From: Cytophagales bacterium
GTDB taxonomy: Bacteria > Bacteroidota > Bacteroidia > Cytophagales > Spirosomataceae
Direction: 5' to 3'
NCBI GenBank assembly: GCA_004292855.1
Contig: RDXN01000063.1
Coordinates: forward strand, 1-59,657
DNA: 59,657 nucleotides
Both the position numbers and the translations under genes were made by a program. Numbering within the stretch: the first letter of the stretch is position 1; the number at the start of each line of letters is the position of its first letter. The notes below the pieces were generated by a model. The model was not told the DNA's origin. It saw only the letters and a list, made by a program, of their open reading frames with translations, and did no database searches. Below, one piece after another: positions 1 through 59,657 of the stretch.

Positions 1-82
1 AGACTAAAGAGTCTCATGCTGAGTCTATTATCTACTGGACAATGATCCGGCTGATGTCCAGAAAAATTCGTGAAACGCAATC

Positions 83-538
83 CTAAACAACCTCTAAGGC
101 AGATTCCGTTCTGATTGTAGAGTTTAGCTCACCTTGTGCCGCTTTCTGAAAAGCGTCCTTCAAATCATTACTTGTAGCTCTTCTAAGAGCGGGAATCTCT
201 CTAACCAGTTGCTCGAACAACTGAGAGGTTTGCATAAAGAATTTCCAAGAGTCACTTCCACCAGTTTTGTAACATAGCTTGAAGGCTTTTTCCAGTTCAA
301 CCTCAGTTTTAGCCTGTTTGGCTATCTGTTCCAAGCTTCTGATTTTAGCAACATCAACTGTAATGCTTTTACTCTTTAGTTGATCCCTCCTATTGAGAAA
401 CAAATCTACAATCTGAGTGTAGGTATTTGACAACTTGAGCTTTTCAGCTAAAGCATCTGAACTTAATGTAGGCTCAACGTTATCTGAAACGTTCGGGGAA
501 ATATTACAAGAAAGAGGCAACAAGAAGGCAAGTGTCAC
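83..538 (-). CDS. Hypothetical lipoprotein, 5' end apparently frameshifted
   Basis: No family recognised. The open frame begins at a GTG and opens with a hydrophobic stretch ending in LPLSC, a lipobox, but lacks the positively charged n-region a lipoprotein signal needs. That n-region exists one frame away: an ATG at 591 reads MKTPITFSLVRRGVIPF and then hits TGA at 537-535. One extra base in the five-A run at 540-544 would fuse the two into a normal lipoprotein of about 169 residues. The mature part is Lys/Glu/Leu-rich and probably helical. I infer either a sequencing indel, a phase-variable tract or a decayed gene. It is transcribed leftward towards the window edge with no clear partner. Confidence 0.5.
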   Translation of the reverse strand: MTLAFLLPLSCNISPNVSDNVEPTLSSDALAEKLKLSNTYTQIVDLFLNRRDQLKSKSITVDVAKIRSLEQIAKQAKTEVELEKAFKLCYKTGGSDSWKFFMQTSQLFEQLVREIPALRRATSNDLKDAFQKAAQGELNSTIRTESALEVV

Positions 539-720
539 GAAAAAGGGATTACCCCTCTTCGCACTAACGAAAATGTGATAGGTGTTTTCATGTTAAAACG
601 CAGTTTGTTTAGTTGAACGATTTGACCCAAAAACCGCTTTATGGCTGCCGGTGTTGCTTTGAGCGGCTTTCTTGAGAACAAAGGTAAATGTCAACCATAC
701 TCTACGAAAGAGTGAAAACA

Positions 721-735
721 CCTCAATCAATGAGG
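721..735. terminator. Hairpin downstream of the LuxR-type gene
   Basis: CCTCA and TGAGG face each other around a 5-nt loop. On the minus strand the hairpin is followed by TGTTTT, and on the plus strand by AGTTTTT, so it could act in both directions. It lies 22 nt past the stop of the regulator at 758. The stem is short, so this is tentative. Confidence 0.35.
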
Positions 736-757
736 AGTTTTTACCTCAAAAAACTAC

Positions 758-1105
758 CTATTGACAAACTAATTTTCTTAAATTGATCACAAAAAAGATA
801 GTAATGTCACTCAATTCTGGGGGAGGGGGGGGCTTACCAATTAGTAACTGATACCACTGTCGTAGCTGTGGCTCGTATCGACGTACATAGCGGGCCAATA
901 CGTGGTGTCCTTTCAGTGCCAGCTTACCTTGAATTCGGTTACGGTAATTCTCTGCACTTTTAGGAGTGATGCAGAGAATTTCACCCAATTCGGCGTTTGT
1001 TGGCTCATTTGCCAACCGCATCAGTACTTCCCACTCTTGCTTTGTAAGCGTCACTAATTCCGGTGTCGGTAAAGTATTCCCCGCTTCCTGTGTATTGGTG
1101 AACAT
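758..1105 (-). CDS. Small LuxR/GerE-type helix-turn-helix regulator
   Basis: Residues about 19-72 form a LuxR C-terminal DNA-binding domain: LTKQEWEVL, then NAELGEIL, then the recognition helix around TPKSAENYRNRI and a KL...GHHVLARYV end. There is no receiver, sensor or autoinducer domain, so this is a stand-alone HTH protein of 115 residues. After the HTH comes a Pro5 run encoded by a G8 tract on the plus strand (825-832), then a hydrophobic tail. The tract could slip. The upstream region carries two small inverted repeats (1146-1166 and 1178-1191) that could be autoregulatory sites. The target is unknown. Confidence 0.75.
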   Translation of the reverse strand: MFTNTQEAGNTLPTPELVTLTKQEWEVLMRLANEPTNAELGEILCITPKSAENYRNRIQGKLALKGHHVLARYVRRYEPQLRQWYQLLIGKPPPPPELSDITIFFVINLRKLVCQ

Positions 1106-1145
1106 AACTTTTAGAAGTTTTCATGGTGAATATGGAACTAGTTAC

Positions 1146-1191
1146 GCAAAAGAAAGTGACTTTTGCAAACACTTCACGCAAAAAATTTTGC
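1146..1191. promoter_or_regulatory. Two inverted repeats upstream of the LuxR-type gene
   Basis: GCAAAAG-N7-CTTTTGC at 1146-1166 and GCAAAA-AA-TTTTGC at 1178-1191 share the half-site GCAAAA. They lie 41-86 nt upstream of the regulator start at 1105. Two copies with a common half-site suggest a dimeric operator, possibly for the adjacent regulator. This is inference from symmetry only. Confidence 0.35.
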
Positions 1192-1302
1192 TTGTCGTTG
1201 ACTTAAGTTCAAACCATTTCAGTGCTTGTTATTAATTTTTCTTTTTAAATACTTTCCTGTTACGTTTACAACGGTCAGGGAGGGATCCCAGGCCCCTACT
1301 TG

Positions 1303-1328
1303 AGTGGGACCCGCCGGCGGGTCCCACT
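1303..1328. terminator. Perfect 26-nt palindrome with plus-strand U-tract
   Basis: Two 13-nt arms (AGTGGGACCCGCC and its complement) meet with no loop and run into a six-T tract at 1327-1332 on the plus strand. That is the form of an intrinsic terminator for rightward transcription, yet no rightward gene lies upstream. On the minus strand, 50 nt past the serine hydrolase stop, the hairpin is present but the U-tract is not. Confidence 0.55.
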
Positions 1329-1378
1329 TTTTTATTTTCAACTCGGCCCCACTGCTGCGAATCTATATCAGTTCAAGG

Positions 1379-2548
1379 CTAATCAAGAACGCTCAAACCT
1401 GCGTCGATGTAGTAGAAATTTTCGGGTTGGTAGTGGTGAATAAACTGCTCGATGGTCGAGTTGCCAAGCCGGACGATAACGGCGTTTTTCTCTTTCAGGA
1501 TGTACACGTACTGACCAAACAGGCCGTTCATCGACGGGACTTTCATGCCGTTTGGGTGGTTCAGAATCCAGTACTGATAGCCATAATAATCGACCGGGCG
1601 CATGTCTTCCGTCGGGTCTTTGAGATAACTCGCGGGGGTCATAGCTGCGTCGAGGTAGGTTTTGGAGACAATCTGCTTGCCGTTCCAGGCCCCGCCGTTT
1701 AGTACCAATTGCCCAAACCGACCATAGTCACGAGCCGTGCCGTTGAAGCAACAAAATGCCTTTTCGTGCTTCTGTGCGCCATCGAGCAACCAAAGGGCGT
1801 CGTGCTCGAAGTGCATGGGCCGTGCAAACCGCTCCGACACCAGTTCCGAGATTGAATTGCCGAACACTTTCTCCACAATCAGGCCCAGCACCTGCGTGTC
1901 GCCGGAGCGGTATTCCCACGTTTTACCGGCGGGTTCTTTCGGTTCCATCCGGCTCACGGTATAGTCCATATCATCGCCGTAGTAGCCATAAGCGTTCAGG
2001 CTGAAATACCCCTTGTCCGACTCCTTCCAACTCAGGCCACTACTCATCGTGAGCAGGTCCTTGATGCGGACTTTTACTAAATCGCCTTCCTTAAAATGGT
2101 TCAGATAGTTGGCTACGGGTTCGTCGAGGCTCTTGATTCGGCCTTCGTCGAGAGCAATGCCGATGAGCAGGGAGATCATGCTCTTGGCCGCTGAAAATGA
2201 GCCACTCAACGTGTCACGACCGGCAGGCGCACCGGGGCGGTCCCAATAGCGTTCGTGCTTGAGTTTACCGTTTTGGAAAACCAGAAACGCCGTTGTATGC
2301 TGCTTTTCGAGGCTGTCGATCAGGCTTTTTGGGATATCACGCTTGTTGTAGAGTGAATCGAGGGGCCAGGGTTGGGGGGCATCGCCATTTTCAACTAGGC
2401 GGGTGGGGTGGCTTTTGTAGTCATAAATCGTGTGTGGCCCCCACGTGGCAAAGTTGCGCAGGTGCGCTAAGCGGTTGGTGTAGGTAGCGGTATAGGTCAG
2501 GCCGAGCAGGGCCACCAGAAAAAGCAATATACGGAGCGTACGTTTCAT
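1379..2548 (-). CDS. Exported serine hydrolase (class C beta-lactamase/NylB-like)
   Basis: 389 residues. A membrane or signal segment (MKRTLRILLFLVALLGLTYT) precedes a penicillin-binding/transpeptidase fold. The SxxK nucleophile motif is at about S119-A-A-K122 (inside GSFSAAKSM), and the second catalytic motif Y-x-S is at about Y213-R-S215 (WEYRSGD). This arrangement is typical of 6-aminohexanoate-dimer hydrolases and esterase-like class C relatives. I chose the ATG at 2548 because the longer frame runs into the divergent gene and lacks a signal at its front. The substrate cannot be told from sequence. It is transcribed alone, divergently from the CoA transferase. Confidence 0.85.
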   Translation of the reverse strand: MKRTLRILLFLVALLGLTYTATYTNRLAHLRNFATWGPHTIYDYKSHPTRLVENGDAPQPWPLDSLYNKRDIPKSLIDSLEKQHTTAFLVFQNGKLKHERYWDRPGAPAGRDTLSGSFSAAKSMISLLIGIALDEGRIKSLDEPVANYLNHFKEGDLVKVRIKDLLTMSSGLSWKESDKGYFSLNAYGYYGDDMDYTVSRMEPKEPAGKTWEYRSGDTQVLGLIVEKVFGNSISELVSERFARPMHFEHDALWLLDGAQKHEKAFCCFNGTARDYGRFGQLVLNGGAWNGKQIVSKTYLDAAMTPASYLKDPTEDMRPVDYYGYQYWILNHPNGMKVPSMNGLFGQYVYILKEKNAVIVRLGNSTIEQFIHHYQPENFYYIDAGLSVLD

Positions 2549-2677
2549 AGGGTAAAGTACTAAACTAAAGTGAGTCGAATGGACTACAAAGATGTTAAAG
2601 TTTGTGAGAACTTTGCTGGTACAAGTTTTCAAACGCCCGTGCATACACATCATCGTCAACCCACTACCGGCCCGCTC

Positions 2678-3790
2678 ATGGGGCTGCGTATCCTGGACCT
2701 TACCCGCCTGCTCCCCGGCCCGCTTGGCACCATGCTTATGGCCGATATGGGGGCCGACGTGCTTAAAATTGAAAACCCCGATAGCCCCGACTATGTGCGG
2801 GTGTTCCCGCCTTATCTGAACGGTGAATCGGTTAACTACCTGCTATACAATCGCTCTAAGCGGAGTTTGCTGCTCAACTACCAGACCGATGAAGGTCGCA
2901 CGCAGCTTCTGGACCTTATAAAAACCGCCGATGTGTTGGTGGAGCAGTTTCGGCCCGGCTACCTCGACCGGCTGGGGCTGGGCTACGAGACGGCCCGCGT
3001 TCTGAATCCGCGCATTATCTACGTGTCCGTAACGGGATACGGACAAACTGGCCCCTACGCCCATCTGGCGGGCCACGACCTCAACTACTTGGGCGTATCG
3101 GGCGTGCTGAGTCTGACGGGTTCGCCCGAAGAAGCCCCTGCCTTACCGGGCGTTCAACTGGCCGATATTGCGGGTGGCTCCTACGGGTGCGTGATGGGTA
3201 CACTGGCGGCCCTCTACGCCCGCGAGCGTACGGGTGAGGGTCAACACGTCGACGTGTCGATGACCGACATGGTGATGCCCCTGCTCTCGGTGGGGTATGC
3301 GCAGCACGTGGGCGGCATGAATCCCCAGCGCGGCCAAATGCCTCTGTCGGGTGGGCAACCTAACTACGGAGTTTATCAAACAAGAGACGAAGGCAACGGG
3401 TACACGCGCTACGTGGTCCTGGGCACGCTCGAACCGAAGTTCTGGCAGAAGTTCTGTACACTCGTGGACAAGCCCGACTGGGTTAAATTCTTGTTGCCGC
3501 AAACCCCCACCGAACTCGCCGATTATAAAGCGCAGATTGGAGATCTGTTTCTGCAACGTACTCAGAACGAGTGGGTTTTGTTCGGAACACAGAACGACTT
3601 GCTCATTACCCCCGTCAACGATCTGCCCGATTTGGTCCACGACCCGCATCTGCAAGCTCGGCAGATGGTCGTGACCGAAGAACATCCGGTAGCCGGGAGA
3701 TACATGAGCGTGGGGGTACCGCTGAAGTTCTCGGCAACGCCCGCCCAACCCGCCTGGTCCGCGCCAACCCTAGGTGAAGACCCACTGTAG
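2678..3790 (+). CDS. CaiB/BaiF family CoA transferase (alpha-methylacyl-CoA racemase-like)
   Basis: 370 residues. The N-terminus GLRILDLTRLLPGP and MLMADMGADVLKIE are hallmarks of the family III CoA-transferase fold. NYLLYNRSKRSLLLN and QFRPG follow, and GHDLNYLG at about 132-139 contains the Asp used by CaiB-type enzymes. In alpha-methylacyl-CoA racemases this GHDLNY motif supplies catalytic His and Asp, so racemase activity is as likely as CoA transfer. A GTG 108 nt upstream keeps the frame open, but family alignment begins at the ATG at 2678. There is no operon partner. Confidence 0.85.
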   Translation: MGLRILDLTRLLPGPLGTMLMADMGADVLKIENPDSPDYVRVFPPYLNGESVNYLLYNRSKRSLLLNYQTDEGRTQLLDLIKTADVLVEQFRPGYLDRLGLGYETARVLNPRIIYVSVTGYGQTGPYAHLAGHDLNYLGVSGVLSLTGSPEEAPALPGVQLADIAGGSYGCVMGTLAALYARERTGEGQHVDVSMTDMVMPLLSVGYAQHVGGMNPQRGQMPLSGGQPNYGVYQTRDEGNGYTRYVVLGTLEPKFWQKFCTLVDKPDWVKFLLPQTPTELADYKAQIGDLFLQRTQNEWVLFGTQNDLLITPVNDLPDLVHDPHLQARQMVVTEEHPVAGRYMSVGVPLKFSATPAQPAWSAPTLGEDPL

Positions 3791-4089
3791 TTTCATCGGG
3801 TTTCTTGCACGTTCATGGCCTAATTGGTCCAAATTCGCCTATTACGAGGTGACGAACTTTTCATGTGTTAGTCACATGATCACACCTTAAAACGCTAAAC
3901 GTGGCATGATTTGTGTTGCGTAGGGGAGCCTTCTCAAAGACGAAAAAACAAAGGGCGTTGCGTACAAAAACAACAGCAAAACAGGGTCAGACAGGACCTC
4001 GGGCTGCTTGGCATGATATTCGTCTAGTGATAGACCTGTTGGCGTCTGATTGTCGTCAGCTCAGTTTTGACGTTAAAAAATGGCTATCC
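3791..4089. other. Gene-free stretch with one small palindrome
   Basis: No convincing gene. TCATGTG-N5-CACATGA at 3861-3879 is the only clear symmetry. At 4062-4069 CAGTTTTG is one base off the TAnnTTTG box, with TTGG 19 nt upstream, and could serve the next gene. An open frame continuing upstream of 4090 from a TTG lacks any signal peptide and is not taken as coding. Confidence 0.4.
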
Positions 4090-6240
4090 ATGCGGTTGTC
4101 TCTACAGAAATTACTCAGGATTTTAGGTGTTGTATGTAGCGGGCTGGTTGCCGGATGGGCAATTGGGTCGGCTGCAGTCGCCCAAACCCCTGAACCCTGT
4201 GCAACACCTGCATCCCCCGTTATTCTCGGATCAACGTCGGCGATTTGCCGGGGCGAGTCGGCTTTGTTATCGGCAACGGGTTGCGTAGGGACTATTATCT
4301 GGAGTACGGGCGAAACCAGTAACCAAATAACTGTCCGGCCTGCCCAATCGACCCGATATACGGCTCTTTGTCGGTCGGCACAGGGCTGTTTGAGTTGTTT
4401 TGCCGAGGTATGGACCGTTCGTGTGAACACACCCATGCCACCCGTTGTAACGCCATCGGCCTCGCCCGTGTGTGTGGGTAGCCGTGTTACACTCACGGCC
4501 ACCGGATGTACCGGAACCGTTCGTTGGCCCGATGGGTCAACCGGTCTTACGGCCACGATTCAAGTCGATCAAACGACTATATTTGCCGGGGCTATCTGTA
4601 TCGTAAACAACTGCTCCTCAGTTGCATCGGTGCCGGTCGAGATCGCTGTGGGGCAACCCACCAAGCCCGTGCTTGTGGCCGACCGAACCACGATTTGTGC
4701 GGGCCAATCCGTAAACCTCTCGGCTCTCAATTGCCTGGGCATCGTGCGCTGGTCCGATGGCGCGATAGGCCTCAACCGAACCGTTTCGCCCGCCCAAAGT
4801 CGCTCGTTTCGGGCAATTTGTCAGATGGGCAACTGCGCGAGTGACAGCTCAGAGTCTTTGCCACTAATGGTCAATGCAAGTCGGTTGCGACCTGTGTTGG
4901 CAACAACCACGGTTGCCAATGGATGCCCCTACCAAACTGCCGACCTGACCGGGGCGTTGCCCGTGAACAAGGCATTGAACCCGGCTGGCGAGTGGCTGTT
5001 CCGCAATGGACCCGACCCCAACGCAATGGCCGTGCAGTCGCCAATGGCGGTTGAAACGGGCACTTACTATTTGTTTCTACGCACCACCGACGGTTGCTAC
5101 AGCGAACCTGTGGCCCTGTCGGCACAAATCACGGCCTGCCCCAATGGCATCGCGCCGTGTATCAGTAACCCGGCCCGCGTGGCCGTCTGGGCGGACTCGC
5201 TCAACGGCCAACGCGGATCGGTAAGCCTTCATGCGCAGTTGCGCGGGGTAGCGCAGGGGCCGCAATGGAGCAGCACCGGCACGGGGTTGCTTACCTCGGC
5301 CAACGCCCCCTCGACGCGCTACCTATTTTCCGAGGCCGACCGCCTACGCGGTTCAATCGTGTTTGCCCTTGTCACTCCCGACCCCGACGGAGCCGGGCCG
5401 TGTGCGGGTGCTTTTGCCAGCCTTTCTGTACGAGTCCCGTTGCCTAACAATCCAATGGCCGAGGTGGTGGGTCTAAGCAAGCGCGTGTTTGAACCTACGT
5501 GGCTACCCAACGGCGAGGTTGAGCTGACCTACCAACTCACAGCCGCCAATTTGGGCAAGAATCCCCTGACTAACCTGCAACTCGTCGACGATCTCGACCG
5601 GGCCTTTGGGGTATCGGGGGCGCAGGTGCGAAGCGTGACCGTGCGGACCGACACTGGTTGGGCCGTGAATCCGGCCTACACGGGTCGGGGAGCCGACACA
5701 ACCCTCCTGCTTGCCGGGGCAAGCCTGCCTATGGGTGCGCAACGGAGTGTGCGGCTGCTGGTGCGGCTGAACGTCGGGCAAGCCAATACGCTGACGTTTA
5801 CCAATCAGGCACAAGTATCGGCACGCGATGCCAATGGCGGAATTTGCCGTGATAAATCGACCGACGGAACCGACCCGGACCCCGATAAAAACGGGAACCC
5901 CGCCGACAACGACGAGCCAACGCTTGTTACCTTGCAATCTGTTTCGCCCGAGGGGGAAATCTTCATCCCGGAGGGTTTTTCGCCCAATGGCGATGGCGTC
6001 AACGATCAGTTTGTGGTAAGCCGGGTACCTGCGGGCGCAACGGTGAAACTAGACGTGTTTAACCGCTGGGGCAACCCGGTTTTTGTGAGTAATGCATACC
6101 AAAACGACTGGAACGGCACCGCCAATACGGGCAGCGTGTCGGGATCGAGTCGGCAAGGGCTACCGGAGGGGACGTATTTTTATGTACTTACCCTGAACGA
6201 TGGCCGAACCTACAGCCGGTTTTTGACCTTGAGTCGATAA
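4090..6240 (+). CDS. Large secreted protein with gliding-type (T9SS) C-terminal sorting domain
   Basis: 716 residues. A signal peptide (to about residue 32, ending GSAAVAQ) is followed by three similar Ig-like repeats of about 75 residues, each with a pattern like ICxGxSVxLxAxxCxGxVRWSDG. After a variable middle comes a DUF11-like beta domain (VELTYQLTAANLGKNPLTN). The last ~90 residues (FIPEGFSPNGDGVND, VFNRWGNPVF, LPEGTYFYVLTL) form the gliding motility-associated C-terminal domain, the type B signal for type IX secretion in Bacteroidota. It is therefore probably surface-exposed or released. Cysteine pairs in each repeat suggest disulfides. It is followed by a PorE-like OmpA gene. Confidence 0.88.
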   Translation: MRLSLQKLLRILGVVCSGLVAGWAIGSAAVAQTPEPCATPASPVILGSTSAICRGESALLSATGCVGTIIWSTGETSNQITVRPAQSTRYTALCRSAQGCLSCFAEVWTVRVNTPMPPVVTPSASPVCVGSRVTLTATGCTGTVRWPDGSTGLTATIQVDQTTIFAGAICIVNNCSSVASVPVEIAVGQPTKPVLVADRTTICAGQSVNLSALNCLGIVRWSDGAIGLNRTVSPAQSRSFRAICQMGNCASDSSESLPLMVNASRLRPVLATTTVANGCPYQTADLTGALPVNKALNPAGEWLFRNGPDPNAMAVQSPMAVETGTYYLFLRTTDGCYSEPVALSAQITACPNGIAPCISNPARVAVWADSLNGQRGSVSLHAQLRGVAQGPQWSSTGTGLLTSANAPSTRYLFSEADRLRGSIVFALVTPDPDGAGPCAGAFASLSVRVPLPNNPMAEVVGLSKRVFEPTWLPNGEVELTYQLTAANLGKNPLTNLQLVDDLDRAFGVSGAQVRSVTVRTDTGWAVNPAYTGRGADTTLLLAGASLPMGAQRSVRLLVRLNVGQANTLTFTNQAQVSARDANGGICRDKSTDGTDPDPDKNGNPADNDEPTLVTLQSVSPEGEIFIPEGFSPNGDGVNDQFVVSRVPAGATVKLDVFNRWGNPVFVSNAYQNDWNGTANTGSVSGSSRQGLPEGTYFYVLTLNDGRTYSRFLTLSR

Positions 6241-6264
6241 CCGACTAAGAATCAGAACTACCCA

Positions 6265-6293
6265 TTTGATTGAAAACCTGAGTTATACTTTTG
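6265..6293 (+). promoter_or_regulatory. Bacteroidota-type promoter for the OmpA-family gene
   Basis: TTTG (6265-6268), 17 nt, then TACTTTTG (6286-6293), matching the -33 TTTG and -7 TAnnTTTG elements of the Bacteroidota housekeeping sigma factor. Transcription would start near 6300, about 50 nt before the ATG at 6352. So this gene is probably not only read through from the sorting-domain gene. Confidence 0.65.
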
Positions 6294-6351
6294 GTTCTCC
6301 TTTTACGTATAACCTAGGAGATACATATACTTTGATGATTAAGCGACACCC

Positions 6352-8913
6352 ATGACTCGCTACACGACCGTACTAAGTGCTTTTCTGACCCTCACGTGGG
6401 TGGTCGGGCTAACGGCTGAAGAGCCAACGGCCCGCCGTGCGACCGTAAAGTCGCGCCCAAGCCGGGGCCAAAACGAGCGGTTAGTAATGAAGGTTTCCCG
6501 ACCCACTATCCGGCCGGAAGCCCCCCGCGTTACGCCCGATTCGCTACTGCGCCAAGCCGACCGAATGGTTAGCTACAAAGCCTATGGCCGGGCTATTGAT
6601 CTGTACGGGCAGGTATTAGGTAGCCCTCTCAGCACCCCCCAACGTATTACGGCCACGCTTGGTTTGGCTAATACGTACCGGCTTGTCGGCGACTATGCCA
6701 AAGCCGAAAAAGGCTATCTGGAATGGCTCGACCTGGTACCTGCCGCCGAACGACGCCCACAACCTGTGTTGCAGTTTGCGCAGACATTGGCCGCCAACGG
6801 CAAGTTTCGCGAATCCGACGAGCAGTACGAGCAATATAACCGGCTGATGGCCGATCAACAGGCCCGCCGGGCCGCCGAAAGTACAACCGAAGCCGGGCAA
6901 CGCTCCCGAAGCCGTGAGCCAGTAAAGTACCGACTCGAAAACCTGGATATCAATACCAGAAACGAGGAGTTTAGCCCCATGTATTACCGCGATGGTCTGG
7001 TGTATGTGGCTGGTAGCAAAGGCGGCTCGGTAATCGAAACGAGCGGCAGCGGAGGTGGACAGGGGTATCTGGATCTGATTTACGTTACGAAGCGCAGCGA
7101 TCTGGGTGTAACGTCGATTATTGGAGCCGATGGTTCCGAAACCCCTTCTAACGACGCTCGTACCAAACGACGGGACCGCAAGACGGTGGAGAGCCGGGCG
7201 AGCGGGTCGCCCAACGATTCGCGACTCGTGACGGGATACGATCAGGGCATTCGGGCCTCCGAAGGACTGGGCTATGAGAAACGCCCCGCCGACGTGGTGA
7301 AGCAGTTCGCCAAGTCGCTCAATACGCGTTACCACGAGGGGCCGGCCACGTTCTCCCCCGACGGCACCCGGATTATTTTTACCCGCAACAACTACAACGA
7401 CGGACGCAGCAAACAGAGCACCGAGGGCGTCAATAAACTGAAACTCTACACCGGCGAGCAGCAGAACGGAGCCTGGATCAATGTGGAGGAATTACCCTTC
7501 AACAGCGACGAATATTCGGTGGGGCACCCCACGCTGAGCCGCGACGGCCGTACGCTCTATTTTGCCTCCGACATGCCGGGTGGGCAGGGTGGCAGCGACA
7601 TCTACGTGGTTCAGCGCACCAACGACCGTTGGGGTAAACCCGTTAACCTCGGCCCTATGGTCAACAGTAAAGGCAACGAACTCTTCCCATTTGTGGACGA
7701 GCTGGGCAACGTGTATTTCGCGTCTGATGGCAAGCGCGGACTGGGCGGCCTGGATGTGTTTATGGCCGTGATGGCCGGTATTGCCCCGCAGTCGGTGGAG
7801 CACCTCGATGCACCCCTGAACTCGCCCAAAGATGATTTTGGGTTGATTACGGACGGTAACCGGCAGTCGGGCTATCTCAGCACCAACCGGCGCGATGGTA
7901 GCGACGATATTATGCGGTTTGTGCGCGAAAGCTCGCTCTACGGCTGTCGCGACCTGACGGTGCGGCTCTACGACACCGAAAACGACCGTTCACTCGACAG
8001 CGTTCAGGTCGACATTAAAGGCCGGGTCGAGGGGGGCATTGATCAGCAGCTCGTGACCGATAAGAACGGTCTGATTCGGATTTGTTTGCAAAACGAAAGC
8101 GATTTCCGGCTGCTCGCTTCCCGCGATGGCTACATCAGCAATCTAATTGGCTTTTCGACCAAATCGCTGGTTGATGATGGTCCTACCCGCCTGGAAATGG
8201 GGTTGAGTAAGCCGACAATCATCATGGATACGGTGTACACAGCCGCGCCCGGTTCAGCCGCCGAACTCGCCACCCTGACTCGTTCGCGGCTCCGGGGTGT
8301 TATTTCCGGCGAGATCGACAAAAAGCCGATTGAGGGCGTTACCGTTACGTTGCGTAACGAGTGCGACAAGTCGACGCGCTCAGTGGTGACGGGTCCCGAC
8401 GGGCGTTACGTGTTCGATCTGGATGCCGGTTGCGATTACACGCTCGTTACGACCAAGCCTAACTACGGAACAAGCACGAGCAAGATCAGCCGGATTGCCA
8501 AAAAATCGAAGCCAAAACTGGTGGCTACCGAGGTGCGCTTGTTCAAGGTAGGGGAGGTGATTCCACTGAACAACATTTACTACGATCTGGATAAGTTCTC
8601 GATTCGGGCCGATGCCTCCCGCGAACTAAACAAACTCGTAACGACCCTCCGCCGATACCCCACGCTCACGATTGAGGTGCGTTCGCACACCGACAGCCGG
8701 GGCGATGCTACCTACAACCGCGATCTCTCGGCACGGCGGGCGCGGTCGGTGGCCGATTATCTGGTCTCGAAGGGCGTCACCCGTAAGCGCATCACCTCGC
8801 GCGGATTAGGTGAGTCGATGCTGCTGAATAGCTGCAACGACGGGGTGATTTGTACCGAAGAGGAACATGAGCGCAACCGACGTACCGAGTTTAAGGTAAT
8901 TGGAGTTAAGTAA
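6352..8913 (+). CDS. OmpA-family outer-membrane protein with TPR and PD40 repeats (PorE-like)
   Basis: 853 residues. Signal peptide to about residue 22 (GLTA). Residues ~60-165 look like TPR helices. Residues ~200-490 are PD40/WD40-like propeller blades (YHEGPATFSPDGTRIIFT, GHPTLSRDGRTLYFASD). About 645-730 is a carboxypeptidase-regulatory-like fold (GVISGEIDKKPIEGVTVTL). The C-terminal ~100 residues are an OmpA peptidoglycan-binding domain with HTDSRGDATYNRDLSARRA. This order matches PorE of the type IX secretion system, which ties the machine to the cell wall, although a lipobox is absent. The stop codon falls inside the left arm of a long inverted repeat. Confidence 0.85.
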   Translation: MTRYTTVLSAFLTLTWVVGLTAEEPTARRATVKSRPSRGQNERLVMKVSRPTIRPEAPRVTPDSLLRQADRMVSYKAYGRAIDLYGQVLGSPLSTPQRITATLGLANTYRLVGDYAKAEKGYLEWLDLVPAAERRPQPVLQFAQTLAANGKFRESDEQYEQYNRLMADQQARRAAESTTEAGQRSRSREPVKYRLENLDINTRNEEFSPMYYRDGLVYVAGSKGGSVIETSGSGGGQGYLDLIYVTKRSDLGVTSIIGADGSETPSNDARTKRRDRKTVESRASGSPNDSRLVTGYDQGIRASEGLGYEKRPADVVKQFAKSLNTRYHEGPATFSPDGTRIIFTRNNYNDGRSKQSTEGVNKLKLYTGEQQNGAWINVEELPFNSDEYSVGHPTLSRDGRTLYFASDMPGGQGGSDIYVVQRTNDRWGKPVNLGPMVNSKGNELFPFVDELGNVYFASDGKRGLGGLDVFMAVMAGIAPQSVEHLDAPLNSPKDDFGLITDGNRQSGYLSTNRRDGSDDIMRFVRESSLYGCRDLTVRLYDTENDRSLDSVQVDIKGRVEGGIDQQLVTDKNGLIRICLQNESDFRLLASRDGYISNLIGFSTKSLVDDGPTRLEMGLSKPTIIMDTVYTAAPGSAAELATLTRSRLRGVISGEIDKKPIEGVTVTLRNECDKSTRSVVTGPDGRYVFDLDAGCDYTLVTTKPNYGTSTSKISRIAKKSKPKLVATEVRLFKVGEVIPLNNIYYDLDKFSIRADASRELNKLVTTLRRYPTLTIEVRSHTDSRGDATYNRDLSARRARSVADYLVSKGVTRKRITSRGLGESMLLNSCNDGVICTEEEHERNRRTEFKVIGVK

Positions 8914-9022
8914 GACGTTGGATCGGTCCGCCGAAGCGGTTGGGTTTTGGACGTTGGATTGTAAAAGAAAGTCCAACGTCCAAAATCCAACCGCTTCGGC
9001 GGACCGATCCAACGTCTTACTT
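8908..9022. repeat. Long inverted repeat, 51-nt arms, 13-nt loop
   Basis: Arms 8908-8958 and 8972-9022 are complementary with a single mismatch. The left arm contains the TAA of the OmpA gene (8911-8913), and the right arm ends in the -7 box of ispE. Words in the arms (GACGTTGGAT, TTGGACGTTGGA) recur in the repeat at 43844-43908 and in the solitary arm at 16635-16652. A very stable hairpin in RNA is expected. Confidence 0.93.
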
Positions 9023-9025
9023 TTG
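9018..9025 (+). promoter_or_regulatory. TAnnTTTG box immediately before ispE
   Basis: TACTTTTG ends 4 nt before the ispE ATG at 9030. With the usual 6-8 nt to the start site, transcription would begin at or next to the ATG, giving a leaderless message. The -33 position would lie in the palindrome arm. Confidence 0.5.
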
Positions 9026-9029
9026 CACT

Positions 9030-9854
9030 ATGCTTGGCTTTCCGAATTGTAAAATCAACCTGGGGCTTCAGATTACCGAACGCCGTCCCGATGGCTACCA
9101 CAACTTAAACTCCTGCTTTTATCCGGTTGGCTGGTCCGATGTGGTGGAGGTAATCGAAGATCATTCGCTTACTGTTCCGGTACAGTTCACGGCTACCGGA
9201 ATCCCCATACCGGGCGATCCTGACCCAGCGAAAAATCTTTGTGTGAAGGCCTATCACGCACTCCGGGCCGATCATGACCTGCCGCCCGTGCGGATTCACC
9301 TGCACAAAATTGTGCCGATTGGCGCGGGCTTGGGGGGTGGCTCCGCCGATGCAGCCCTTGTACTCAAGCAACTTAACGGCCTGTTTGAATTGGGCCTGAG
9401 CCTTGCCCAACTCGAAAGCTACGCCCGCCCGCTCGGTGCCGACTGCGCCTTTTTTATTCAAAACCGCCCGATGTACTGCGTTCAAAAAGGCGACATGTTT
9501 GAGGAAATCAAGGTTGATCTAAGCGGCTACAGCATTCAGCTAATCTACCCCAATCTGGCTATCTCAACCGCCGAAGCCTACGCGGGTATCCGACCCCGCC
9601 AACCCGAAACACCCCTACGTGCGCTGCTCGAAGCCCCCATCGCGGGTTGGCGCGACCGCGTACACAACGACTTTGAAGACAGCCTGTTTCCTAAGTATCC
9701 AATTCTGGCCGACCTCAAAGCACAACTGTACGAGCAGGGGGCCGTTTACGCAGCTATGAGTGGGTCAGGTTCCACGGTATTCGGCATTTTTTCGGGCGAA
9801 CCGAACGGCGACGAGGCTTTCGGACGTTACACAGTCTGGCAAGGGAAATTATAA
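9030..9854 (+). CDS. ispE: 4-diphosphocytidyl-2-C-methyl-D-erythritol kinase
   Basis: 274 residues. GHMP kinase that phosphorylates the 2-hydroxyl of CDP-methylerythritol in the MEP isoprenoid pathway. Visible motifs are the opening PNCKINLGLQITERRPDGYHNL, the ATP-binding glycine-rich loop PIGAGLGGGSADAA (about 96-109), LGADCAFFI and the third motif MSGSGSTVFGIF near the end. The ATG at 9030 is used because family alignment begins there; the open frame upstream is translated palindrome. The stop overlaps the next ATG (TAATG), so it is probably co-transcribed with the oxidase subunit. Confidence 0.95.
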   Translation: MLGFPNCKINLGLQITERRPDGYHNLNSCFYPVGWSDVVEVIEDHSLTVPVQFTATGIPIPGDPDPAKNLCVKAYHALRADHDLPPVRIHLHKIVPIGAGLGGGSADAALVLKQLNGLFELGLSLAQLESYARPLGADCAFFIQNRPMYCVQKGDMFEEIKVDLSGYSIQLIYPNLAISTAEAYAGIRPRQPETPLRALLEAPIAGWRDRVHNDFEDSLFPKYPILADLKAQLYEQGAVYAAMSGSGSTVFGIFSGEPNGDEAFGRYTVWQGKL

Positions 9855-10459
9855 TGAGTAATTTACTTAAACGGCGGGAGCCGTTCCGGTTTATGGTTTG
9901 GTTGGGTATCGCAAGCAGCGTGTTGCTGTTCACGATATTGCTCGCCACCTACGTTGTCCGAAGCACCGGAACGGGTTGGGCCGAGGTTCGTTTGCCCAAC
10001 GTCTTTTTGATCAGCACCGTCGTTATTTTGCTCAGCAGCCTCTCGCTCCACAATGCCAATAACGCGTTCCGAACGGAGCGATTCGCGCAGTACCGCTCCA
10101 ACATGAGCGTCACGCTGATGCTTGGTATTTTATTCATCCTGCTGCAGGCCTGGGGTTGGCGGCAGATGGTCCTGGCGGGCGTCGGTTTGCAGGGCAACCC
10201 CGCCGGTGGATTCGTTTATATCCTGTCGGGGTTGCACCTGGTTCATATTCTGCTTGGTCTTATTTTTCTGATGGTCGCTCTGGCCGAAGCCATGCGCCGA
10301 CGCCACTACGTCGACTCGTTCGTATATAGTGTGAACCCGCCCAATCAGCTCAAATTAAAGCTTATTTCGCTATACTGGCACTTCGTTGATGTACTTTGGG
10401 TCGGCTTGTTCCTGTTTTTGCTCGTGCATCACGGCGTTGAGTGGAAGCTGCTGGGTTAG
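9854..10459 (+). CDS. Haem-copper oxidase subunit III
   Basis: 201 residues with five hydrophobic spans. The sequence SGLHLVHILLGLIFL and the C-terminal ISLYWHFVDVLWVGLFLFLL are the conserved helices of cytochrome c/quinol oxidase subunit III, which stabilises the catalytic subunit in the cytoplasmic membrane. The ATG shares its A with the ispE stop codon. Subunits I and II are not in the window, so this is either an extra copy or a separately located subunit. The end overlaps the convergent GMC gene by 4 nt. Confidence 0.88.
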   Translation: MSNLLKRREPFRFMVWLGIASSVLLFTILLATYVVRSTGTGWAEVRLPNVFLISTVVILLSSLSLHNANNAFRTERFAQYRSNMSVTLMLGILFILLQAWGWRQMVLAGVGLQGNPAGGFVYILSGLHLVHILLGLIFLMVALAEAMRRRHYVDSFVYSVNPPNQLKLKLISLYWHFVDVLWVGLFLFLLVHHGVEWKLLG

Positions 10460-12195
10460 ATATTTCCCTTCTTCATTTCCTTGACGGCATAGTCTGCGGC
10501 CCGCGCCGTAAACGCCATGTACGTGAGTGAGGGGTTCTGGCAAGCCGACGACGCCATAAACGAGCCGTCCGTGACGAACACATTTTTCACGGCGTGCATC
10601 TGATTAAACCCATTCAGGGCTGACGTTTTTGGATCGCGACCCATGCGACAAGTACCCATTTCGTGAATGCACGAGCCGGGGGGCGTTACGTCGAGCGCAT
10701 CGACGCCCTGCACGTTTTTCAGCCCTGAAGCCTCCATCATCTCAATGCCCGATGCCAGCATGTCTTTCCGCATGGCCATCTCGTTCGGGCCGAAGCTCGC
10801 GTTCACGTCGAGGGTGGGCATGCCCCACTTGTCGAGTTTTTGGCGGTTCAGGGTGACGGTGTTTTTGGCGTCGGGGAGTTGTTCGGCCCAAGACCCCAGG
10901 CGCATTTGCCAGTTGCCTGGCTCCGAAAGTTCCTCTTTCAAGCCCGCACCGAAGCCGGGCAGACTGCCGCCCCGCTGCCAACCGGCCCGGCTTGCTTCGC
11001 CTTGATACCCAAAGCCGCGCACGTAGTCTGTTCGCTGCTTCTGACCGGGGAGGTTGCGGAAACGCGGAATATAGATGCCATTGGCCCGCCGACCGTAGTA
11101 ATATTCGTCTTTAAGACCCTCGTACTCGCCCGTAAACCAGACTCCATAATGGTGGTCCATCAGGTACTTGCCGACCACACCACTGTCGTTGCCGAGGCCA
11201 TTCGGGAACCGCGACGAGGTGGAGTTGAGCAACAGGCCGGTGGTGCCTAGAGTCGAGGCATTTACGAATACGATGCGGGCGTAATACTCACGCACAGCCC
11301 CCGTGTTGCGGTCCTGTATGCGCACGCCCGTTGCCCGGTTTTTCTTATCGTCATACAGCACTTCGGTCACGATGGCGTCGGTCACGACGGAGAGCTTCCC
11401 CGTGGCTTTGGCCGCTGGCAACGTGGCCGACTGCGTGCTGAAATAACCACCATACGGACACCCCCAGTGGCATTTGTTACGGAACTGGCAACTCGCCCGC
11501 CCCACCGACGTGTGAATCCGTTGCGCCTGAGTCAGGTTGGCCGTGCGCCCGATAATCATTTTACGGTCCGACCAGTTTTTCTCGATAGCCCCTTTCATCG
11601 TTTTCTCCAGGCAGTACATGTCCATGGGCGGCAGAAACTTGCCATCGGGCAGTTGGGGCAGCTTTTCGAGCGAGCCACTGATCCCGGCAAACGTTTCAAC
11701 ATAATCGTACCAACGGGCCATTTCCACGTAGCGAACGGGCCAATCGGTGCCGAAGCCGTCGCGGGCGTTGGCTTCAAAATCCATCGCGCTGAACCGGTAG
11801 CTCTGTCGCCCCCACATGAGTGACCGCCCGCCGAGTTGATTGCCCCGGAACCAGTTGTACGGCTTTACCTGATTGTAGGGGCTGTCGAGGTCGTCGACCC
11901 ACAGATGTTTGGTCTCGTTATTATAAGCATACACGCCCGATTGAATGGGTTGCCGGTCGTGGGTGCCGGTCGAAATTGCGTTACGGAGCGGGTCATCCCA
12001 GGGGTTGTTCATGGAACCGGCATAGTCGGTTACGTGCTCGACGTGCTTGCCACGTTCGAGCATCAGCACGCGCAAGCCCTTCTCGGTCAGTTCTTTGGCG
12101 GCCCACCCGCCCGATATGCCCGACCCCACCACAATGGCGTCGTACCGGTTAATGGCGTTAGGAGCATCAGGGGCTGTTTTCAGGTTAAGATTCAT
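10456..12195 (-). CDS. GMC family FAD-dependent oxidoreductase
   Basis: 579 residues. A dinucleotide-binding motif, IVVGSGISGGWAAKELTEKGLRVLMLERG (split here: VVGSGISGG at ~22-30, ERG at ~45), marks the FAD site. The C-terminus carries the GMC signature with His in CIHEMGTCRMG and an Asn region ACQNPSLTYMAFTARAA. This resembles gluconate/fructose dehydrogenase-type flavoproteins of Bacteroidota that oxidise sugars or polyols. Cysteines in ASCQFRNKCHWGCPYG suggest a bound metal or disulfides. I took the ATG at 12195 because the longer frame only adds non-homologous residues. No small or cytochrome subunit is adjacent. Confidence 0.87.
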   Translation of the reverse strand: MNLNLKTAPDAPNAINRYDAIVVGSGISGGWAAKELTEKGLRVLMLERGKHVEHVTDYAGSMNNPWDDPLRNAISTGTHDRQPIQSGVYAYNNETKHLWVDDLDSPYNQVKPYNWFRGNQLGGRSLMWGRQSYRFSAMDFEANARDGFGTDWPVRYVEMARWYDYVETFAGISGSLEKLPQLPDGKFLPPMDMYCLEKTMKGAIEKNWSDRKMIIGRTANLTQAQRIHTSVGRASCQFRNKCHWGCPYGGYFSTQSATLPAAKATGKLSVVTDAIVTEVLYDDKKNRATGVRIQDRNTGAVREYYARIVFVNASTLGTTGLLLNSTSSRFPNGLGNDSGVVGKYLMDHHYGVWFTGEYEGLKDEYYYGRRANGIYIPRFRNLPGQKQRTDYVRGFGYQGEASRAGWQRGGSLPGFGAGLKEELSEPGNWQMRLGSWAEQLPDAKNTVTLNRQKLDKWGMPTLDVNASFGPNEMAMRKDMLASGIEMMEASGLKNVQGVDALDVTPPGSCIHEMGTCRMGRDPKTSALNGFNQMHAVKNVFVTDGSFMASSACQNPSLTYMAFTARAADYAVKEMKKGNI

Positions 12196-12222
12196 GTATT
12201 CGGTAGCTACGTGTTCGAAAAT

Positions 12223-12230
12223 CAAAGCTA
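12223..12230 (-). promoter_or_regulatory. TAnnTTTG box for the GMC oxidoreductase
   Basis: TAGCTTTG on the minus strand, 27 nt upstream of the ATG at 12195. It matches the Bacteroidota -7 consensus exactly. No -33 TTTG is evident. Confidence 0.5.
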
Positions 12231-12289
12231 CACGTATGGACGACATCTTGTCTGTTTGGGATCAGAAAATATGTCGTTTCCCCGAATCT

Positions 12290-13231
12290 TTAGCCTTTAA
12301 CAACTACAACCAACTTGCCTTTTGCGTGCCCGGTTTCGCTGTATTCGTGCGCCTGAGCCAGTTCGTCGAGAGTATACGTGCGATCAATCACCGATTTCAA
12401 GCGGCCTTCCTGCATCTGTTTGAGGAGCCAGTTCATGTCCTCTTTCGTGAACGAAAACATAATCGACTCCGCTTTTTGGCTCGTGAATGTTGTAACGACC
12501 TGTTCCAGAAATTGCTCTGGCGAGGGAGTCGTGGTTATGTAAACCCCTTTTTCGGTCAGAATACCCTTGCAGGCCTCAAATGAGCTTTTACCGACCGCAT
12601 CGAATACAACGTCGTACGTTTCGGGTAGTTTAGTGAAATCTGTTTGGGTATAGTCAATCACCTGATCGGCACCCAGTTCGCGGACAAGAGCCACGCCATC
12701 GGGGCCACAAACTGCCGTGATGTGGGCACCCTGAATCTTGGCGATCTGCACAGCATAGGTGCCTACGCCCCCGGCAGCCCCGTTGATGAGTACGCGGTCG
12801 TTGGGGCGCACATGCCCCTTGTTAAACAGGGCTTGCAGGGCGGTTCCGGCGGCAATGGGCATGGCTCCGGCCTGCACAAAGTCAATATCGTCGGGTAGTT
12901 TGACCAGATTCTTCTCGTTGGTCGCAACATACTCAGCATAGCCACCACCTTTTACGCCGAGAGCGGCCACCACGCGGTCGTTGGGTCGGAAATCGGTGAC
13001 CATGATGCCCACCTGTTCAACCACACCTGCACAATCACCACCCAGAATCTTGGGGAAATCATTCGACATAAACAGGCTCATGGCCCCGGACCGAATTTTG
13101 GTTTCGTAGGGATTAATGCCCGCAGCATAGACCCGGATGAGCACGTCGTGGGTATCGACTTCGGGGCGGGGCACGTTGCCCGCGTGTAGTTCGGCGGGTG
13201 AGCCGTATTGATTGATGATGGCAGCTTTCAT
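12290..13231 (-). CDS. NADP-dependent medium-chain oxidoreductase (zinc-independent quinone reductase type)
   Basis: 314 residues. MKAAIINQYGSPAEL starts the GroES-like domain, AGINPYETKIRSG and GGDCAGVVEQVG follow, and the Rossmann motif is GAAGGVGTYAVQIAK (around residue 150). The GHE and Cys zinc ligands of true alcohol dehydrogenases are absent, placing it with quinone oxidoreductase/QOR-like MDR proteins that reduce quinones or enones. The C-terminal TLDELAQAHEYSETGHAKGKLVVVV is family-typical. The start at 13231 is divergent from the DsbA-family gene, with a shared 79-nt spacer. Substrate unknown. Confidence 0.88.
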   Translation of the reverse strand: MKAAIINQYGSPAELHAGNVPRPEVDTHDVLIRVYAAGINPYETKIRSGAMSLFMSNDFPKILGGDCAGVVEQVGIMVTDFRPNDRVVAALGVKGGGYAEYVATNEKNLVKLPDDIDFVQAGAMPIAAGTALQALFNKGHVRPNDRVLINGAAGGVGTYAVQIAKIQGAHITAVCGPDGVALVRELGADQVIDYTQTDFTKLPETYDVVFDAVGKSSFEACKGILTEKGVYITTTPSPEQFLEQVVTTFTSQKAESIMFSFTKEDMNWLLKQMQEGRLKSVIDRTYTLDELAQAHEYSETGHAKGKLVVVVKG

Positions 13232-13310
13232 TTGGTTGAGTTTTCTTGTGTGTCTGGTAAACCCCTTGCTCAGTGGTTTTGTTGAGAGAGCATACACCCA
13301 AGCAACGCGT

Positions 13311-13943
13311 ATGAACGTAGAAATCTGGAGTGATGTGATGTGCCCCTTCTGCTACATTGGCAAGCGGAAATTTGAGGCCGCGCTCGACCAATTCCCACAC
13401 AAAGACCAAATCAACGTAATCTGGAAAAGCTTCCAGCTTAACCCCGACATGCCCACCGACCCCAGCCGGTCGGTGCTCGATTATCTGGCCGAGGTGAAAG
13501 GTATTCCATTGGCTCAGGCCGAACAGATGCACGACCACGTGACGGCAATGGCCCGCGAAGTTGGCCTCGAATACCATTTCGATAAAGCGGTGGTCGCTAA
13601 CTCGTTCGACGCGCACCGATTTATCCAACTAGCCAAGCAACACGGTCTGGGCGATGCCGCCGAGGAGCGCATTTTCCGGGCCTACTTCACCGAAGGGCGC
13701 AACACCGCCGATCACACTACCCTCACCGAATTGGGCACCGAGATTGGCCTAGATAAAATTGAGGTCGAAAAAATGCTTCAGACCGACGCCTTCACCGAGG
13801 CCGTGGAGCAGGATATTTACGAATCACGTCAAATTGGGGTGCGCGGAGTGCCGTTTTTTGTCATCAACCGCAAGTACGCCGTGTCGGGAGCGCAACCGCC
13901 CGAAACGTTTTTGGGTGCCCTGCAAACGGCTTGGGCCGAGTAG
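13311..13943 (+). CDS. DsbA family oxidoreductase, FrnE-like
   Basis: 210 residues. A thioredoxin fold with CPFC at 11-14 (SDVMCPFCYIGKRKFE) and a helical insertion, then RGVPFFVINRKYAVSGAQPPETF, which carries the cis-proline loop. The FrnE group are cytoplasmic two-cysteine disulfide isomerase or oxidoreductase proteins linked to oxidative stress. There is no signal peptide with the ATG at 13311; the longer frame would add a hydrophobic stretch but overlaps the divergent gene. Divergent pairing with a quinone-reductase-like gene suggests a redox-stress unit, by inference. Confidence 0.9.
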   Translation: MNVEIWSDVMCPFCYIGKRKFEAALDQFPHKDQINVIWKSFQLNPDMPTDPSRSVLDYLAEVKGIPLAQAEQMHDHVTAMAREVGLEYHFDKAVVANSFDAHRFIQLAKQHGLGDAAEERIFRAYFTEGRNTADHTTLTELGTEIGLDKIEVEKMLQTDAFTEAVEQDIYESRQIGVRGVPFFVINRKYAVSGAQPPETFLGALQTAWAE

Positions 13944-13944
13944 C

Positions 13945-14013
13945 GTAGCGTGGTTCTCCTGAACCGCGCATTCGCGTCAGCAACAAACACGCGGTTCAGG
14001 AGAACCACGCTAC
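13945..14013. repeat. Inverted repeat, 24-nt perfect arms
   Basis: Arms 13945-13968 and 13990-14013 are exact complements around a 21-nt loop. It fills the gap between two convergent genes (stops at 13943 and 14024), so it can work as a bidirectional terminator. A partial third copy of the word CCGCGTTAC follows at about 14019-14027. Confidence 0.92.
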
Positions 14014-14023
14014 AAAAACCGCG

Positions 14024-14683
14024 TTACAAAAACGGCAACATTTGCTCGGCCACAAACTGATTACCGAGGTCGTTCAGGTGAACGCGGTCGGTGGTGAGGA
14101 TACCCTGCGCTTTGCTGTCGGGGTTGTTTTTGAGGTTATAGTCAAGGAAAGCCTTCCGCAGGTCACAGAGCGGGAGGTTTTGTTTTTTGGCGAGGTCGCG
14201 AATCAGGTTGCTGTACTGATTCAGGTCGCCATCCTGCTCGTTGGAGTGGTCGGTTTTTTCGCCGATTACGGCGGGCGTGCAAAGAACGACTTTCGCGTTG
14301 GCGGCCTGTAGCCTGCGAATCAGGGCCTCGTAAAACTTCATGAACTTGTCGGGGTCGGTGCCGGTGCCGTAGGTGCGCTTGTGCCACACATCGTTCACGC
14401 CGATGTAGATGAACACTACATCGGGCTGTTTGGCCAGTACATCGTCGTCCATCCGCAGGAACAGATCATACACTTTATTGCCGCCGATGCCTGAACCAAT
14501 CAATTCGTAATCAGCGGCTTTGTTTTGTTTGGTGAGCAGGTCGTTGATGCGGGTGATGTAGCCGCCCGGCTTCGCTCCGGCAAACGTGATGGAGTCGCCA
14601 AAAAAGATGACGCGCTTAGGTTTAGCGGGTACGAGAGCCATACCAGCAAACAGTACGAGCAGGAGAGAGAAACGAGTAAGCAT
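14024..14683 (-). CDS. Exported SGNH/GDSL hydrolase
   Basis: 219 residues with a signal peptide (MLTRFSLLLVLFAGMALVPA). Block I is RVIFFGDSITFAG with the nucleophile S31. Block II Gly is in GSGIGGNKVYD, block III is GVNDVW, and block V DRVHLND supplies the catalytic Asp and His. These are the four SGNH invariant sites. Family members deacetylate or de-esterify carbohydrates. The start follows 13 nt after the gluconate-type permease stop, so the two probably form an operon: ester removal outside, uptake of a sugar acid inside. Confidence 0.9.
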   Translation of the reverse strand: MLTRFSLLLVLFAGMALVPAKPKRVIFFGDSITFAGAKPGGYITRINDLLTKQNKAADYELIGSGIGGNKVYDLFLRMDDDVLAKQPDVVFIYIGVNDVWHKRTYGTGTDPDKFMKFYEALIRRLQAANAKVVLCTPAVIGEKTDHSNEQDGDLNQYSNLIRDLAKKQNLPLCDLRKAFLDYNLKNNPDSKAQGILTTDRVHLNDLGNQFVAEQMLPFL

Positions 14684-14696
14684 TTGATTACAGGGT

Positions 14697-16061
14697 TTAA
14701 ATGATCGCACTCAAGGCTAACACACCCAACAGACCAACCACCGAAACAATGGTTTCCATCACCGTCCAGGTACGGAGTGTGTCGGGAATGCTGAGGTTAA
14801 AATACTCTTTGAAGAGCCAGAAACCGGGGTCGTTGATGTGCGAACACATCAGGCTTCCCGATCCAATGGCCAGCACCATCAGTTCGGGGTTAACATTCTG
14901 CGACTGAATCAGCGGCAAAATAATGCCTACCGTGGTTAGGCCCGCGACCGTTGCCGACCCTACACAAATGCGGATGAAACCCGCCATGCCCCAGCCCAGC
15001 AGCAGGGGCGGAATAGCCACGCCCGCCAGTAAACCACCAATATAGGTACTCGTGCCGCTGTCGGCAAAGATTTGCTTGAGGGCACCCGCCCCCGCAATCA
15101 CGAGCAAAATGGGCGAGGCCGCTTTAATGGCCTCTTCCAGTTCCTTCATCACCGATTTCATGGTCGGGCGTTTGCCATCGGCACCCCGGCGCAGGCCCAG
15201 CACCCAAATAGCTACCAGTACCGAAAGCAACATACCCATATACGGTTCGGCAACGAGTGTGAGCAGTTTACCGGCCAACGATGCTTTGTCCAGAACGGGT
15301 GTTTGGCCTTCAGGAGCCGTGAGCAAATAGGTTTTCAGTGGCCCAAATATCGTGAGCAGCACCACCGGCAACAGGGCCACCAGGAAGCTAATCCCCGCCC
15401 CCGGCAGGTCAGTAGTAGGGACTTCCTTGATGTTGAATAACTCCCGGTCGATTTTGGGCTGGAACCCGCCCAGCGTCTTGCCGAATATCGGCCCGGCCAC
15501 AATAATTGCCGGAATAGCCACCAGAATGCCGTAAAACAACGTCAGGCCAATTTTGGCGTTCAACTGCCCGGCAATGGCTGCGGGCGAGGGGTGCGGGGGC
15601 AAGTACCCATGTGCCACCGACAGGGCCGACAGCATCGGAATGGCCACGGTGAGCAGGGGCAACCGCGACGAGAACGTAATCGTGAAAATAAGCGGGGCAA
15701 CGATAATGAAGCCCGCGTTGTAGAACAGCGGGATGCCGATGATGAACCCCGCTAACGCCAACCCCCAGCGAATGTTTTTGATGCCGAACCAGCCAATCAG
15801 CACGTTGGTAATTTGGCGGGCGGCCCCGCTCTCGGCCACCAGTCGGCCGAGCATAGCCCCGAAGCCGATAATCAGAACCAGATCGCCCAGCGTCCCGCCA
15901 ATGCCGGTTTGGATGGACTTACCCACTGCCGACACGTCCATACCCGCAGCCAGGCCAATGGCCAGAGAAACCAGTACAAACGAGATAAACGTGTCGAGCT
16001 TGACATAAGCAATCAGAAACACGAGGGCCAGAATACCCAGCAGGGTTAGGAGAAGCGGCAT
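14697..16061 (-). CDS. Gluconate:H+ symporter family permease (GntP)
   Basis: 454 residues, almost wholly hydrophobic with about 12-14 membrane spans. Family-specific stretches are GIPLFYNAGFIIVAPL, VAHGYLPPHPSPAAIAG and GSGSLMCSHINDPGFWLFKEYF near the C-terminus, all conserved in GntP/GntT transporters. These carry gluconate or related sugar acids with protons. It lies upstream of an SGNH hydrolase in the same direction. A GMC oxidoreductase of gluconate-dehydrogenase type lies 2.5 kb away on the same strand, but a link is only suggestive. Confidence 0.92.
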   Translation of the reverse strand: MPLLLTLLGILALVFLIAYVKLDTFISFVLVSLAIGLAAGMDVSAVGKSIQTGIGGTLGDLVLIIGFGAMLGRLVAESGAARQITNVLIGWFGIKNIRWGLALAGFIIGIPLFYNAGFIIVAPLIFTITFSSRLPLLTVAIPMLSALSVAHGYLPPHPSPAAIAGQLNAKIGLTLFYGILVAIPAIIVAGPIFGKTLGGFQPKIDRELFNIKEVPTTDLPGAGISFLVALLPVVLLTIFGPLKTYLLTAPEGQTPVLDKASLAGKLLTLVAEPYMGMLLSVLVAIWVLGLRRGADGKRPTMKSVMKELEEAIKAASPILLVIAGAGALKQIFADSGTSTYIGGLLAGVAIPPLLLGWGMAGFIRICVGSATVAGLTTVGIILPLIQSQNVNPELMVLAIGSGSLMCSHINDPGFWLFKEYFNLSIPDTLRTWTVMETIVSVVGLLGVLALSAII

Positions 16062-16100
16062 AGTGATTTAGGCGGTTTCTGAAAAAAAGCGGGTTGCTGC

Positions 16101-16108
16101 CAAAACTA
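16101..16108 (-). promoter_or_regulatory. TAnnTTTG box for the gluconate permease operon
   Basis: TAGTTTTG on the minus strand, 39 nt upstream of the permease ATG at 16061. It is an exact -7 match without a clear -33 partner. Confidence 0.5.
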
Positions 16109-16211
16109 CTGTGGCAAGGTCTCAAGGAGCCATAACCAAAAACTCACTTTCTGAAACACTATGGATGCTTTTTTGTAGATAGGGGAGTGTTACCGATTAA
16201 CGACGACAATC

Positions 16212-16658
16212 ATGTTAGAGAAGTTAGAAGAAGTACGGGAAAATATATTTCGCTACTTGGAAGCGCGGATCGAGCTGTTCACACTCGAAACTCGTGGTAA
16301 GGTTGAGGAGGGCGTTGTACGGGCTATCCACGGCGTCATTTTGGGCTTTCTGGCTACCATCACGCTTATTTTTCTCTTGAGCTTGCTAGCCGCTTTTCTG
16401 AATCACCTGCTCGACAGTCGCTATCTGGGCTTCCTGATTGTGGCGGGTTTCTTTCTGATTTTGACCATTGTGTGGGTCGTAGCGAAGGACACGTTCATAG
16501 GGATGATTCGCGAGGCCGCATACAAAAGCATTAAGGCATCGCAGGAAAAAAAGGCCGAAGAGAAGTCGGAGGCTGTGCAGGATTTGATGAACCAAACCCG
16601 CAACACGATGAACCAACCGGGGCCATCCAGCAGTCAATATCCAACGTCCAACATCTAA
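16212..16658 (+). CDS. Phage holin family-like membrane protein
   Basis: 148 residues. An amphipathic N-terminal helix (LEEVRENIFRYLEARIELFTLETRGKVEEG) leads to two transmembrane helices at about 38-62 and 72-94, then a charged Lys/Glu tail. This is the layout of the small chromosomal proteins annotated as phage holin family (Holin-X-like) in Bacteroidota, which occur outside prophages, and no phage genes are near. The last residues (QYPTSNI and the stop) are encoded by a copy of the GGACGTTGGATATTG word found in the palindromes. A co-directional membrane protein gene follows after 39 nt. Confidence 0.75.
   Translation: MLEKLEEVRENIFRYLEARIELFTLETRGKVEEGVVRAIHGVILGFLATITLIFLLSLLAAFLNHLLDSRYLGFLIVAGFFLILTIVWVVAKDTFIGMIREAAYKSIKASQEKKAEEKSEAVQDLMNQTRNTMNQPGPSSSQYPTSNI
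16635..16652. repeat. Solitary arm of the GACGTTGGA repeat family
   Basis: CAATATCCAACGTCCAAC matches, in complement, the words of the palindromes at 8908-9022 and 43844-43908. No opposite arm is present. It overlaps the 3' end of the holin-like gene and helps form its stop. Confidence 0.6.
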
Positions 16659-16697
16659 CAAACCAATTTTTCACTAATTTAGACCTGACAAAAACCA

Positions 16698-17261
16698 ATG
16701 GAAGATCCAAAAGTGCTTTTTGCTGACACAACAGCCCGCCGGGCCGAACTGATGAAAGCGACAGAACGCTTTAAATCGTCGATCCAAAACAGCGTGGAGT
16801 CGATAAAGACCGACGCGACCGAAAACGGCAAGACAATTGCACTGGTAGCGGGTGTGGCCCTCGGCGTTTTTATCATCGCTAACGCTATTTTGCCTAAATC
16901 AGCAGAGTACCGATACGCCGAAAAATACGGCGAGCGCGACGATGAAGATGACTACGAAGCCCGGTATGCGTCTTACGAAGAATATGACGGCGACCAAGAT
17001 GATATGCAGGAAGCCCGCAATAAGTCGAAGCGTCAATTGGTTAAAGAGAATAAAGAAACGACTCGTAAGTCGGCATTGGGCGGTTTAATTGGGGGCTTGG
17101 TTACGTCGGTTCTGACGAACGTTGCCCGCGAACAACTGTCACATGTATTGGCCCGCGTCCGTAGCAATAATGCAATCAATCCAGGAGCATCGCCTTCCAC
17201 CACGGAGCAGTACCATCAGAAAGCACCCACGCAACCTGTTAGCTACGCTTCGCAGGTATAA
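16698..17261 (+). CDS. Hypothetical single-span membrane protein, companion of the holin-like gene
   Basis: 187 residues with no firm family. An N-terminal helix (RRAELMKATERFKSSIQNSVESIK) precedes one membrane span at about 47-67 (TIALVAGVALGVFIIANAILP). A strongly acidic, tyrosine-rich segment (about 73-107) is followed by a basic stretch and a second weakly hydrophobic segment around 127-140 (LGGLIGGLVTSVLTNVA). The neighbouring holin-like protein and 39-nt spacing suggest a joint role at the membrane. Its 3' end overlaps the proposed GGGP synthase start by 92 nt in another frame. Confidence 0.65.
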   Translation: MEDPKVLFADTTARRAELMKATERFKSSIQNSVESIKTDATENGKTIALVAGVALGVFIIANAILPKSAEYRYAEKYGERDDEDDYEARYASYEEYDGDQDDMQEARNKSKRQLVKENKETTRKSALGGLIGGLVTSVLTNVAREQLSHVLARVRSNNAINPGASPSTTEQYHQKAPTQPVSYASQV

Positions 17262-17970
17262 ACAAACGGGCCGGAAAGGCATCGCCGTCTTGCTCGATCC
17301 TGATGGGGTCGGGCAAGACGCGTTTTCGGCCCTCATTGAACAAACGGTTCACGCTCCGGTCGATTTTTTCTTTGTCGGGGGGAGTTTGGTGACCGAGTAC
17401 ACCCACCGCGAACTCATTGCCGCCGTACGCGAACAGACCGACACCCCCGTTGTGTTGTTTCCCGGCAATAGTCTTCATATCGAACCCTCTGCCGATGGTA
17501 TCTTGTTGCTGTCGCTTATATCGGGGCGCAACCCGGAGTTTTTGATTGGGCAACACGTGATTGCCGCCCCCCTGCTCAAAAAAAGTAAGCTCGAAATTTT
17601 GCCTACCGGCTATATGGTGGTCGACAGTGGGGCGCAAACCACGGTCTCCTACATTAGCGGAACCATGCCCTTGCCCCACGATAAACCCAATGTAGCCGCC
17701 TGCACGGCTATGGCAGGCGAGATGCTGGGCCTGCAACTGATGTATCTCGATGCCGGAAGCGGGGCGCGTTGGCCCGTATCGGCAACCATGATCAAAGCCG
17801 TTCGCGATGCCGTCGATCTGCCACTTATTGTGGGCGGGGGTATCAACACCCCCGAGCGAGCCGCTGCTGCCCTACAAGCCGGTGCCGACCTGATTGTGGT
17901 AGGCAACAGCCTGGAAAAAGACCCTTCGTTGCTGCCGGAGTTGGTGGCGGTTGTCGAATCGTATCGGTAA
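17170..17970 (+). CDS. Geranylgeranylglyceryl phosphate synthase family protein (PcrB/GGGPS)
   Basis: 266 residues from the ATG at 17170. TIM-barrel prenyltransferase joining a polyprenyl diphosphate to sn-glycerol-1-phosphate. Visible motifs are AVLLDPDGV (about 39-47), FFFVGGSLVTE, the phosphate and prenyl-binding YLDAGSGA, LIVGGGINTPE and LIVVGNSLEKDP. Bacterial members occur in Bacteroidota and Bacillus; the former group makes a geranylgeranyl-type product. The enzyme core begins near residue 37, so translation may start later than 17170; this ATG makes a 92-nt overlap with the previous gene. The glycerol-1-phosphate source is not in the window. Confidence 0.9.
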   Translation: MQSIQEHRLPPRSSTIRKHPRNLLATLRRYKQTGRKGIAVLLDPDGVGQDAFSALIEQTVHAPVDFFFVGGSLVTEYTHRELIAAVREQTDTPVVLFPGNSLHIEPSADGILLLSLISGRNPEFLIGQHVIAAPLLKKSKLEILPTGYMVVDSGAQTTVSYISGTMPLPHDKPNVAACTAMAGEMLGLQLMYLDAGSGARWPVSATMIKAVRDAVDLPLIVGGGINTPERAAAALQAGADLIVVGNSLEKDPSLLPELVAVVESYR

Positions 17971-17975
17971 GTTTG
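17968..17975 (+). promoter_or_regulatory. TAnnTTTG box for the M28 peptidase
   Basis: TAAGTTTG overlaps the GGGP synthase stop codon and lies 38 nt upstream of the peptidase ATG at 18014. Exact -7 consensus; -33 not evident. Confidence 0.45.
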
Positions 17976-18013
17976 TGTGCGTCAGTACTAATTTTTCAAT
18001 CGTTTACCTAAAA

Positions 18014-19513
18014 ATGAACCCCCGCCTATCACTCCTGACTGTTGCCCTGCTAGCGGCCACTACGAGCCTTGCCCAAACCAAAAAAACTGCCGCTTCTTTT
18101 CCTGAGCAGCGCATCCCGCAGGCCGAATCGGAAGCCCACATGCGGTTTCTGGCTGCCGATGAGCTACAGGGTCGCCGGACGGGGTCGATTGGTAATCAAA
18201 TTGCCGCCCGATACATTGCCGAGCAGTACCGGCTGATGGGCTTGAAGCCGGTGACTGGTCAGGCTGATTTTTACCAGCGAATTGCCCTGGAGCGGGTCGG
18301 AATGGCCTCGTCGGGGGTGTTTGTCACGGGTAATGACTCGCTCAAACTGGGTAAAGATCTGGTGATCATGGCGGGTGGCCCGGTCGATCTATCGGGCGAG
18401 GTTGTCTATGCGGGCTACGGCCTGGGTGATGCCGAAGATGGCTATAACGGTCGCGATGTAAAGGGCCGGATTGTGGTGGTGCAGGGCGGCTCGCCCGAAG
18501 CCAAGGGGCCGCAGGAGATTTTCCGGGCCTCGAACCAAAAGCGCAAACTAGCCGCCGAGAAAGGAGCCGCTGCCCTTGTCGAACTCTACAGCGAGTCGAT
18601 TCCGTGGGGTATGGTGGGGCAGTATTTCAACCGGGAACAAATCGCGCTGCCTGTTGCCGGGGTAAACGCCCCGCTCACCCACGCCTGGATCAACAACACC
18701 AATAACAAGTTCGGACGGTTGAAAGAGGTCGGTCAGCGCGTTGTGTTCCGCACCTCGGGGAGACCCAAAACGGCGGCTCCGTCGATGAACGTGGCCGGTT
18801 TGATCGAGGGCACCGATCCGACGCTGAAGAACGAATATGTAATTGTGTCGGCTCACTTCGATCATATTGGCGTGGGTAAGCAGGGTGGCAACGCCTACAG
18901 CCCCTCCGACAGTATTTTTAATGGTGCCCGCGACAACGCCTTCGGCACGGTGGGCCTGCTTACGGCGGCCAAAGCGTTGATCGAGCAACGTCCCAAACGC
19001 TCGGTATTGGTGTTGGCCCTGACGGGCGAGGAGGTTGGCCTGCTCGGTAGTCGTTACTACGCCGAGAACCCACTACTGCCCCTCAAACAAACCATTTTCA
19101 ACCTGAACATCGACGGGGCAGGCTATAACGATACCACCATCGTGTCGGTGATTGGGTTGGAACGGACAGGAGCCAAAGCCGAAATCGAAGCGGGTGCGCG
19201 GGCCTTTGGCTTGGGCGTTTTTGCCGAACCTGCCCCCGAACAAGGCCTGTTCGACCGCTCAGACAATGTGAGCTTTGCGGCAAAGGGTGTTCCGGCCCCC
19301 ACGTTTTCGCCCGGTTTTAAATCGTTCGATGCCGACATTGCCAAGTATTACCATCAGGCCATCGACAACCCCGAATCACTGGATTTTGGCTACCTGCACA
19401 AGTTCTGCCAGGCCTACGCCCACACGGCCCGTCTGATCGCCGACCGCCCCACCCGCCCGTTCTGGATCGCGGGCGACAAATATGAGGCCGTTGGGAAGGA
19501 ACTGTACAAGTAA
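18014..19513 (+). CDS. Exported M28 family metallopeptidase
   Basis: 499 residues with a signal peptide (MNPRLSLLTVALLAATTSLA, cleaved before QTKK). A PA-like insert (GEVVYAGYGLGDAEDGYNGRDVKGRIVVVQGG) precedes the catalytic domain. Zinc ligands are visible in SAHFDHIG, GARDNAFG, LTGEEVGLLGSRYY, NIDGAGYND and the final YHQAIDNPES. Family members are aminopeptidases or carboxypeptidases acting in the periplasm or outside. It starts 43 nt after the GGGP synthase and has its own likely promoter. Convergent with the beta-helix gene. Confidence 0.92.
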   Translation: MNPRLSLLTVALLAATTSLAQTKKTAASFPEQRIPQAESEAHMRFLAADELQGRRTGSIGNQIAARYIAEQYRLMGLKPVTGQADFYQRIALERVGMASSGVFVTGNDSLKLGKDLVIMAGGPVDLSGEVVYAGYGLGDAEDGYNGRDVKGRIVVVQGGSPEAKGPQEIFRASNQKRKLAAEKGAAALVELYSESIPWGMVGQYFNREQIALPVAGVNAPLTHAWINNTNNKFGRLKEVGQRVVFRTSGRPKTAAPSMNVAGLIEGTDPTLKNEYVIVSAHFDHIGVGKQGGNAYSPSDSIFNGARDNAFGTVGLLTAAKALIEQRPKRSVLVLALTGEEVGLLGSRYYAENPLLPLKQTIFNLNIDGAGYNDTTIVSVIGLERTGAKAEIEAGARAFGLGVFAEPAPEQGLFDRSDNVSFAAKGVPAPTFSPGFKSFDADIAKYYHQAIDNPESLDFGYLHKFCQAYAHTARLIADRPTRPFWIAGDKYEAVGKELYK

Positions 19514-19565
19514 GAAGGAGCGGTAAAAGAAGGAGTGCTATTTCTTAGTCGACAATCCTACGAGT

Positions 19566-21236
19566 TCACTTACCTGTATCAACGTTTACTTCCCGGAACA
19601 TGAACGCGTTGTCGCTGATTCTCAACGTCTTTCCGCTTGCAGTCGTTATGTTCCTGAGAATGACCTTCTTCGTCAGTACATAGGGGAATTTTTCCTGGTA
19701 GGACGCGTCCGTTAGCTGCGGATTGAAATTGGCGAAAATGGCCACCCCCTGATACGTTCCGGGATGCTGCCGGTCCGCCGTTGCAGTGTCGTCGATGCGT
19801 AGGTTGTCAATCGTGATTCGTTCCGGCATGTAGCACGTGTAGCCGAAATCGTGCAGCCCCGAATAGGAGCCGCTGATTAGAGCCGCGCTGATGGGTTTAC
19901 CATCTGCCGGTACAAAAACACAATTACGGATCACCAGCTCGCCCTGCCAGGTACTGCCATAATCGGAGCGTAGATTGACGAGGCTCCGGCCCCGAATGGT
20001 CGAATTCTCGACCAGCAAAAGCCCGCTGCCAATGGCATTGATGCCCATGTGGCCCAGCGTCGAGTTGCGGATGGTGGCGTTGGCTACGCCCTGATGGGCA
20101 TCGAACCGGGAAAGTGTACACTGGTCATACAGCATATTTTTGCAGAAGTTAGACCCCAGAATACCCCAATACGTAGGGTCGTTGATGTTGTTGGTCTGAC
20201 TGCAATTTATAAACGACACGTTGAGCGCGCGGTTGACCGACAGGTCGTAACTACCCATTGAAACGGGCTTACCAGCCGCGCCAATCGTGCTATAGGTCTT
20301 GTGTCCGGTCAGAAGGGTGTTCTTCACGGTTACGTAGGCGCAGTCGCCGATGTTGATAAAACCACCATAGGGCGCACCGTGATCTTCTTCGTCCGTGATG
20401 CGGTGTTCCAGGTTCTCAACCAGCACATTAGACCGCCTGACGGCAATGTTTCGGTTATAATAGGTGTACTTCGATTCGGCTTTATTGGCAATGGTGGTAA
20501 AACGCCCCCCGCTGATTGTCAGGGGTTTCTCATCCAAAGGCAGGGCCGTAATGTCCGTAATTCGGTCGAAATCCCAGATGATGGGGGCGTTCATATCGAC
20601 GTTGCCGTTCTTGTCAACCAAAAAAAGATCGGTTTGTGAAGAGCCGTTGTTTTGGTTAAGCCCAAACCGAATATAGTGCTTCACGGTGGCGTTGGTGACC
20701 GTGATCAGACAGGGGCCGGGAAACGACACGTCGACTTTTTTCTGATTTCTCTTTAGCGAGGTTATCGTTTCGAGTTTAAACGGTTTGAGGTCCGAACCGA
20801 CCGTGAATACCGGCGCATTACGATTTTTCACGTCCGTGTCGTCAATAATGAAGGCCGCTGTGCCAAACTGGGTGTCGGTCCGAATGAGGGCTGTGCGTTC
20901 CTTGCCGCCAATATAGTAGGTGGCTCCCTCGTTGGCTTTCACCACAAGACTGTGCCGATTAGCCACGGCATGGGTGGCAGCGATGGCGTCGATATCATCG
21001 GTTTTGCCATCGCCTTTGGCACCAAAGTCGCTGTACCGAACGAATCCGGCGGCTTTGAATTTGGCCAAATTCGTTGGTGACACATTCACGTGTAATGCTC
21101 CATTCTCATGGGTGTATGTCCGATTTTCGCCTTTTTCGGAGGTAACCACTACGGAGTCGAGGGGATTCTTAGTCTGCCCCTGCGTGACGAATGCACTGAG
21201 CGATAGAACGAGCGTCAGCAACCAATACTTTTTCAT
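19566..21236 (-). CDS. Exported right-handed beta-helix protein (pectate lyase superfamily)
   Basis: 556 residues with a signal peptide (ending VTQGQTK). FVRYSDFGAKGDGKTDDIDAIAATHA is the start signature of the pectate-lyase-3 superfamily, shared by polygalacturonases, rhamnogalacturonases and phage tail spikes. Successive parallel strands follow (VTVKNTLLTGH, NATIRNSTLGHMG, LVENSTIRGRSLV, LVIRNCVFVPADG). No catalytic Asp trio is obvious, so activity could be lyase, hydrolase or only binding. It lies downstream of the ABC ATPase and apiose-dehydrogenase-like genes on the same strand but has its own promoter box. A pectin-type role fits the apiosidase nearby. Confidence 0.8.
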   Translation of the reverse strand: MKKYWLLTLVLSLSAFVTQGQTKNPLDSVVVTSEKGENRTYTHENGALHVNVSPTNLAKFKAAGFVRYSDFGAKGDGKTDDIDAIAATHAVANRHSLVVKANEGATYYIGGKERTALIRTDTQFGTAAFIIDDTDVKNRNAPVFTVGSDLKPFKLETITSLKRNQKKVDVSFPGPCLITVTNATVKHYIRFGLNQNNGSSQTDLFLVDKNGNVDMNAPIIWDFDRITDITALPLDEKPLTISGGRFTTIANKAESKYTYYNRNIAVRRSNVLVENLEHRITDEEDHGAPYGGFINIGDCAYVTVKNTLLTGHKTYSTIGAAGKPVSMGSYDLSVNRALNVSFINCSQTNNINDPTYWGILGSNFCKNMLYDQCTLSRFDAHQGVANATIRNSTLGHMGINAIGSGLLLVENSTIRGRSLVNLRSDYGSTWQGELVIRNCVFVPADGKPISAALISGSYSGLHDFGYTCYMPERITIDNLRIDDTATADRQHPGTYQGVAIFANFNPQLTDASYQEKFPYVLTKKVILRNITTASGKTLRISDNAFMFREVNVDTGK

Positions 21237-21308
21237 ACGACAATCAGGGTGTTTTGAATAGAAACCGAACGGACCTACGAAGCAACGTAGCAAAAGGGCC
21301 GGACAGAA

Positions 21309-21316
21309 CAAAGGTA
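21309..21316 (-). promoter_or_regulatory. TAnnTTTG box for the beta-helix gene
   Basis: TACCTTTG on the minus strand, 73 nt upstream of the ATG at 21236 and inside the 105-nt gap after the ABC ATPase gene. It suggests partly independent expression from the apsD-ATPase unit. Confidence 0.5.
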
Positions 21317-21341
21317 GTATTCAACGGCTCTCTGTAATAAC

Positions 21342-22805
21342 CTACGATGTGGCCAGGTTCATAATGCTTTCTTCGGTGGCTTCGGCCCGGCTCAACTCAC
21401 CAGAAAGTTGCCCGTCGCGCACAACAAGAATACGGTCAGCTAGGTTTAGAAGTTCAGGTAGTTCGCTGGATATAAGCAAAATAGCTTTTCCTTGTCCCGC
21501 CAATTGGCGCAGTAACTCGTAAATCTCTGCTTTGGCACCTACGTCGATGCCGTGTGTGGGTTCGTCCACCATCAGCACGTCGGGGTCGGTCAGGAGCCAT
21601 CGGGCCAGCATCACTTTCTGCTGATTACCGCCACTGAGCGAGTCGACTCGCGTTTGCACGGAAGGTGTTCGGATGCGGAGTTGCTGCCGGTAGGTTTCGG
21701 CCAATGCCAGCACGCGCCGACCCGCATACCAGGCCCCGGATGCGGGTGGTTTCACGGCCACGATGTTGCCCGCCACCGACTGATCGGCGAACAGGCCCAG
21801 CGTTTTGCGTTCTTCGGGCAGATAGCCGATACCCAATTTCACGGCATCGGCGGGGTGCTGGATGTTGACAATGGCCCCGCGCAGGCTGATTTCGCCCTTT
21901 TTATGAGCATCCATGCCAAAAATAGCCTGGGCAATCTCGGTTCGGCCTGCCCCAATCAAGCCTGCCAACCCCAGAATTTCGCCCCGGTGCAGCGTGAAAC
22001 TGACATCCCTAAACCGCCCACCCGACAAGCCCGACACCGACAGCAAGACCTCGCCCGTAGCCGCCGATTCGGTGGTATTGGCGAGCAGGTCGCGGCCCAC
22101 CATCAGGCGAATCAGACCGTCGGTGGTTAACTCGTTTGTGGGGAATGTTCCCTGATATTGTCCGTCTTTCAACACTGATACTCGGTCGGCGAGGGCAAAG
22201 ATTTCGGTGAGCCGGTGCGAGATATAGACAATAGCCTTACCCTGTTGGCGCAGTTGCCGGAGCAGGGTAAACAGCGTGTTCGTTTCGCGGTCGGTGAGGG
22301 AGGCCGTTGGTTCGTCGAGCAGCAGCATGTCCGGGTTTTGCGACAACGCTTTGGCAATTTCGACCATCTGTTTTTGCCCCGGCGACAGGTCGGCTACGCG
22401 GCTTTCAGGTCGTATGTCGGTCAGGTTGAGTCGATTGAGCAACGCTTGCGTATCGGCGTAAAGAGTGCGATATTGAATCAGGCCAAACCGGTTGCGGGGC
22501 TGCCGATTGACGAAGATATTTTCGGCCACCGTGAGATTGTCAACCACGCTAAGGTGCTGATAAACAATGGATATGCCCAATTTGGCGGCATGGGCGGGGC
22601 CGTCGATTACCACCGCCCCGCCGTTGATCCGTAGTTGCCCCGAACTGGGTTGGAGGTTGCCCGTCAGCAGGTTTAGTAAGGTGCTTTTGCCCGCGCCATT
22701 CTCCCCGCACAAGGCGTGGATTTCGCCCGATTGTACGGTCAGTGACACACCATCTAAGGCGGTTACGCCGGGAAATAGTTTGCTAATGTTGTGGAGTTCG
22801 AGCAT
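21342..22805 (-). CDS. Sugar ABC transporter ATP-binding protein, RbsA type (tandem ATPase)
   Basis: 487 residues with two fused nucleotide-binding domains. Domain 1 has Walker A GENGAGKST (34-42), signature LSPGQKQ and Walker B MLLLDEPTA. Domain 2 has the degenerate Walker A GLIGAGRTE, signature LSGGNQQKVMLARW and VLMVDEPTHGID, the usual asymmetry of ribose/galactose-type importers. It powers import through a RbsC-like permease; the only one in the window is at 28103-29059, on the other strand with the binding lipoprotein. It begins 13 nt after the dehydrogenase stop. Cargo is inferred to be D-apiose from context. Confidence 0.93.
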   Translation of the reverse strand: MLELHNISKLFPGVTALDGVSLTVQSGEIHALCGENGAGKSTLLNLLTGNLQPSSGQLRINGGAVVIDGPAHAAKLGISIVYQHLSVVDNLTVAENIFVNRQPRNRFGLIQYRTLYADTQALLNRLNLTDIRPESRVADLSPGQKQMVEIAKALSQNPDMLLLDEPTASLTDRETNTLFTLLRQLRQQGKAIVYISHRLTEIFALADRVSVLKDGQYQGTFPTNELTTDGLIRLMVGRDLLANTTESAATGEVLLSVSGLSGGRFRDVSFTLHRGEILGLAGLIGAGRTEIAQAIFGMDAHKKGEISLRGAIVNIQHPADAVKLGIGYLPEERKTLGLFADQSVAGNIVAVKPPASGAWYAGRRVLALAETYRQQLRIRTPSVQTRVDSLSGGNQQKVMLARWLLTDPDVLMVDEPTHGIDVGAKAEIYELLRQLAGQGKAILLISSELPELLNLADRILVVRDGQLSGELSRAEATEESIMNLATS

Positions 22806-22818
22806 GGCGATTGGGCGT

Positions 22819-23874
22819 TTAGAGGTTGATTACCTGATTGGTACGCGCCGAGTCATAAGCCGCATACACGAGCCGGATCGTTTCGAAATTATCGGCCCCG
22901 GTGGTTTCGGCGGGGCCACCAGCGGCCCCGCCCCGCCCTTGCAAATCGGTCAGGAGATTTCGGTTGCAATCGACAATCGACGCATGAACAACGGCATAGG
23001 CCGGGTCGGCCCAGGCATAGACGGGGGGCGTGGCTATCTGGCTTTGGGTGCTGCGCTCACTGCCCTCGGTGCGAGTAGTCGTTCGTAAGGTAAAATCACG
23101 ATCCAGCACCACCGACCCCGCCGATCCCTCGACCGTCACGAGCGTTTGCGGGAAAACCTCATGCTCCAGCACCGACGCATACGACATACTCACTGAACAG
23201 GCCAAGCCACTTTGCATCGTCATCAGTACCTGCGCTACGTCTTCGCCCCGGATGTTGGGGTTCACGCGGGTGGTTTGGCAATAGATCGACCGGGCTTCGC
23301 CGAATAGAAACCGGCAGATGTCTAGGATGTGTGAACCAATATCAGTCAGGATAAACTGCTCTAATTCAGCTAAGAACGGCTGATTCTCAAACACCGGAAA
23401 AGCCGACTGAAACGACACCCGTGCTGCAAACGGTTCGCCAATCACGCCCGAATCGAGTACGGCTTTGAGTTGACGGATGGGAGCCTGCCAGCGGAAATTT
23501 TCGTGGATATACAGTCGCACCCCTGCTTGTTGGCATACGTCGAGCATCTGCCGGGCAGCGGCCAAACTCGGCCCCATTGGTTTCTGGCAAATCACGTCGA
23601 GTTTGTGTTGGGCGGCTTTGGTGGTGAAGTGCAGGTGTGTATCGACATCGGTGATGATATCGACAAAATCGAGTTCGTCGCGGTGGCGGTCGAGCAATTC
23701 GTCAATGTCGTCGTAGACGTAAGGTACGTTATATTGACTGGCAAAAACTTCGGCGCGGGCGCGGGTTCGGTTGTAAAGGGCTACTAATTCTACGCCTTCC
23801 ATCTCAAACCAGGCAGGTAGCTGATAGTTGGCCCAAAAGCCCGTGCCGATCACCGCAAACTTTAATTTCTGCAT
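22819..23874 (-). CDS. apsD: Gfo/Idh/MocA family dehydrogenase, probable D-apiose dehydrogenase
   Basis: 351 residues. Rossmann motif AVIGTGFWANYQ (7-18) and the catalytic Lys in ICQKPMGP (K98) are those of the Gfo/Idh/MocA family. From memory of characterised D-apiose dehydrogenases (ApsD, NAD-dependent, giving D-apionolactone), the stretches DFVDIITDVDTH, IHENFRWQ, FPVFENQPFLAE, FILTDIGSHILD and ADPAYAVVHASIVDCNRNLL look very close, but no alignment was run. Next to it are an apionate-oxidoisomerase-like gene and a GH140-like apiosidase, which supports the call. It is the first gene of the leftward unit, 129 nt from the divergent regulator. Confidence 0.8.
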   Translation of the reverse strand: MQKLKFAVIGTGFWANYQLPAWFEMEGVELVALYNRTRARAEVFASQYNVPYVYDDIDELLDRHRDELDFVDIITDVDTHLHFTTKAAQHKLDVICQKPMGPSLAAARQMLDVCQQAGVRLYIHENFRWQAPIRQLKAVLDSGVIGEPFAARVSFQSAFPVFENQPFLAELEQFILTDIGSHILDICRFLFGEARSIYCQTTRVNPNIRGEDVAQVLMTMQSGLACSVSMSYASVLEHEVFPQTLVTVEGSAGSVVLDRDFTLRTTTRTEGSERSTQSQIATPPVYAWADPAYAVVHASIVDCNRNLLTDLQGRGGAAGGPAETTGADNFETIRLVYAAYDSARTNQVINL

Positions 23875-23894
23875 GAAAATGTTTGATAAGTTTA

Positions 23895-23940
23895 AAATAA
23901 ACGTACCTTCGCTCCAACAATACTCTACTGTACTCTACTG
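23895..23940. promoter_or_regulatory. Divergent control region with tandem 10-nt repeat
   Basis: TACTCTACTG occurs twice in tandem (23921-23930, 23931-23940) between the dehydrogenase and regulator starts. One helical turn of spacing would put two protein contacts on the same face. On the minus strand TACGTTTA (23899-23906 region) is one base off the -7 box of the dehydrogenase gene. The adjacent GntR-type regulator is the obvious candidate ligand. Confidence 0.4.
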
Positions 23941-24003
23941 CTTATTGTGAGCAAATATAGTCAGTTTTCTATTGGTTGTTCTTCTTTTTTAGAAATCCGA
24001 GGT

Positions 24004-25014
24004 ATGAATGATGTGACAGTCGATCCGGCCACCAATCAGCCTAAGTATCAGCAGTTAATCGACGCGGTGTTGACGGGTATTGAAGGAGGCACGTTGACGT
24101 TGGGTCAGCAACTCCCCTCGATCAGCGAGTTGGCCGGGCAGCAGGGGGTGGCGAAAGTGACGGTGGCGAAGGCGTACGAAGCCCTCCGGCAGCGGGGTAT
24201 TGTGTTGTCGCAACACGGCAAGGGTTTTTACGTGGCCTCCACCGACGTGCGGACACCTCTCAACGTGCTGGTGATTTTCGATACGTTGAATGCTTACAAA
24301 GAAATGCTCTACGAGGCTCTGAAGACTGCTTTGCCGCCCGACACGACCCTCAATGTGTATTTTCACCACTACGACCGCACCTTGTTCGAGAGCCTGATTC
24401 GGCATAATGTGGGTCGGCACAACGCCTATGTGGTGATGCCCCATTTTAATGAAGACGTATCCGAACTGTTAGCCCTGATGCCGGCCGATAAACTACTATT
24501 GATCGACCAGACGATACCCCATTTGCCGGGTGATTTTTCGGCTGTTTATCAGGACTTTGACGAAGACATTTTCCACGCGCTCACCACCGCCATCGACCGA
24601 CTTCGGCGATACAGTCAACTGACGATGGTGTTGTCGAGAGATCATTTTCAGTACGTTCCACTCGGTACATTAGCTGGGTTTGAGCGGTTTGGGCAAGAGA
24701 GTGGGTTTCCCGTTCGGGTGGTTGATAATTACCACGACGACCTTGTGCAGCCGGGTGAAGCGTTTTTGCTGTTTGCCGAGCGCGATTTGATCGCCCTCAT
24801 CAAGCGGGTCGGCCGGGCGGGTTGGCAACTGGGGCAAGAGGTAGGACTGATTGCCTACGACGATACGCCCGTGAAGGAAATTTTGGCGGGTGGCATCACT
24901 GTGATCTCTACCGATTTTGCCCAAATGGGCCAAACGGCGGGCGAGTTACTTACGACCCGAACACGGGCGAAACGGGCCAATCCGGGAGGGCTAATTCTGC
25001 GGCAATCGCTATGA
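24004..25014 (+). CDS. GntR-type regulator with LacI-like sugar-binding domain
   Basis: 336 residues. A winged helix of the GntR family occupies about 14-78 (QQLPSISELAGQQGVAKVTVAKAYEALRQRG, then SQHGKGFYV). The remainder resembles a periplasmic-binding-protein/LacI effector domain (VLVIFDTLNAYKEMLYEAL, LLIDQTIPH, TMVLSRDHFQYVPLGTLAGFERF, VGLIAYDDTPVKEIL, GQTAGELL). Such hybrids usually sense a sugar. The ATG at 24004 fits the domain start; the GTG at 23947 is less likely. It is the first gene of a six-gene unit, its stop overlapping the next start (ATGA), so it is presumably autoregulated and controls both divergent arms. Confidence 0.88.
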   Translation: MNDVTVDPATNQPKYQQLIDAVLTGIEGGTLTLGQQLPSISELAGQQGVAKVTVAKAYEALRQRGIVLSQHGKGFYVASTDVRTPLNVLVIFDTLNAYKEMLYEALKTALPPDTTLNVYFHHYDRTLFESLIRHNVGRHNAYVVMPHFNEDVSELLALMPADKLLLIDQTIPHLPGDFSAVYQDFDEDIFHALTTAIDRLRRYSQLTMVLSRDHFQYVPLGTLAGFERFGQESGFPVRVVDNYHDDLVQPGEAFLLFAERDLIALIKRVGRAGWQLGQEVGLIAYDDTPVKEILAGGITVISTDFAQMGQTAGELLTTRTRAKRANPGGLILRQSL

Positions 25015-25853
25015 CCATGCAACTCGGCATCAGCACGTACACCTACGGTTGGTCCGCTTCGGCGCACCGAGTGGGCACCGCATCGGCGGACCGATCCGAA
25101 AACCCGCTCGATGAGCAAGGTTTGCTTGACCGGGCAACGGAATTCGGGCTGCGATTGGTGCAGATCGGAGACAATTTACCATTGCACGAATTGCTACAGG
25201 AGCGAATAGTAAACTTGAAGAATTCGGCTGAAAAACAGGGTATTGCAATTGAATTAGGGGCGCGGGGCCTGACCGAAACACACCTCGAAACCTACATCGG
25301 CTTATCCCAAACCCTGAACAGTCGCCTGCTCCGGTTTGTGATCGACGAGGGTGCATACGAGCCATCAATTGATACTATTATCGGTCTGTTGCGGAACGCC
25401 GTACCCGCGCTCGAAGGGGCCAACCTGACGCTGGGCCTGGAGAACCACGACCGCTTGCTGGCCCGCGAATTTGCCGAGATCGTTGAACGAGTGGGTAGCC
25501 CAAACGTGGGTATCTGTTTAGATTCTGTGAACTCGATGGGGGCAGGGGAGGGGCTAATTGAGGTAGTAAGTACGTTGGCCCCGTACACGGTGAACCTGCA
25601 CCTGAAAGACTTCGGTATCAGGCGATTGCCGCATCTGATGGGTTTTCAGATTGATGGACGACCGGCGGGACAGGGAATGCTCAACATCCCCTGGCTCGTG
25701 GAGCAGGTAAGCCAATACGGGCGGTGCCAAACGGCCATTCTGGAGCAGTGGGTTGTACCTGAAGAGACATTGGCCGAAACCATTGCTAAAGAGGCAGCCT
25801 GGGCCGACGAGAGTATAATGTACCTACAAAAAACAGGTCTTTTCAAGAATTAA
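25011..25853 (+). CDS. oiaC: TIM-barrel isomerase-like protein, probable 3-oxo-isoapionate decarboxylase
   Basis: 280 residues of the AP-endonuclease-2/xylose-isomerase-like fold. Metal-site strands are visible: ENHDR, GICLDSVNS, NLHLKDF and the terminal ILEQWVVP. VQIGDNLPLHEL and HLMGFQIDGRPAGQG resemble what I recall of OiaC, which decarboxylates 3-oxo-isoapionate to L-erythrulose. Context (apsD-like and apnO-like genes) favours that role over a generic sugar-phosphate isomerase. The ATG at 25011 overlaps the regulator stop. Residues about 14-34 appear a few residues longer than expected and are encoded by an imperfect inverted repeat (25051-25097) sharing 15 nt with the palindrome at 8908-9022. 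Confidence 0.7.
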   Translation: MTMQLGISTYTYGWSASAHRVGTASADRSENPLDEQGLLDRATEFGLRLVQIGDNLPLHELLQERIVNLKNSAEKQGIAIELGARGLTETHLETYIGLSQTLNSRLLRFVIDEGAYEPSIDTIIGLLRNAVPALEGANLTLGLENHDRLLAREFAEIVERVGSPNVGICLDSVNSMGAGEGLIEVVSTLAPYTVNLHLKDFGIRRLPHLMGFQIDGRPAGQGMLNIPWLVEQVSQYGRCQTAILEQWVVPEETLAETIAKEAAWADESIMYLQKTGLFKN

Positions 25854-25868
25854 TAACGAACGAATGTC

Positions 25869-26711
25869 ATGACTAAAATTGCTTTGGTTGGGGCTGGTGG
25901 CAAAATGGGTTGCCGCCTGACCGACAACTTTCTGAAAACCCCCGACTACGCCGTTTCGTACCTCGAAATTGCGCCCGCCGGTCTCGAAAACCTCCGGCAA
26001 CGGGGCGTATCGGTGAGCGAACAAGGCCCCGCCGTAGCCGATGCCGACGTGGTCATTCTGGCCCTGCCCGACGTGGCCATCGGCGGCTTGTCGGCCACCA
26101 TTATCCCACAAATGAAGCCGGGTGCGCTGGTGCTGACCCTCGACCCTGCCGCCCCGCTCGACGGCGTGATTGCCCACCGCGATGACCTAGGGTACGTGAT
26201 TGCGCACCCCTGCCACCCGTCGGTGTTCAACTGGGAGCCGACCGAAGCGGCCTTCCGGGATTTTTACGGCGGCATTACGGCCAAACAATCCATTGTGGTG
26301 GCCCTCATGCACGGCTCGGAGGAACACTACGCGCTGGGCGAAGCCGTGTCGCAGGCCATGTACGGTCCCATCGACAAGACGTACCGCATCACGCTCGAAC
26401 AGATGGCGATCCTGGAACCGGCGATGGTCGAAACGTTGGCCCAAACCTGCATGGAAGTGGTGAAAGAAGGTTTCGATAAGATTGTAGAACTCGGCGTACC
26501 CGAAGCAGCCGCCCGCGATTTTGTGTTGGGTCACCTCCGCATTCAGATGGCCGTGCTGTTCAAAGAAGTCAACGGTACGTTCTCCGACGCGGCTTATAAG
26601 ATCAGCAAACGGGCCAAGCCGATCCTGTTCCGCGAGGGCTGGCAACGCATTTTCGAGATGGACGACATCCGCGAACAAGTCAAAGACATAACCGCCAACC
26701 CAACCGCCTAA
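25869..26711 (+). CDS. apnO: NAD-binding oxidoisomerase, probable D-apionate oxidoisomerase
   Basis: 280 residues. N-terminal Rossmann motif LVGAGGKMG (6-14) and VVILALPD, then HPCHPSVFNWE, GGITAKQSIVVALMHG, and a helical C-terminal domain (LEQMAILEPAMVETLAQT, EAAARDFVLGHLRIQMAVLF) of the type annotated as phosphogluconate-dehydrogenase C-terminal-like. These match my recollection of ApnO, which converts D-apionate to 3-oxo-isoapionate with NAD+. It lies 15 nt after the decarboxylase-like gene and its stop overlaps the glycosidase start (TAATG), so they are translationally linked. A different branched aldonate is the main alternative. Confidence 0.77.
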   Translation: MTKIALVGAGGKMGCRLTDNFLKTPDYAVSYLEIAPAGLENLRQRGVSVSEQGPAVADADVVILALPDVAIGGLSATIIPQMKPGALVLTLDPAAPLDGVIAHRDDLGYVIAHPCHPSVFNWEPTEAAFRDFYGGITAKQSIVVALMHGSEEHYALGEAVSQAMYGPIDKTYRITLEQMAILEPAMVETLAQTCMEVVKEGFDKIVELGVPEAAARDFVLGHLRIQMAVLFKEVNGTFSDAAYKISKRAKPILFREGWQRIFEMDDIREQVKDITANPTA

Positions 26712-28099
26712 TGAAAAAAATACTGCTTTCCGGCCTGCTTATGGCCTTTTGCCTGTCTGTTCAGGCGCAGCTACCGACCACAACCGGCCCGTTGAAGGTG
26801 TCGGACAACAAACGTTACTTAGTGCGGCAAGATGGTATGCCGTTTTTCTGGCTGGGCGATACGGCCTGGGAGTTGTTTCACAGACTTAACCGTGAGGAGG
26901 CCGACAAATACCTCAAACGCCGGGCCGAGCAGGGGTTCACGGTGATTCAGGCGGTGGCCCTGGCCGAACTCGACGGCCTGAACGACCCCAACCCCTACGG
27001 CGAAAAACCCTTGCTGAACAACGACCCCGCCAAGCCCAACGAAGCCTATTTCAAACACGTCGATTATGTGGTGGACAAGGCCGCGCAGTACGGGCTGATG
27101 ATTGGTTTTTTGCCCACCTGGGGCGATAAATTAAGCAAAGAACGCTGGGGGAAAGGCCCCGAAATCTTCAACCCCGACAACGCCCGCACCTACGGGCAGT
27201 ATGTGGGCAACCGCTACAAAAACCGCCCGAACATTATCTGGATTCTGGGGGGCGACCGCAACCCCCGCGACGGCTCGCAGGACGTGGCCGTGTGGCAGGC
27301 AATGGCCGAGGGGATTCAGGCGGGGGTGGGTGGCCCCGACAAAGCTCTAATGTCGTTCCACCCGCAACCCAACAGCACCGGCGGAGGGGCATCGAAGTGG
27401 TTCAATAACGATAACTGGTTGGATTTCAACATGCATCAGAATGGGCATTGCCGGTTCACGCCGGTGTATGACCATATCGCTGTCTCGTATAACCGCACTC
27501 CGACCCGGCCCACGATGGATGCCGAGCCGATCTACGAAGACCACCCGGTTTGTTTCAACGCCAAAGACCTAGGTACGTCCAACGCCCACGATGTACGGCA
27601 ATATGCCTACCTCGACCTGTTCGCGGGCGCGTTTGGGCATACCTACGGTTGCCACGATATCTGGCAAATGTACAGCACTGGTCGGGAACCCATAAACGGC
27701 CCGCATATGTCCTGGTCCGAAGCAATCGAGTTGCCAGCCGCCAACCAGATGCAGTTCGTGAAGCGGCTCATCATGGCCCGCCCCATGCTCGACCGCGTAC
27801 CGGATCAATCCTTGATCGTAGAAAACAACTTAACCCCCGCCGACCGGATTCAGGCCACGCGGGGCCGCGATTACGCGTTTATCTATACCTCGTCGGGCAA
27901 GCCATTTACCGTGAATCCGGGCAAAATTTCGGGCACGTCGATAACGGCAACCTGGTACGACCCACGTACTGGCAAAACCAAATCGGCTCCGCTCTTTGCC
28001 AACAAAGCCCCGCAGTTGTTCACGCCCCCCGATGCGGGTTACGGCCACGACTGGGTCCTGATCCTAGACGATGCGGCCAAAAACTACCCCATGCCTTAG
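26711..28099 (+). CDS. Exported GH140-like glycosidase (DUF4038), probable apiosidase
   Basis: 462 residues with a signal peptide (MKKILLSGLLMAFCLSVQA). The DUF4038 barrel shows the family run PFFWLGDTAWELFHRLNREEADKYL, ILGGDRNPRDG, MSFHPQ, the acid region DAEPIYEDHPV and SWSEAIELPAANQM. A C-terminal beta domain (GKPFTVNPGKI, ATWYDPRTGKT, WVLILDD) resembles collagen-binding-type domain 2. GH140 enzymes known from Bacteroides release D-apiose from rhamnogalacturonan II side chains. Its place inside an operon with ApsD-, ApnO- and OiaC-like genes and an importer strongly supports apiose as product. Location periplasmic or outer surface. Confidence 0.82.
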   Translation: MKKILLSGLLMAFCLSVQAQLPTTTGPLKVSDNKRYLVRQDGMPFFWLGDTAWELFHRLNREEADKYLKRRAEQGFTVIQAVALAELDGLNDPNPYGEKPLLNNDPAKPNEAYFKHVDYVVDKAAQYGLMIGFLPTWGDKLSKERWGKGPEIFNPDNARTYGQYVGNRYKNRPNIIWILGGDRNPRDGSQDVAVWQAMAEGIQAGVGGPDKALMSFHPQPNSTGGGASKWFNNDNWLDFNMHQNGHCRFTPVYDHIAVSYNRTPTRPTMDAEPIYEDHPVCFNAKDLGTSNAHDVRQYAYLDLFAGAFGHTYGCHDIWQMYSTGREPINGPHMSWSEAIELPAANQMQFVKRLIMARPMLDRVPDQSLIVENNLTPADRIQATRGRDYAFIYTSSGKPFTVNPGKISGTSITATWYDPRTGKTKSAPLFANKAPQLFTPPDAGYGHDWVLILDDAAKNYPMP

Positions 28100-28102
28100 C
28101 CG

Positions 28103-29059
28103 ATGAAACAGCTCCTACAGGAACGCACCTACTCCCTGACGCTCACCATTTTACTGGTGGGCATTGGGGCGGCTGTGGCCTTTCCGCAGACCTTCCCCAC
28201 GTTTGGCAACTGGAGTCAGTTGCTGCTGAACCTCTCCATCGACACCATCGTGGCAGTGGGTATGATGCTCCTGCTGGTATCGGGCGTGTTCGATTTGTCG
28301 GTGGGGTCGGTGGTGGCGTTTGCGGGGGGAATTGCCGCATATGCCATGATTCAGTTGGGTTGGTCGGTTGGCTTGGCTGTTGGGTTGGCCCTTCTGGTGA
28401 GCGCGGCCATCGGTGCGGTTAATGGGTATTTGATTGCTTATCAAGGTGTTAATCCCATGATTCAGACACTGGCGATGATGGGCATCGTGCGCGGTGGCGC
28501 GTTGGTTATCAGCGGATCGGGTATTCAGAACCTGCCCTATTGGTTCACGGCCATTAGTCAATCGCGGTTGTTGGGGGTGCAAATGCCTGTTTGGTATATG
28601 CTGCTGACGGTGAGCGTGTTTGCGTTTCTGATGCACAAAACCGTGTTTTTCCGACGCTACTACTACATCGGGGGCAACGAAAAAGCCGCCGACCTGTCGG
28701 GTATTCGGGTTCGTCGCATGAAACTTTACGGCTTCGTGCTGACCTCGTTGCTGGCGGGTGTGGCGGGTTTGTTATTAACCTCGCGGCTCGGAACGGCTCT
28801 GCCAACGGCGGGTCGGGGGCTGGAACTGAGGGTGATTACCGCCGTGATTTTGGGCGGGGCGAGTTTGTCGGGGGGACACGGAAAAATTGTGGGTGCCCTG
28901 CTTGGAGCTGTGTTCATGGGCCTAGTTAGCAACATCATGGTCCTGGCGCGGGTGTCGGGCTACTGGCAGGAAATCATTCTCGGCCTGATTCTCATTACGG
29001 CAGTCTGGACAGACATGGCCTTGCAAAAACGACTACGTCAATCGCTTCATCGGGCATGA
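28103..29059 (+). CDS. Sugar ABC transporter permease, RbsC type
   Basis: 318 residues, mostly hydrophobic with about nine spans. Typical stretches are GMMLLLVSGVFDLSVGSVVAFAG, INPMIQTLAMMGIVRGGALVISG-like (here NPMIQTLAMMGIVRGG), YYIGGNEKAADLSGI and VILGGASLSGGHGKIVGALLG; the EAA-like cytoplasmic loop is the GGNEKAADLSGI segment. It forms the membrane channel of a ribose/xylose-type importer. The start is 3 nt after the glycosidase stop and the stop overlaps the binding-protein start (ATGA). Confidence 0.92.
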   Translation: MKQLLQERTYSLTLTILLVGIGAAVAFPQTFPTFGNWSQLLLNLSIDTIVAVGMMLLLVSGVFDLSVGSVVAFAGGIAAYAMIQLGWSVGLAVGLALLVSAAIGAVNGYLIAYQGVNPMIQTLAMMGIVRGGALVISGSGIQNLPYWFTAISQSRLLGVQMPVWYMLLTVSVFAFLMHKTVFFRRYYYIGGNEKAADLSGIRVRRMKLYGFVLTSLLAGVAGLLLTSRLGTALPTAGRGLELRVITAVILGGASLSGGHGKIVGALLGAVFMGLVSNIMVLARVSGYWQEIILGLILITAVWTDMALQKRLRQSLHRA

Positions 29060-30057
29060 AAAAACACCTCGCTTTATTGGTAATCCTGCTGACTTCCTGT
29101 GAGTTACCGCCCCGCGATGGTACGGCCAACGTCGGCCAAAAAGTTGGGGTGCAGGCTGCTGCGTCAGGCACTGAGGAAGAATACGTGATGATTACGACCG
29201 CTGTAACGATGCCCATGTACGTGAACCACGATCAGGCCACGTTCAAACGGTGGGGTAAAGAACGCAACGTGAAGGTGTCCATCCTCGGCCCCGCCGAGTG
29301 GGACGTACCGGCGCAAATAAATACCATCGAAGAGGTGATCGGGACGCGGCCATCGGGCTTGCTTATCAACGGCACCGACCCCGCCATCGGCCCGGTTATC
29401 GACAAGGCGGTCGCGGCTGGCATCCCGACCGTGGTCTATGACTCCGACATCCCCAACTCCCGGCGCGATGCGTTTCTTGGCACCGACTGGTACGAAATCG
29501 GGCGGATGCAGGGTGAAGAAATGGTCCGTCTGCTGGGCGGTAAAGGCAAGATAGCGTACATGGGTATCCTCGGCCTTACCAACATGGAAACGGGTTTCCG
29601 AGGCCTGCTCGACGTACTGAAAAAATACCCCGGTATCGAAGTCGTGGGTAAGTTCGACGACAAGGCTAACGTGGAAGAAGCCGCCCGAATCACGGCGGAT
29701 TTGCTCGCGGCCCACCCCGATTTGGCGGGCCTGTGCGGGTTCGATTCCAACTCCGGGCCGGGGATCGCGCTGGCCGTGAAAGAAGCCCGCAAAGCCGGAA
29801 AGGTCAAAATTACGACGGTCGATTGGGAGCCGGAACACCTGCAACTGGTGCGAGAGGGGGTGATTCAGATGTTGGCGGGTCAAAAACGCGAACTCTTCAC
29901 CTGGTACGGGGCGCAGTTTCTCTACGACCGCGTTCACCAAACCAACCGGCTCTCGGCCAACGACGTGCAGGTGGGTGTTACCAACATTCCCACCTCCGTA
30001 AACACGGGTTTGCTACGGATTACCAAAAAGAATGTGGACGAGTTTATCAACCGCTGA
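29056..30057 (+). CDS. Periplasmic sugar-binding lipoprotein of the ABC importer
   Basis: 333 residues. A lipobox LLTSC (Cys15) anchors it, probably to the outer face of the inner membrane. The periplasmic-binding fold follows: VMITTAVTMPMYVNHDQATFKRWGKE, GLLINGTDPAIGPVIDKAVAAGIPTVVYDSD, FLGTDWYEIGRMQGEEMVRLLGGKGKIAY, LCGFDSNSGPG and ITTVDWEPEHL. This is the ribose-type cluster. It ends the six-gene rightward unit. Given the neighbours the ligand is inferred to be free apiose. Confidence 0.92.
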   Translation: MKKHLALLVILLTSCELPPRDGTANVGQKVGVQAAASGTEEEYVMITTAVTMPMYVNHDQATFKRWGKERNVKVSILGPAEWDVPAQINTIEEVIGTRPSGLLINGTDPAIGPVIDKAVAAGIPTVVYDSDIPNSRRDAFLGTDWYEIGRMQGEEMVRLLGGKGKIAYMGILGLTNMETGFRGLLDVLKKYPGIEVVGKFDDKANVEEAARITADLLAAHPDLAGLCGFDSNSGPGIALAVKEARKAGKVKITTVDWEPEHLQLVREGVIQMLAGQKRELFTWYGAQFLYDRVHQTNRLSANDVQVGVTNIPTSVNTGLLRITKKNVDEFINR

Positions 30058-30098
30058 ACCGTTTGTGAGAACATCTGCGGCTAGAAACAATGCCAAAC

Positions 30099-31163
30099 CT
30101 ACAACCTCCCTTTCTCTACAGCCTCCGCCCCGTGCCGCGACAGCGCGTGAACACCTGTCAATAAACCAGCAAAGCGTTCGTCGGTGGTTAGGCCCTTTTT
30201 ATACCGAGCATAAATTTGCTGAATGACTACGGCGTTTTTGAACAGGCCGAAGACGTAGTAATACAGAATGTTCGATACATCACGACCCGACCGTTCTGCG
30301 TAGCGATTGGCGAACTCCTGCCGGGTCAGATTTCCCGGTAACCACGTCAGGTTGAACGACTTACGAAAGGGGTCGTCTATAGCCTCGGCCCAGTAGGAGA
30401 GCGAGGTGCCGAGGTCCATCATCGGGTCGCCAACGGTACACATTTCCCAATCCAACACGGCCAAAATTCGGGATAGATCGGGTGCGAGCACGACATTGTC
30501 GTACTTGAAATCGTTGTGAATCAAGGTAGGCGGGTTCTCAATGGGCATGGTTTGGTCGAGCCAATGGGCTAGTTCGGTCATGGCCGGTACGTCGTCGGTT
30601 TGGGAAGCCAAATACCGCTTGTGCCACCCATCGACCTGCCGTCGGATATAACCTTCGGGCTTACCCAAGCCAATCAATCCCGTCTGCTGAGTATCGAGCG
30701 CGTGGAGGTCAACAAGCGCGTCGACAAGCCCCTCCGAAAGATGGCGCATGGTGTCGGGCGATAGGCCCAACTTTGGGGCGGTTTGTGCCCGGAGAATTAC
30801 ACCCTGCACCCGCTCCATCACGTAGAACGGGCACCCCATCACGGTCTCATCGTCGCAGAAAACGACCGGCCTCGGAATGCGTTCATAACCAGCCGATTGC
30901 AAGGTCGACAATACCCGAAACTCGCGGCCCATGTCGTGCCCGCCTTTGATGTCTTTCGCTCCAAACGGTGGCCGACGGAGTACATAGTCGCCCCGGTCAG
31001 TGGAAACCAGATAGGTTAAATTGGAATAACCACCGGGAAACTGCGTGATGTCGGTAATTGTGCCAACGCCCGTTTGGTTGTCGTTCAGATACGTTTGCAA
31101 AGCCGCCCGGTCCAGTTCTTCACCGGGCCTGGTAACAGAAGAAGAGTCTGTAATAATGTGCAT
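30099..31163 (-). CDS. Phosphotransferase (APH/ACAD10-11 N-domain-like kinase)
   Basis: 354 residues. A kinase-like fold with nucleotide loop FPGGYSNLTYLV, VLRRPPFGAK with the ATP-contact Lys, the Brenner motif HNDFKYDN (216-223) and metal site LDWEMCTVGDP (237-247). In animals the same domain is fused to acyl-CoA dehydrogenases ACAD10/11, which break down 4-hydroxy acids via 4-phospho-acyl-CoA. Here the partner dehydrogenase is a separate gene at 31843-33072, with a toxin-antitoxin module between. Its ATG overlaps the PIN gene stop by one base. Confidence 0.88.
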   Translation of the reverse strand: MHIITDSSSVTRPGEELDRAALQTYLNDNQTGVGTITDITQFPGGYSNLTYLVSTDRGDYVLRRPPFGAKDIKGGHDMGREFRVLSTLQSAGYERIPRPVVFCDDETVMGCPFYVMERVQGVILRAQTAPKLGLSPDTMRHLSEGLVDALVDLHALDTQQTGLIGLGKPEGYIRRQVDGWHKRYLASQTDDVPAMTELAHWLDQTMPIENPPTLIHNDFKYDNVVLAPDLSRILAVLDWEMCTVGDPMMDLGTSLSYWAEAIDDPFRKSFNLTWLPGNLTRQEFANRYAERSGRDVSNILYYYVFGLFKNAVVIQQIYARYKKGLTTDERFAGLLTGVHALSRHGAEAVEKGRL

Positions 31164-31603
31164 TAGGGTTGAGCGGTAAATTCCCGAACAAAATCGTCAA
31201 ATAGTTTCACTCGATCATACCCTTTATCCTGTAGCCCGTTGTGAAGAACTTTGTCTCTTGTTAGCAAAACAGTTTGCAATTCTTCGTTCAGGGCGACGTA
31301 CAATACATCTTTAGGATCAATGTCATCACAAAGTTCACGAGCTTTTTTGATGGACTCCTCCGAAATGACAAAATCCGGTAAGATAATCAAGCCCTGAAAA
31401 AGCCGAATAGTAAACTCGCGAAGTTTTGCGGGATCAGCTCTCGTTTTCTTGAGAATCGTCTGTTTGTATTTCTGTAACTCAAGCAAGGCAAAATCAGGGC
31501 TATAGAAAACGTAGTGGTCAATAAGTTCTTCGTATAGCCCTTTTTGCCTGATTACTGCCGAGAACAAGATATTTGCATCAATAACAAACTTGTCTACTGC
31601 CAT
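31163..31603 (-). CDS. PIN-domain protein, probable toxin RNase
   Basis: 146 residues. The N-terminal FVIDANILFSAVI carries the first metal Asp (D9); further acidic sites are in the central ARELCDDIDPKDVLYVAL and LLTRDKVLHNGL. PIN toxins cleave RNA with two metal ions. The antitoxin-like gene upstream overlaps its start by 10 nt, the usual VapBC-type arrangement. The pair is embedded between an acyl-CoA dehydrogenase and its phosphotransferase partner, which suggests insertion into an existing operon. Confidence 0.85.
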   Translation of the reverse strand: MAVDKFVIDANILFSAVIRQKGLYEELIDHYVFYSPDFALLELQKYKQTILKKTRADPAKLREFTIRLFQGLIILPDFVISEESIKKARELCDDIDPKDVLYVALNEELQTVLLTRDKVLHNGLQDKGYDRVKLFDDFVREFTAQP

Positions 31604-31824
31604 CCTCGACGTTGTTTGTATTCTTCCCAGGCTTCTTGTCTAGCTTGCTCAAATTCGGTATCCCAGTTTACCCCTTGAGTAGCAGCCTCATCCATTGACT
31701 GTCCAATATGCTGGGCTAATAACCAAAAGTCTTCTGCCGAGATTCGGTTCTCAACAATCTTTTGGATATGTCCAATGCCAAAACGTTGAACAACATCATC
31801 GCTCACCTCAATCTGTATAGTCAT
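31594..31824 (-). CDS. Probable antitoxin of the PIN module
   Basis: 76 residues with no strong family match. The N-terminus MTIQIEVSDDVVQRFG could form the strand of a small DNA-binding dimer; the C-terminal half is helical and charged (EFEQARQEAWEEYKQRRGWQ), suited to wrap a PIN toxin. Size, order and 10-nt overlap with the PIN gene support antitoxin function. It begins 18 nt after the acyl-CoA dehydrogenase stop. Confidence 0.7.
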   Translation of the reverse strand: MTIQIEVSDDVVQRFGIGHIQKIVENRISAEDFWLLAQHIGQSMDEAATQGVNWDTEFEQARQEAWEEYKQRRGWQ

Positions 31825-31842
31825 GACCGTTGTCTTTTTCTA

Positions 31843-33072
31843 CTAAACGCGCTCCACTGTCTTTTTTCTCGTATCCAGCCCGTAATTCTTCAAAATACTG
31901 CGAGCGAGGGCCGTTTTATGCACTTCGTCGGCTCCATCGTAAATCCGGGCACCGCGCTCGTGCCGGTAGTACCAACCCAGCAGCACATCGTCGGTTACGC
32001 CCATTGCCCCGAATACCTGAATGGCCCGGTCGATTACACGCAACACCATGTTGGCCACGTAGAACTTGATAGTCGAAATTTCGTTGCGAACGGCGGCTGC
32101 CCCCTGCTCGTCGATGTTGTGGGCCGTACGCAAGACCATCAGCCGCGACGCGTCGATCTCGGCCCGACTTTCGGCAATGAATCCCTGTATAAACTGTTTC
32201 TCGCCCAGCATCACGCCCGGCTCAATCTCGCGCGTAGCCGCTCGGCGGCACATCAAATCCAAACAACGCTCGGCAATACCAATCCAGCGCATGCAGTGGT
32301 GAATCCGGCCCGGCCCGAGCCGCTCCTGTGCGAGCATAAAGCCCATGCCCTCGCCCCCAATCAGGTTATCGGCGGGTACGCGCACATCGGTGTAACGCAC
32401 CTCGGCGTGACTGCCCCAATGGTCGGAGGGGTCGCCCATGATCGAGATGTTGCGGACGAGTTCAAAGCCCGGTGTGTCGGTAGGCACCACAATCATGCTG
32501 GCGCGTTTGTGGGGGGCTGCGTCGGGGTTAGTCGCGGCCATCACCACAGCAAACGAGGCCCCGTCGGCCGACGAGGTGAACCATTTGTGGCCATTGACCA
32601 CGTAGTCATCACCGTCGCGCACGGCCATTGTTCCCATTTGGGTGGGGTTCGACCCGGCAAATTCCGGCTCGGTCATCGAAAAACACGAGCGGATATGGCC
32701 TTCCTTGAGCGGCTCCAGAAACCGATTTTTGATTGATTTCGACGCGTATTTGTGCATCAACTCCATGTTCCCAATGTCGGGGGCCTGGCAATTGAACGTG
32801 TAGTGACCGAAGGGCGTCCAGGCCAATACCTCGCTGATTTGCCCAAACTCACAAAGCGACAAGCCAAGCCCACCCTCATCAAGCCCGTGCTGCAAGCCCC
32901 AAAGGCCCGCCCGACGCACGAGTTCACGTTTTTGATCGAGGATTTTTGCCACCTTCGAGAAATTGCCCGTGAGGTGGTCGGTTGTTTCGAGAGGTACAAG
33001 CTCGTTCAAAACGAACTCTCTGATGCGCGGCACCAGAGCGCGGGTTTGGTCGGTGGCGAAGATTGGTTCCAT
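31843..33072 (-). CDS. Acyl-CoA dehydrogenase, ACAD10/11-like
   Basis: 409 residues. FSMTEPEFAGSNPTQMGTMAV and the FAD/substrate stretches GHKWFTSSADGA, GDPSDHWGSHAEV, LGPGRIHHCMRWIGIAERCLDLMCRRA and the C-terminal FGAMGVTDDVLLGWYYRHERGARIYDGADEVHK are those of the large ACAD11-type dehydrogenases. It oxidises acyl-CoA with FAD and passes electrons to ETF. Pairing with an ACAD-type phosphotransferase suggests use of 4-hydroxyacyl-CoA. A TATTTTTG box precedes it. Confidence 0.92.
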   Translation of the reverse strand: MEPIFATDQTRALVPRIREFVLNELVPLETTDHLTGNFSKVAKILDQKRELVRRAGLWGLQHGLDEGGLGLSLCEFGQISEVLAWTPFGHYTFNCQAPDIGNMELMHKYASKSIKNRFLEPLKEGHIRSCFSMTEPEFAGSNPTQMGTMAVRDGDDYVVNGHKWFTSSADGASFAVVMAATNPDAAPHKRASMIVVPTDTPGFELVRNISIMGDPSDHWGSHAEVRYTDVRVPADNLIGGEGMGFMLAQERLGPGRIHHCMRWIGIAERCLDLMCRRAATREIEPGVMLGEKQFIQGFIAESRAEIDASRLMVLRTAHNIDEQGAAAVRNEISTIKFYVANMVLRVIDRAIQVFGAMGVTDDVLLGWYYRHERGARIYDGADEVHKTALARSILKNYGLDTRKKTVERV

Positions 33073-33091
33073 ATGGTTTGATGACTTAGGT

Positions 33092-33099
33092 CAAAAATA
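33092..33099 (-). promoter_or_regulatory. TAnnTTTG box for the acyl-CoA dehydrogenase unit
   Basis: TATTTTTG on the minus strand, 19 nt upstream of the ATG at 33072. An exact -7 match; TTTG lies further upstream but 12 nt away, closer than the usual 17-19. Confidence 0.45.
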
Positions 33100-33163
33100 G
33101 CACTATTCGGCCAAAGTTTTGTTGATTGATTCAATTCTAAACTCAGTTCGTAACCGCTGGTGA

Positions 33164-33252
33164 TTTGTCATTCCGAGGAACGAGGAATCTAGCTCTTTTT
33201 TAATCGAGTTGACTGTAAGCACGCTAGATTCCTCGTTCCTCGGAATGACAAA
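33164..33252. repeat. Inverted repeat, 29-nt perfect arms (copy A of a two-copy family)
   Basis: Arms 33164-33192 and 33224-33252 are exact complements with a 31-nt loop. It begins TTTGTCATTCCGAGG. The right arm supplies the last residues and stop of the glycosyltransferase at 33224. Its sister is at 42619-42709: same outline, shared loop word TTGACTGT, five arm differences, all compensated. Confidence 0.95.
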
Positions 33253-34606
33253 AAACATCATTATGCCGGTACTGCCACCATTCCCACAAGCCGGCAGCCA
33301 GTACCAGACTGTATTCCAATGCGGTAAGCCAAAGATTTTCAACATACGGCTCGCGCTGATACGTGGCATACGACCCCCAAACAAGGGCCGACCAAACAAG
33401 CGGATACCGAAATGGCGTGAACACCGAAGCCGCTACCACCAGTGTAACGTACCACGGATGCACGGTGGTAGCCATCGCAAAGTAGAGTGTCAGGGTAAGC
33501 AGCAACCGCGTGCCTAGAGACCAACGTTGCCGCCCAAAGGCCAGCCACAGAATGCCAGCAAATGTCAATATGGACAACAACGGACCAACTTGCCCGATGA
33601 CGTTGTAGCCTGTAAACCAATAGCCTACAGCCCGTACCAGATAATATATACTGGCGTTAAACTCGAATTTCTGAAAATAGAGGTTAACGCTCGATGCGAT
33701 GTTTTGAATAAGTTCTAAACTGGCAAAAGGCAGGAAGGTGGCAATTGTTAGCCCAACAACCAATGCCGAATAGAATACCCCTTTTTTCCAGCCCAAGTAG
33801 CGGATAACGAGGGGTAAACCAATGAGTGGTAGCAGTTTAGTCGAAACGGCGAGGGCAAAGGGAACGGCGGAACGGAAAAGAGATGACATCTCTGCGAGCG
33901 ATCTTTGTTTAGCGGACACCTTTCCCAGAGATGTCATCTCTGAAGCGGCCCAAACACAAAAGAAGATCACTACACCCTCAAAGTGAATATTTCCGGTTAG
34001 TTCCAGAATTGCGAGGGGGTTTAGCGCGTAGATCAGGGCGTAGTTTGGGTTATGGCCCAGCCGCTTCAGGAGCTTGGGCAACAAAACAATAGTGCCAATT
34101 TCGGCTAGCAGGATGGGCACCCGTAGCCAGATCACCGATTGAGCCAGATCGGAGCCACCCAGCCAGGCGGCCATCCCAAAAAACAGTTGGTTTAACGGAG
34201 GATAAACCGTGTAGTAATCAGGCGAGTTGAGCCGGTTGAACAGGTTACTGTCCAGGTTGGCAACTTGCGCAATATCGGTGCCGAGCAGGTTCCGGGGTAG
34301 GTAAAGGTATGGATTGAAGCCGTGGGCAAGCAGACGCCCGTCCCAAACAAACCGGGCGTAATCGTCGGAGAGGTTGGGCGGGGCCAGCAGCAAAATTACG
34401 CGGAACAAAACTCCTGCTAGCAGATAAAAATTATCCGGTTCGGGGGTTCCACCAAGCCCACGCACCCGAATCGAATAGCCCCAAACAACCAAAAAATACA
34501 ATCCTAACAGGCCTGTGAACTGGCTTCGCTCGAAGTTATAAGCCAGAAGCGCGTACAGGGCTGCTGACACCAGGAGCCAGCCGAGTCGGATGGGGGTTAG
34601 AATCAT
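33224..34606 (-). CDS. Polytopic GT-C type glycosyltransferase (mannosyltransferase-like)
   Basis: 460 residues with about 11 hydrophobic spans. An acidic first loop (LSDDYARFVWDGRLLAHGFNPY) and YTVYPPLNQLFFG are typical of lipid-linked-sugar glycosyltransferases of the DUF2029/GT87-like group, which use polyprenyl-phosphate sugars. It follows a GT2 synthase and a DPM1-like GT2, which could make that donor. The loop at about residues 222-245 (SEMTSLGKVSAKQRSLAEMSSLFRS) is encoded by an inverted repeat, and the final residues (NDVFCHSEERGI) by another palindrome, so both may be repeat-derived additions. The start overlaps the upstream gene by 71 nt. Confidence 0.83.
   Translation of the reverse strand: MILTPIRLGWLLVSAALYALLAYNFERSQFTGLLGLYFLVVWGYSIRVRGLGGTPEPDNFYLLAGVLFRVILLLAPPNLSDDYARFVWDGRLLAHGFNPYLYLPRNLLGTDIAQVANLDSNLFNRLNSPDYYTVYPPLNQLFFGMAAWLGGSDLAQSVIWLRVPILLAEIGTIVLLPKLLKRLGHNPNYALIYALNPLAILELTGNIHFEGVVIFFCVWAASEMTSLGKVSAKQRSLAEMSSLFRSAVPFALAVSTKLLPLIGLPLVIRYLGWKKGVFYSALVVGLTIATFLPFASLELIQNIASSVNLYFQKFEFNASIYYLVRAVGYWFTGYNVIGQVGPLLSILTFAGILWLAFGRQRWSLGTRLLLTLTLYFAMATTVHPWYVTLVVAASVFTPFRYPLVWSALVWGSYATYQREPYVENLWLTALEYSLVLAAGLWEWWQYRHNDVFCHSEERGI
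33879..33941. repeat. Inverted repeat inside a coding region, 16-nt arms
   Basis: Arms 33879-33894 and 33926-33941 are complementary (AGAGATGACATCTCTG against CAGAGATGTCATCTCT, one central mismatch). Each arm is also nearly self-palindromic. It lies in the glycosyltransferase gene and encodes a loop between membrane spans without breaking the frame. Confidence 0.8.
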
Positions 34607-36125
34607 GTGTGTGCGTGGGGGGCTGCGCCAACGGGCGGGCCGTAACCGTGCGCCGGACGGTCAGCGAATGGGTCAGCGAATATAAACAGACCATCCCAAA
34701 CCCCACCGAAAACATGATGTGCAGGAAGAACATCCGAAAGTCCTGTACGTGGAAAGCCAACACAATCCCCCCTACAAAGTACAAAGCCAATAGCCCCTCG
34801 GCAACCGTGAGCCAGGTAATTTGTCGACCAATATATTTGTTGCTTCCCCATTGATCCCCAGCTTTGTTGGCATTGAACTTAGGCGTCCGCACGAAGGGCG
34901 TTTTCTTACCCAAATACCCCTCGATTACGGCAATAGAGTTGTGCAACGACAGACCCATCATCAGAGACGAGTACATCGGAAAATAAAACCCAACCAACGC
35001 CTTGTTTTTGGAAGAGTACAGGAAGTACGGGATTCCATAAAACGTGATCAGAATGAGCAAATTGAGGTGGAAAAAGTTGATAATGGTGAAAATAACGTCC
35101 CATTCCGGGTGCCGCGACCGAATAAGCACTAGCGGCACACTCAGAATTCCCAACACCAATACCAAAATAAATGTGGCACTGCTAAACAAGTGCATACCCG
35201 CGTGGAGCTTGGCAAACCACGACACGCCCGGTGCCCGTAACACCGTCCCGTACATCTTGCGGGCTACCTCGGCGGCCCCCTTCATCCAGCGATATTGTTG
35301 TGATTTCAGGGCATCCATCGCTACGGGTAACTCGGCGGGTGAGCCAATATCTTCGCGGTAGCTAAACTTCCACCCGCGAAGCTGCGCCCGATAGCTCAGA
35401 TCGAGGTCTTCAGTAAGGGTGTCGGCATGCCAGCCGCCCGCATCGTCGATAGCTGTGCGACGCCAAACGCCCCCCGTTCCGTTGAAGTTGGCGAACAAAT
35501 TATCCGCAAACCGCCCGCTTTGTTCAATCGTAAAGTGGGCGTTGAGACCAAATGCCTGAAGTTGCGTGATCAGTGAGAAGTCTTCGTTCAAATGCTCCCA
35601 TCGCGTCTGCACGATGCCCACTTTGGGATCGGCGAAATTGGGAAGCGTTTTGAGCAGAAAGTCAGGATCGGGCACGAAGTCGGCATCGAAAATGGCGATA
35701 AACTCGGCGTCGGTGATCGTCAGTCCGTAAGCCAGCGCACCCGCCTTAAAGCCTTTGCGCTCGGGTCGGCGGATGTGTTCAATGGGTAGTTCCTGTTGCT
35801 GAAAGTAAGCCACACGCTTGGCGATGATCTCGACGGTCTCATCAGTCGAATCGTCAAGCACCTGAATGTGAAGCTTATCGAGCGGATACCGTAGTTTGGC
35901 AATCGAGTCGATGAGTCGCTCGGCCACATACAGTTCGTTGTAAACAGGAAGTTGTACCGTTACGCGGGGCAACTCCCCCCAAGGGATTGCGTTGGCCGCA
36001 CGGATATTGGCCTGCCGTTTTCGCTTCGTACGGAGGTACGTAATGATCAAGCTCAACTGACCGAGGTTGTATAAAAACAACAATAGTAAGGCTAAGCTGT
36101 AAAGACTGAGAACAACTATTTCCAT
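34536..36125 (-). CDS. Cellulose-synthase-like GT2 glycosyltransferase
   Basis: 529 residues. One N-terminal span, a catalytic domain and about four C-terminal spans. Processive GT2 signatures are visible: DDSTDE (91-96), DADF (147-150), TED (238-240) and QQYRW (276-280). RPERKGFKAGALAYG and ANFNGTGGVWRR also fit. Such enzymes build beta-linked polysaccharide or glycolipid at the inner membrane; glucomannan- or ceramide-type substrates are possible. The last ~35 residues (PLAQPPTHTHDSNPHPTRL) overlap the next gene and look like low-complexity read-through. The ATG at 36125 begins the first span; the longer frame enters a palindrome. Confidence 0.88.
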   Translation of the reverse strand: MEIVVLSLYSLALLLLFLYNLGQLSLIITYLRTKRKRQANIRAANAIPWGELPRVTVQLPVYNELYVAERLIDSIAKLRYPLDKLHIQVLDDSTDETVEIIAKRVAYFQQQELPIEHIRRPERKGFKAGALAYGLTITDAEFIAIFDADFVPDPDFLLKTLPNFADPKVGIVQTRWEHLNEDFSLITQLQAFGLNAHFTIEQSGRFADNLFANFNGTGGVWRRTAIDDAGGWHADTLTEDLDLSYRAQLRGWKFSYREDIGSPAELPVAMDALKSQQYRWMKGAAEVARKMYGTVLRAPGVSWFAKLHAGMHLFSSATFILVLVLGILSVPLVLIRSRHPEWDVIFTIINFFHLNLLILITFYGIPYFLYSSKNKALVGFYFPMYSSLMMGLSLHNSIAVIEGYLGKKTPFVRTPKFNANKAGDQWGSNKYIGRQITWLTVAEGLLALYFVGGIVLAFHVQDFRMFFLHIMFSVGFGMVCLYSLTHSLTVRRTVTARPLAQPPTHTHDSNPHPTRLAPGVSSPVRASGL

Positions 36126-36128
36126 AAC

Positions 36129-36185
36129 GTAATGCGGTTGGGGACCGCTGTAATTCAAAACAGCGGTTGAGGACAACCGCGTTAC
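36129..36185. repeat. Imperfect inverted repeat, 23/26-nt arms
   Basis: Arms 36129-36151 and 36160-36185 pair imperfectly (GTAATGCGGTTG against its near complement). It sits between two co-directional glycosyltransferase genes, and the TAA of the upstream gene (36182-36184) lies in the right arm. Confidence 0.75.
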
Positions 36186-36907
36186 AAATATTTAAAAATT
36201 GTAGCCAGAATTTTATACCCTGCCAGAACCGTGCCTTTTACAGTGCCCGAAATTTTCGAGAACCCAATACGCTTGCGGTAGTTTACGGCCACTTCGGTCG
36301 TCCGCATACCCTGTTTGGCGGCTTTCAACTGCATCTCGACCGTCCAGCCATAGGTATTGTCGCGCATGTCGAGGGCCAGCAAACTCTCCAGCCGGATCGC
36401 CCGAAACGGCCCTAAGTCGGTGTAGCGAACGCCGTAAAACAAACGTAATAAATTGGTAGCTAACCAGTTGCCGAATACCTGTTGGGGCGTCATAGACCCT
36501 CGTTGCCGGTTGCCTAACGCCCGCGATCCGATCACCATGTCGTAACCCTCAGTTAAAATGGGGGCAATAACTTGCCGCATTTCGGCGGGGTAATCGGAGT
36601 AGTCGGCATCAAGGAAAACGACAACATCAGGTTTTGGTTCTAAATTTCGAGCGTAGGCAATGCCTCGCAGGCAAGCACGACCATACCCCTGTGCCGGTTC
36701 GCTGAGCACAGTGGCTCCAGCGCGGGCTGCTTCGACCGGGGTTTGGTCGTTGGAATTATTATTGACAACAATTACCTCCTGCAATTGCCAGGGTCGTTCG
36801 GCAGGGGTTGATTGGGAGACGCCCCGTGGGATTTCGCGCACCACATTCCCTACCGAGTTTTCCTCGTTAAAAGCTGGAATGATGACAACGACGCGGGGTA
36901 AGGTCAT
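36182..36907 (-). CDS. DPM1-like GT2 glycosyltransferase
   Basis: 241 residues. A soluble GT2 domain: RVVVIIPAFNEENSVGNV, the metal motif DADYSDYP (around 86-93) and GSRALGNRQRGSMTPQQVFGNWLA, then YTDLGPFRAIRLESLL, matching polyprenyl-phosphate mannosyl/glucosyltransferases. The end has one weak hydrophobic segment only. It probably makes the lipid-linked sugar donor for the GT-C gene further on. The ATG at 36907 is preferred over 36928 because MTLPRVVV is the family start. It lies downstream of accC with a long palindrome between. Confidence 0.88.
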   Translation of the reverse strand: MTLPRVVVIIPAFNEENSVGNVVREIPRGVSQSTPAERPWQLQEVIVVNNNSNDQTPVEAARAGATVLSEPAQGYGRACLRGIAYARNLEPKPDVVVFLDADYSDYPAEMRQVIAPILTEGYDMVIGSRALGNRQRGSMTPQQVFGNWLATNLLRLFYGVRYTDLGPFRAIRLESLLALDMRDNTYGWTVEMQLKAAKQGMRTTEVAVNYRKRIGFSKISGTVKGTVLAGYKILATIFKYL

Positions 36908-36917
36908 TTTTTTAGAT

Positions 36918-37020
36918 GATAGGAACACGGATTAAACGGGTTGAACAGGTAAAAACAGATTCTATGATGAAAAGAAAATCCGTTTTTACCTGTTCAACCC
37001 GTTTAATCTGTGTTCCTATC
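36918..37020. repeat. Inverted repeat, 44-nt arms
   Basis: Arms 36918-36961 and 36977-37020 differ from perfect complement at two positions. The loop is 15 nt. It fills the space between the accC stop (37023) and the glycosyltransferase start (36907). A solitary arm of the same word family (GGAAC-CGGATT-AACGG) lies at 42549-42590. Confidence 0.94.
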
Positions 37021-37022
37021 AA

Positions 37023-38366
37023 TCACAAAGTAGAGAAATCGAATGTATCCAAGAACGCCGTGGTGAACTGACCGGATTTGAAACCGGGGTCGTCCATGAG
37101 TTTAATATGAAATGGAATTGTGGTTTTGATCCCCTCAATCACAAACTCTTTCAACGCCCGCTTCATGCGCGTAATCACCTCCTCGCGCGATTGCCCCGAC
37201 ACGATCAGTTTGGCAATCATCGAGTCGTAGTTTGGCGGGATCGTGTAGCCCGCATACACGTGGCTGTCGATCCGAACGCCGTGACCACCCGGCAAATGCA
37301 GGTTCGTGATCTTTCCGGGCGAAGGACGAAACCCGTTGGCGGGGTCTTCGGCGTTGATCCGGCATTCCATCGCGTAGAGTTTGGGCGTGTAGTTACGGCC
37401 CGAAATGGGCACCCCGGCAGCAACTTTTATTTGCTCTTTAATGAGGTCATAATCAGTCACCTCTTCTGTAATGGGGTGTTCAACCTGAATCCGGGTGTTC
37501 ATTTCCATGAAATAGAACTTCCCGTGCTTATCGACCAGAAACTCGACTGTTCCGGCCCCTTCGTAGCCAATAGCCTGTGCGCCTTTAATGGCAGCCGCAC
37601 CCATTTCCTCGCGCAATTCGGCTGAGACAATGGGAGAGGGTGTCTCCTCAACCAGCTTCTGATGCCGACGCTGAATCGAACAATCCCGCTCCGATAGGTG
37701 GCACACCCTCCCGAATTGATCGCCTACAATCTGAATCTCGATGTGACGAGGCTCCTCAACAAACTTTTCCAGATACAACCCATCGTTGCCAAAAGCGGCT
37801 CCGGCTTCGGTGCGGGCGTCGTTCCAGGCTTTTTCAAAATCACTTTCGGCCTTGATGATCCGCATGCCGCGGCCACCACCACCCGCTGTGGCTTTCACAA
37901 TAACAGGGTAGCCCATTTCGGCAGCCAGGGTTTTACCCTGCTCAACGGACTCCAGCAGGCCATCGGACCCCGGAATAACCGGCACACCAGCCGCCCGCAT
38001 GGTCGCTTTAGCCGTGGCTTTGTCGCCCATACCGTTAATTTGCTCAGCAGTAGCCCCGATGAACTTAATCCCGTAATCGGCGCAGATTTGCGAGAACTCG
38101 GCATTTTCCGACAGGAAACCGTAACCGGGGTGAATGGCGTCGGCGTTGGTGATCTCAGCAGCCGAAATAATACTCGGAATATTCAGGTATGACTGACGAC
38201 TAACAGGTGGTCCAATACAAACGGCCTCGTCGGCAAAGCGCACGTGCAGGCTGTCGCGGTCGGCGGTGGAGTAGACGGCCACCGTTTTGATGCCCATTTC
38301 GGAGCAGGTACGGATGATGCGCAAGGCGATCTCACCCCGGTTGGCAATCAGGATTTTTTTGAACAT
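37023..38366 (-). CDS. accC: Acetyl-CoA carboxylase, biotin carboxylase subunit
   Basis: 447 residues. ATP-grasp enzyme that carboxylates the biotin on AccB. Motifs: N-terminal [30 protein letters not shown], the glycine-rich ATP loop [13 protein letters not shown], and [17 protein letters not shown] carrying the catalytic Glu/Arg. C-terminal [21 protein letters not shown] is standard. It follows accB after an 88-nt gap that holds an inverted repeat, so its level relative to accB may be tuned there. Confidence 0.97.
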
Positions 38367-38371
38367 AAATC

Positions 38372-38455
38372 ATTGAGTGATTGAGTGAATGAGTGGTTGA
38401 GCGAACAAGCTGGTTATAGAGGTTCGCTCATTCACTTAATCACTCAATCACTCAT
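38372..38455. repeat. Imperfect inverted repeat made of GATTGAGTGA words
   Basis: Arms 38372-38406 and 38422-38455, about 35 nt each, pair with several mismatches. Each arm is itself a degenerate tandem of TGATTGAGTGA-like units. It lies between accB and accC, and the accB stop (38455-38457) abuts the right arm. Confidence 0.85.
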
Positions 38456-38928
38456 TATACAGGTTCAACAAGGAACAACGGTTGATCGTATTCGACCGGG
38501 GTGGCGTTCTCGACTAATACCTTCACAATTCGGCCCGATACCTCGGATTCGATCTCGTTGAAAAGCTTCATAGCCTCTATAATACAAACCACTTTGCCGG
38601 GCTTCACCTCGTCGCCTAACTCCGCAAACGAGGGCGTTTCGGGGTTCGACGACCGATAGAACGTGCCAATCATCGGCGACTTAATGGTGATGTAGTTCGA
38701 CTGAGTAGCTGCCGGAACCGCAGCCGCTACGGGTGCTGCCGGGGCGGCTGCGACTGCCACCGGTGCCGGAGCTGCTACAGGCTGCGGAGCCGGTGCGGCC
38801 ATCATCACGGCTGGGCCGGTACTGTTTCGTTTGACGCTGATTTTCAGGTCACTCGTCTCCAAATTCACCTCGTCCAACCCCGACTGGGCGATGAACTCAA
38901 GCAGATTCTGTATGTCTTTGGTATCCAT
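38455..38928 (-). CDS. accB: Acetyl-CoA carboxylase, biotin carboxyl carrier protein
   Basis: 157 residues. An N-terminal helix (IQNLLEFIAQSGLDEVNLE), an Ala/Pro-rich flexible linker (about 37-75) and the biotinyl domain from about 78. The biotin site is EAMK with K121, in a beta-turn. It carries CO2 from AccC to the carboxyltransferase, whose genes are not in the window. It starts 1 nt after the efp stop, so the two genes are tightly coupled. Confidence 0.97.
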   Translation of the reverse strand: MDTKDIQNLLEFIAQSGLDEVNLETSDLKISVKRNSTGPAVMMAAPAPQPVAAPAPVAVAAAPAAPVAAAVPAATQSNYITIKSPMIGTFYRSSNPETPSFAELGDEVKPGKVVCIIEAMKLFNEIESEVSGRIVKVLVENATPVEYDQPLFLVEPV

Positions 38929-38929
38929 A

Positions 38930-39493
38930 TTATTTCACGCGTTCAACGTAATCGTACGTCCGGGTGTCGATGCGGATTTTCTGGCCCTGCTCAATGAACA
39001 GAGGCACCATGATTTTGGCCCCCGACTCAACCTCTACCCGTTTCTTGGGGCTGTTGGCCGTGTCGCCCCGCATACCCGGCTCGGCGTAGGTCACTTCGAG
39101 TTCCACAAACGGCGGTAACTCGCAGGTTAAAGCCGTTTCGGTTTCGGCATTGATCAGGATTTCAACTTCCTGACCTTCCTTCATGAGGTCGGCCCCTTCA
39201 ACCAGCTTCTCCGTGATGTTGATCTGATCGAACGTTTCCTGGTCCATGAAGTTGTAGCCCGATTCATCTTTGTAGAGGAACTGAAACTTCCGGCGTTCGA
39301 CCCGAACCGGGGTGATGCCAACGCCTGAGTTGAACGTATTGTCGATAACACGGCCTGTTGTCAGGCTTTTAAGTTTCGTGCGAACGAAGGCGGCTCCTTT
39401 GCCGGGCTTCACATGCTGAAACTCCGTGATCTGGAATAAGTCGTTGTTGAAGTTTAAGACTAAACCGTTGCGAATATCTGCGGTTGTTGCCAT
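38930..39493 (-). CDS. efp: Elongation factor P
   Basis: 187 residues, three beta-barrel domains. It relieves ribosome stalling at polyproline. Domain I loop VKPGKGAAF places Lys32 at the tip that reaches the peptidyl-tRNA. Domain III ends with the conserved SGAKIMVPLFIEQGQKIRIDTRTYDYVERVK-type region (GQKIRIDTRT visible). It lies between fabH and accB, a typical Bacteroidota order. A 22-nt-arm inverted repeat begins just upstream of its start, so it may have reduced read-through from fabH. Confidence 0.97.
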   Translation of the reverse strand: MATTADIRNGLVLNFNNDLFQITEFQHVKPGKGAAFVRTKLKSLTTGRVIDNTFNSGVGITPVRVERRKFQFLYKDESGYNFMDQETFDQINITEKLVEGADLMKEGQEVEILINAETETALTCELPPFVELEVTYAEPGMRGDTANSPKKRVEVESGAKIMVPLFIEQGQKIRIDTRTYDYVERVK

Positions 39494-39497
39494 ATTT

Positions 39498-39627
39498 CTG
39501 AACTGTGATTACACTGATTAACTGATTATAATGATTGTCGAATTGCGATTAAACTTCATTTATGATTTCTATGAGACCTGGCAGTAGGCATCATTTAATC
39601 ATAAAAATCAGTGTAATCACAGTTCAG
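39498..39627. repeat. Inverted repeat, 22-nt perfect arms, long loop
   Basis: Arms 39498-39519 and 39606-39627 are exact complements (CTGAACTGTGATTACACT and complement), separated by 86 nt rich in GATTA-like words. It occupies the whole gap between fabH (stop 39629) and efp (start 39493). Confidence 0.9.
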
Positions 39628-39628
39628 A

Positions 39629-40612
39629 TTAATAAGCCCACTTCACATACACGGACCCCCAGGTGAAACCTCCCCCGAAGGCCGCAAGTACTAGATTATC
39701 GCCCTTGTTCAGTTTCGATTCGTAGTCGAACAAACAGAGCGGAATAGTAGCGGCAGTTGTGTTGCCGTACTTGTAAATGTTAAGCATTACCTTATCGAAA
39801 CTGACACCCATGCGGTTGGCCGTAGCGTCGATAATGCGTTTGTTGGCCTGATGCGGCACCAGCCACGCTACATCCTCGCCTTTGAGACCATTGCGTTCCA
39901 TGATCTCCGCCGACACGTCGGCCATGTTTTTCACGGCAAATTTAAACACCGATGGACCGTCCTGATACACGTAATGCCAGCCATTGTCGACGGTTTCGTG
40001 CGAGGGTGGATAACGGCTCCCTCCCCCTTTTTGGATTAGGTGATTTTGACCACTCCCGTCCGATTTTATGAGTGAATCCAACACCCCGTAACCGTCTTCG
40101 TTGGGTTCGAGTAGCACGGCACCGGCCCCATCGCCAAACAGTACGCACGTAGTCCGGTCGGTGTAATCGGTGATAGCCGACATTTTATCGGCTCCTACAA
40201 CAATCACTCTCCGGTACTTGCCTGTTTCAATAAACTGTGTCCCGATGGTGAGGGCATACACAAACCCCGAACAGGCCGCCTGAATATCGAAACTGCCCAC
40301 GTTCCGAATGCCAACCATGTCGCAAATCAGATTGGCGGTGCAGGGGAACACATAATCGGGCGTGGTGGTGGCGCAGATCAGCAGGTCAACTTCTTCTGGT
40401 TTCGTACCTGTTTTCTCCAACAGCCCGGCCACGGCCTTCGCACCCATGTGCGACGAACCCATGCCTTCGCCTTTCAAAATCCGGCGTTCTTTGATCCCCG
40501 TCCGACTTGTAATCCACTCGTCGTTAGTATCGACCATCTGCTCCAGTTCTGCGTTGGTCAACACATAGTCGGGAACATACCCGTGAACGCCCGTTATTGC
40601 CGCTTTCATCAT
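39629..40612 (-). CDS. fabH: Beta-ketoacyl-ACP synthase III
   Basis: 327 residues. Starts fatty acid synthesis by condensing acyl-CoA with malonyl-ACP. The catalytic Cys is C114 in DIQAACSGF; His and Asn are in [11 protein letters not shown] and [28 protein letters not shown]-type ([12 protein letters not shown] visible) is the family N-terminal motif. There are two possible ATGs, 40612 and 40609. It follows plsX by 21 nt. In Bacteroidota, branched starters are common substrates. Confidence 0.97.
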
Positions 40613-40633
40613 TTGTTAGGTGGTAATTGCATG

Positions 40634-41575
40634 CTAGCTAAGCATATGCGCAATTTTGCTGTATGCGTCTGATTCGACCTGCCGAATGGCCAGTCCAATC
40701 ATGTTTTTTATGGCTAAAGCCGATGAGATTCCGTGGGCAATAATTACGTTGCCGTTAACGCCCACAATGGGGCTTCCCCCCACCGACTCGTAATTTGTTT
40801 TGTCAATAAACTCGTCGCTGATGCCTCGCTTTTTAGTGAGGGTATAGATCGACTCTCCGAGTTTGAACATCGTGTTGCCCGTGAAGCCGTCCGTCACGAT
40901 CACATCGGCTTTATTAGCGAACATGTCGCCCCCTTCCATATTGCCGATGAAATTGATCCGGCGGCTTTCTTTCAGGAGTTGATAGGCGGCCTGCGCCACG
41001 AGAGAGCCTTTTTGCTCTTCGGAACCGATGTTCATCAGAGCCACGCGGGGCTTGTCGATGCCAAAGGTGGCCTGAGCATATACCGAACCTATCTCCCCAA
41101 ACTGCGCCAGCATTTCGGGCTTGCAATCGGCATTGGCTCCAATGTCGAGCATCACAGCGTGTCCTCCGCCAAGCTGCGGCACAAAACCCGCAATGCAGGG
41201 GCGCATAACACCTTCGATAGCTTTGATGCTGAACAACGCGCCCACGTGCATAGCTCCGGTATTGCCCGCACTGCAAAACGCATCAATTTGTTTCTCTTTC
41301 AGTAGCTTAAACCCAACGGCAATGCTCGAATTTGGTTTCTGTGAAAGAGCTTTAGTTGGGTGTTCGCCCATTTCGATCACGTCTTCGGCGTGAACAACAT
41401 CCAGGTTGGTGAGCGGTTTAGGGTTGTATTTAGGCAACAGGGCGTCGATCACGCTCTGTCGGCCAATCATAACGATTTGTATGGATTCGGGCAGTTTAGA
41501 AGCAGCCATGACCACGCCTTCGACGATTGCCTCCGGCGCAAAATCACCACCCATAATGTCCACTGCAATTTTCAT
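40634..41575 (-). CDS. plsX: Phosphate acyltransferase
   Basis: 313 residues. Makes acyl-phosphate from acyl-ACP for phospholipid synthesis. MKIAVDIMGGDFAPEAIVEG is the universal N-terminus, so the ATG at 41575 is used and the longer frame (from 41728) rejected. Other conserved stretches: KPNSSIAVGFKLLKEKQIDAFCSAGNTGA, VMLDIGANADCKPE, VALMNIGSEEQKG and VTDGFTGNTMFK. A hairpin with U-tract separates it from rpmF. Confidence 0.96.
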   Translation of the reverse strand: MKIAVDIMGGDFAPEAIVEGVVMAASKLPESIQIVMIGRQSVIDALLPKYNPKPLTNLDVVHAEDVIEMGEHPTKALSQKPNSSIAVGFKLLKEKQIDAFCSAGNTGAMHVGALFSIKAIEGVMRPCIAGFVPQLGGGHAVMLDIGANADCKPEMLAQFGEIGSVYAQATFGIDKPRVALMNIGSEEQKGSLVAQAAYQLLKESRRINFIGNMEGGDMFANKADVIVTDGFTGNTMFKLGESIYTLTKKRGISDEFIDKTNYESVGGSPIVGVNGNVIIAHGISSALAIKNMIGLAIRQVESDAYSKIAHMLS

Positions 41576-41664
41576 TGACTCAGTCGGTGCATCGTCTGAA
41601 AACGAGCACGGGTCTTGGTAAGAGTAGAAGAATAATCGCGTAAAAATAGCAGGTACGGGGCAAT

Positions 41665-41714
41665 AAAAAAGTATTTCGCGTTCATCTTCTACGAAGACGT
41701 CAGCGAAATACTTT
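41665..41714 (-). terminator. Intrinsic terminator or attenuator between rpmF and plsX
   Basis: On the minus strand AAAGTATTTCGC (41714-41703) pairs with GCGAAATACTTT (41679-41668) and runs into a six-T tract. It lies 28 nt past the rpmF stop and 90 nt before the plsX start. It should end most rpmF transcripts and so allow far more L32 than PlsX. Confidence 0.8.
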
Positions 41715-41742
41715 CCCATTTGGCACACCTAAGTAGCTGATT

Positions 41743-41937
41743 TTAAGCAGCAGAAGCGTAGCCTTCGATAACCATTTTACCTTTGTAAAACAGGTTGCCC
41801 TCGTAAACGTGAGCGTGGTGACGCTCGTGTACTTCGCCCGTTGCGGCATCAGTAGAGAGCGTTACGGCCGTAGCCTTGTAGTGAGTCCGGCGTTTGTCGC
41901 GACGGGTTGTCGAATGACGTCGTTTGGGATGTGCCAT
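41743..41937 (-). CDS. rpmF: 50S ribosomal protein L32
   Basis: 64 residues. [22 protein letters not shown] is the classic basic N-terminus. The Bacteroidota version here lacks the CxxC zinc pairs found in some bacteria; only His residues remain ([11 protein letters not shown]). It follows the DUF177 gene by 11 nt, the conserved DUF177-rpmF pair. Confidence 0.97.
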
Positions 41938-41948
41938 TGTTGTATCAG

Positions 41949-42488
41949 TTAATTATCACTCAATTTTCGCAGGGCCGCCCACCGTGGATCGACGGCTGAC
42001 TCCTGATCAGTTGTTTCTTCGTGTTCGTCTGACCGGTAAATCAACTTACCTTCCGACGCGTCGTCCTGCTCGTCTTCGTTGCGGAAGCGCGGGTGCAGTT
42101 TTTTCATAGGCATCGACGTAGCAATAAACTCAAAAATATACCGCGCTACGTTGACTGTGTGCGTGTTACGCTCAATTAGTTCGATCTCGTCGGTGAGTTC
42201 CTCGTTGTGGTCGGAGAACTTCAACAACAGCAGCCGAGTTACGTCGATTGGCTCATCGTACAGATCGAGACTCCGGTCGCAGGGTTGCTCTACGGTGCCT
42301 GTGATCCGAAATTCAAGCCGAATCATCGTCTCTGACTTATCGAGCGTCAGGTGCGTTTTTACGGTTCCTTGGGCAATCATGTCCTGCTCCAACGCTCCGA
42401 AAAACGCGTCGCCCGACTCGAAGTCGTATTCGTAGCGTTTATTGTCTAACCCATAAATGGGTATTTCGTATGCACGTAGCTCGTTCAC
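41949..42488 (-). CDS. DUF177 (YceD-like) protein
   Basis: 179 residues from a GTG at 42488. DUF177 proteins sit next to rpmF in most bacteria and are linked to 23S rRNA accumulation. The end [13 protein letters not shown] is family-typical; [21 protein letters not shown] is the N-terminus. The longer frame back to 42611 reads through repeat DNA and is rejected. GGAGGGG lies 9-10 nt before the GTG, an unusually clear Shine-Dalgarno for this phylum, and a TAATTTTG box lies upstream. Confidence 0.88.
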
Positions 42489-42517
42489 AGTATCAGACCC
42501 CTCCAAAAATAGGAGCG

Positions 42518-42525
42518 CAAAATTA
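42518..42525 (-). promoter_or_regulatory. TAnnTTTG box heading the DUF177-rpmF-fatty acid cluster
   Basis: TAATTTTG on the minus strand, 30 nt upstream of the GTG start at 42488; transcription would start near 42511. Exact -7 consensus. No other exact box was noticed until accC is passed, so the seven genes may depend on this one plus read-through. Confidence 0.55.
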
Positions 42526-42548
42526 CGAAATTTTTTGGATAAAAAAAG

Positions 42549-42590
42549 ATTGGAACGCGGATTGAACGGATGGAGCGGATTGAAACTGGT
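42549..42590. repeat. Solitary arm related to the 36918-37020 palindrome
   Basis: The words GGAACGCGGATT and GAACGGATGGAGCGGATT follow the same pattern as the arms of the larger palindrome, but no opposite arm is present. It lies in the short gap between the DUF177 promoter and the next inverted repeat. Confidence 0.5.
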
Positions 42591-42618
42591 TTTTAAGACC
42601 GCAAAGCGCAATGAGTGG

Positions 42619-42709
42619 TTTTGTCATCCCGACGCAGGAGGGATCTACTCAGACTATTCTCAACTTGACTGTTAGCAACCTAGATCCCTCCTGCGTCGGG
42701 ATGACAAAA
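42619..42709. repeat. Inverted repeat, 28-nt perfect arms (copy B of a two-copy family)
   Basis: Arms 42619-42646 and 42682-42709 are exact complements. Starts TTTTGTCATCCCGACG. Sister of 33164-33252. It separates the prfB stop (42734) from the DUF177 promoter, so it may insulate the two units. A partial echo of the right end (GGGATGACA) follows at 42712-42720. Confidence 0.95.
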
Positions 42710-42733
42710 ACGGGATGACAAAAAAACAAAAAC

Positions 42734-43811
42734 TCAGTCCTGCATCAAAAGAAACGCCTTGATGAACTCATCCAAATCACCATCCAAAACGGCCTCTGTA
42801 TTAGAGGTTTGATAACCAGTGCGGTGATCTTTTACGCGCCGGTCGTCCAGCACGTAGGAACGAATCTGCGACCCCCATTCTATCTTCTTTTTGCCAGCCT
42901 CAACCTCAGCACGGGCCGCGTTGCGTTTCTGCACCTCAATCTCGTAGAGCTTCGATTTTAATAAGCGAATGGCTACCTCCTTGTTCATCAACTGACTACG
43001 CTCCTGCTGACACTCGATAATCAGGCCCGATGGTTTGTGCTTTAGCCGTACGGCGGTTTCCACCTTGTTCACGTTCTGACCACCGGCCCCGCCCGACCGG
43101 AAAGTGTCCCAGTCAATATCGGCCAGGTTTACCTCGATGTTGATCGAGTCGTCGACGAGCGGGTATGCAAACACCGACGCAAACGAGGTGTGCCGACGGG
43201 CGTTGGAGTCGAATGGCGAAATCCGTACGAGCCGGTGAACGCCGTTCTCGGACTTCAGATAACCGTAGGCTAACGGCCCGTCAATTTCGAGCGTGGCCGA
43301 TTTGATACCTGCTGTGTCGCCATCCTGATAATCGACCTGCTTCACGCTGTAGCCGTGTTTTTCGGCCCAGCGCAGATACATCCGATAAATCATATCGGCC
43401 CAGTCCTGACTCTCGGTGCCACCCGCCCCGGAGTTGATTTCGAGTACCGCGCTGAGTTGGTCTTCCTCGTTGCTCAACATCTTCTTGAGTTCGAGTTCTT
43501 CGAGGGTCACCATCACGTTGCGGGCCTCAGCATCGACCTCCTCTTCGGTTACGTCGCCCGCTTCGTAGAACTCATACAAGGTTTCGAGATCACCGAGTTG
43601 GCCGTCGAGTTTGTCGTAGCCGCCTACCCAACCTTTAAGGCTGCGCACCTGTTTCATGGTGGTTTCGGCGCGGTCGGCGTCGGTCCAGAATTCGGGCTGG
43701 AACGTCTGTTGTTCCAGATCGCTTAGCTGTTCTTTCTTCGCGTCGTAGTCAAAGATATCTCCTCAGGGCCTCTACTCTGGCCCTCAAGTCTTTCAACTGG
43801 TCGGTTGTCAT
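42734..43811 (-). CDS. prfB: Peptide chain release factor 2, programmed +1 frameshift
   Basis: 358 residues, joined as complement(43752..43811) plus complement(42734..43750). The zero frame runs [20 protein letters not shown] and stops at TGA (43751-43749). The stall site reads AGGAGATATCTTTGAC, i.e. an internal Shine-Dalgarno, then CTT-TGA-C, the classic RF2 autoregulatory slip. The +1 frame carries domain 1, and the RF2-type peptide loop is followed by [17 protein letters not shown] with the catalytic GGQ. RF2 reads UGA and UAA, so its own shortage raises frameshifting. The ATG at 43811 is preceded by an inverted repeat in the leader. Confidence 0.95.
43748..43763 (-). promoter_or_regulatory. 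prfB: RF2 recoding site
   Basis: AGGAGA, three nt, CTT, then in-frame TGA followed by C. Spacing between the internal Shine-Dalgarno and the slip codon equals that of the well-studied Escherichia coli site. UGAC is a weak stop context, which favours slippage. Confidence 0.95.
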
Positions 43812-43843
43812 GAACTTGTCGTTGTTGGTTGTTTTGGATATTG

Positions 43844-43908
43844 GACGTTGGATATTGGACGCTGGACCTCATTAGTCATCTAACGTCCAGCGTCCAATAT
43901 CCAACGTC
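43844..43908. repeat. Inverted repeat in the prfB leader, 24-nt perfect arms
   Basis: Arms 43844-43867 and 43885-43908 are exact complements (GACGTTGGATATTGGACG...). It lies between the -7 box at 43919-43926 and the ATG at 43811, so it would fold in the 5' untranslated region. It shares words with 8908-9022 and 16635-16652. Confidence 0.93.
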
Positions 43909-43918
43909 TTTCGAGCCG

Positions 43919-43926
43919 CAAAGATA
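43919..43926 (-). promoter_or_regulatory. TAnnTTTG box for prfB
   Basis: TATCTTTG on the minus strand; start site expected near 43912, giving a leader of about 100 nt that contains the whole inverted repeat. No -33 element is obvious. Confidence 0.55.
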
Positions 43927-44020
43927 CGACAAATGGGGGAGCGACACTTTTTTTTACCGATTACACAATTTTCGCCACTCCTAGCACCTTTTTTGTAGAG
44001 AGGCACTTTAGAAACTGTAA

Positions 44021-45001
44021 ATGACTTTACTTATGCGTTCCATCTTACACTCACTCCGTGCGACTTTGGTTGCCGTTGTACTGACTGGCCTTTTCGTTGG
44101 TTGTAACAAGGATACTGTAGAGGATAATGCCACGCCTAAATCGGCGAGCGACATTATTCAGGAAGATGCCCAATTCACGCTGCTGCGGGCGGCTGTACTT
44201 CGGGCCAATTTTGGGGATGCCCTCAAAGGGGCCAATCTGACCATTTTTGCCCCAAACGACGAGGCTTTCCGCACGGCTGGCTACGCCGATATTGCTGCGG
44301 TGAACGCCGTGCCGGTGGCAACGTTGACGAATATTTTGAAATACCACGTGTTCAATGGACTGATCAAATCCGACTCACCACAGCTAACGACCAACACGCC
44401 GGTACAGCCGGTAGGGGGCGGGTTGGCTTACATTACTAAGGTAGGTAGTGGCTCGGCGGCTGGTGTAAGCATCAACGGTGCCCGGGTTGTAAAAGCCGAT
44501 CAGGAGGTCTCGAACGGGTTGGTTCACACTATCGACCGGCTGTTATCGCCCCCGGCTACGAGCATTTTGGGCGTGTTACAGGCCGATCCGACTAATTTCT
44601 CGCTCGTGGTAGCAGCTATAAACCGAGTTCCCGCATTGGCTCTGCAATTGAGCACCACCGCAACGGGGCAGGCCGCAACTATTTTCGTGCCCGACAATGC
44701 GGCCTTTGCGGCTGCGGGTTCGCCATTAACTAGCCTTGCGGCCATCAGCGGGGCTACTCAGGCTACGCTGTCAGCTTTATTAGGCTACCATGCTGTGCAG
44801 GGCCTGATTTTCTCAAACCAGCTTACCGCCGGTCAACTGGCTACGCTCAACCCAACCGGTGCCAAACTGACGGTAGCTGTTGCGGGTGGGGTGCCCACGA
44901 TCAAAGGAAATCAAAATACCACGGCGGCAACGGTCAAGCGGGCTGATATTCTGACAAACAATGGCGTGATTCACGTCGTTAGTCAGGTATTACGACCATG
45001 A
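44021..45001 (+). CDS. Fasciclin (FAS1) repeat lipoprotein
   Basis: 326 residues. Signal with lipobox LFVGC (Cys at about 28), then two FAS1 domains: ~44-175 (FTLLRAAVLRANFGDALKG, LTIFAPNDEAFRTAG, ILKYHVFNGLI, VHTIDRLLSPP) and ~185-326 (FSLVVAAINRVPAL, ATIFVPDNAAFAAAG, LLGYHAVQGLIFS, GVIHVVSQVLRP). FAS1 domains mediate adhesion. ATG 44021 or 44033 would both give a working signal peptide. Its stop overlaps the next start (ATGA), so it is paired with the metallo-hydrolase. Confidence 0.92.
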   Translation: MTLLMRSILHSLRATLVAVVLTGLFVGCNKDTVEDNATPKSASDIIQEDAQFTLLRAAVLRANFGDALKGANLTIFAPNDEAFRTAGYADIAAVNAVPVATLTNILKYHVFNGLIKSDSPQLTTNTPVQPVGGGLAYITKVGSGSAAGVSINGARVVKADQEVSNGLVHTIDRLLSPPATSILGVLQADPTNFSLVVAAINRVPALALQLSTTATGQAATIFVPDNAAFAAAGSPLTSLAAISGATQATLSALLGYHAVQGLIFSNQLTAGQLATLNPTGAKLTVAVAGGVPTIKGNQNTTAATVKRADILTNNGVIHVVSQVLRP

Positions 45002-46071
45002 CCATTCGCAAACCAATGGGTATAATTCTGGGAATTGTGCTGGCAGTAGTCTTGGGGGGCATACTGTTCGGCATTTCTATTTCGACTCCGCGCTACATAG
45101 GGCCGGTGAGCGATCATTTCGACGGGAAGGAGTTTCACAATTACCCAGATGCCAATGGGCAACCTGTTGAATCAAAGGGCTTTCGGGAGGTAATTGGCTG
45201 GTTGCTTAACCGCGAAAAGACCGAACCCTGGGACGGGTATCACGATGACCCGCCCGGCCCCAAACCCGCCGACCGTGTTGAGGGCGATTCGGTCCGGGTT
45301 ACGTTTATCAACCACTCTACAGTCCTGCTTCAGTTCGACGGCCTGAACGTGATTACCGACCCCGTTTATTATGATCACGTGGGGCCGGTGCAGTTTGCGG
45401 GCATCAAGCGGAATCGCCCGCCCGGCATCCGATTCGAGGATTTGCCCAAAATAGATGTGTTGCTCTTAAGCCACAATCACTGGGACCACCTCGATATCGA
45501 AACCGTTCAAAAACTGTGCAAACGCGATAGTCCGAAGGTGTTCTGTACATTGGGGGTGAAGCAATTTCTGGAGCAGAAAGGTTGCCGCAACGTAACCGAA
45601 ATGGACTGGCATCAATCGACTCCGTTCAATGACAGCACCACGATTCACTGCGTACCGGCTCAGCATTTCTCAGGCCGGGGCCTGCTCGACCGGCACGCTA
45701 CCTTGTGGGCGGGTTTCATTATCGACAGCAAACTCGTTGGTAAACTTTATTTTGTGGGTGACACGGGCTATGGGCCATTCCTGAAAAAAATCGGTGAGAA
45801 GTTTGGCCCGCTTCGGTTGGCCCTCATCCCGATTGGGGCCTTCAAGCCTAAATGGTTTATGTCGCCCATCCACTGCTCACCCGATCAGGCGGTGGAGATT
45901 CATAAAGATGTACAGTCGCAGCAGAGCATTGCCATTCACTTTGGCACCTTCCCAATGGCCGACGATGGCGAGCGCGAACCTGTTACGGTACTCGACAGTA
46001 CGCTCCGCGCTCAGGGCATCGACTCCGCCCGATTCCGCGCCCTTCGTAACGGCGAACACGTTGATTTATAA
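44998..46071 (+). CDS. Membrane-anchored metallo-beta-lactamase fold hydrolase (NAPE-PLD-like)
   Basis: 357 residues. One N-terminal span (about 7-28) and then a zinc hydrolase: LLLSHNHWDHLD with HxHxDH at 159-164, QHFSGRG, FVGDTGYGP and the final metal His in AIHFGTFPMADD. VTFINHSTVLLQFDGLNVITDPVY and APIHCSPDQAVEIH-like stretch (SPIHCSPDQAVEIH) match the N-acyl-phosphatidylethanolamine phospholipase D group. Substrate may be a phospholipid or N-acyl lipid, acting at the membrane. It overlaps the FAS1 gene by 4 nt. Confidence 0.9.
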   Translation: MTIRKPMGIILGIVLAVVLGGILFGISISTPRYIGPVSDHFDGKEFHNYPDANGQPVESKGFREVIGWLLNREKTEPWDGYHDDPPGPKPADRVEGDSVRVTFINHSTVLLQFDGLNVITDPVYYDHVGPVQFAGIKRNRPPGIRFEDLPKIDVLLLSHNHWDHLDIETVQKLCKRDSPKVFCTLGVKQFLEQKGCRNVTEMDWHQSTPFNDSTTIHCVPAQHFSGRGLLDRHATLWAGFIIDSKLVGKLYFVGDTGYGPFLKKIGEKFGPLRLALIPIGAFKPKWFMSPIHCSPDQAVEIHKDVQSQQSIAIHFGTFPMADDGEREPVTVLDSTLRAQGIDSARFRALRNGEHVDL

Positions 46072-46219
46072 AATTTTCGGACTGCATTCCAACGCTTGTG
46101 CATCGAAATGGGTCTTTGAAACGTATTTTGCTCTATAGGGGTTGCTTCTCTATGCTGTAGGGGGGGAACCCCGTAGGACGTCGTTTTCATAGCTGATCCC
46201 GTAAATCAATCTGTTTTCA

Positions 46220-47161
46220 ATGAATCGTTTTCTTCGTTTTTCTTTAGTGCTTCTTGCTGCGGCTGGTCTGCAATCGTGTATAAAGAGTAGTGATGTAGTG
46301 GACTCAGGCTCGGCTGCCCTCGACAACGACAACGCCATTAAGCAGTATGTGTCGCAAAACTCGGGTACGGCGGCCAACCCTATCAGCTTTAGTGCCACTG
46401 GTTCGGGTTTGTACTATGCCCTGGTAAAGTCTAATCCGACCGCCAAAAAATCGGTAACGGGCGAGGAGGTAACGTTTGCCTACACGATATACAATCTTAA
46501 TAACCAGGCTCTCGACAGTTCTAAAACGGCAAGTCTGCCGTTTTTCGTGGCGGGCTTTAATTCGCTGCTACCGGGCTTGCAAGAGGGTATGTCGCTGATG
46601 CGTGAGGGTGAGAAAGCTCGCTTCCTGATTCCGTCGTATCTGGCTTATGGTTCACAGGCACAAACAGCCATCAACCTGCCTGCTAATTCGCCCGTTCGAT
46701 TTGATATTGAGATGATTAAATCGCGCAATGAAGAGCAACAGGTCGCCGATTATGTGACCTCTCCAGCCCTCATAACTTCGCTGTCACTGACGACTGCGCC
46801 TACCAATATAATACGATCAACGAGCGGTTTGCGGGTTATCAAAACACTTACTAATCCGACCGGGGCCACTATCACATCGGGGCAGTCGGTCACGTTGAAC
46901 TACACAGGCCAGACGTTGCGGGCTACGGCTCCATTTGACAAAAATACCAACGGCACGTTTAGTTTTACGCTTGGCCGTAACGAGCTGATTGCCGGTTTTG
47001 AAGAGGGTGTTTTGCAGTTACGCGTAGGTGAGAAAGCAACGCTCGTCTTTCCCTCGTCTATCGGTTATGGTACAAAAGGCGTGCAAAATTCGAGCGGTGT
47101 GTATGTCATAATGCCTTATGCCCCGCTTCGGTTTGACATTGAAGTATTAAGTGTGAAGTAG
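46220..47161 (+). CDS. Double-domain FKBP-type peptidyl-prolyl isomerase lipoprotein
   Basis: 313 residues. Lipobox LQSC (Cys20) and two FKBP domains, ~57-172 (GEEVTFAYTIYNL, PFFVAGFNSLLPGLQEGMSLMREGEKARFLIPSYLAYG, VRFDIEMI) and ~195-313 (GQSVTLNYTGQTL, FTLGRNELIAGFEEGVLQLRVGEKATLVFPSSIGYG, PLRFDIEVL). It would help fold exported proteins in the periplasm. The first domain is more divergent and may be less active. Related FKBP lipoproteins (GldI type) belong to gliding in Bacteroidota, but this one is not with gld genes. Confidence 0.9.
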   Translation: MNRFLRFSLVLLAAAGLQSCIKSSDVVDSGSAALDNDNAIKQYVSQNSGTAANPISFSATGSGLYYALVKSNPTAKKSVTGEEVTFAYTIYNLNNQALDSSKTASLPFFVAGFNSLLPGLQEGMSLMREGEKARFLIPSYLAYGSQAQTAINLPANSPVRFDIEMIKSRNEEQQVADYVTSPALITSLSLTTAPTNIIRSTSGLRVIKTLTNPTGATITSGQSVTLNYTGQTLRATAPFDKNTNGTFSFTLGRNELIAGFEEGVLQLRVGEKATLVFPSSIGYGTKGVQNSSGVYVIMPYAPLRFDIEVLSVK

Positions 47162-47188
47162 ATAAACTATTGTTTTAGTAAGTTATGG

Positions 47189-47211
47189 GGGCAGGTTTGC
47201 CCTCTTTTTTT
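47189..47211 (+). terminator. Terminator after the FKBP gene
   Basis: GGGCA, loop GGTT, TGCCC, then TCTTTTTTT. It lies 28 nt past the stop at 47161. The stem is short but the U-tract is good. Confidence 0.6.
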
Positions 47212-47351
47212 GCCCAAAAAGCACGATTTGGACCATTCCCTCATGAAGTAAAGTTTTTGCTAGGTAAAGCAATCCATAAGCATTTAAGACCCGTTGGTAT
47301 GCACATCTGCCCGATACACAGGCAGACCATCACCAATCATCTCTTTCGTTT

Positions 47352-48080
47352 ATGGAAAACAAGAATAATCTATTAGTCCGGGCCAAAGCGGTGGATTCGG
47401 ATAGTCGCCGTCGGTTTCTGCGCTACGCAGGATTCTCGGCTCTGACCGCCACCACCGTGTTGGCAGCTTGCGAAAACGCAACGCTGGAGCCTGCTGCCGC
47501 AAGTGGGGCACGAATTGCTGCCGATGGATCAATTGATCTGGGATCGGGCGATGTGGGCATCCTGAACTACGCCTATGCCCTTGAGCAATTGGAGTATGCG
47601 TTTTATGCGCAGGTAATCGCCAACCCTTATGGGGGCATGAGCAGCATGGAGCGGTCTATCCTGACCGATATTCGTGATCACGAAAAAGCGCACCGCGATT
47701 TCTTCCGGGCAGCTTTGGGTGGGGCAGCCATTCCTATGCTCAACGCCAATTTTGGGGCGGTAAACTTTAGCGACCGGGGGAGCGTGCTGACCACCGCTCG
47801 TGTGTTTGAAGATTTAGGCGTTTCGGCTTACAATGGAGCTGGCCGGTTGCTTACCGATGGGAATAACCTCTCGACGGCGGGTAAGATTGTCTCGGTTGAG
47901 GCTCGGCACGCGGCTATTATCCGTGAGTTATTATCTCCGTTTAGTACTTCGTTTGCGGGCGATGATGTAGTTACCACCGACACGGGTCTCGACGTGGTGA
48001 ATATGCCATCGACTGTTTTGGCGGCAGCGCAGCCGTTTATTGTGGAGCGCATCACGGCCAACAATCTTCCAACCATGTAA
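47352..48080 (+). CDS. Exported ferritin-like domain protein 1
   Basis: 242 residues. A twin-arginine-like start (SRRRFLRYAGFSAL) with LAAC at about 36-39, so Tat export and possible lipid anchoring. The four-helix Ferritin_2 domain has EQLEYAFYAQVI, DIRDHEKAHRDFF and VSVEARHAAIIREL, in which Glu, His and ExxH residues could bind two irons. Members of this family in Bacteroidota occur as adjacent pairs, as here: the next gene begins 12 nt on. Function is unknown; oxidative-stress or desiccation roles have been suggested for relatives. Confidence 0.87.
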   Translation: MENKNNLLVRAKAVDSDSRRRFLRYAGFSALTATTVLAACENATLEPAAASGARIAADGSIDLGSGDVGILNYAYALEQLEYAFYAQVIANPYGGMSSMERSILTDIRDHEKAHRDFFRAALGGAAIPMLNANFGAVNFSDRGSVLTTARVFEDLGVSAYNGAGRLLTDGNNLSTAGKIVSVEARHAAIIRELLSPFSTSFAGDDVVTTDTGLDVVNMPSTVLAAAQPFIVERITANNLPTM

Positions 48081-48092
48081 TCCCGAACGGAC

Positions 48093-48866
48093 ATGAATCT
48101 GCAAAACCTATTTAATGCTTTAGAAAACGTAGATGCTGAAATCTACGAGCGCGTGAAACACGTTTCGCGCCGTCAATTATTCAGCTTCGGGAAGAAAGCC
48201 GCGATGGTAGCCGCTCCGCTAGCTGTTGCTTCATCCATCAACAAAGCTTACGGACAAACTATGCCCGACCGCACGGTTGAGGTCCTGAAATTTGCCCTAT
48301 TACTCGAGTATCTCGAAGATGAATTTTACCGCATCGGTCTCAACACGCCGGGGCTGATTCCTGATCGCGACCGGCCTATTTTCGCTCAAATCAGTAAGCA
48401 CGAGGCCTCGCACGTGACCCTGTTGCGTACGGCTCTGGGCAACGCTGCCGATCCAAAACCTAACTTTGACTTTACGGCGCGGGGTGCATTTCCCACAGTG
48501 TTCTCGAACTACCAGACGTTTACAACCCTGGCTCAGGCATTTGAAGATACGGGTGTGCGGGCCTACAAAGGTCAGGCCCCGATGCTGATGGTGAACGACC
48601 CTGTGTTAGAGATAGCCCTGCGGATCCACTCGGTGGAAGCTCGCCATGCTGCTCGTGTGCGCGTATTGCGGGGCATGAAAGGATGGATTTCAGGTATGGA
48701 GGGTTTCCCCGGTGCTGTGTATTCGGGCGAGCAGGCTACCAACGAGCGCGAGGTGAACGTGCCGGGTATCTCGGGCGTGTCGTCGATGGGCGTTTCTGAG
48801 GCCTTCGATGAACCGCTAACCAAAGATCAGGTATTGGCTATTGCCATTCCGTTCGTTCGTTTCTAG
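48093..48866 (+). CDS. Exported ferritin-like domain protein 2
   Basis: 257 residues. SRRQLFSFGKKAAMVAAPLAVASS is a Tat-type signal ending near AYGQ, starting about 25 residues in from the N-terminus. The helix bundle shows LKFALLLEYLEDEFYRIG, ISKHEASHVTLLRTAL, QAFEDTGVRAYKGQAP and IHSVEARHAARVRVL, the same E/H pattern as its neighbour. The two were probably duplicated and may form a heteromer outside the cytoplasm. A strong bidirectional terminator follows. Confidence 0.87.
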   Translation: MNLQNLFNALENVDAEIYERVKHVSRRQLFSFGKKAAMVAAPLAVASSINKAYGQTMPDRTVEVLKFALLLEYLEDEFYRIGLNTPGLIPDRDRPIFAQISKHEASHVTLLRTALGNAADPKPNFDFTARGAFPTVFSNYQTFTTLAQAFEDTGVRAYKGQAPMLMVNDPVLEIALRIHSVEARHAARVRVLRGMKGWISGMEGFPGAVYSGEQATNEREVNVPGISGVSSMGVSEAFDEPLTKDQVLAIAIPFVRF

Positions 48867-48883
48867 TCCGATTGTTTCTTCAT

Positions 48884-48919
48884 AAAAAAAGCCGCCCTGT
48901 GTTTCGGGGCGGCTTTTTT
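48884..48919. terminator. Bidirectional intrinsic terminator
   Basis: A-run, GCCGCCC (48891-48897), 9-nt loop, GGGCGGC (48907-48913), T-run. It serves both the ferritin-like pair and the convergent icd gene. Confidence 0.93.
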
Positions 48920-48935
48920 GTATTCGGGCGATGGC

Positions 48936-50153
48936 TTACGCCAGCTTCACTTTCAAGGCGGCATCAAGGGCCTCCAGGAAGTCTTCGGTGTTCAGGTAAT
49001 GCTCACCAGCGACCAACTTCGTACCCGATGGGAAAGCCGACAGAGCCAAATCTTTGGTCATTTTGCCACTTTCGACCACCTCCACACAAACGGCTTCGAG
49101 TGCATCGGCGAAGTCGATGAGGGGTTGGTTGCCGTCGAGTTTGCCCCGGAACGCCAGGCCGCGTGTCCAAGCGTAAATCGACGCGATAGGGTTGGTGCTG
49201 GTTTTGTTACCTTTCTGGTACTCGCGATAGTGGCGCGTCACGGTGCCGTGAGCAGCCTCCGATTCCATTGTGTTGCCATCGGGCGTGAGCAGCACCGACG
49301 TCATCAGGCCGAGTGAACCAAAACCCTGCGCTACGGTGTCGGACTGAACGTCGCCGTCGTAGTTTTTGCAGGCCCACACAAAGTTGCCTTCCCACTTCAG
49401 GGCCGAGGCTACCATGTCGTCGATCAGGCGGTGTTCGTACTGCACCTTGCCTGCAAACTCGTTGTCGTAAACTTCCTGAAAGATGTCTTTGAACCGACCG
49501 TCGTATTTTTTCAGGATCGTATTTTTGGTCGACAGGTAGAGTGGCCAGCCTTTTTGCATGGCGACGTTGAAGCACGAACGAGCGAAGCCATAAATCGACT
49601 CATCGACGTTGTACATGCCCATCGCTACACCCGGACCTTTAAAATCGAACACATTGAATTCCATTACCTGCCCATCTTCTCCCTCAAACTTCATGGTCAG
49701 TTTGCCTTTGCCGGGAACGAGGAAATCGGTGGCGCGGTACTGATCGCCAAACGCGTGCCGACCCACGATGATGGGGGCTGTCCAGTTCGTAACCAGGCGT
49801 GGCACGTTGTTCATCACGATAGGCTCGCGGAACACAGTCCCATCCAAGATATTGCGGATTGTGCCGTTGGGCGACTTCCACATCTGCTTCAGGTTGAACT
49901 CCTTCACACGTTGCTCGTCGGGTGTGATGGTGGCGCATTTGATACCAACCCCGTATTGCTTGATAGCGTTGGCCGCGTCGATGGTTACCTGATCGTTAGT
50001 CTCGTCGCGGTACTCAATACCGAGGTCATAATACTTAATGTCAACGTCAACGTAGGGCAGAATCAGTTTGTCTTTGATGAACTTCCAGATAATGCGGGTC
50101 ATTTCATCGCCATCCAGTTCGACAACCGGATTTGCCACCTTTATTTTTTCCAT
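48936..50153 (-). CDS. icd: NADP-dependent isocitrate dehydrogenase (homodimeric, eukaryote-like type)
   Basis: 405 residues. [59 protein letters not shown], and [18 protein letters not shown] place it in the type II NADP-IDH clade shared by eukaryotes and many Bacteroidota. Substrate-binding Ser and Arg are in KSPNGTIRN; metal Asp in [14 protein letters not shown]. The product is 2-oxoglutarate in the TCA cycle. It is a single gene with a TACCTTTG box. Confidence 0.96.
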
Positions 50154-50198
50154 GCTATTGAATTGTGATTGAAAGGAATCGTATCAAAAAATCGGGGG

Positions 50199-50206
50199 CA
50201 AAGGTA
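50199..50206 (-). promoter_or_regulatory. TAnnTTTG box for icd
   Basis: TACCTTTG on the minus strand, 45 nt upstream of the ATG at 50153. Exact -7 consensus; -33 region is G/C-poor and lacks TTTG. Confidence 0.55.
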
Positions 50207-50297
50207 CGGAATCGGGGGGAAGGGAGAAAATAGGAATGAGTTGAACCATGTAGCGGGTTTTTAACTAATTTGGGGGTCACAATCTGACTAAACCCCT

Positions 50298-51944
50298 ATG
50301 CGCAAACTACTACTTTTTCTGGTTCTTTCGCCTATGCTCGTGCTTGCTCAGGGCAAAGCAAAAAAGGCAACCACTCTCTCGCCTGTCGATAAACTTAAGG
50401 CCGAGGCTGTAGCCGCCGTTGAGGGCCGTTCCACGCAGGCCCAGCAGATCAACGACATGCTGTTCAGCTTTTCCGAACTCGGTTTTCAAGAAGAAGAAAC
50501 GTTTAATTACCTGACTAATCTGCTTGAAAAAGAGGGTTTTACCGTACAGAAAGGCATTTCCGGGATGCCAACGGCCTGGATTGCCACCTGGGGCAGCGGC
50601 AAACCCGTCATCGCCATCGGCTCCGACGTGGACTGTATTCCGAAGGCCAGCCAAAAGCCCGGCGTGGCCTACAAAGCTCCCGTTGTGGAGGGCGCACCCG
50701 GTCACGGCGAGGGTCATAACTCCGGGCAGGCTTTGAACATTGTGGCAGCTCTGGCCGTGAAGCAACTCATGGAGCGCGACAAAATTTCCGGTACGCTCAT
50801 GCTGTGGCCGGGCGTGGCCGAAGAACTCGTTGGCGCGAAAGCGTTTTATGTACGCGACGGCTTCTTTAAGGATGTCGATGCCTGCATCTTCACCCACGTA
50901 GGTAACAACCTCGGCGTGTCGTGGGGCGATGCGGGCAATAATGGCTTGGTATCGGTGCGATTTAACTTCGAGGGAGCAGCCGCCCACGCTGCCGGGGCAC
51001 CCTGGCGGGGGCGTAGCGCACTCGACGCCGTTGAGTTGATGAACGTGGGCTGGAATTTCAAGCGCGAACACCTCGAAACCACGCAACGCTCGCACTACGT
51101 AATCCCCGATGGGGGCGATCAACCCAACGTGGTGCCCTCCAAAGCCGCCGTTTGGTACTATTTCCGTGAACGCAGCTATCCGAAAATAAAAAAACTGTTC
51201 GAGACGGGCATCAAAATGGCGGAGGGTGCGGCCCTGATGACCGATACCAAATTTACGTACGAAATTCTGGGTTCGGCGTGGCCGGGACACTTCAACCGAC
51301 CCATTGCCGAAGCCATGTATGAGAACATCCGCAAGGTCGGGTTGCCGACTTGGTCGGAGGAAGATCAGACGTTGGCGAAAGCAAGCCAAATGGAGTTGCA
51401 GGCCCTGAACATAAAGGGGTTAGCTACCAAGCTCGATACCATTGGCCTGCCCGCCGAGTACGCGCCCCCAACCCGCATGATGGGCGGAGCCACGCTCAAC
51501 TCCAACGCCGGTTCCGACGATATTGCCGACATCTCGTGGTCGTTGCCAACGATTGTGCTCCGTTACCCCAGCAACATCCCCGACCTGCCTGGTCACCACT
51601 GGAGCAACGCCATTTCGATGGCTACACCCATTGCGCACAAGGGCGTTGTGGCCGGTGCCAAAGCTGAGGCCATGACCATTCTCGATATGCTCCTGAAGCC
51701 TGAGATTATTAAAAACGCCTGGGCGTATTACACCAACGAGCAAACCAAAGAGCAGAAATACACGCCCCTGATTTCGCCTAAAGAATTCCCAGCTATCTAT
51801 TTGAATCAGAAGATTATGGCTGAGTTTAAGCCCAAACTCAAGGCATACTACTACGACCCCTCTAAATACAAAACCTATCTGGAGCAGCTCGGTATCCAGT
51901 ATCCAACCCTCCGCGACGATCAGCGGGCCGCGTTAAAAAAGTAG
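50298..51944 (+). CDS. Exported M20 family amidohydrolase (AbgB-like)
   Basis: 548 residues with a signal peptide (MRKLLLFLVLSPMLVLA). Metal-binding positions are in IAIGSDVDCIP, GHGEGHNSGQAL, WPGVAEELVGAKAF and CIFTHVGNN. The lid domain begins around SVRFNFEGAAAHAAGAPWRGRSALDAVELMN. SDDIADISWSLPTIVLRYPSN and GHHWSNAISMATPIAHKGV match p-aminobenzoyl-glutamate hydrolase subunit B relatives. It probably cleaves an amide in the periplasm. Single gene; an inverted repeat follows the stop directly. Confidence 0.9.
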   Translation: MRKLLLFLVLSPMLVLAQGKAKKATTLSPVDKLKAEAVAAVEGRSTQAQQINDMLFSFSELGFQEEETFNYLTNLLEKEGFTVQKGISGMPTAWIATWGSGKPVIAIGSDVDCIPKASQKPGVAYKAPVVEGAPGHGEGHNSGQALNIVAALAVKQLMERDKISGTLMLWPGVAEELVGAKAFYVRDGFFKDVDACIFTHVGNNLGVSWGDAGNNGLVSVRFNFEGAAAHAAGAPWRGRSALDAVELMNVGWNFKREHLETTQRSHYVIPDGGDQPNVVPSKAAVWYYFRERSYPKIKKLFETGIKMAEGAALMTDTKFTYEILGSAWPGHFNRPIAEAMYENIRKVGLPTWSEEDQTLAKASQMELQALNIKGLATKLDTIGLPAEYAPPTRMMGGATLNSNAGSDDIADISWSLPTIVLRYPSNIPDLPGHHWSNAISMATPIAHKGVVAGAKAEAMTILDMLLKPEIIKNAWAYYTNEQTKEQKYTPLISPKEFPAIYLNQKIMAEFKPKLKAYYYDPSKYKTYLEQLGIQYPTLRDDQRAALKK

Positions 51945-52009
51945 GGGCAGACCCACGTGTCTGCCCAAAATTTGGGTGTGGGGCATGGGGCGGACACGTG
52001 GGTCCGCCC
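51945..52009. repeat. Nested inverted repeat between convergent genes
   Basis: GGGCAGA...TCTGCCC (51945-51966) and GGGCGGA...TCCGCCC (51988-52009) are each hairpins, and together form a larger inverted repeat with CCCACGTG/CACGTGGG. The inner A/G differences stay paired in each hairpin. Lies between the M20 gene stop (51944) and the nuoC stop (52027). Confidence 0.9.
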
Positions 52010-52026
52010 GTACGTGGGAGCGAGAG

Positions 52027-52512
52027 TCACTTGTTCACAATTCCGTGATACTGTTCCGGTTCCACATAATCCGTGCGGAGGGGATGGCCCTCCCAATCGG
52101 AGGGAAGCAGGATTCGGCGGAGGTCGGGGTGGTTCTCGAACCGAATACCCACTAGATCGAAGGCTTCGCGTTCGTGCCAGTCGGCGGTGCGCCAAAGGCT
52201 TGATAGCGAGGGCAAAGAGGGCAACTCGCCAGCCGTGGTTTGGCGTGGGATCGTGACCCGAAGCATGAGCGTATGCTCGTAGGGGATCGACGCGAAGTTA
52301 TAAAACACCTCCATCGTGTCGGCGGTGGGGCCGTTGTCGATGGCCGTAATGCAGGCGAGTTGGTCAAAAAAAAGCCGTTCATCGTCGCGCAGAACCTCCC
52401 CGATTGCCAGTAGGTCGCCTTTACCAACAATTAGGTAAGGTTGTGCGTTGGTTGTATTGGTTTCGAGGATGAAACGGGCTTGTAACAACTGGGCGATTTC
52501 GGTAAACGTCAT
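52027..52512 (-). CDS. nuoC: NADH-quinone oxidoreductase subunit C (30 kDa)
   Basis: 161 residues. The signature WHEREAFDLVGIRFENHPDLRRILLPSDWEGHPLRTDY at the end is diagnostic, with SSLWRTADW before it. NuoC is a hydrophilic arm subunit of complex I, in the cytoplasmic part. The ATG at 52512 fits the family length; the longer frame adds 25 unrelated residues. No other nuo gene is adjacent: an alpha/beta hydrolase is divergent on one side and an M20 hydrolase convergent on the other. Confidence 0.93.
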   Translation of the reverse strand: MTFTEIAQLLQARFILETNTTNAQPYLIVGKGDLLAIGEVLRDDERLFFDQLACITAIDNGPTADTMEVFYNFASIPYEHTLMLRVTIPRQTTAGELPSLPSLSSLWRTADWHEREAFDLVGIRFENHPDLRRILLPSDWEGHPLRTDYVEPEQYHGIVNK

Positions 52513-52596
52513 GGTTGAGGCATCTAACGGTTCTGCGAATCTAACACAAGTTATCTTTACAGGTGAAATCAACTTACTCACCACCAAATCACCCGC

Positions 52597-53637
52597 ATGA
52601 ACAAATTCCTGAAATACACACTTGTTGGAGTAGCTGTCATCGGCGTAACCTACCTCGCTGGTCCACGCCCTTCTCCCGACCCGGCAACCGACACGCCCGT
52701 GAGCCTCGCTACGACAAACTTAGCCGATCTGGACCAGACGATTGCCCGCGAGGAAGGGGCGGCAGGTCTCAAACCCGACAACGAAGCTCGTATTGTCTGG
52801 GCCGACAGCAATCGGAAAGCCAAAACACCCTACAGCATCGTGTACATTCCGGGCTTCGGGGCGAGCTGGGCCGAGGGCGATCCTATCAACCGAAATATTG
52901 CTCGTGCATTTGGTTGCAATCTTTATCTGGCCCGCACTGCCGAACACGGTCTGAAATCGCCCGACGCGCTCAAGAATCTGACCCCTGCTAATTTCACGGC
53001 CTCTGCCGAGCGAGCATTGGCAATCGGTAAGGCTATTGGCGAAAAGGTAATTGTGATGGGCACCTCGGCAGGAGGCATGCTCACTCTATATTTAGGGCAA
53101 CGTCACCCCGAAATTCACAGCCTGATTATTTATTCGCCCTGCATTGCCGTAGCTAACCCCGGTCTTAAACTCGCCACCCGGCCCTGGGGCAAGCAATTGC
53201 TGGATAAAATCATGGGTGGCGAACACGTGAACATTACCCACTATAAACCCGACCGGGCGCAGTACTGGCTTACGCGCTACCATACCAACGGTCTTATCAC
53301 GCTCCAAACCATGATCGACACCTACATGAAGCCTGAGGAGTTCGCGAAGGTGAAGCAGCCCCTGTTTGTGGGCTACTATTATAAGGACGAAGAAAACCAG
53401 GACAAGGTCGTGTCAGTAGCGGCCATGCTCGACATGTACGAGCAACTCGGCACCCCCGCCAACCTCAAACGTAAGGTGGCCTTCCCGAACGCGGGTGAAC
53501 ACGTCATAGCCTCGCATTTTACCTCCACCGACCTCGCGGGCGTGGAGCGCGAAACCCGGACGTTCATGCAGGAGGTTCTTAAACTTCCCCTTGCCGCCCC
53601 CACATCGCCCATCCTCGCGTCCATCCCCAAAAAATGA
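52597..53637 (+). CDS. Membrane-anchored or exported alpha/beta hydrolase
   Basis: 346 residues. An N-terminal hydrophobic segment (YTLVGVAVIGVTYLAG, 7-22) precedes the fold. IVYIPGFGASWAEGDPINRNIARAFG has the oxyanion region, VIVMGTSAGGMLTLYLG holds the nucleophile S157 in GTSAGG, and the His is in NAGEHVIASHF. Esterase or lipase activity is likely; substrate unknown. TATCTTTA at 52552-52559 is a near -7 box. Confidence 0.85.
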   Translation: MNKFLKYTLVGVAVIGVTYLAGPRPSPDPATDTPVSLATTNLADLDQTIAREEGAAGLKPDNEARIVWADSNRKAKTPYSIVYIPGFGASWAEGDPINRNIARAFGCNLYLARTAEHGLKSPDALKNLTPANFTASAERALAIGKAIGEKVIVMGTSAGGMLTLYLGQRHPEIHSLIIYSPCIAVANPGLKLATRPWGKQLLDKIMGGEHVNITHYKPDRAQYWLTRYHTNGLITLQTMIDTYMKPEEFAKVKQPLFVGYYYKDEENQDKVVSVAAMLDMYEQLGTPANLKRKVAFPNAGEHVIASHFTSTDLAGVERETRTFMQEVLKLPLAAPTSPILASIPKK

Positions 53638-53639
53638 CA

Positions 53640-53647
53640 TACCTTTG
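53640..53647 (+). promoter_or_regulatory. TAnnTTTG box for fabI
   Basis: TACCTTTG begins 2 nt after the hydrolase stop codon and ends 18 nt before the fabI ATG. Transcription would start near 53654, leaving a leader of about 12 nt. Confidence 0.65.
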
Positions 53648-53665
53648 CGGGGAAATATTCCAACT

Positions 53666-54484
53666 ATGGCCTACGGACTCTTACAAGGAAAACGCGGCAT
53701 CATTTCGGGTGCCCTTAACGAAAGCTCAATTGCCTGGAAAATTGCCCAACGGGCCAAAGCCGAAGGAGCTATCTTCACGCTGACCAATGCCCCCATCGCC
53801 ATGCGTCTGGGGGAAATCAAAGTACTCGCCGAGGAATGCGACGCGCAGATTATCCCGGCTGATGCCACCTCGACCGAAGACCTCGAAAAGCTCTTCACGC
53901 AGTCGCAGGAGGTGCTGGGCGGTAAAATCGACTTTGTGTTGCACAGCATCGGTATGAGTCCGAACATCCGCAAGGGCCGCGCCTACACCGACCTCAACTA
54001 CGAGTGGTTCAAGCAAAGCATGGACGTGTCGGCTCTGTCGTTGCATAAAATGTTGCAAACGGCTTACAAAATGGACGCCATTAGCGAGTGGGGTTCGGTG
54101 GTGGCCCTGACCTACATGGCCGCCCAACGGACGTTTCCATTTTATACCGATATGGCCGAAGCCAAAGCCATGCTCGAGTCCATCGCCCGGAGCTTTGGGT
54201 ACCACTATGGCAAATATCGCAAGGTGCGCGTGAACACCGTTTCGCAATCGCCCACCGTCACAACGGCGGGTTCAGGCATCAGTGGCTTCGATAAATTCTT
54301 CGGGTACGCCGACGCCATCGCCCCCCTCGGTAATGCCTCCGCCGATCAATGCGCCGACTATTGCATCACGCTCTTCTCAGACCTCACGCGCATGGTCACC
54401 ATGCAAAACCTTTTCCACGACGGCGGTTTTGTCTCAACAGGCGTTTCGATGGAAGTGATGGACATGGTGAATGTGAAAGAGTAG
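53666..54484 (+). CDS. fabI: Enoyl-ACP reductase (NADH), FabI type
   Basis: 272 residues. Short-chain dehydrogenase fold with the FabI-type glycine motif GIISGALNESSIAW, DFVLHSIGMSP, and the catalytic YxxxxxxK as YTDMAEAK. TYMAAQRTFPFYTD and the C-terminal LGNASADQCADYCITLFSD are family-like. It reduces trans-2-enoyl-ACP in fatty acid elongation. ATG 53666 matches the family N-terminus; the longer frame extends into the hydrolase gene. Convergent with sbcC, with an inverted repeat between. Confidence 0.95.
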   Translation: MAYGLLQGKRGIISGALNESSIAWKIAQRAKAEGAIFTLTNAPIAMRLGEIKVLAEECDAQIIPADATSTEDLEKLFTQSQEVLGGKIDFVLHSIGMSPNIRKGRAYTDLNYEWFKQSMDVSALSLHKMLQTAYKMDAISEWGSVVALTYMAAQRTFPFYTDMAEAKAMLESIARSFGYHYGKYRKVRVNTVSQSPTVTTAGSGISGFDKFFGYADAIAPLGNASADQCADYCITLFSDLTRMVTMQNLFHDGGFVSTGVSMEVMDMVNVKE

Positions 54485-54559
54485 CAAGCAGTGAACAGTA
54501 GCAGTAAGCAGTTTGCTAACGTACGATCTTTCTGCCCACTGCTACTGCCCACTGCCACT
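54483..54559. repeat. Imperfect inverted repeat of GCAGTAGCAGT words
   Basis: Arms 54483-54511 and 54532-54559. The mismatches are A against C on the plus strand, which read as U-G wobble pairs in a minus-strand transcript, so the hairpin is better in sbcC mRNA. The right arm encodes the last residues (SGSGQ) and stop of SbcC. Confidence 0.82.
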
Positions 54560-57500
54560 TATACGAAGTCGGCTATTGCCGTCAATTCCTTTTTCAACTT
54601 GAATTTGCACACTAATGCGCTCTTTGATCTCGTGCCGATGGGAGATAATACCGATAGTTTTCTGACTGTCGTGCTGTAATTTTTCGAGCATCACAATAGC
54701 CGTATCGAGGGCTTCGGGGTCGAGTGTCCCGAAGCCCTCGTCTATGAACAGGCTGTTAATCTGCACATTCTGCGAGGCCAAATCCGACAGGCCCAGAGCC
54801 AGCGACAAACTGAGTGTGAACGTTTCGCCCCCCGACAAGCTCGACACCGAGCGTTCGGCATTACCCTGATACAGATCGACCACGTACAGTTCCTCCTGAC
54901 CGTCGCGGGGTTTGAGCAACAAATACCGGTCAGTGAGTTCGTGGAGCCGCCGGTTCGAGAGGCCAATGAGTTGCGAGAGCGTCAACCCTTGTGCAAACTT
55001 GCTGAACTCGTCGCCCTTCGCACTGCCAATGAGCTTGGCCAACTCGCGCCAGGGTTGTGCTTTCTGCTCCAAATCAGCCAGTTGTTTCTGCATTTTTTGC
55101 TGCCGCTTGCGCTCCGCCCCGTCCTGCTCTAGGTGCTTTTTCACGTACCCACGATCCTGCAACAACTGCCGCTGCTTGCCAATCAACTCGTTCAACTGCT
55201 TGTCGATCTCGTCGGGCGTGCCCGTTTCCTTTCGGGCGTCCAGAGCCTCGTTGCGCCGGGTTGTTTCATCGGCTGTACGTTGATTAACATCGGCCTCCTC
55301 GCGTTGGATAGCCTGTTGCGTTTCCCCAAAACGCCGGGCCGTTACCGGGTCGAGCAGGCAGTCGCGTGCTGAGGTAACATCGGCAAAACCGCGCTCCTGT
55401 AGACTGGACAGTACGTTGTTTTGTTTGGCGGTCAGTTCCTGCTGTGCGCTGCTGAGGGTTTTCTCCGTCGTTTTCAACAGCGTTTGTTGCGAGGCCAGTT
55501 GTTGGGTTACGTCGTTGAACGAAGTGAGCAAGCGAGTACAATGCCCACGAATGTCGGAGCCTTTGTATAGTGCGGAACGATTATTTCGGTGTTCGTCGGC
55601 TCGTTGTATACTTGTCTGAATCAATTGTAAGTCGTTCATAAGCCGATCCAACAAGTCGCGCTGTTGCCAGAACGATTGCAGTCGCCCTAAATCTTGCCGT
55701 TGCAGGTCAAGCAATTTTATCGTGCTGTGCAGCTCCATCGGCTGAATATCGGGTTCTAGCGCAACGGCTACTAAATCCTTGTTTAGCTTCTCGCGATTCT
55801 TTTTGAATTCCTGCCGAAGCTCATCCCGGTACGAGTCGAACGCTTTTTGGTTCGACTGAGCTTCTATGAGCCGACGTTGCGATTGCTCCGTTTCGGCCCG
55901 TTTGGCATCCCAATCGGCGGTAGTCACGCGAAGCTTCAACCTAATTTCGCCCGTCTGTTGAACGTAATGTTGCGCGTAGGGGTGGCTCAACGAGCCACAC
56001 AACGGACACGGCTCGCCCGAAGTCAGACCTTTGCGCAATTCGTCCAGATTTGCCTCGGTGTCGAGTCGTCTTTGTTTTTCCTCAAGAGCTAACTTAGCCG
56101 TTTCGAGCAATTTGAGTTCGTCCAGCAAGCGCGAGGTAATGGCTTGCTCGGCCAATACCGCTTGTTCATGATCCTCGGCTTTACTCTTCAAATTCATTCC
56201 CTCAGCCAATCGGTTTTGCTGCTCTTCGAGCAACCTCACAAGTTGGGCATACTGCCGCCCTCGCATCACCAACTGATCCAGTTCGTGGTCCAATGTGTCG
56301 GGCGTAATCGTAGCGTATTCAGTTGACAGGGTAGCCAAATGGGCGAGAGTTGTCTGCTGATGCTGCTGTACATGCGCTAGGGCAACACCTGGCGCATCCA
56401 GGTCGAGCCGTTGAAGGTCGGGATCTGCAAACTGCTGGATTATCTGCCCTGCCGAAGTCAGTGGACGTCGGATGTTGTCTCGCTCCGTTTTTTCAGCCTG
56501 TTCAAGTTGCAGCACTCGCTCCTGAAATTGCTGAAGCGTCGTTATGAATTGATCTTGTGTAAAAGTATCAACGCCCAACAAAGCCCGCCCCTCCGACAGG
56601 ACCTTGACCAAATCGTTTTCCAGATCACCAATTGTCCTAAGCGTCCGGTCTTGTTGGCTCATCAACTTCGTCAATTGCTCTTCGACCGATTGGATCGTGG
56701 TCAGGTCGGCGGTCAAATCGGAAACGATGGCATGTTGGGCCAACCGTTGAGCATGGGTAGCAAAGTCCGTTCGTCGTTTGTCCAAGCCTTGTTGGCGTTG
56801 CGCTAAGGCTTCCAGGGTTCGTTCGGCTTCGCTTAGTTTTTGCAGTAATTGCCGTTCGTTCGTAAATCGCTCAACATTCTTATCGAGAACTTTCAACTGC
56901 CCATCGATGCCCTTTTGCTGAACCTTCAATTCCGCAATCTTATCCTCGTCCAACACCTGAATTAGCAGGGCAGTCTGCCTAGTTGTTTCGATTCGAGCAT
57001 CAAACTGTTTAGCCTCGGCGTAGGCCCGCATACTCAGTTGCCGGTAAATCTCAGTACCCGTAATCTTCTCCAGCATCTTGCTGCGCTCGGCGGCTCGTGC
57101 TTTCAGAAACTGATCGAAAGCTCCCTGCGCTAACACAATCGACCGGATGAACTGCTCGTAGGTCAGGCCAATCAGTTCTTCGTTCTTTTTTGGAAAGTCG
57201 GACAGGTTTTTGATCGGAAATAACGTCCCCTCGGTTTGGCCTTCGGGCAGATGGGCCACTTCCATCTCATAGTTGTTCCAGTTGCCGTTGCGGTTCTTCT
57301 TGATCGACCACCGCGACCGGTACGTTTTCCCGTTAGCCTCATACTCCACTTCGGCGTAGGAAGCCGCGTTTGGCTCTTGCAGAGCCTGTTGATTCACAAT
57401 TAAGCCTTCGGCCAGAATGCTTGTGTTCGAGATCAGTCCCGAAATACGTGGCACCCGGTTAAACAAAGCAAGCGTGATGACGTCGAGCAACGTAGACTTG

Positions 57501-57628
57501 CCCGCTCCGGTCGGCCCCGAAATAACGAACAGGCCCGTCGTTGCTAACGCGCCCTCCAGAAACTGAATAGGCGGATGCTCTCCATAAAATGAATTGATAT
57601 TACGAAAGCGTAACTGGCGAATTTTCAT
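54542..57628 (-). CDS. sbcC: Exonuclease subunit SbcC (Rad50-like)
   Basis: 1028 residues. SMC-like ATPase: N-terminal Walker A SGPTGAGKSTLLD (37-49), long coiled coils, a zinc hook CPLCG near residue 541, then the second coiled coil, signature SSLSGGETFTLSLSLALGLSDL and Walker B SLFIDEGFGTLDPEAL. With SbcD it cleaves hairpins and palindromes in DNA. The start overlaps the sbcD end by 29 nt. The final residues come from a repeat arm. It is notable that a hairpin nuclease lies in a region rich in long inverted repeats, but both genes are common in bacteria. Confidence 0.95.
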   Translation of the reverse strand: MKIRQLRFRNINSFYGEHPPIQFLEGALATTGLFVISGPTGAGKSTLLDVITLALFNRVPRISGLISNTSILAEGLIVNQQALQEPNAASYAEVEYEANGKTYRSRWSIKKNRNGNWNNYEMEVAHLPEGQTEGTLFPIKNLSDFPKKNEELIGLTYEQFIRSIVLAQGAFDQFLKARAAERSKMLEKITGTEIYRQLSMRAYAEAKQFDARIETTRQTALLIQVLDEDKIAELKVQQKGIDGQLKVLDKNVERFTNERQLLQKLSEAERTLEALAQRQQGLDKRRTDFATHAQRLAQHAIVSDLTADLTTIQSVEEQLTKLMSQQDRTLRTIGDLENDLVKVLSEGRALLGVDTFTQDQFITTLQQFQERVLQLEQAEKTERDNIRRPLTSAGQIIQQFADPDLQRLDLDAPGVALAHVQQHQQTTLAHLATLSTEYATITPDTLDHELDQLVMRGRQYAQLVRLLEEQQNRLAEGMNLKSKAEDHEQAVLAEQAITSRLLDELKLLETAKLALEEKQRRLDTEANLDELRKGLTSGEPCPLCGSLSHPYAQHYVQQTGEIRLKLRVTTADWDAKRAETEQSQRRLIEAQSNQKAFDSYRDELRQEFKKNREKLNKDLVAVALEPDIQPMELHSTIKLLDLQRQDLGRLQSFWQQRDLLDRLMNDLQLIQTSIQRADEHRNNRSALYKGSDIRGHCTRLLTSFNDVTQQLASQQTLLKTTEKTLSSAQQELTAKQNNVLSSLQERGFADVTSARDCLLDPVTARRFGETQQAIQREEADVNQRTADETTRRNEALDARKETGTPDEIDKQLNELIGKQRQLLQDRGYVKKHLEQDGAERKRQQKMQKQLADLEQKAQPWRELAKLIGSAKGDEFSKFAQGLTLSQLIGLSNRRLHELTDRYLLLKPRDGQEELYVVDLYQGNAERSVSSLSGGETFTLSLSLALGLSDLASQNVQINSLFIDEGFGTLDPEALDTAIVMLEKLQHDSQKTIGIISHRHEIKERISVQIQVEKGIDGNSRLRISGSGQ

Positions 57629-58859
57629 GCAAAAGCGTTGGTGCTGCCCCTTCGGTCACCATGCGGTAAAGTTGTTTATACGTTTCGAGTAGCGCAGTTC
57701 GGTCGTCGGTTTCCAGAACGGTCATCGAATCAAGTTTGCGGGCAAACACGTCGAGGTACGATAAATCCTGCAAATGCGTGTCGGCTATAAGCAGCGACTC
57801 TAGCCCCCGTCGCTTATTTTGGAAAACCAATCGGGCTTTGGCAATCGAAAACGGCGCATCTTGATAATCGCGGTACAACTGCTCAAAATGCAGGCGTGTA
57901 GCGTGACTCTCCTGCTCCTCCTGAACCAGCACCTCCACTAGCGTGGTCAGTTGATCGGTAGCTATAATCTGTTCGAGTGTGTCGCGTACCTCATCAAGCG
58001 TGCCGCCCACGTGCTGCAACCGCCTGAACTGCGGCACCCGAATGCTCGAAACGTCCGTTAACTGGCCATTATCGAGGGTTAATTCCAGCACCTGATGGGC
58101 ATTATCGCGTTCGCTAAAACTTAATGGAATAGGCGAACCACTATACCGGACCAGATTCTCCGGCCCCATCGACTGCGGCATGTGAATGTGTCCCAGAGCC
58201 ACATAGTTGAACCCGCCCGGAAAATGCTCTGTCGAAAAAGCTGCCTGCCCCCCCACACAATGAATCTCTCGTTCGCTATCCGAGACTGACGCACCGTTTA
58301 CATATAAATGGCCCATCGCCAGTACGGGTACGTCGGTATAGTGTTGGAAACAGTAATCGGCCAGACGTTCGTAATGTGAGCGAATGCCAGTTCGCAGAGC
58401 AGCTACCCGCTCCTCATACGACTGCCCAGAAATGGACTGCCGTAAGTCGGTATCCCGTAGATAAGGTACAGCCGCCACCAGCAAATCGGTCGATTTGTGA
58501 GATAGGCGGATAACTTCATCGGCACAGTCGCCGGTGGTGCAGCCCACCACGTGTATATTTAGGTTCCGCAGTAGCTCGCTAGGGGCGTTCAGCTTCGTGG
58601 CCGAATCGTGGTTTCCTCCCGTTATAATAATATGTATGCCTAGCGGCAGCATTCGGGTTAGAAACTTATAGTATAACGACATAGAGCCGTCGTTCGGGTT
58701 GGTGGTGTCGAACACATCGCCCGCAATGAGCAACACATCAATAGCCCGTTGGTCTATTTGGTCGGCCAGCCAGTTCAGAAAAAGCTCATGGTCGTCGCGC
58801 AGGTCGTGTTTATAAAGCCGCTTTCCCAGATGCCAGTCGCCCGTATGCAAAATCTTCAT
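57600..58859 (-). CDS. sbcD: Exonuclease subunit SbcD (Mre11-like)
   Basis: 419 residues. Calcineurin-like phosphoesterase: HTGDWHLGK (D8, H10), LLIAGDVFDTTNPN, IITGGNHDSATKLN, and VALGHIHMPQ supply the metal ligands. The C-terminal region after ~280 is the SbcC-contact part. It starts alone at 58859 with about 250 nt free upstream before the rRNA promoters, and its 3' end overlaps sbcC. Confidence 0.95.
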   Translation of the reverse strand: MKILHTGDWHLGKRLYKHDLRDDHELFLNWLADQIDQRAIDVLLIAGDVFDTTNPNDGSMSLYYKFLTRMLPLGIHIIITGGNHDSATKLNAPSELLRNLNIHVVGCTTGDCADEVIRLSHKSTDLLVAAVPYLRDTDLRQSISGQSYEERVAALRTGIRSHYERLADYCFQHYTDVPVLAMGHLYVNGASVSDSEREIHCVGGQAAFSTEHFPGGFNYVALGHIHMPQSMGPENLVRYSGSPIPLSFSERDNAHQVLELTLDNGQLTDVSSIRVPQFRRLQHVGGTLDEVRDTLEQIIATDQLTTLVEVLVQEEQESHATRLHFEQLYRDYQDAPFSIAKARLVFQNKRRGLESLLIADTHLQDLSYLDVFARKLDSMTVLETDDRTALLETYKQLYRMVTEGAAPTLLHENSPVTLS

Positions 58860-59108
58860 AGCTTCGTTGCAAGGCTACATTGCCCTAAATACCATTCTGC
58901 AAGTTAGGCTTAATCCACACAAATGCCTAAAAAAGGTATTCAGTTGAGGGAAGCTTAATCTTTAAATAGTGCAATTTTGGGTATGATAAAAAGAGATGAG
59001 GCACACTGCCAGAAATTATTTTCGGTGATTTCGCTTACTCAAGGTCAAGACAGGCAGCAACTTAGCCATTTGAGCATGAGGCCGCCCAAAAAAACTTTCA
59101 ATACTAGC
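58860..59108. other. Spacer between sbcD and the rRNA promoters
   Basis: AT-rich, no gene or tRNA recognised. The sbcD promoter should lie here on the minus strand, but I find no exact TAnnTTTG box; TAACTTGC (about 58901-58908) is a weak match. An AT-rich run just before 59109 could be an UP-like element for the rRNA promoter. Confidence 0.4.
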
Positions 59109-59140
59109 TTGACAACGGGTTAAAAAGAGCCTTACCTTTG
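59109..59140 (+). promoter_or_regulatory. rRNA promoter P1
   Basis: TTGACA (59109-59114), 18 nt, TACCTTTG (59133-59140). It has both a strong upstream hexamer and an exact Bacteroidota -7 box. Start expected near 59147; the sequence after the box is CAGTCCC. Confidence 0.85.
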
Positions 59141-59249
59141 CAGTCCCAAATGAGGGAAACAAACCAAGAACAGTTGAGTAACACGGTTTTAAGTTTGTTG
59201 AGATCAAATCAAGAGAGTCAAAAAATAAAAAATATTTTTAGCTCAAAAC

Positions 59250-59280
59250 TTGACAAGACCTAAAGAAAATACTACTTTTG
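59250..59280 (+). promoter_or_regulatory. rRNA promoter P2
   Basis: TTGACA (59250-59255), 17 nt, TACTTTTG (59273-59280), followed by CACTCCC, echoing P1. It lies about 200 nt before the 16S 5' end. An AT-rich run (AAAAATAAAAAATATTTTTAGC region, 59220-59241) precedes it and may act as an UP element. Confidence 0.87.
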
Positions 59281-59479
59281 CACTCCCATTCGACGAGAAG
59301 GGGGTTGAGTACAGGAAAAACAAACGTGTTTTTCGCCATGTCGGCCGGAGCTAGTCTCCCATGACAGATGAGTTCTTTGACAGATCGATTCGCAAGAATA
59401 ACAATAGTGAGCACTTAACCGCGTCCGTAGTGACCGGTAACAACATCGCATCAGTTTTATAACTGGTGCAACACTCTTT
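59281..59479 (+). other. 16S rRNA leader
   Basis: Transcribed spacer before the mature 16S. GTTCTTTGACA at about 59371-59381 is a word commonly found in Bacteroidota rRNA leaders and may be part of the antitermination or processing signal. No open frame here is taken as coding. Confidence 0.6.

Positions 59480-59657
<178 letters not shown>

What the first reader, a model, noticed from the sequence alone, without database searches (positions are those of the whole stretch)
19566..30057. Candidate D-apiose release, import and catabolism locus
Seen: a GH140/DUF4038-like secreted enzyme, ribose-type ABC importer, Gfo/Idh/MocA enzyme, PGDH-C-like NAD enzyme, TIM-barrel decarboxylase-like protein and a GntR/LacI hybrid, in two divergent tightly spaced units. 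Known: GH140 frees D-apiose from rhamnogalacturonan II; ApsD, ApnO and OiaC convert D-apiose via D-apionate and 3-oxo-isoapionate to L-erythrulose. Inference: here outside release, transport and breakdown are joined in one regulon in a Cytophagales bacterium, without SusC/D genes.
Basis: partly seen in the sequence, partly recalled or inferred. Interest (0 to 1): 0.82.

Follow-up and report, generated by a model that had tools for sequence, protein, structure and literature searches.

The report
Plant-sugar apiose release-and-catabolism operon pair
A Cytophagales bacterium keeps the genes to cut the rare plant sugar D-apiose off plant molecules, import it and break it down in two back-to-back operons that probably share one switch; the chemistry is known from other bacteria, and the assembly, the switch site and the missing lactonase step are the new parts.

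Summary
Window 21342-30057 carries an ApsD-like Gfo/Idh/MocA enzyme, a ribose-type ABC importer, a GntR/LacI hybrid regulator, an AP_endonuc_2 TIM barrel, an ApnO-like PGDH_C enzyme and a GH140, in two divergent, tightly packed units. Apiose is the best reading: nearest solved relatives are a GH140 apiosidase (8t9w, 69% identity), 5uhw (40%) and 5t57. In 80 ApnO loci the TIM barrel and OiaK/RuBisCO-like genes almost exclude each other (36 TIM only, 34 OiaK/RLP only, 2 both, 8 neither); GH140 sits near ApnO in 24 of 36 TIM-only loci but 1 of 34 others. That puts the TIM barrel at the 3-oxo-isoapionate step, as expected of OiaC.

Corrections: the gene at 19566-21236 is not part of it. The lactonase ApnL is missing here; a homologue lies elsewhere in the genome beside a second GH140. 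RG-II and 'outside' release are not shown. No Dak1 kinase for L-erythrulose was found.

New: a tandem TACTS operator candidate at 23921-23940, found in 11 loci counting the window and the only perfect copy in the genome; and a TIM gene only 38% identical between two Fibrisoma species whose other locus proteins are 84-96% identical. New variant of a known kind.

The parts
22819..23874 (-). ApsD-like D-apiose dehydrogenase (Gfo/Idh/MocA), first gene of the minus-strand unit
   Evidence: PDB 5uhw E 3.9e-79, aligned 1-349 of 351; AF2 model (pLDDT 94.2) matches 5uhw TM 0.93/0.95, 40% identity; homologue in 49 of 80 ApnO loci
21342..22805 (-). Ribose/arabinose-type sugar ABC importer ATPase (two ABC domains)
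   Evidence: PF00005, AraG/RbsA-like below equivalog cut-offs
23904..23911 (+). TACCTTCG, -7-like box for the plus-strand unit (TAnnTTTG with one mismatch; consensus recalled)
   Evidence: read; a similar box, with variation, stands at this place in most of the 11 aligned promoters
23921..23940 (+). Candidate operator: four tandem pentamers TACTS (TACTC TACTG TACTC TACTG)
   Evidence: 0 matches in 100 shuffles; only 0-mismatch copy in the 6.25 Mb genome; same element in 10 related loci
23952..23959 (-). TATATTTG, -7-like box for the minus-strand unit
   Evidence: alignment
24004..25014 (+). GntR/LacI hybrid regulator (ATG at 24004; the listed GTG at 23947 is probably upstream leader)
   Evidence: PF00392 + PF13377; homologue at the same seat in L033-L037, L147, L148, L152
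25011..25853 (+). AP_endonuc_2 TIM barrel, candidate 3-oxo-isoapionate decarboxylase (OiaC-like); overlaps the regulator by 4 bases
   Evidence: PF01261; near-exclusion with OiaK/RLP; E144, D171, H197, E245 (metal-ligand role recalled) invariant in 27 rows
25869..26711 (+). ApnO-like D-apionate oxidoisomerase (PGDH_C)
   Evidence: PF16896; PDB 5t57 E 1e-81; 47-49% identical to four proteobacterial copies from loci with OiaK-, RuBisCO-like or ApnL genes
26711..28099 (+). GH140 apiosidase with signal peptide
   Evidence: PF13204; PDB 8t9w E 9.2e-217, 69% identity, TM 0.92/0.98
28103..29059 (+). Sugar ABC importer permease
   Evidence: PF02653
29056..30057 (+). Sugar-binding lipoprotein of the importer
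   Evidence: PF13407; 55-82% identical homologue in the ApnO loci of relatives that carry one (L033-L037, L040-L042, L067; L147-L152, L154-L158)
19566..21236 (-). Secreted beta-helix-like protein downstream of the ATPase; judged NOT part of the system
   Evidence: no Pfam/NCBIfam match (fold named by reading only); no match in 84 ApnO loci nor 21 more or partly the same loci; spread, distances

Best explanation
The two divergent units form one D-apiose utilisation locus. GH140 removes terminal D-apiose from plant apiosides, most likely in the periplasm. The lipoprotein/ABC importer brings the sugar in. ApsD oxidises it to apionolactone, which opens spontaneously or by the ApnL-like enzyme encoded elsewhere in the genome. 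ApnO turns D-apionate into 3-oxo-isoapionate. The TIM barrel, a probably metal-dependent AP_endonuc_2 enzyme, decarboxylates it to L-erythrulose, in place of the OiaK kinase plus RuBisCO-like route. A GntR/LacI hybrid regulator binding the tandem TACTS element between the divergent genes probably controls both units together. Shown: gene content, family relations, context statistics, conserved element. Inferred: every reaction, the import specificity, the cell location and the repression.
For: Closest solved relatives 8t9w, 5uhw, 5t57. In 80 ApnO loci 36 have the TIM gene only, 34 OiaK/RLP only, 2 both, 8 neither; in the 58 with at least 4 kb each side 27/28/1/2. GH140 at 40% identity or more in 24 of 36 TIM-only loci against 1 of 34 OiaK/RLP-only. 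No RuBisCO-like gene in the genome, so OiaX/OiaT-type steps are not available. Proteobacterial ApnO loci hold an OiaK and an ApnL over NCBIfam cut-off and a gene the record names OiaX. In a Pantoea plasmid a distant TIM relative (26%) directly precedes ApnO and follows a dihydroxyacetone-kinase-family and a triose-phosphate-isomerase-family gene, with rpiB and tkt nearby. Operator.
Against: ApnL has no match in the window. No Dak1 kinase for L-erythrulose in the genome, so the end of the pathway is open. The TIM barrel has no close solved relative (only Art22, 5.9e-05) and no NCBIfam match; I had no OiaC reference sequence, so the name rests on context. Of 6 plasmid TIM relatives opened only 1 has ApnO in the stretch. 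The 80 loci are the best of 501 by similarity to the window and related to one another, so Fisher p 1.2e-12 overstates independence; several of the 8 'neither' loci are cut by contig ends. The ABC importer is in only 16 of 36 TIM-only loci. The Cupriavidus RuBisCO-like protein scores below the OiaX cut-off (473 against 700).
Confidence: 0.8

Rival explanations
1. A locus for another pentose or branched sugar acid, with GH140 acting on a different terminal sugar.
For: Gfo/Idh/MocA and AP_endonuc_2 families act on many substrates (established); the ABC importer matches only general ribose/arabinose/xylose types below cut-off; 5 of 6 plasmid TIM relatives opened have no ApnO in the stretch.
Against: GH140 is 69% identical to a deposited apiosidase; ApnO homologues stand in loci with OiaK, OiaX and ApnL genes; GH140 at 40% identity or more lies near ApnO in 25 of 80 loci.
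Confidence: 0.1
2. Part of an RG-II degradation system, with apiose taken extracellularly from pectin.
For: BT_1012 of the same family is solved (5msy) and known from RG-II work (recalled); 37% identity.
Against: Closer to the mangrove apiosidase than to BT_1012; signal peptide without lipobox or added C-terminal domain (by eye); no SusC/D on the contig. Neighbours that I scanned of the other three GH140 genes are an ApnL-like gene, hisG/hisD, and a metallophosphatase; only some neighbours were scanned, and RG-II enzyme families were not searched.
Confidence: 0.2
3. The TIM barrel is an isomerase or epimerase, and 3-oxo-isoapionate is handled by an unlinked enzyme.
For: AP_endonuc_2 members are largely isomerases and epimerases (established); no direct OiaC comparison was possible; two loci (L062, L067) hold both the TIM gene and OiaK/RLP.
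Against: It otherwise takes the place of the OiaK/RLP pair that consumes the ApnO product; no RuBisCO-like gene in the genome.
Confidence: 0.15

Closest known systems
Oxidative D-apiose pathway ApsD-ApnL-ApnO with OiaC branch (Carter et al. 2018, recalled; paper not held)
   Same: ApsD-like and ApnO-like enzymes and a TIM-barrel gene at the 3-oxo-isoapionate node; ribose-type ABC importer beside a Gfo/Idh/MocA gene, as in Martelella, Shinella and Salipiger plasmids
   Different: Joined to a GH140; no ApnL in the locus; regulator is a GntR/LacI hybrid, not the NanR-annotated type; binding protein only 23-28% identical over 145-256 aa to those of proteobacterial loci, or no match
D-apiose cluster of strain LCG007 (PMC11747546; four passages seen)
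   Same: Annotated D-apionolactonase, D-apiose dehydrogenase, D-apionate oxidoisomerase; growth on D-apiose reported
   Different: Uses 3-oxoisoapionate kinase and 4-phosphate decarboxylase; no GH140 in the passages seen
D-apiose cluster of Pectobacterium/Escherichia (PMC13001218; 12 of 19 passages seen)
   Same: Growth on D-apiose as sole carbon source; [quoted passage not shown]
   Different: Described there with a D-apiose isomerase (or putative oxidoreductases in its place) and transketolases (MetaCyc PWY-8089)
GH140 apiosidase 8t9w (mangrove metagenome) and BT_1012 (5msy)
   Same: Same family and fold; 69% and 37% identity to the window protein
   Different: Locus context of 8t9w not known to me; BT_1012 is an RG-II enzyme (recalled)

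Membership tests
GH140 apiosidase | Apiosidase catalytic domain over the curated cut-off | tested here: met
   420.2 bits against 26.5
GH140 apiosidase | Catalytic acidic pair (GGD Asp182 and EP Glu272; roles recalled) conserved | tested here: met
   Both invariant in 22 aligned GH140; both aligned with the same letters in 4qfu
GH140 apiosidase | Release of D-apiose | not testable with these tools
   needs an assay
ApsD D-apiose dehydrogenase | Nearest solved relative is the Agrobacterium enzyme 5uhw (that this is ApsD is recalled) | tested here: met
   E 3.9e-79, next hit 1.2e-20; 40% identity in the model comparison
ApnO D-apionate oxidoisomerase | PGDH_C domain and nearest solved relative 5t57 (that this is ApnO is recalled) | tested here: met
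   second solved relative 3c24 at 2.9e-63; the Cupriavidus pinatubonensis homologue lies in a stretch with an OiaK-like kinase and a RuBisCO-like gene
OiaC 3-oxo-isoapionate decarboxylase | Sequence similarity to characterised OiaC | not tested
   no reference sequence held; no NCBIfam match, no close PDB match
OiaC 3-oxo-isoapionate decarboxylase | Takes the place of OiaK plus a RuBisCO-like protein in ApnO loci | tested here: met
   36 TIM only, 34 OiaK/RLP only, 2 both, 8 neither of 80
Oxidative apiose pathway with ApnL | Apionolactonase encoded in the locus | tested here: not met
   no match in the window with four ApnL queries
Oxidative apiose pathway with ApnL | Apionolactonase encoded in the genome | tested here: inconclusive
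   C45:45398-46834; only NCBIfam match ApnL, E 4.3e-84, but 283 bits against a cut-off of 750
SusC/D polysaccharide utilisation locus | susC/susD pair | tested here: not met
   none on C105

The most novel reading that the evidence does not exclude
A SusC/D-free, periplasmic apioside-scavenging regulon of Cytophagales: one GntR/LacI hybrid regulator reads an unusual tandem-pentamer operator covering the start sites of both divergent units, the decarboxylase seat is held by interchangeable TIM-barrel types, and the lactonase step has moved to a second GH140 locus in the genome.
Probability: 0.4. Interest if true: 0.55.

Novelty: new variant of a known kind. Interest (0 to 1): 0.45.

Why it matters
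It ties the enzyme that frees apiose to the enzymes that consume it, in Bacteroidota, Verrucomicrobiota, Acidobacteriota and Paenibacillus records, and offers named proteins to test for release, import and decarboxylation. The 38%-identity exchange of the TIM gene between two Fibrisoma species predicts that both types do the same job, and the TACTS element gives a direct test of co-regulation.

Tried and rejected
Beta-helix gene 19566-21236 as a member: rejected, not linked in relatives. A wider TACTS regulon: no match within 3 mismatches in the 19.9 kb around the C45 ApnL-GH140 pair; the only other genome hit within 2 mismatches lies at the start of a TonB-receptor-like reading frame on C91, so I treat it as chance. 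Palindromic operator: no inverted repeat listed at the same place in all nine promoters. GC content as a sign of transfer: 56.1% in 22819-30057 against 53.3% outside 19566-30057, within the 51-57% range of 7.2 kb windows. Paper searches were mostly noise.

Literature on GH140 joined to apionate genes: none noticed in the listings (some listings were capped); the library holds only open-licence papers, so this does not show that it is unpublished. PMC11539071: passages seen, nothing used.
Full report
WHAT IS THERE. The minus-strand unit is ApsD-like 22819-23874, then ABC ATPase 21342-22805. The plus-strand unit is regulator 24004-25014, TIM barrel 25011-25853, ApnO-like 25869-26711, GH140 26711-28099, permease 28103-29059, binding lipoprotein 29056-30057. 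Domains. NCBIfam gives no equivalog over its cut-off among the hits shown for the nine proteins scanned (for the ATPase only the best 25 of 190 are shown). The genome (6.25 Mb, 96.5% complete) has 4 GH140 genes and 1 PGDH_C gene.

ENZYME ASSIGNMENT. GH140: best solved relative 8t9w, titled a GH140 apiosidase from a mangrove metagenome (E 9.2e-217; 69% identity, TM 0.92/0.98 with an AF2 model of pLDDT 89); BT_1012 is 37% identical. ApsD-like: 5uhw, 3.9e-79, then a drop to 1.2e-20; model TM 0.93/0.95, 40% identity. That 5uhw is ApsD and 5t57 is ApnO is recalled from Carter et al. 2018, which is not held. ApnO-like: 5t57, 1e-81, and 48% identity to a Cupriavidus pinatubonensis copy whose stretch holds a RuBisCO-like protein and a four-carbon sugar acid kinase (the RuBisCO-like one scores below the OiaX cut-off). 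Another ApnO homologue stands next to an OiaK over cut-off; a Shinella one shares its stretch with an ABC importer, a Gfo/Idh/MocA gene, an ApnL over cut-off and a gene the record names OiaX.

THE DECARBOXYLASE STEP. Counting a TIM match at E 1e-5 and OiaK/RLP matches at E 1e-4 over at least 80 residues, 36 loci have TIM only, 34 OiaK/RLP only, 2 both (L062, L067), 8 neither. With at least 4 kb on each side (58 loci) the counts are 27, 28, 1 and 2. Several 'neither' loci are short or cut; one, L086, has a 40-residue RuBisCO-like match at its end. Kinship was not corrected for. The genome has no RuBisCO-like gene (5 of 14 control genomes ring). Four residues that look like the AP_endonuc_2 metal set (E144, D171, H197, E245; role recalled) are invariant in 27 rows. 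Six plasmid TIM relatives were opened: a dihydroxyacetone-kinase gene is adjacent or one gene away in 3 of 6, transketolase genes are in the stretch in 4 of 6, and ApnO in 1 of 6 (Pantoea). This fits an L-erythrulose product but does not prove it.

GH140 LINK. GH140 at 40% identity or more lies in 24 of 36 TIM-only loci, 1 of 34 OiaK/RLP-only, 0 of 2 both, 0 of 8 neither; weaker matches (22-28%) in L054, L076, L080, L104 and L108 were not counted. Carriers include Bacteroidota, Verrucomicrobiota, a Luteitalea MAG, a MAG labelled Rubrivivax (L048), a Terriglobia MAG (L103, the one OiaK/RLP case) and Paenibacillus. The transporter differs: ribose-type ABC here; in 9 Bacteroidota loci, 7 of them with such a GH140, a permease whose one scanned member matches Ureide_permease and Sugar_transport over cut-off; in 3 Paenibacillaceae loci another ABC permease pair (named by reading).

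LACTONASE. Four ApnL queries find nothing in the window. Of the 21 related loci, 13 have an ApnL-like gene and 8 do not (L148, L149, L150, L152, L153, L155, L158, L159, the last on an 8 kb contig). In L033-L035 it directly follows the ATPase; in L147 it starts about 1.7 kb beyond it. In the window that seat is held by the beta-helix-like gene. The genome holds one ApnL-like gene at C45:45398-46834 (38% to that of L034), whose only NCBIfam match is ApnL (E 4.3e-84, below the equivalog cut-off), 110 bases from a GH140 on the same strand. The pathway therefore looks split over two loci.

SWITCH. Between the divergent genes lies TACTCTACTGTACTCTACTG (23921-23940): no match in 100 shuffles, the only 0-mismatch copy in the genome. 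In 97 other loci scanned (1.67 Mb, a few of them from the same genomes), hits with 0-1 mismatch to a 15-base form appear only in the matching promoter of L033-L037, L147-L150 and L152; all other hits have 2 mismatches. Nine of these eleven loci, the window included, have the regulator gene there; L149 and L150 keep the element without a regulator match. Regulator-like matches at 35-44% in L042, L059 and L063 come without the element. The element lies between TACCTTCG (+) and TATATTTG (-), which resemble the Bacteroidota -7 box (recalled); the box alone is weak evidence (40 in the window, 27.6 expected).

TIM EXCHANGE. Fibrisoma limi and F. montanum are 84-96% identical in the eight other locus proteins compared but 38% in the TIM protein. 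The trees agree: ApnO joins them (99/98) while TIM puts F. limi with Spirosoma profusum (100/99) and F. montanum with the window's set (97/92).

DISTRIBUTION. Of 150 family genomes 21 have a match; 20 of these, the window's own among them, hold a full-length ApnO, and G038 has only a short weak hit. None of the three other same-genus genomes drawn has a full-length copy (one is 71% complete). In the order, 52 of 291 match, but only 13 with more than 350 bits.

OPEN POINTS. No Dak1 kinase (3 of 14 controls ring), so the L-erythrulose fate is unknown; other kinases were not searched. Source glycoside and GH140 location are inferred. OiaC was not compared directly.

Noticed in passing
L162:9402-12898 (G000:C45): Two-gene unit of an ApnL-like lactonase and a second GH140 in the same genome, without the TACTS element within 3 mismatches.
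   Followed up: partly
L033 versus L034, TIM seat (about 9138-10001): In-place exchange of a 38%-identical TIM-barrel gene between two Fibrisoma species in an otherwise 84-96% identical locus.
   Followed up: yes
window 19566-21236: Beta-helix-like secreted protein found in 62 of 150 family genomes (own included) with no Pfam or NCBIfam match; function unknown.
   Followed up: partly
L055:5577-6578 and 8 further loci: Ureide-permease/sugar-transport-like membrane protein recurring near TIM and ApnO genes in 9 Bacteroidota loci, 7 with a GH140; a candidate apiose transporter.
   Followed up: no
L062 and L067: Loci that carry both the TIM gene and OiaK plus a RuBisCO-like gene.
   Followed up: no
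window 31163-31603: Short PIN-domain-like protein (read by eye) next to an aminoglycoside-phosphotransferase-like gene (also by eye).
   Followed up: no
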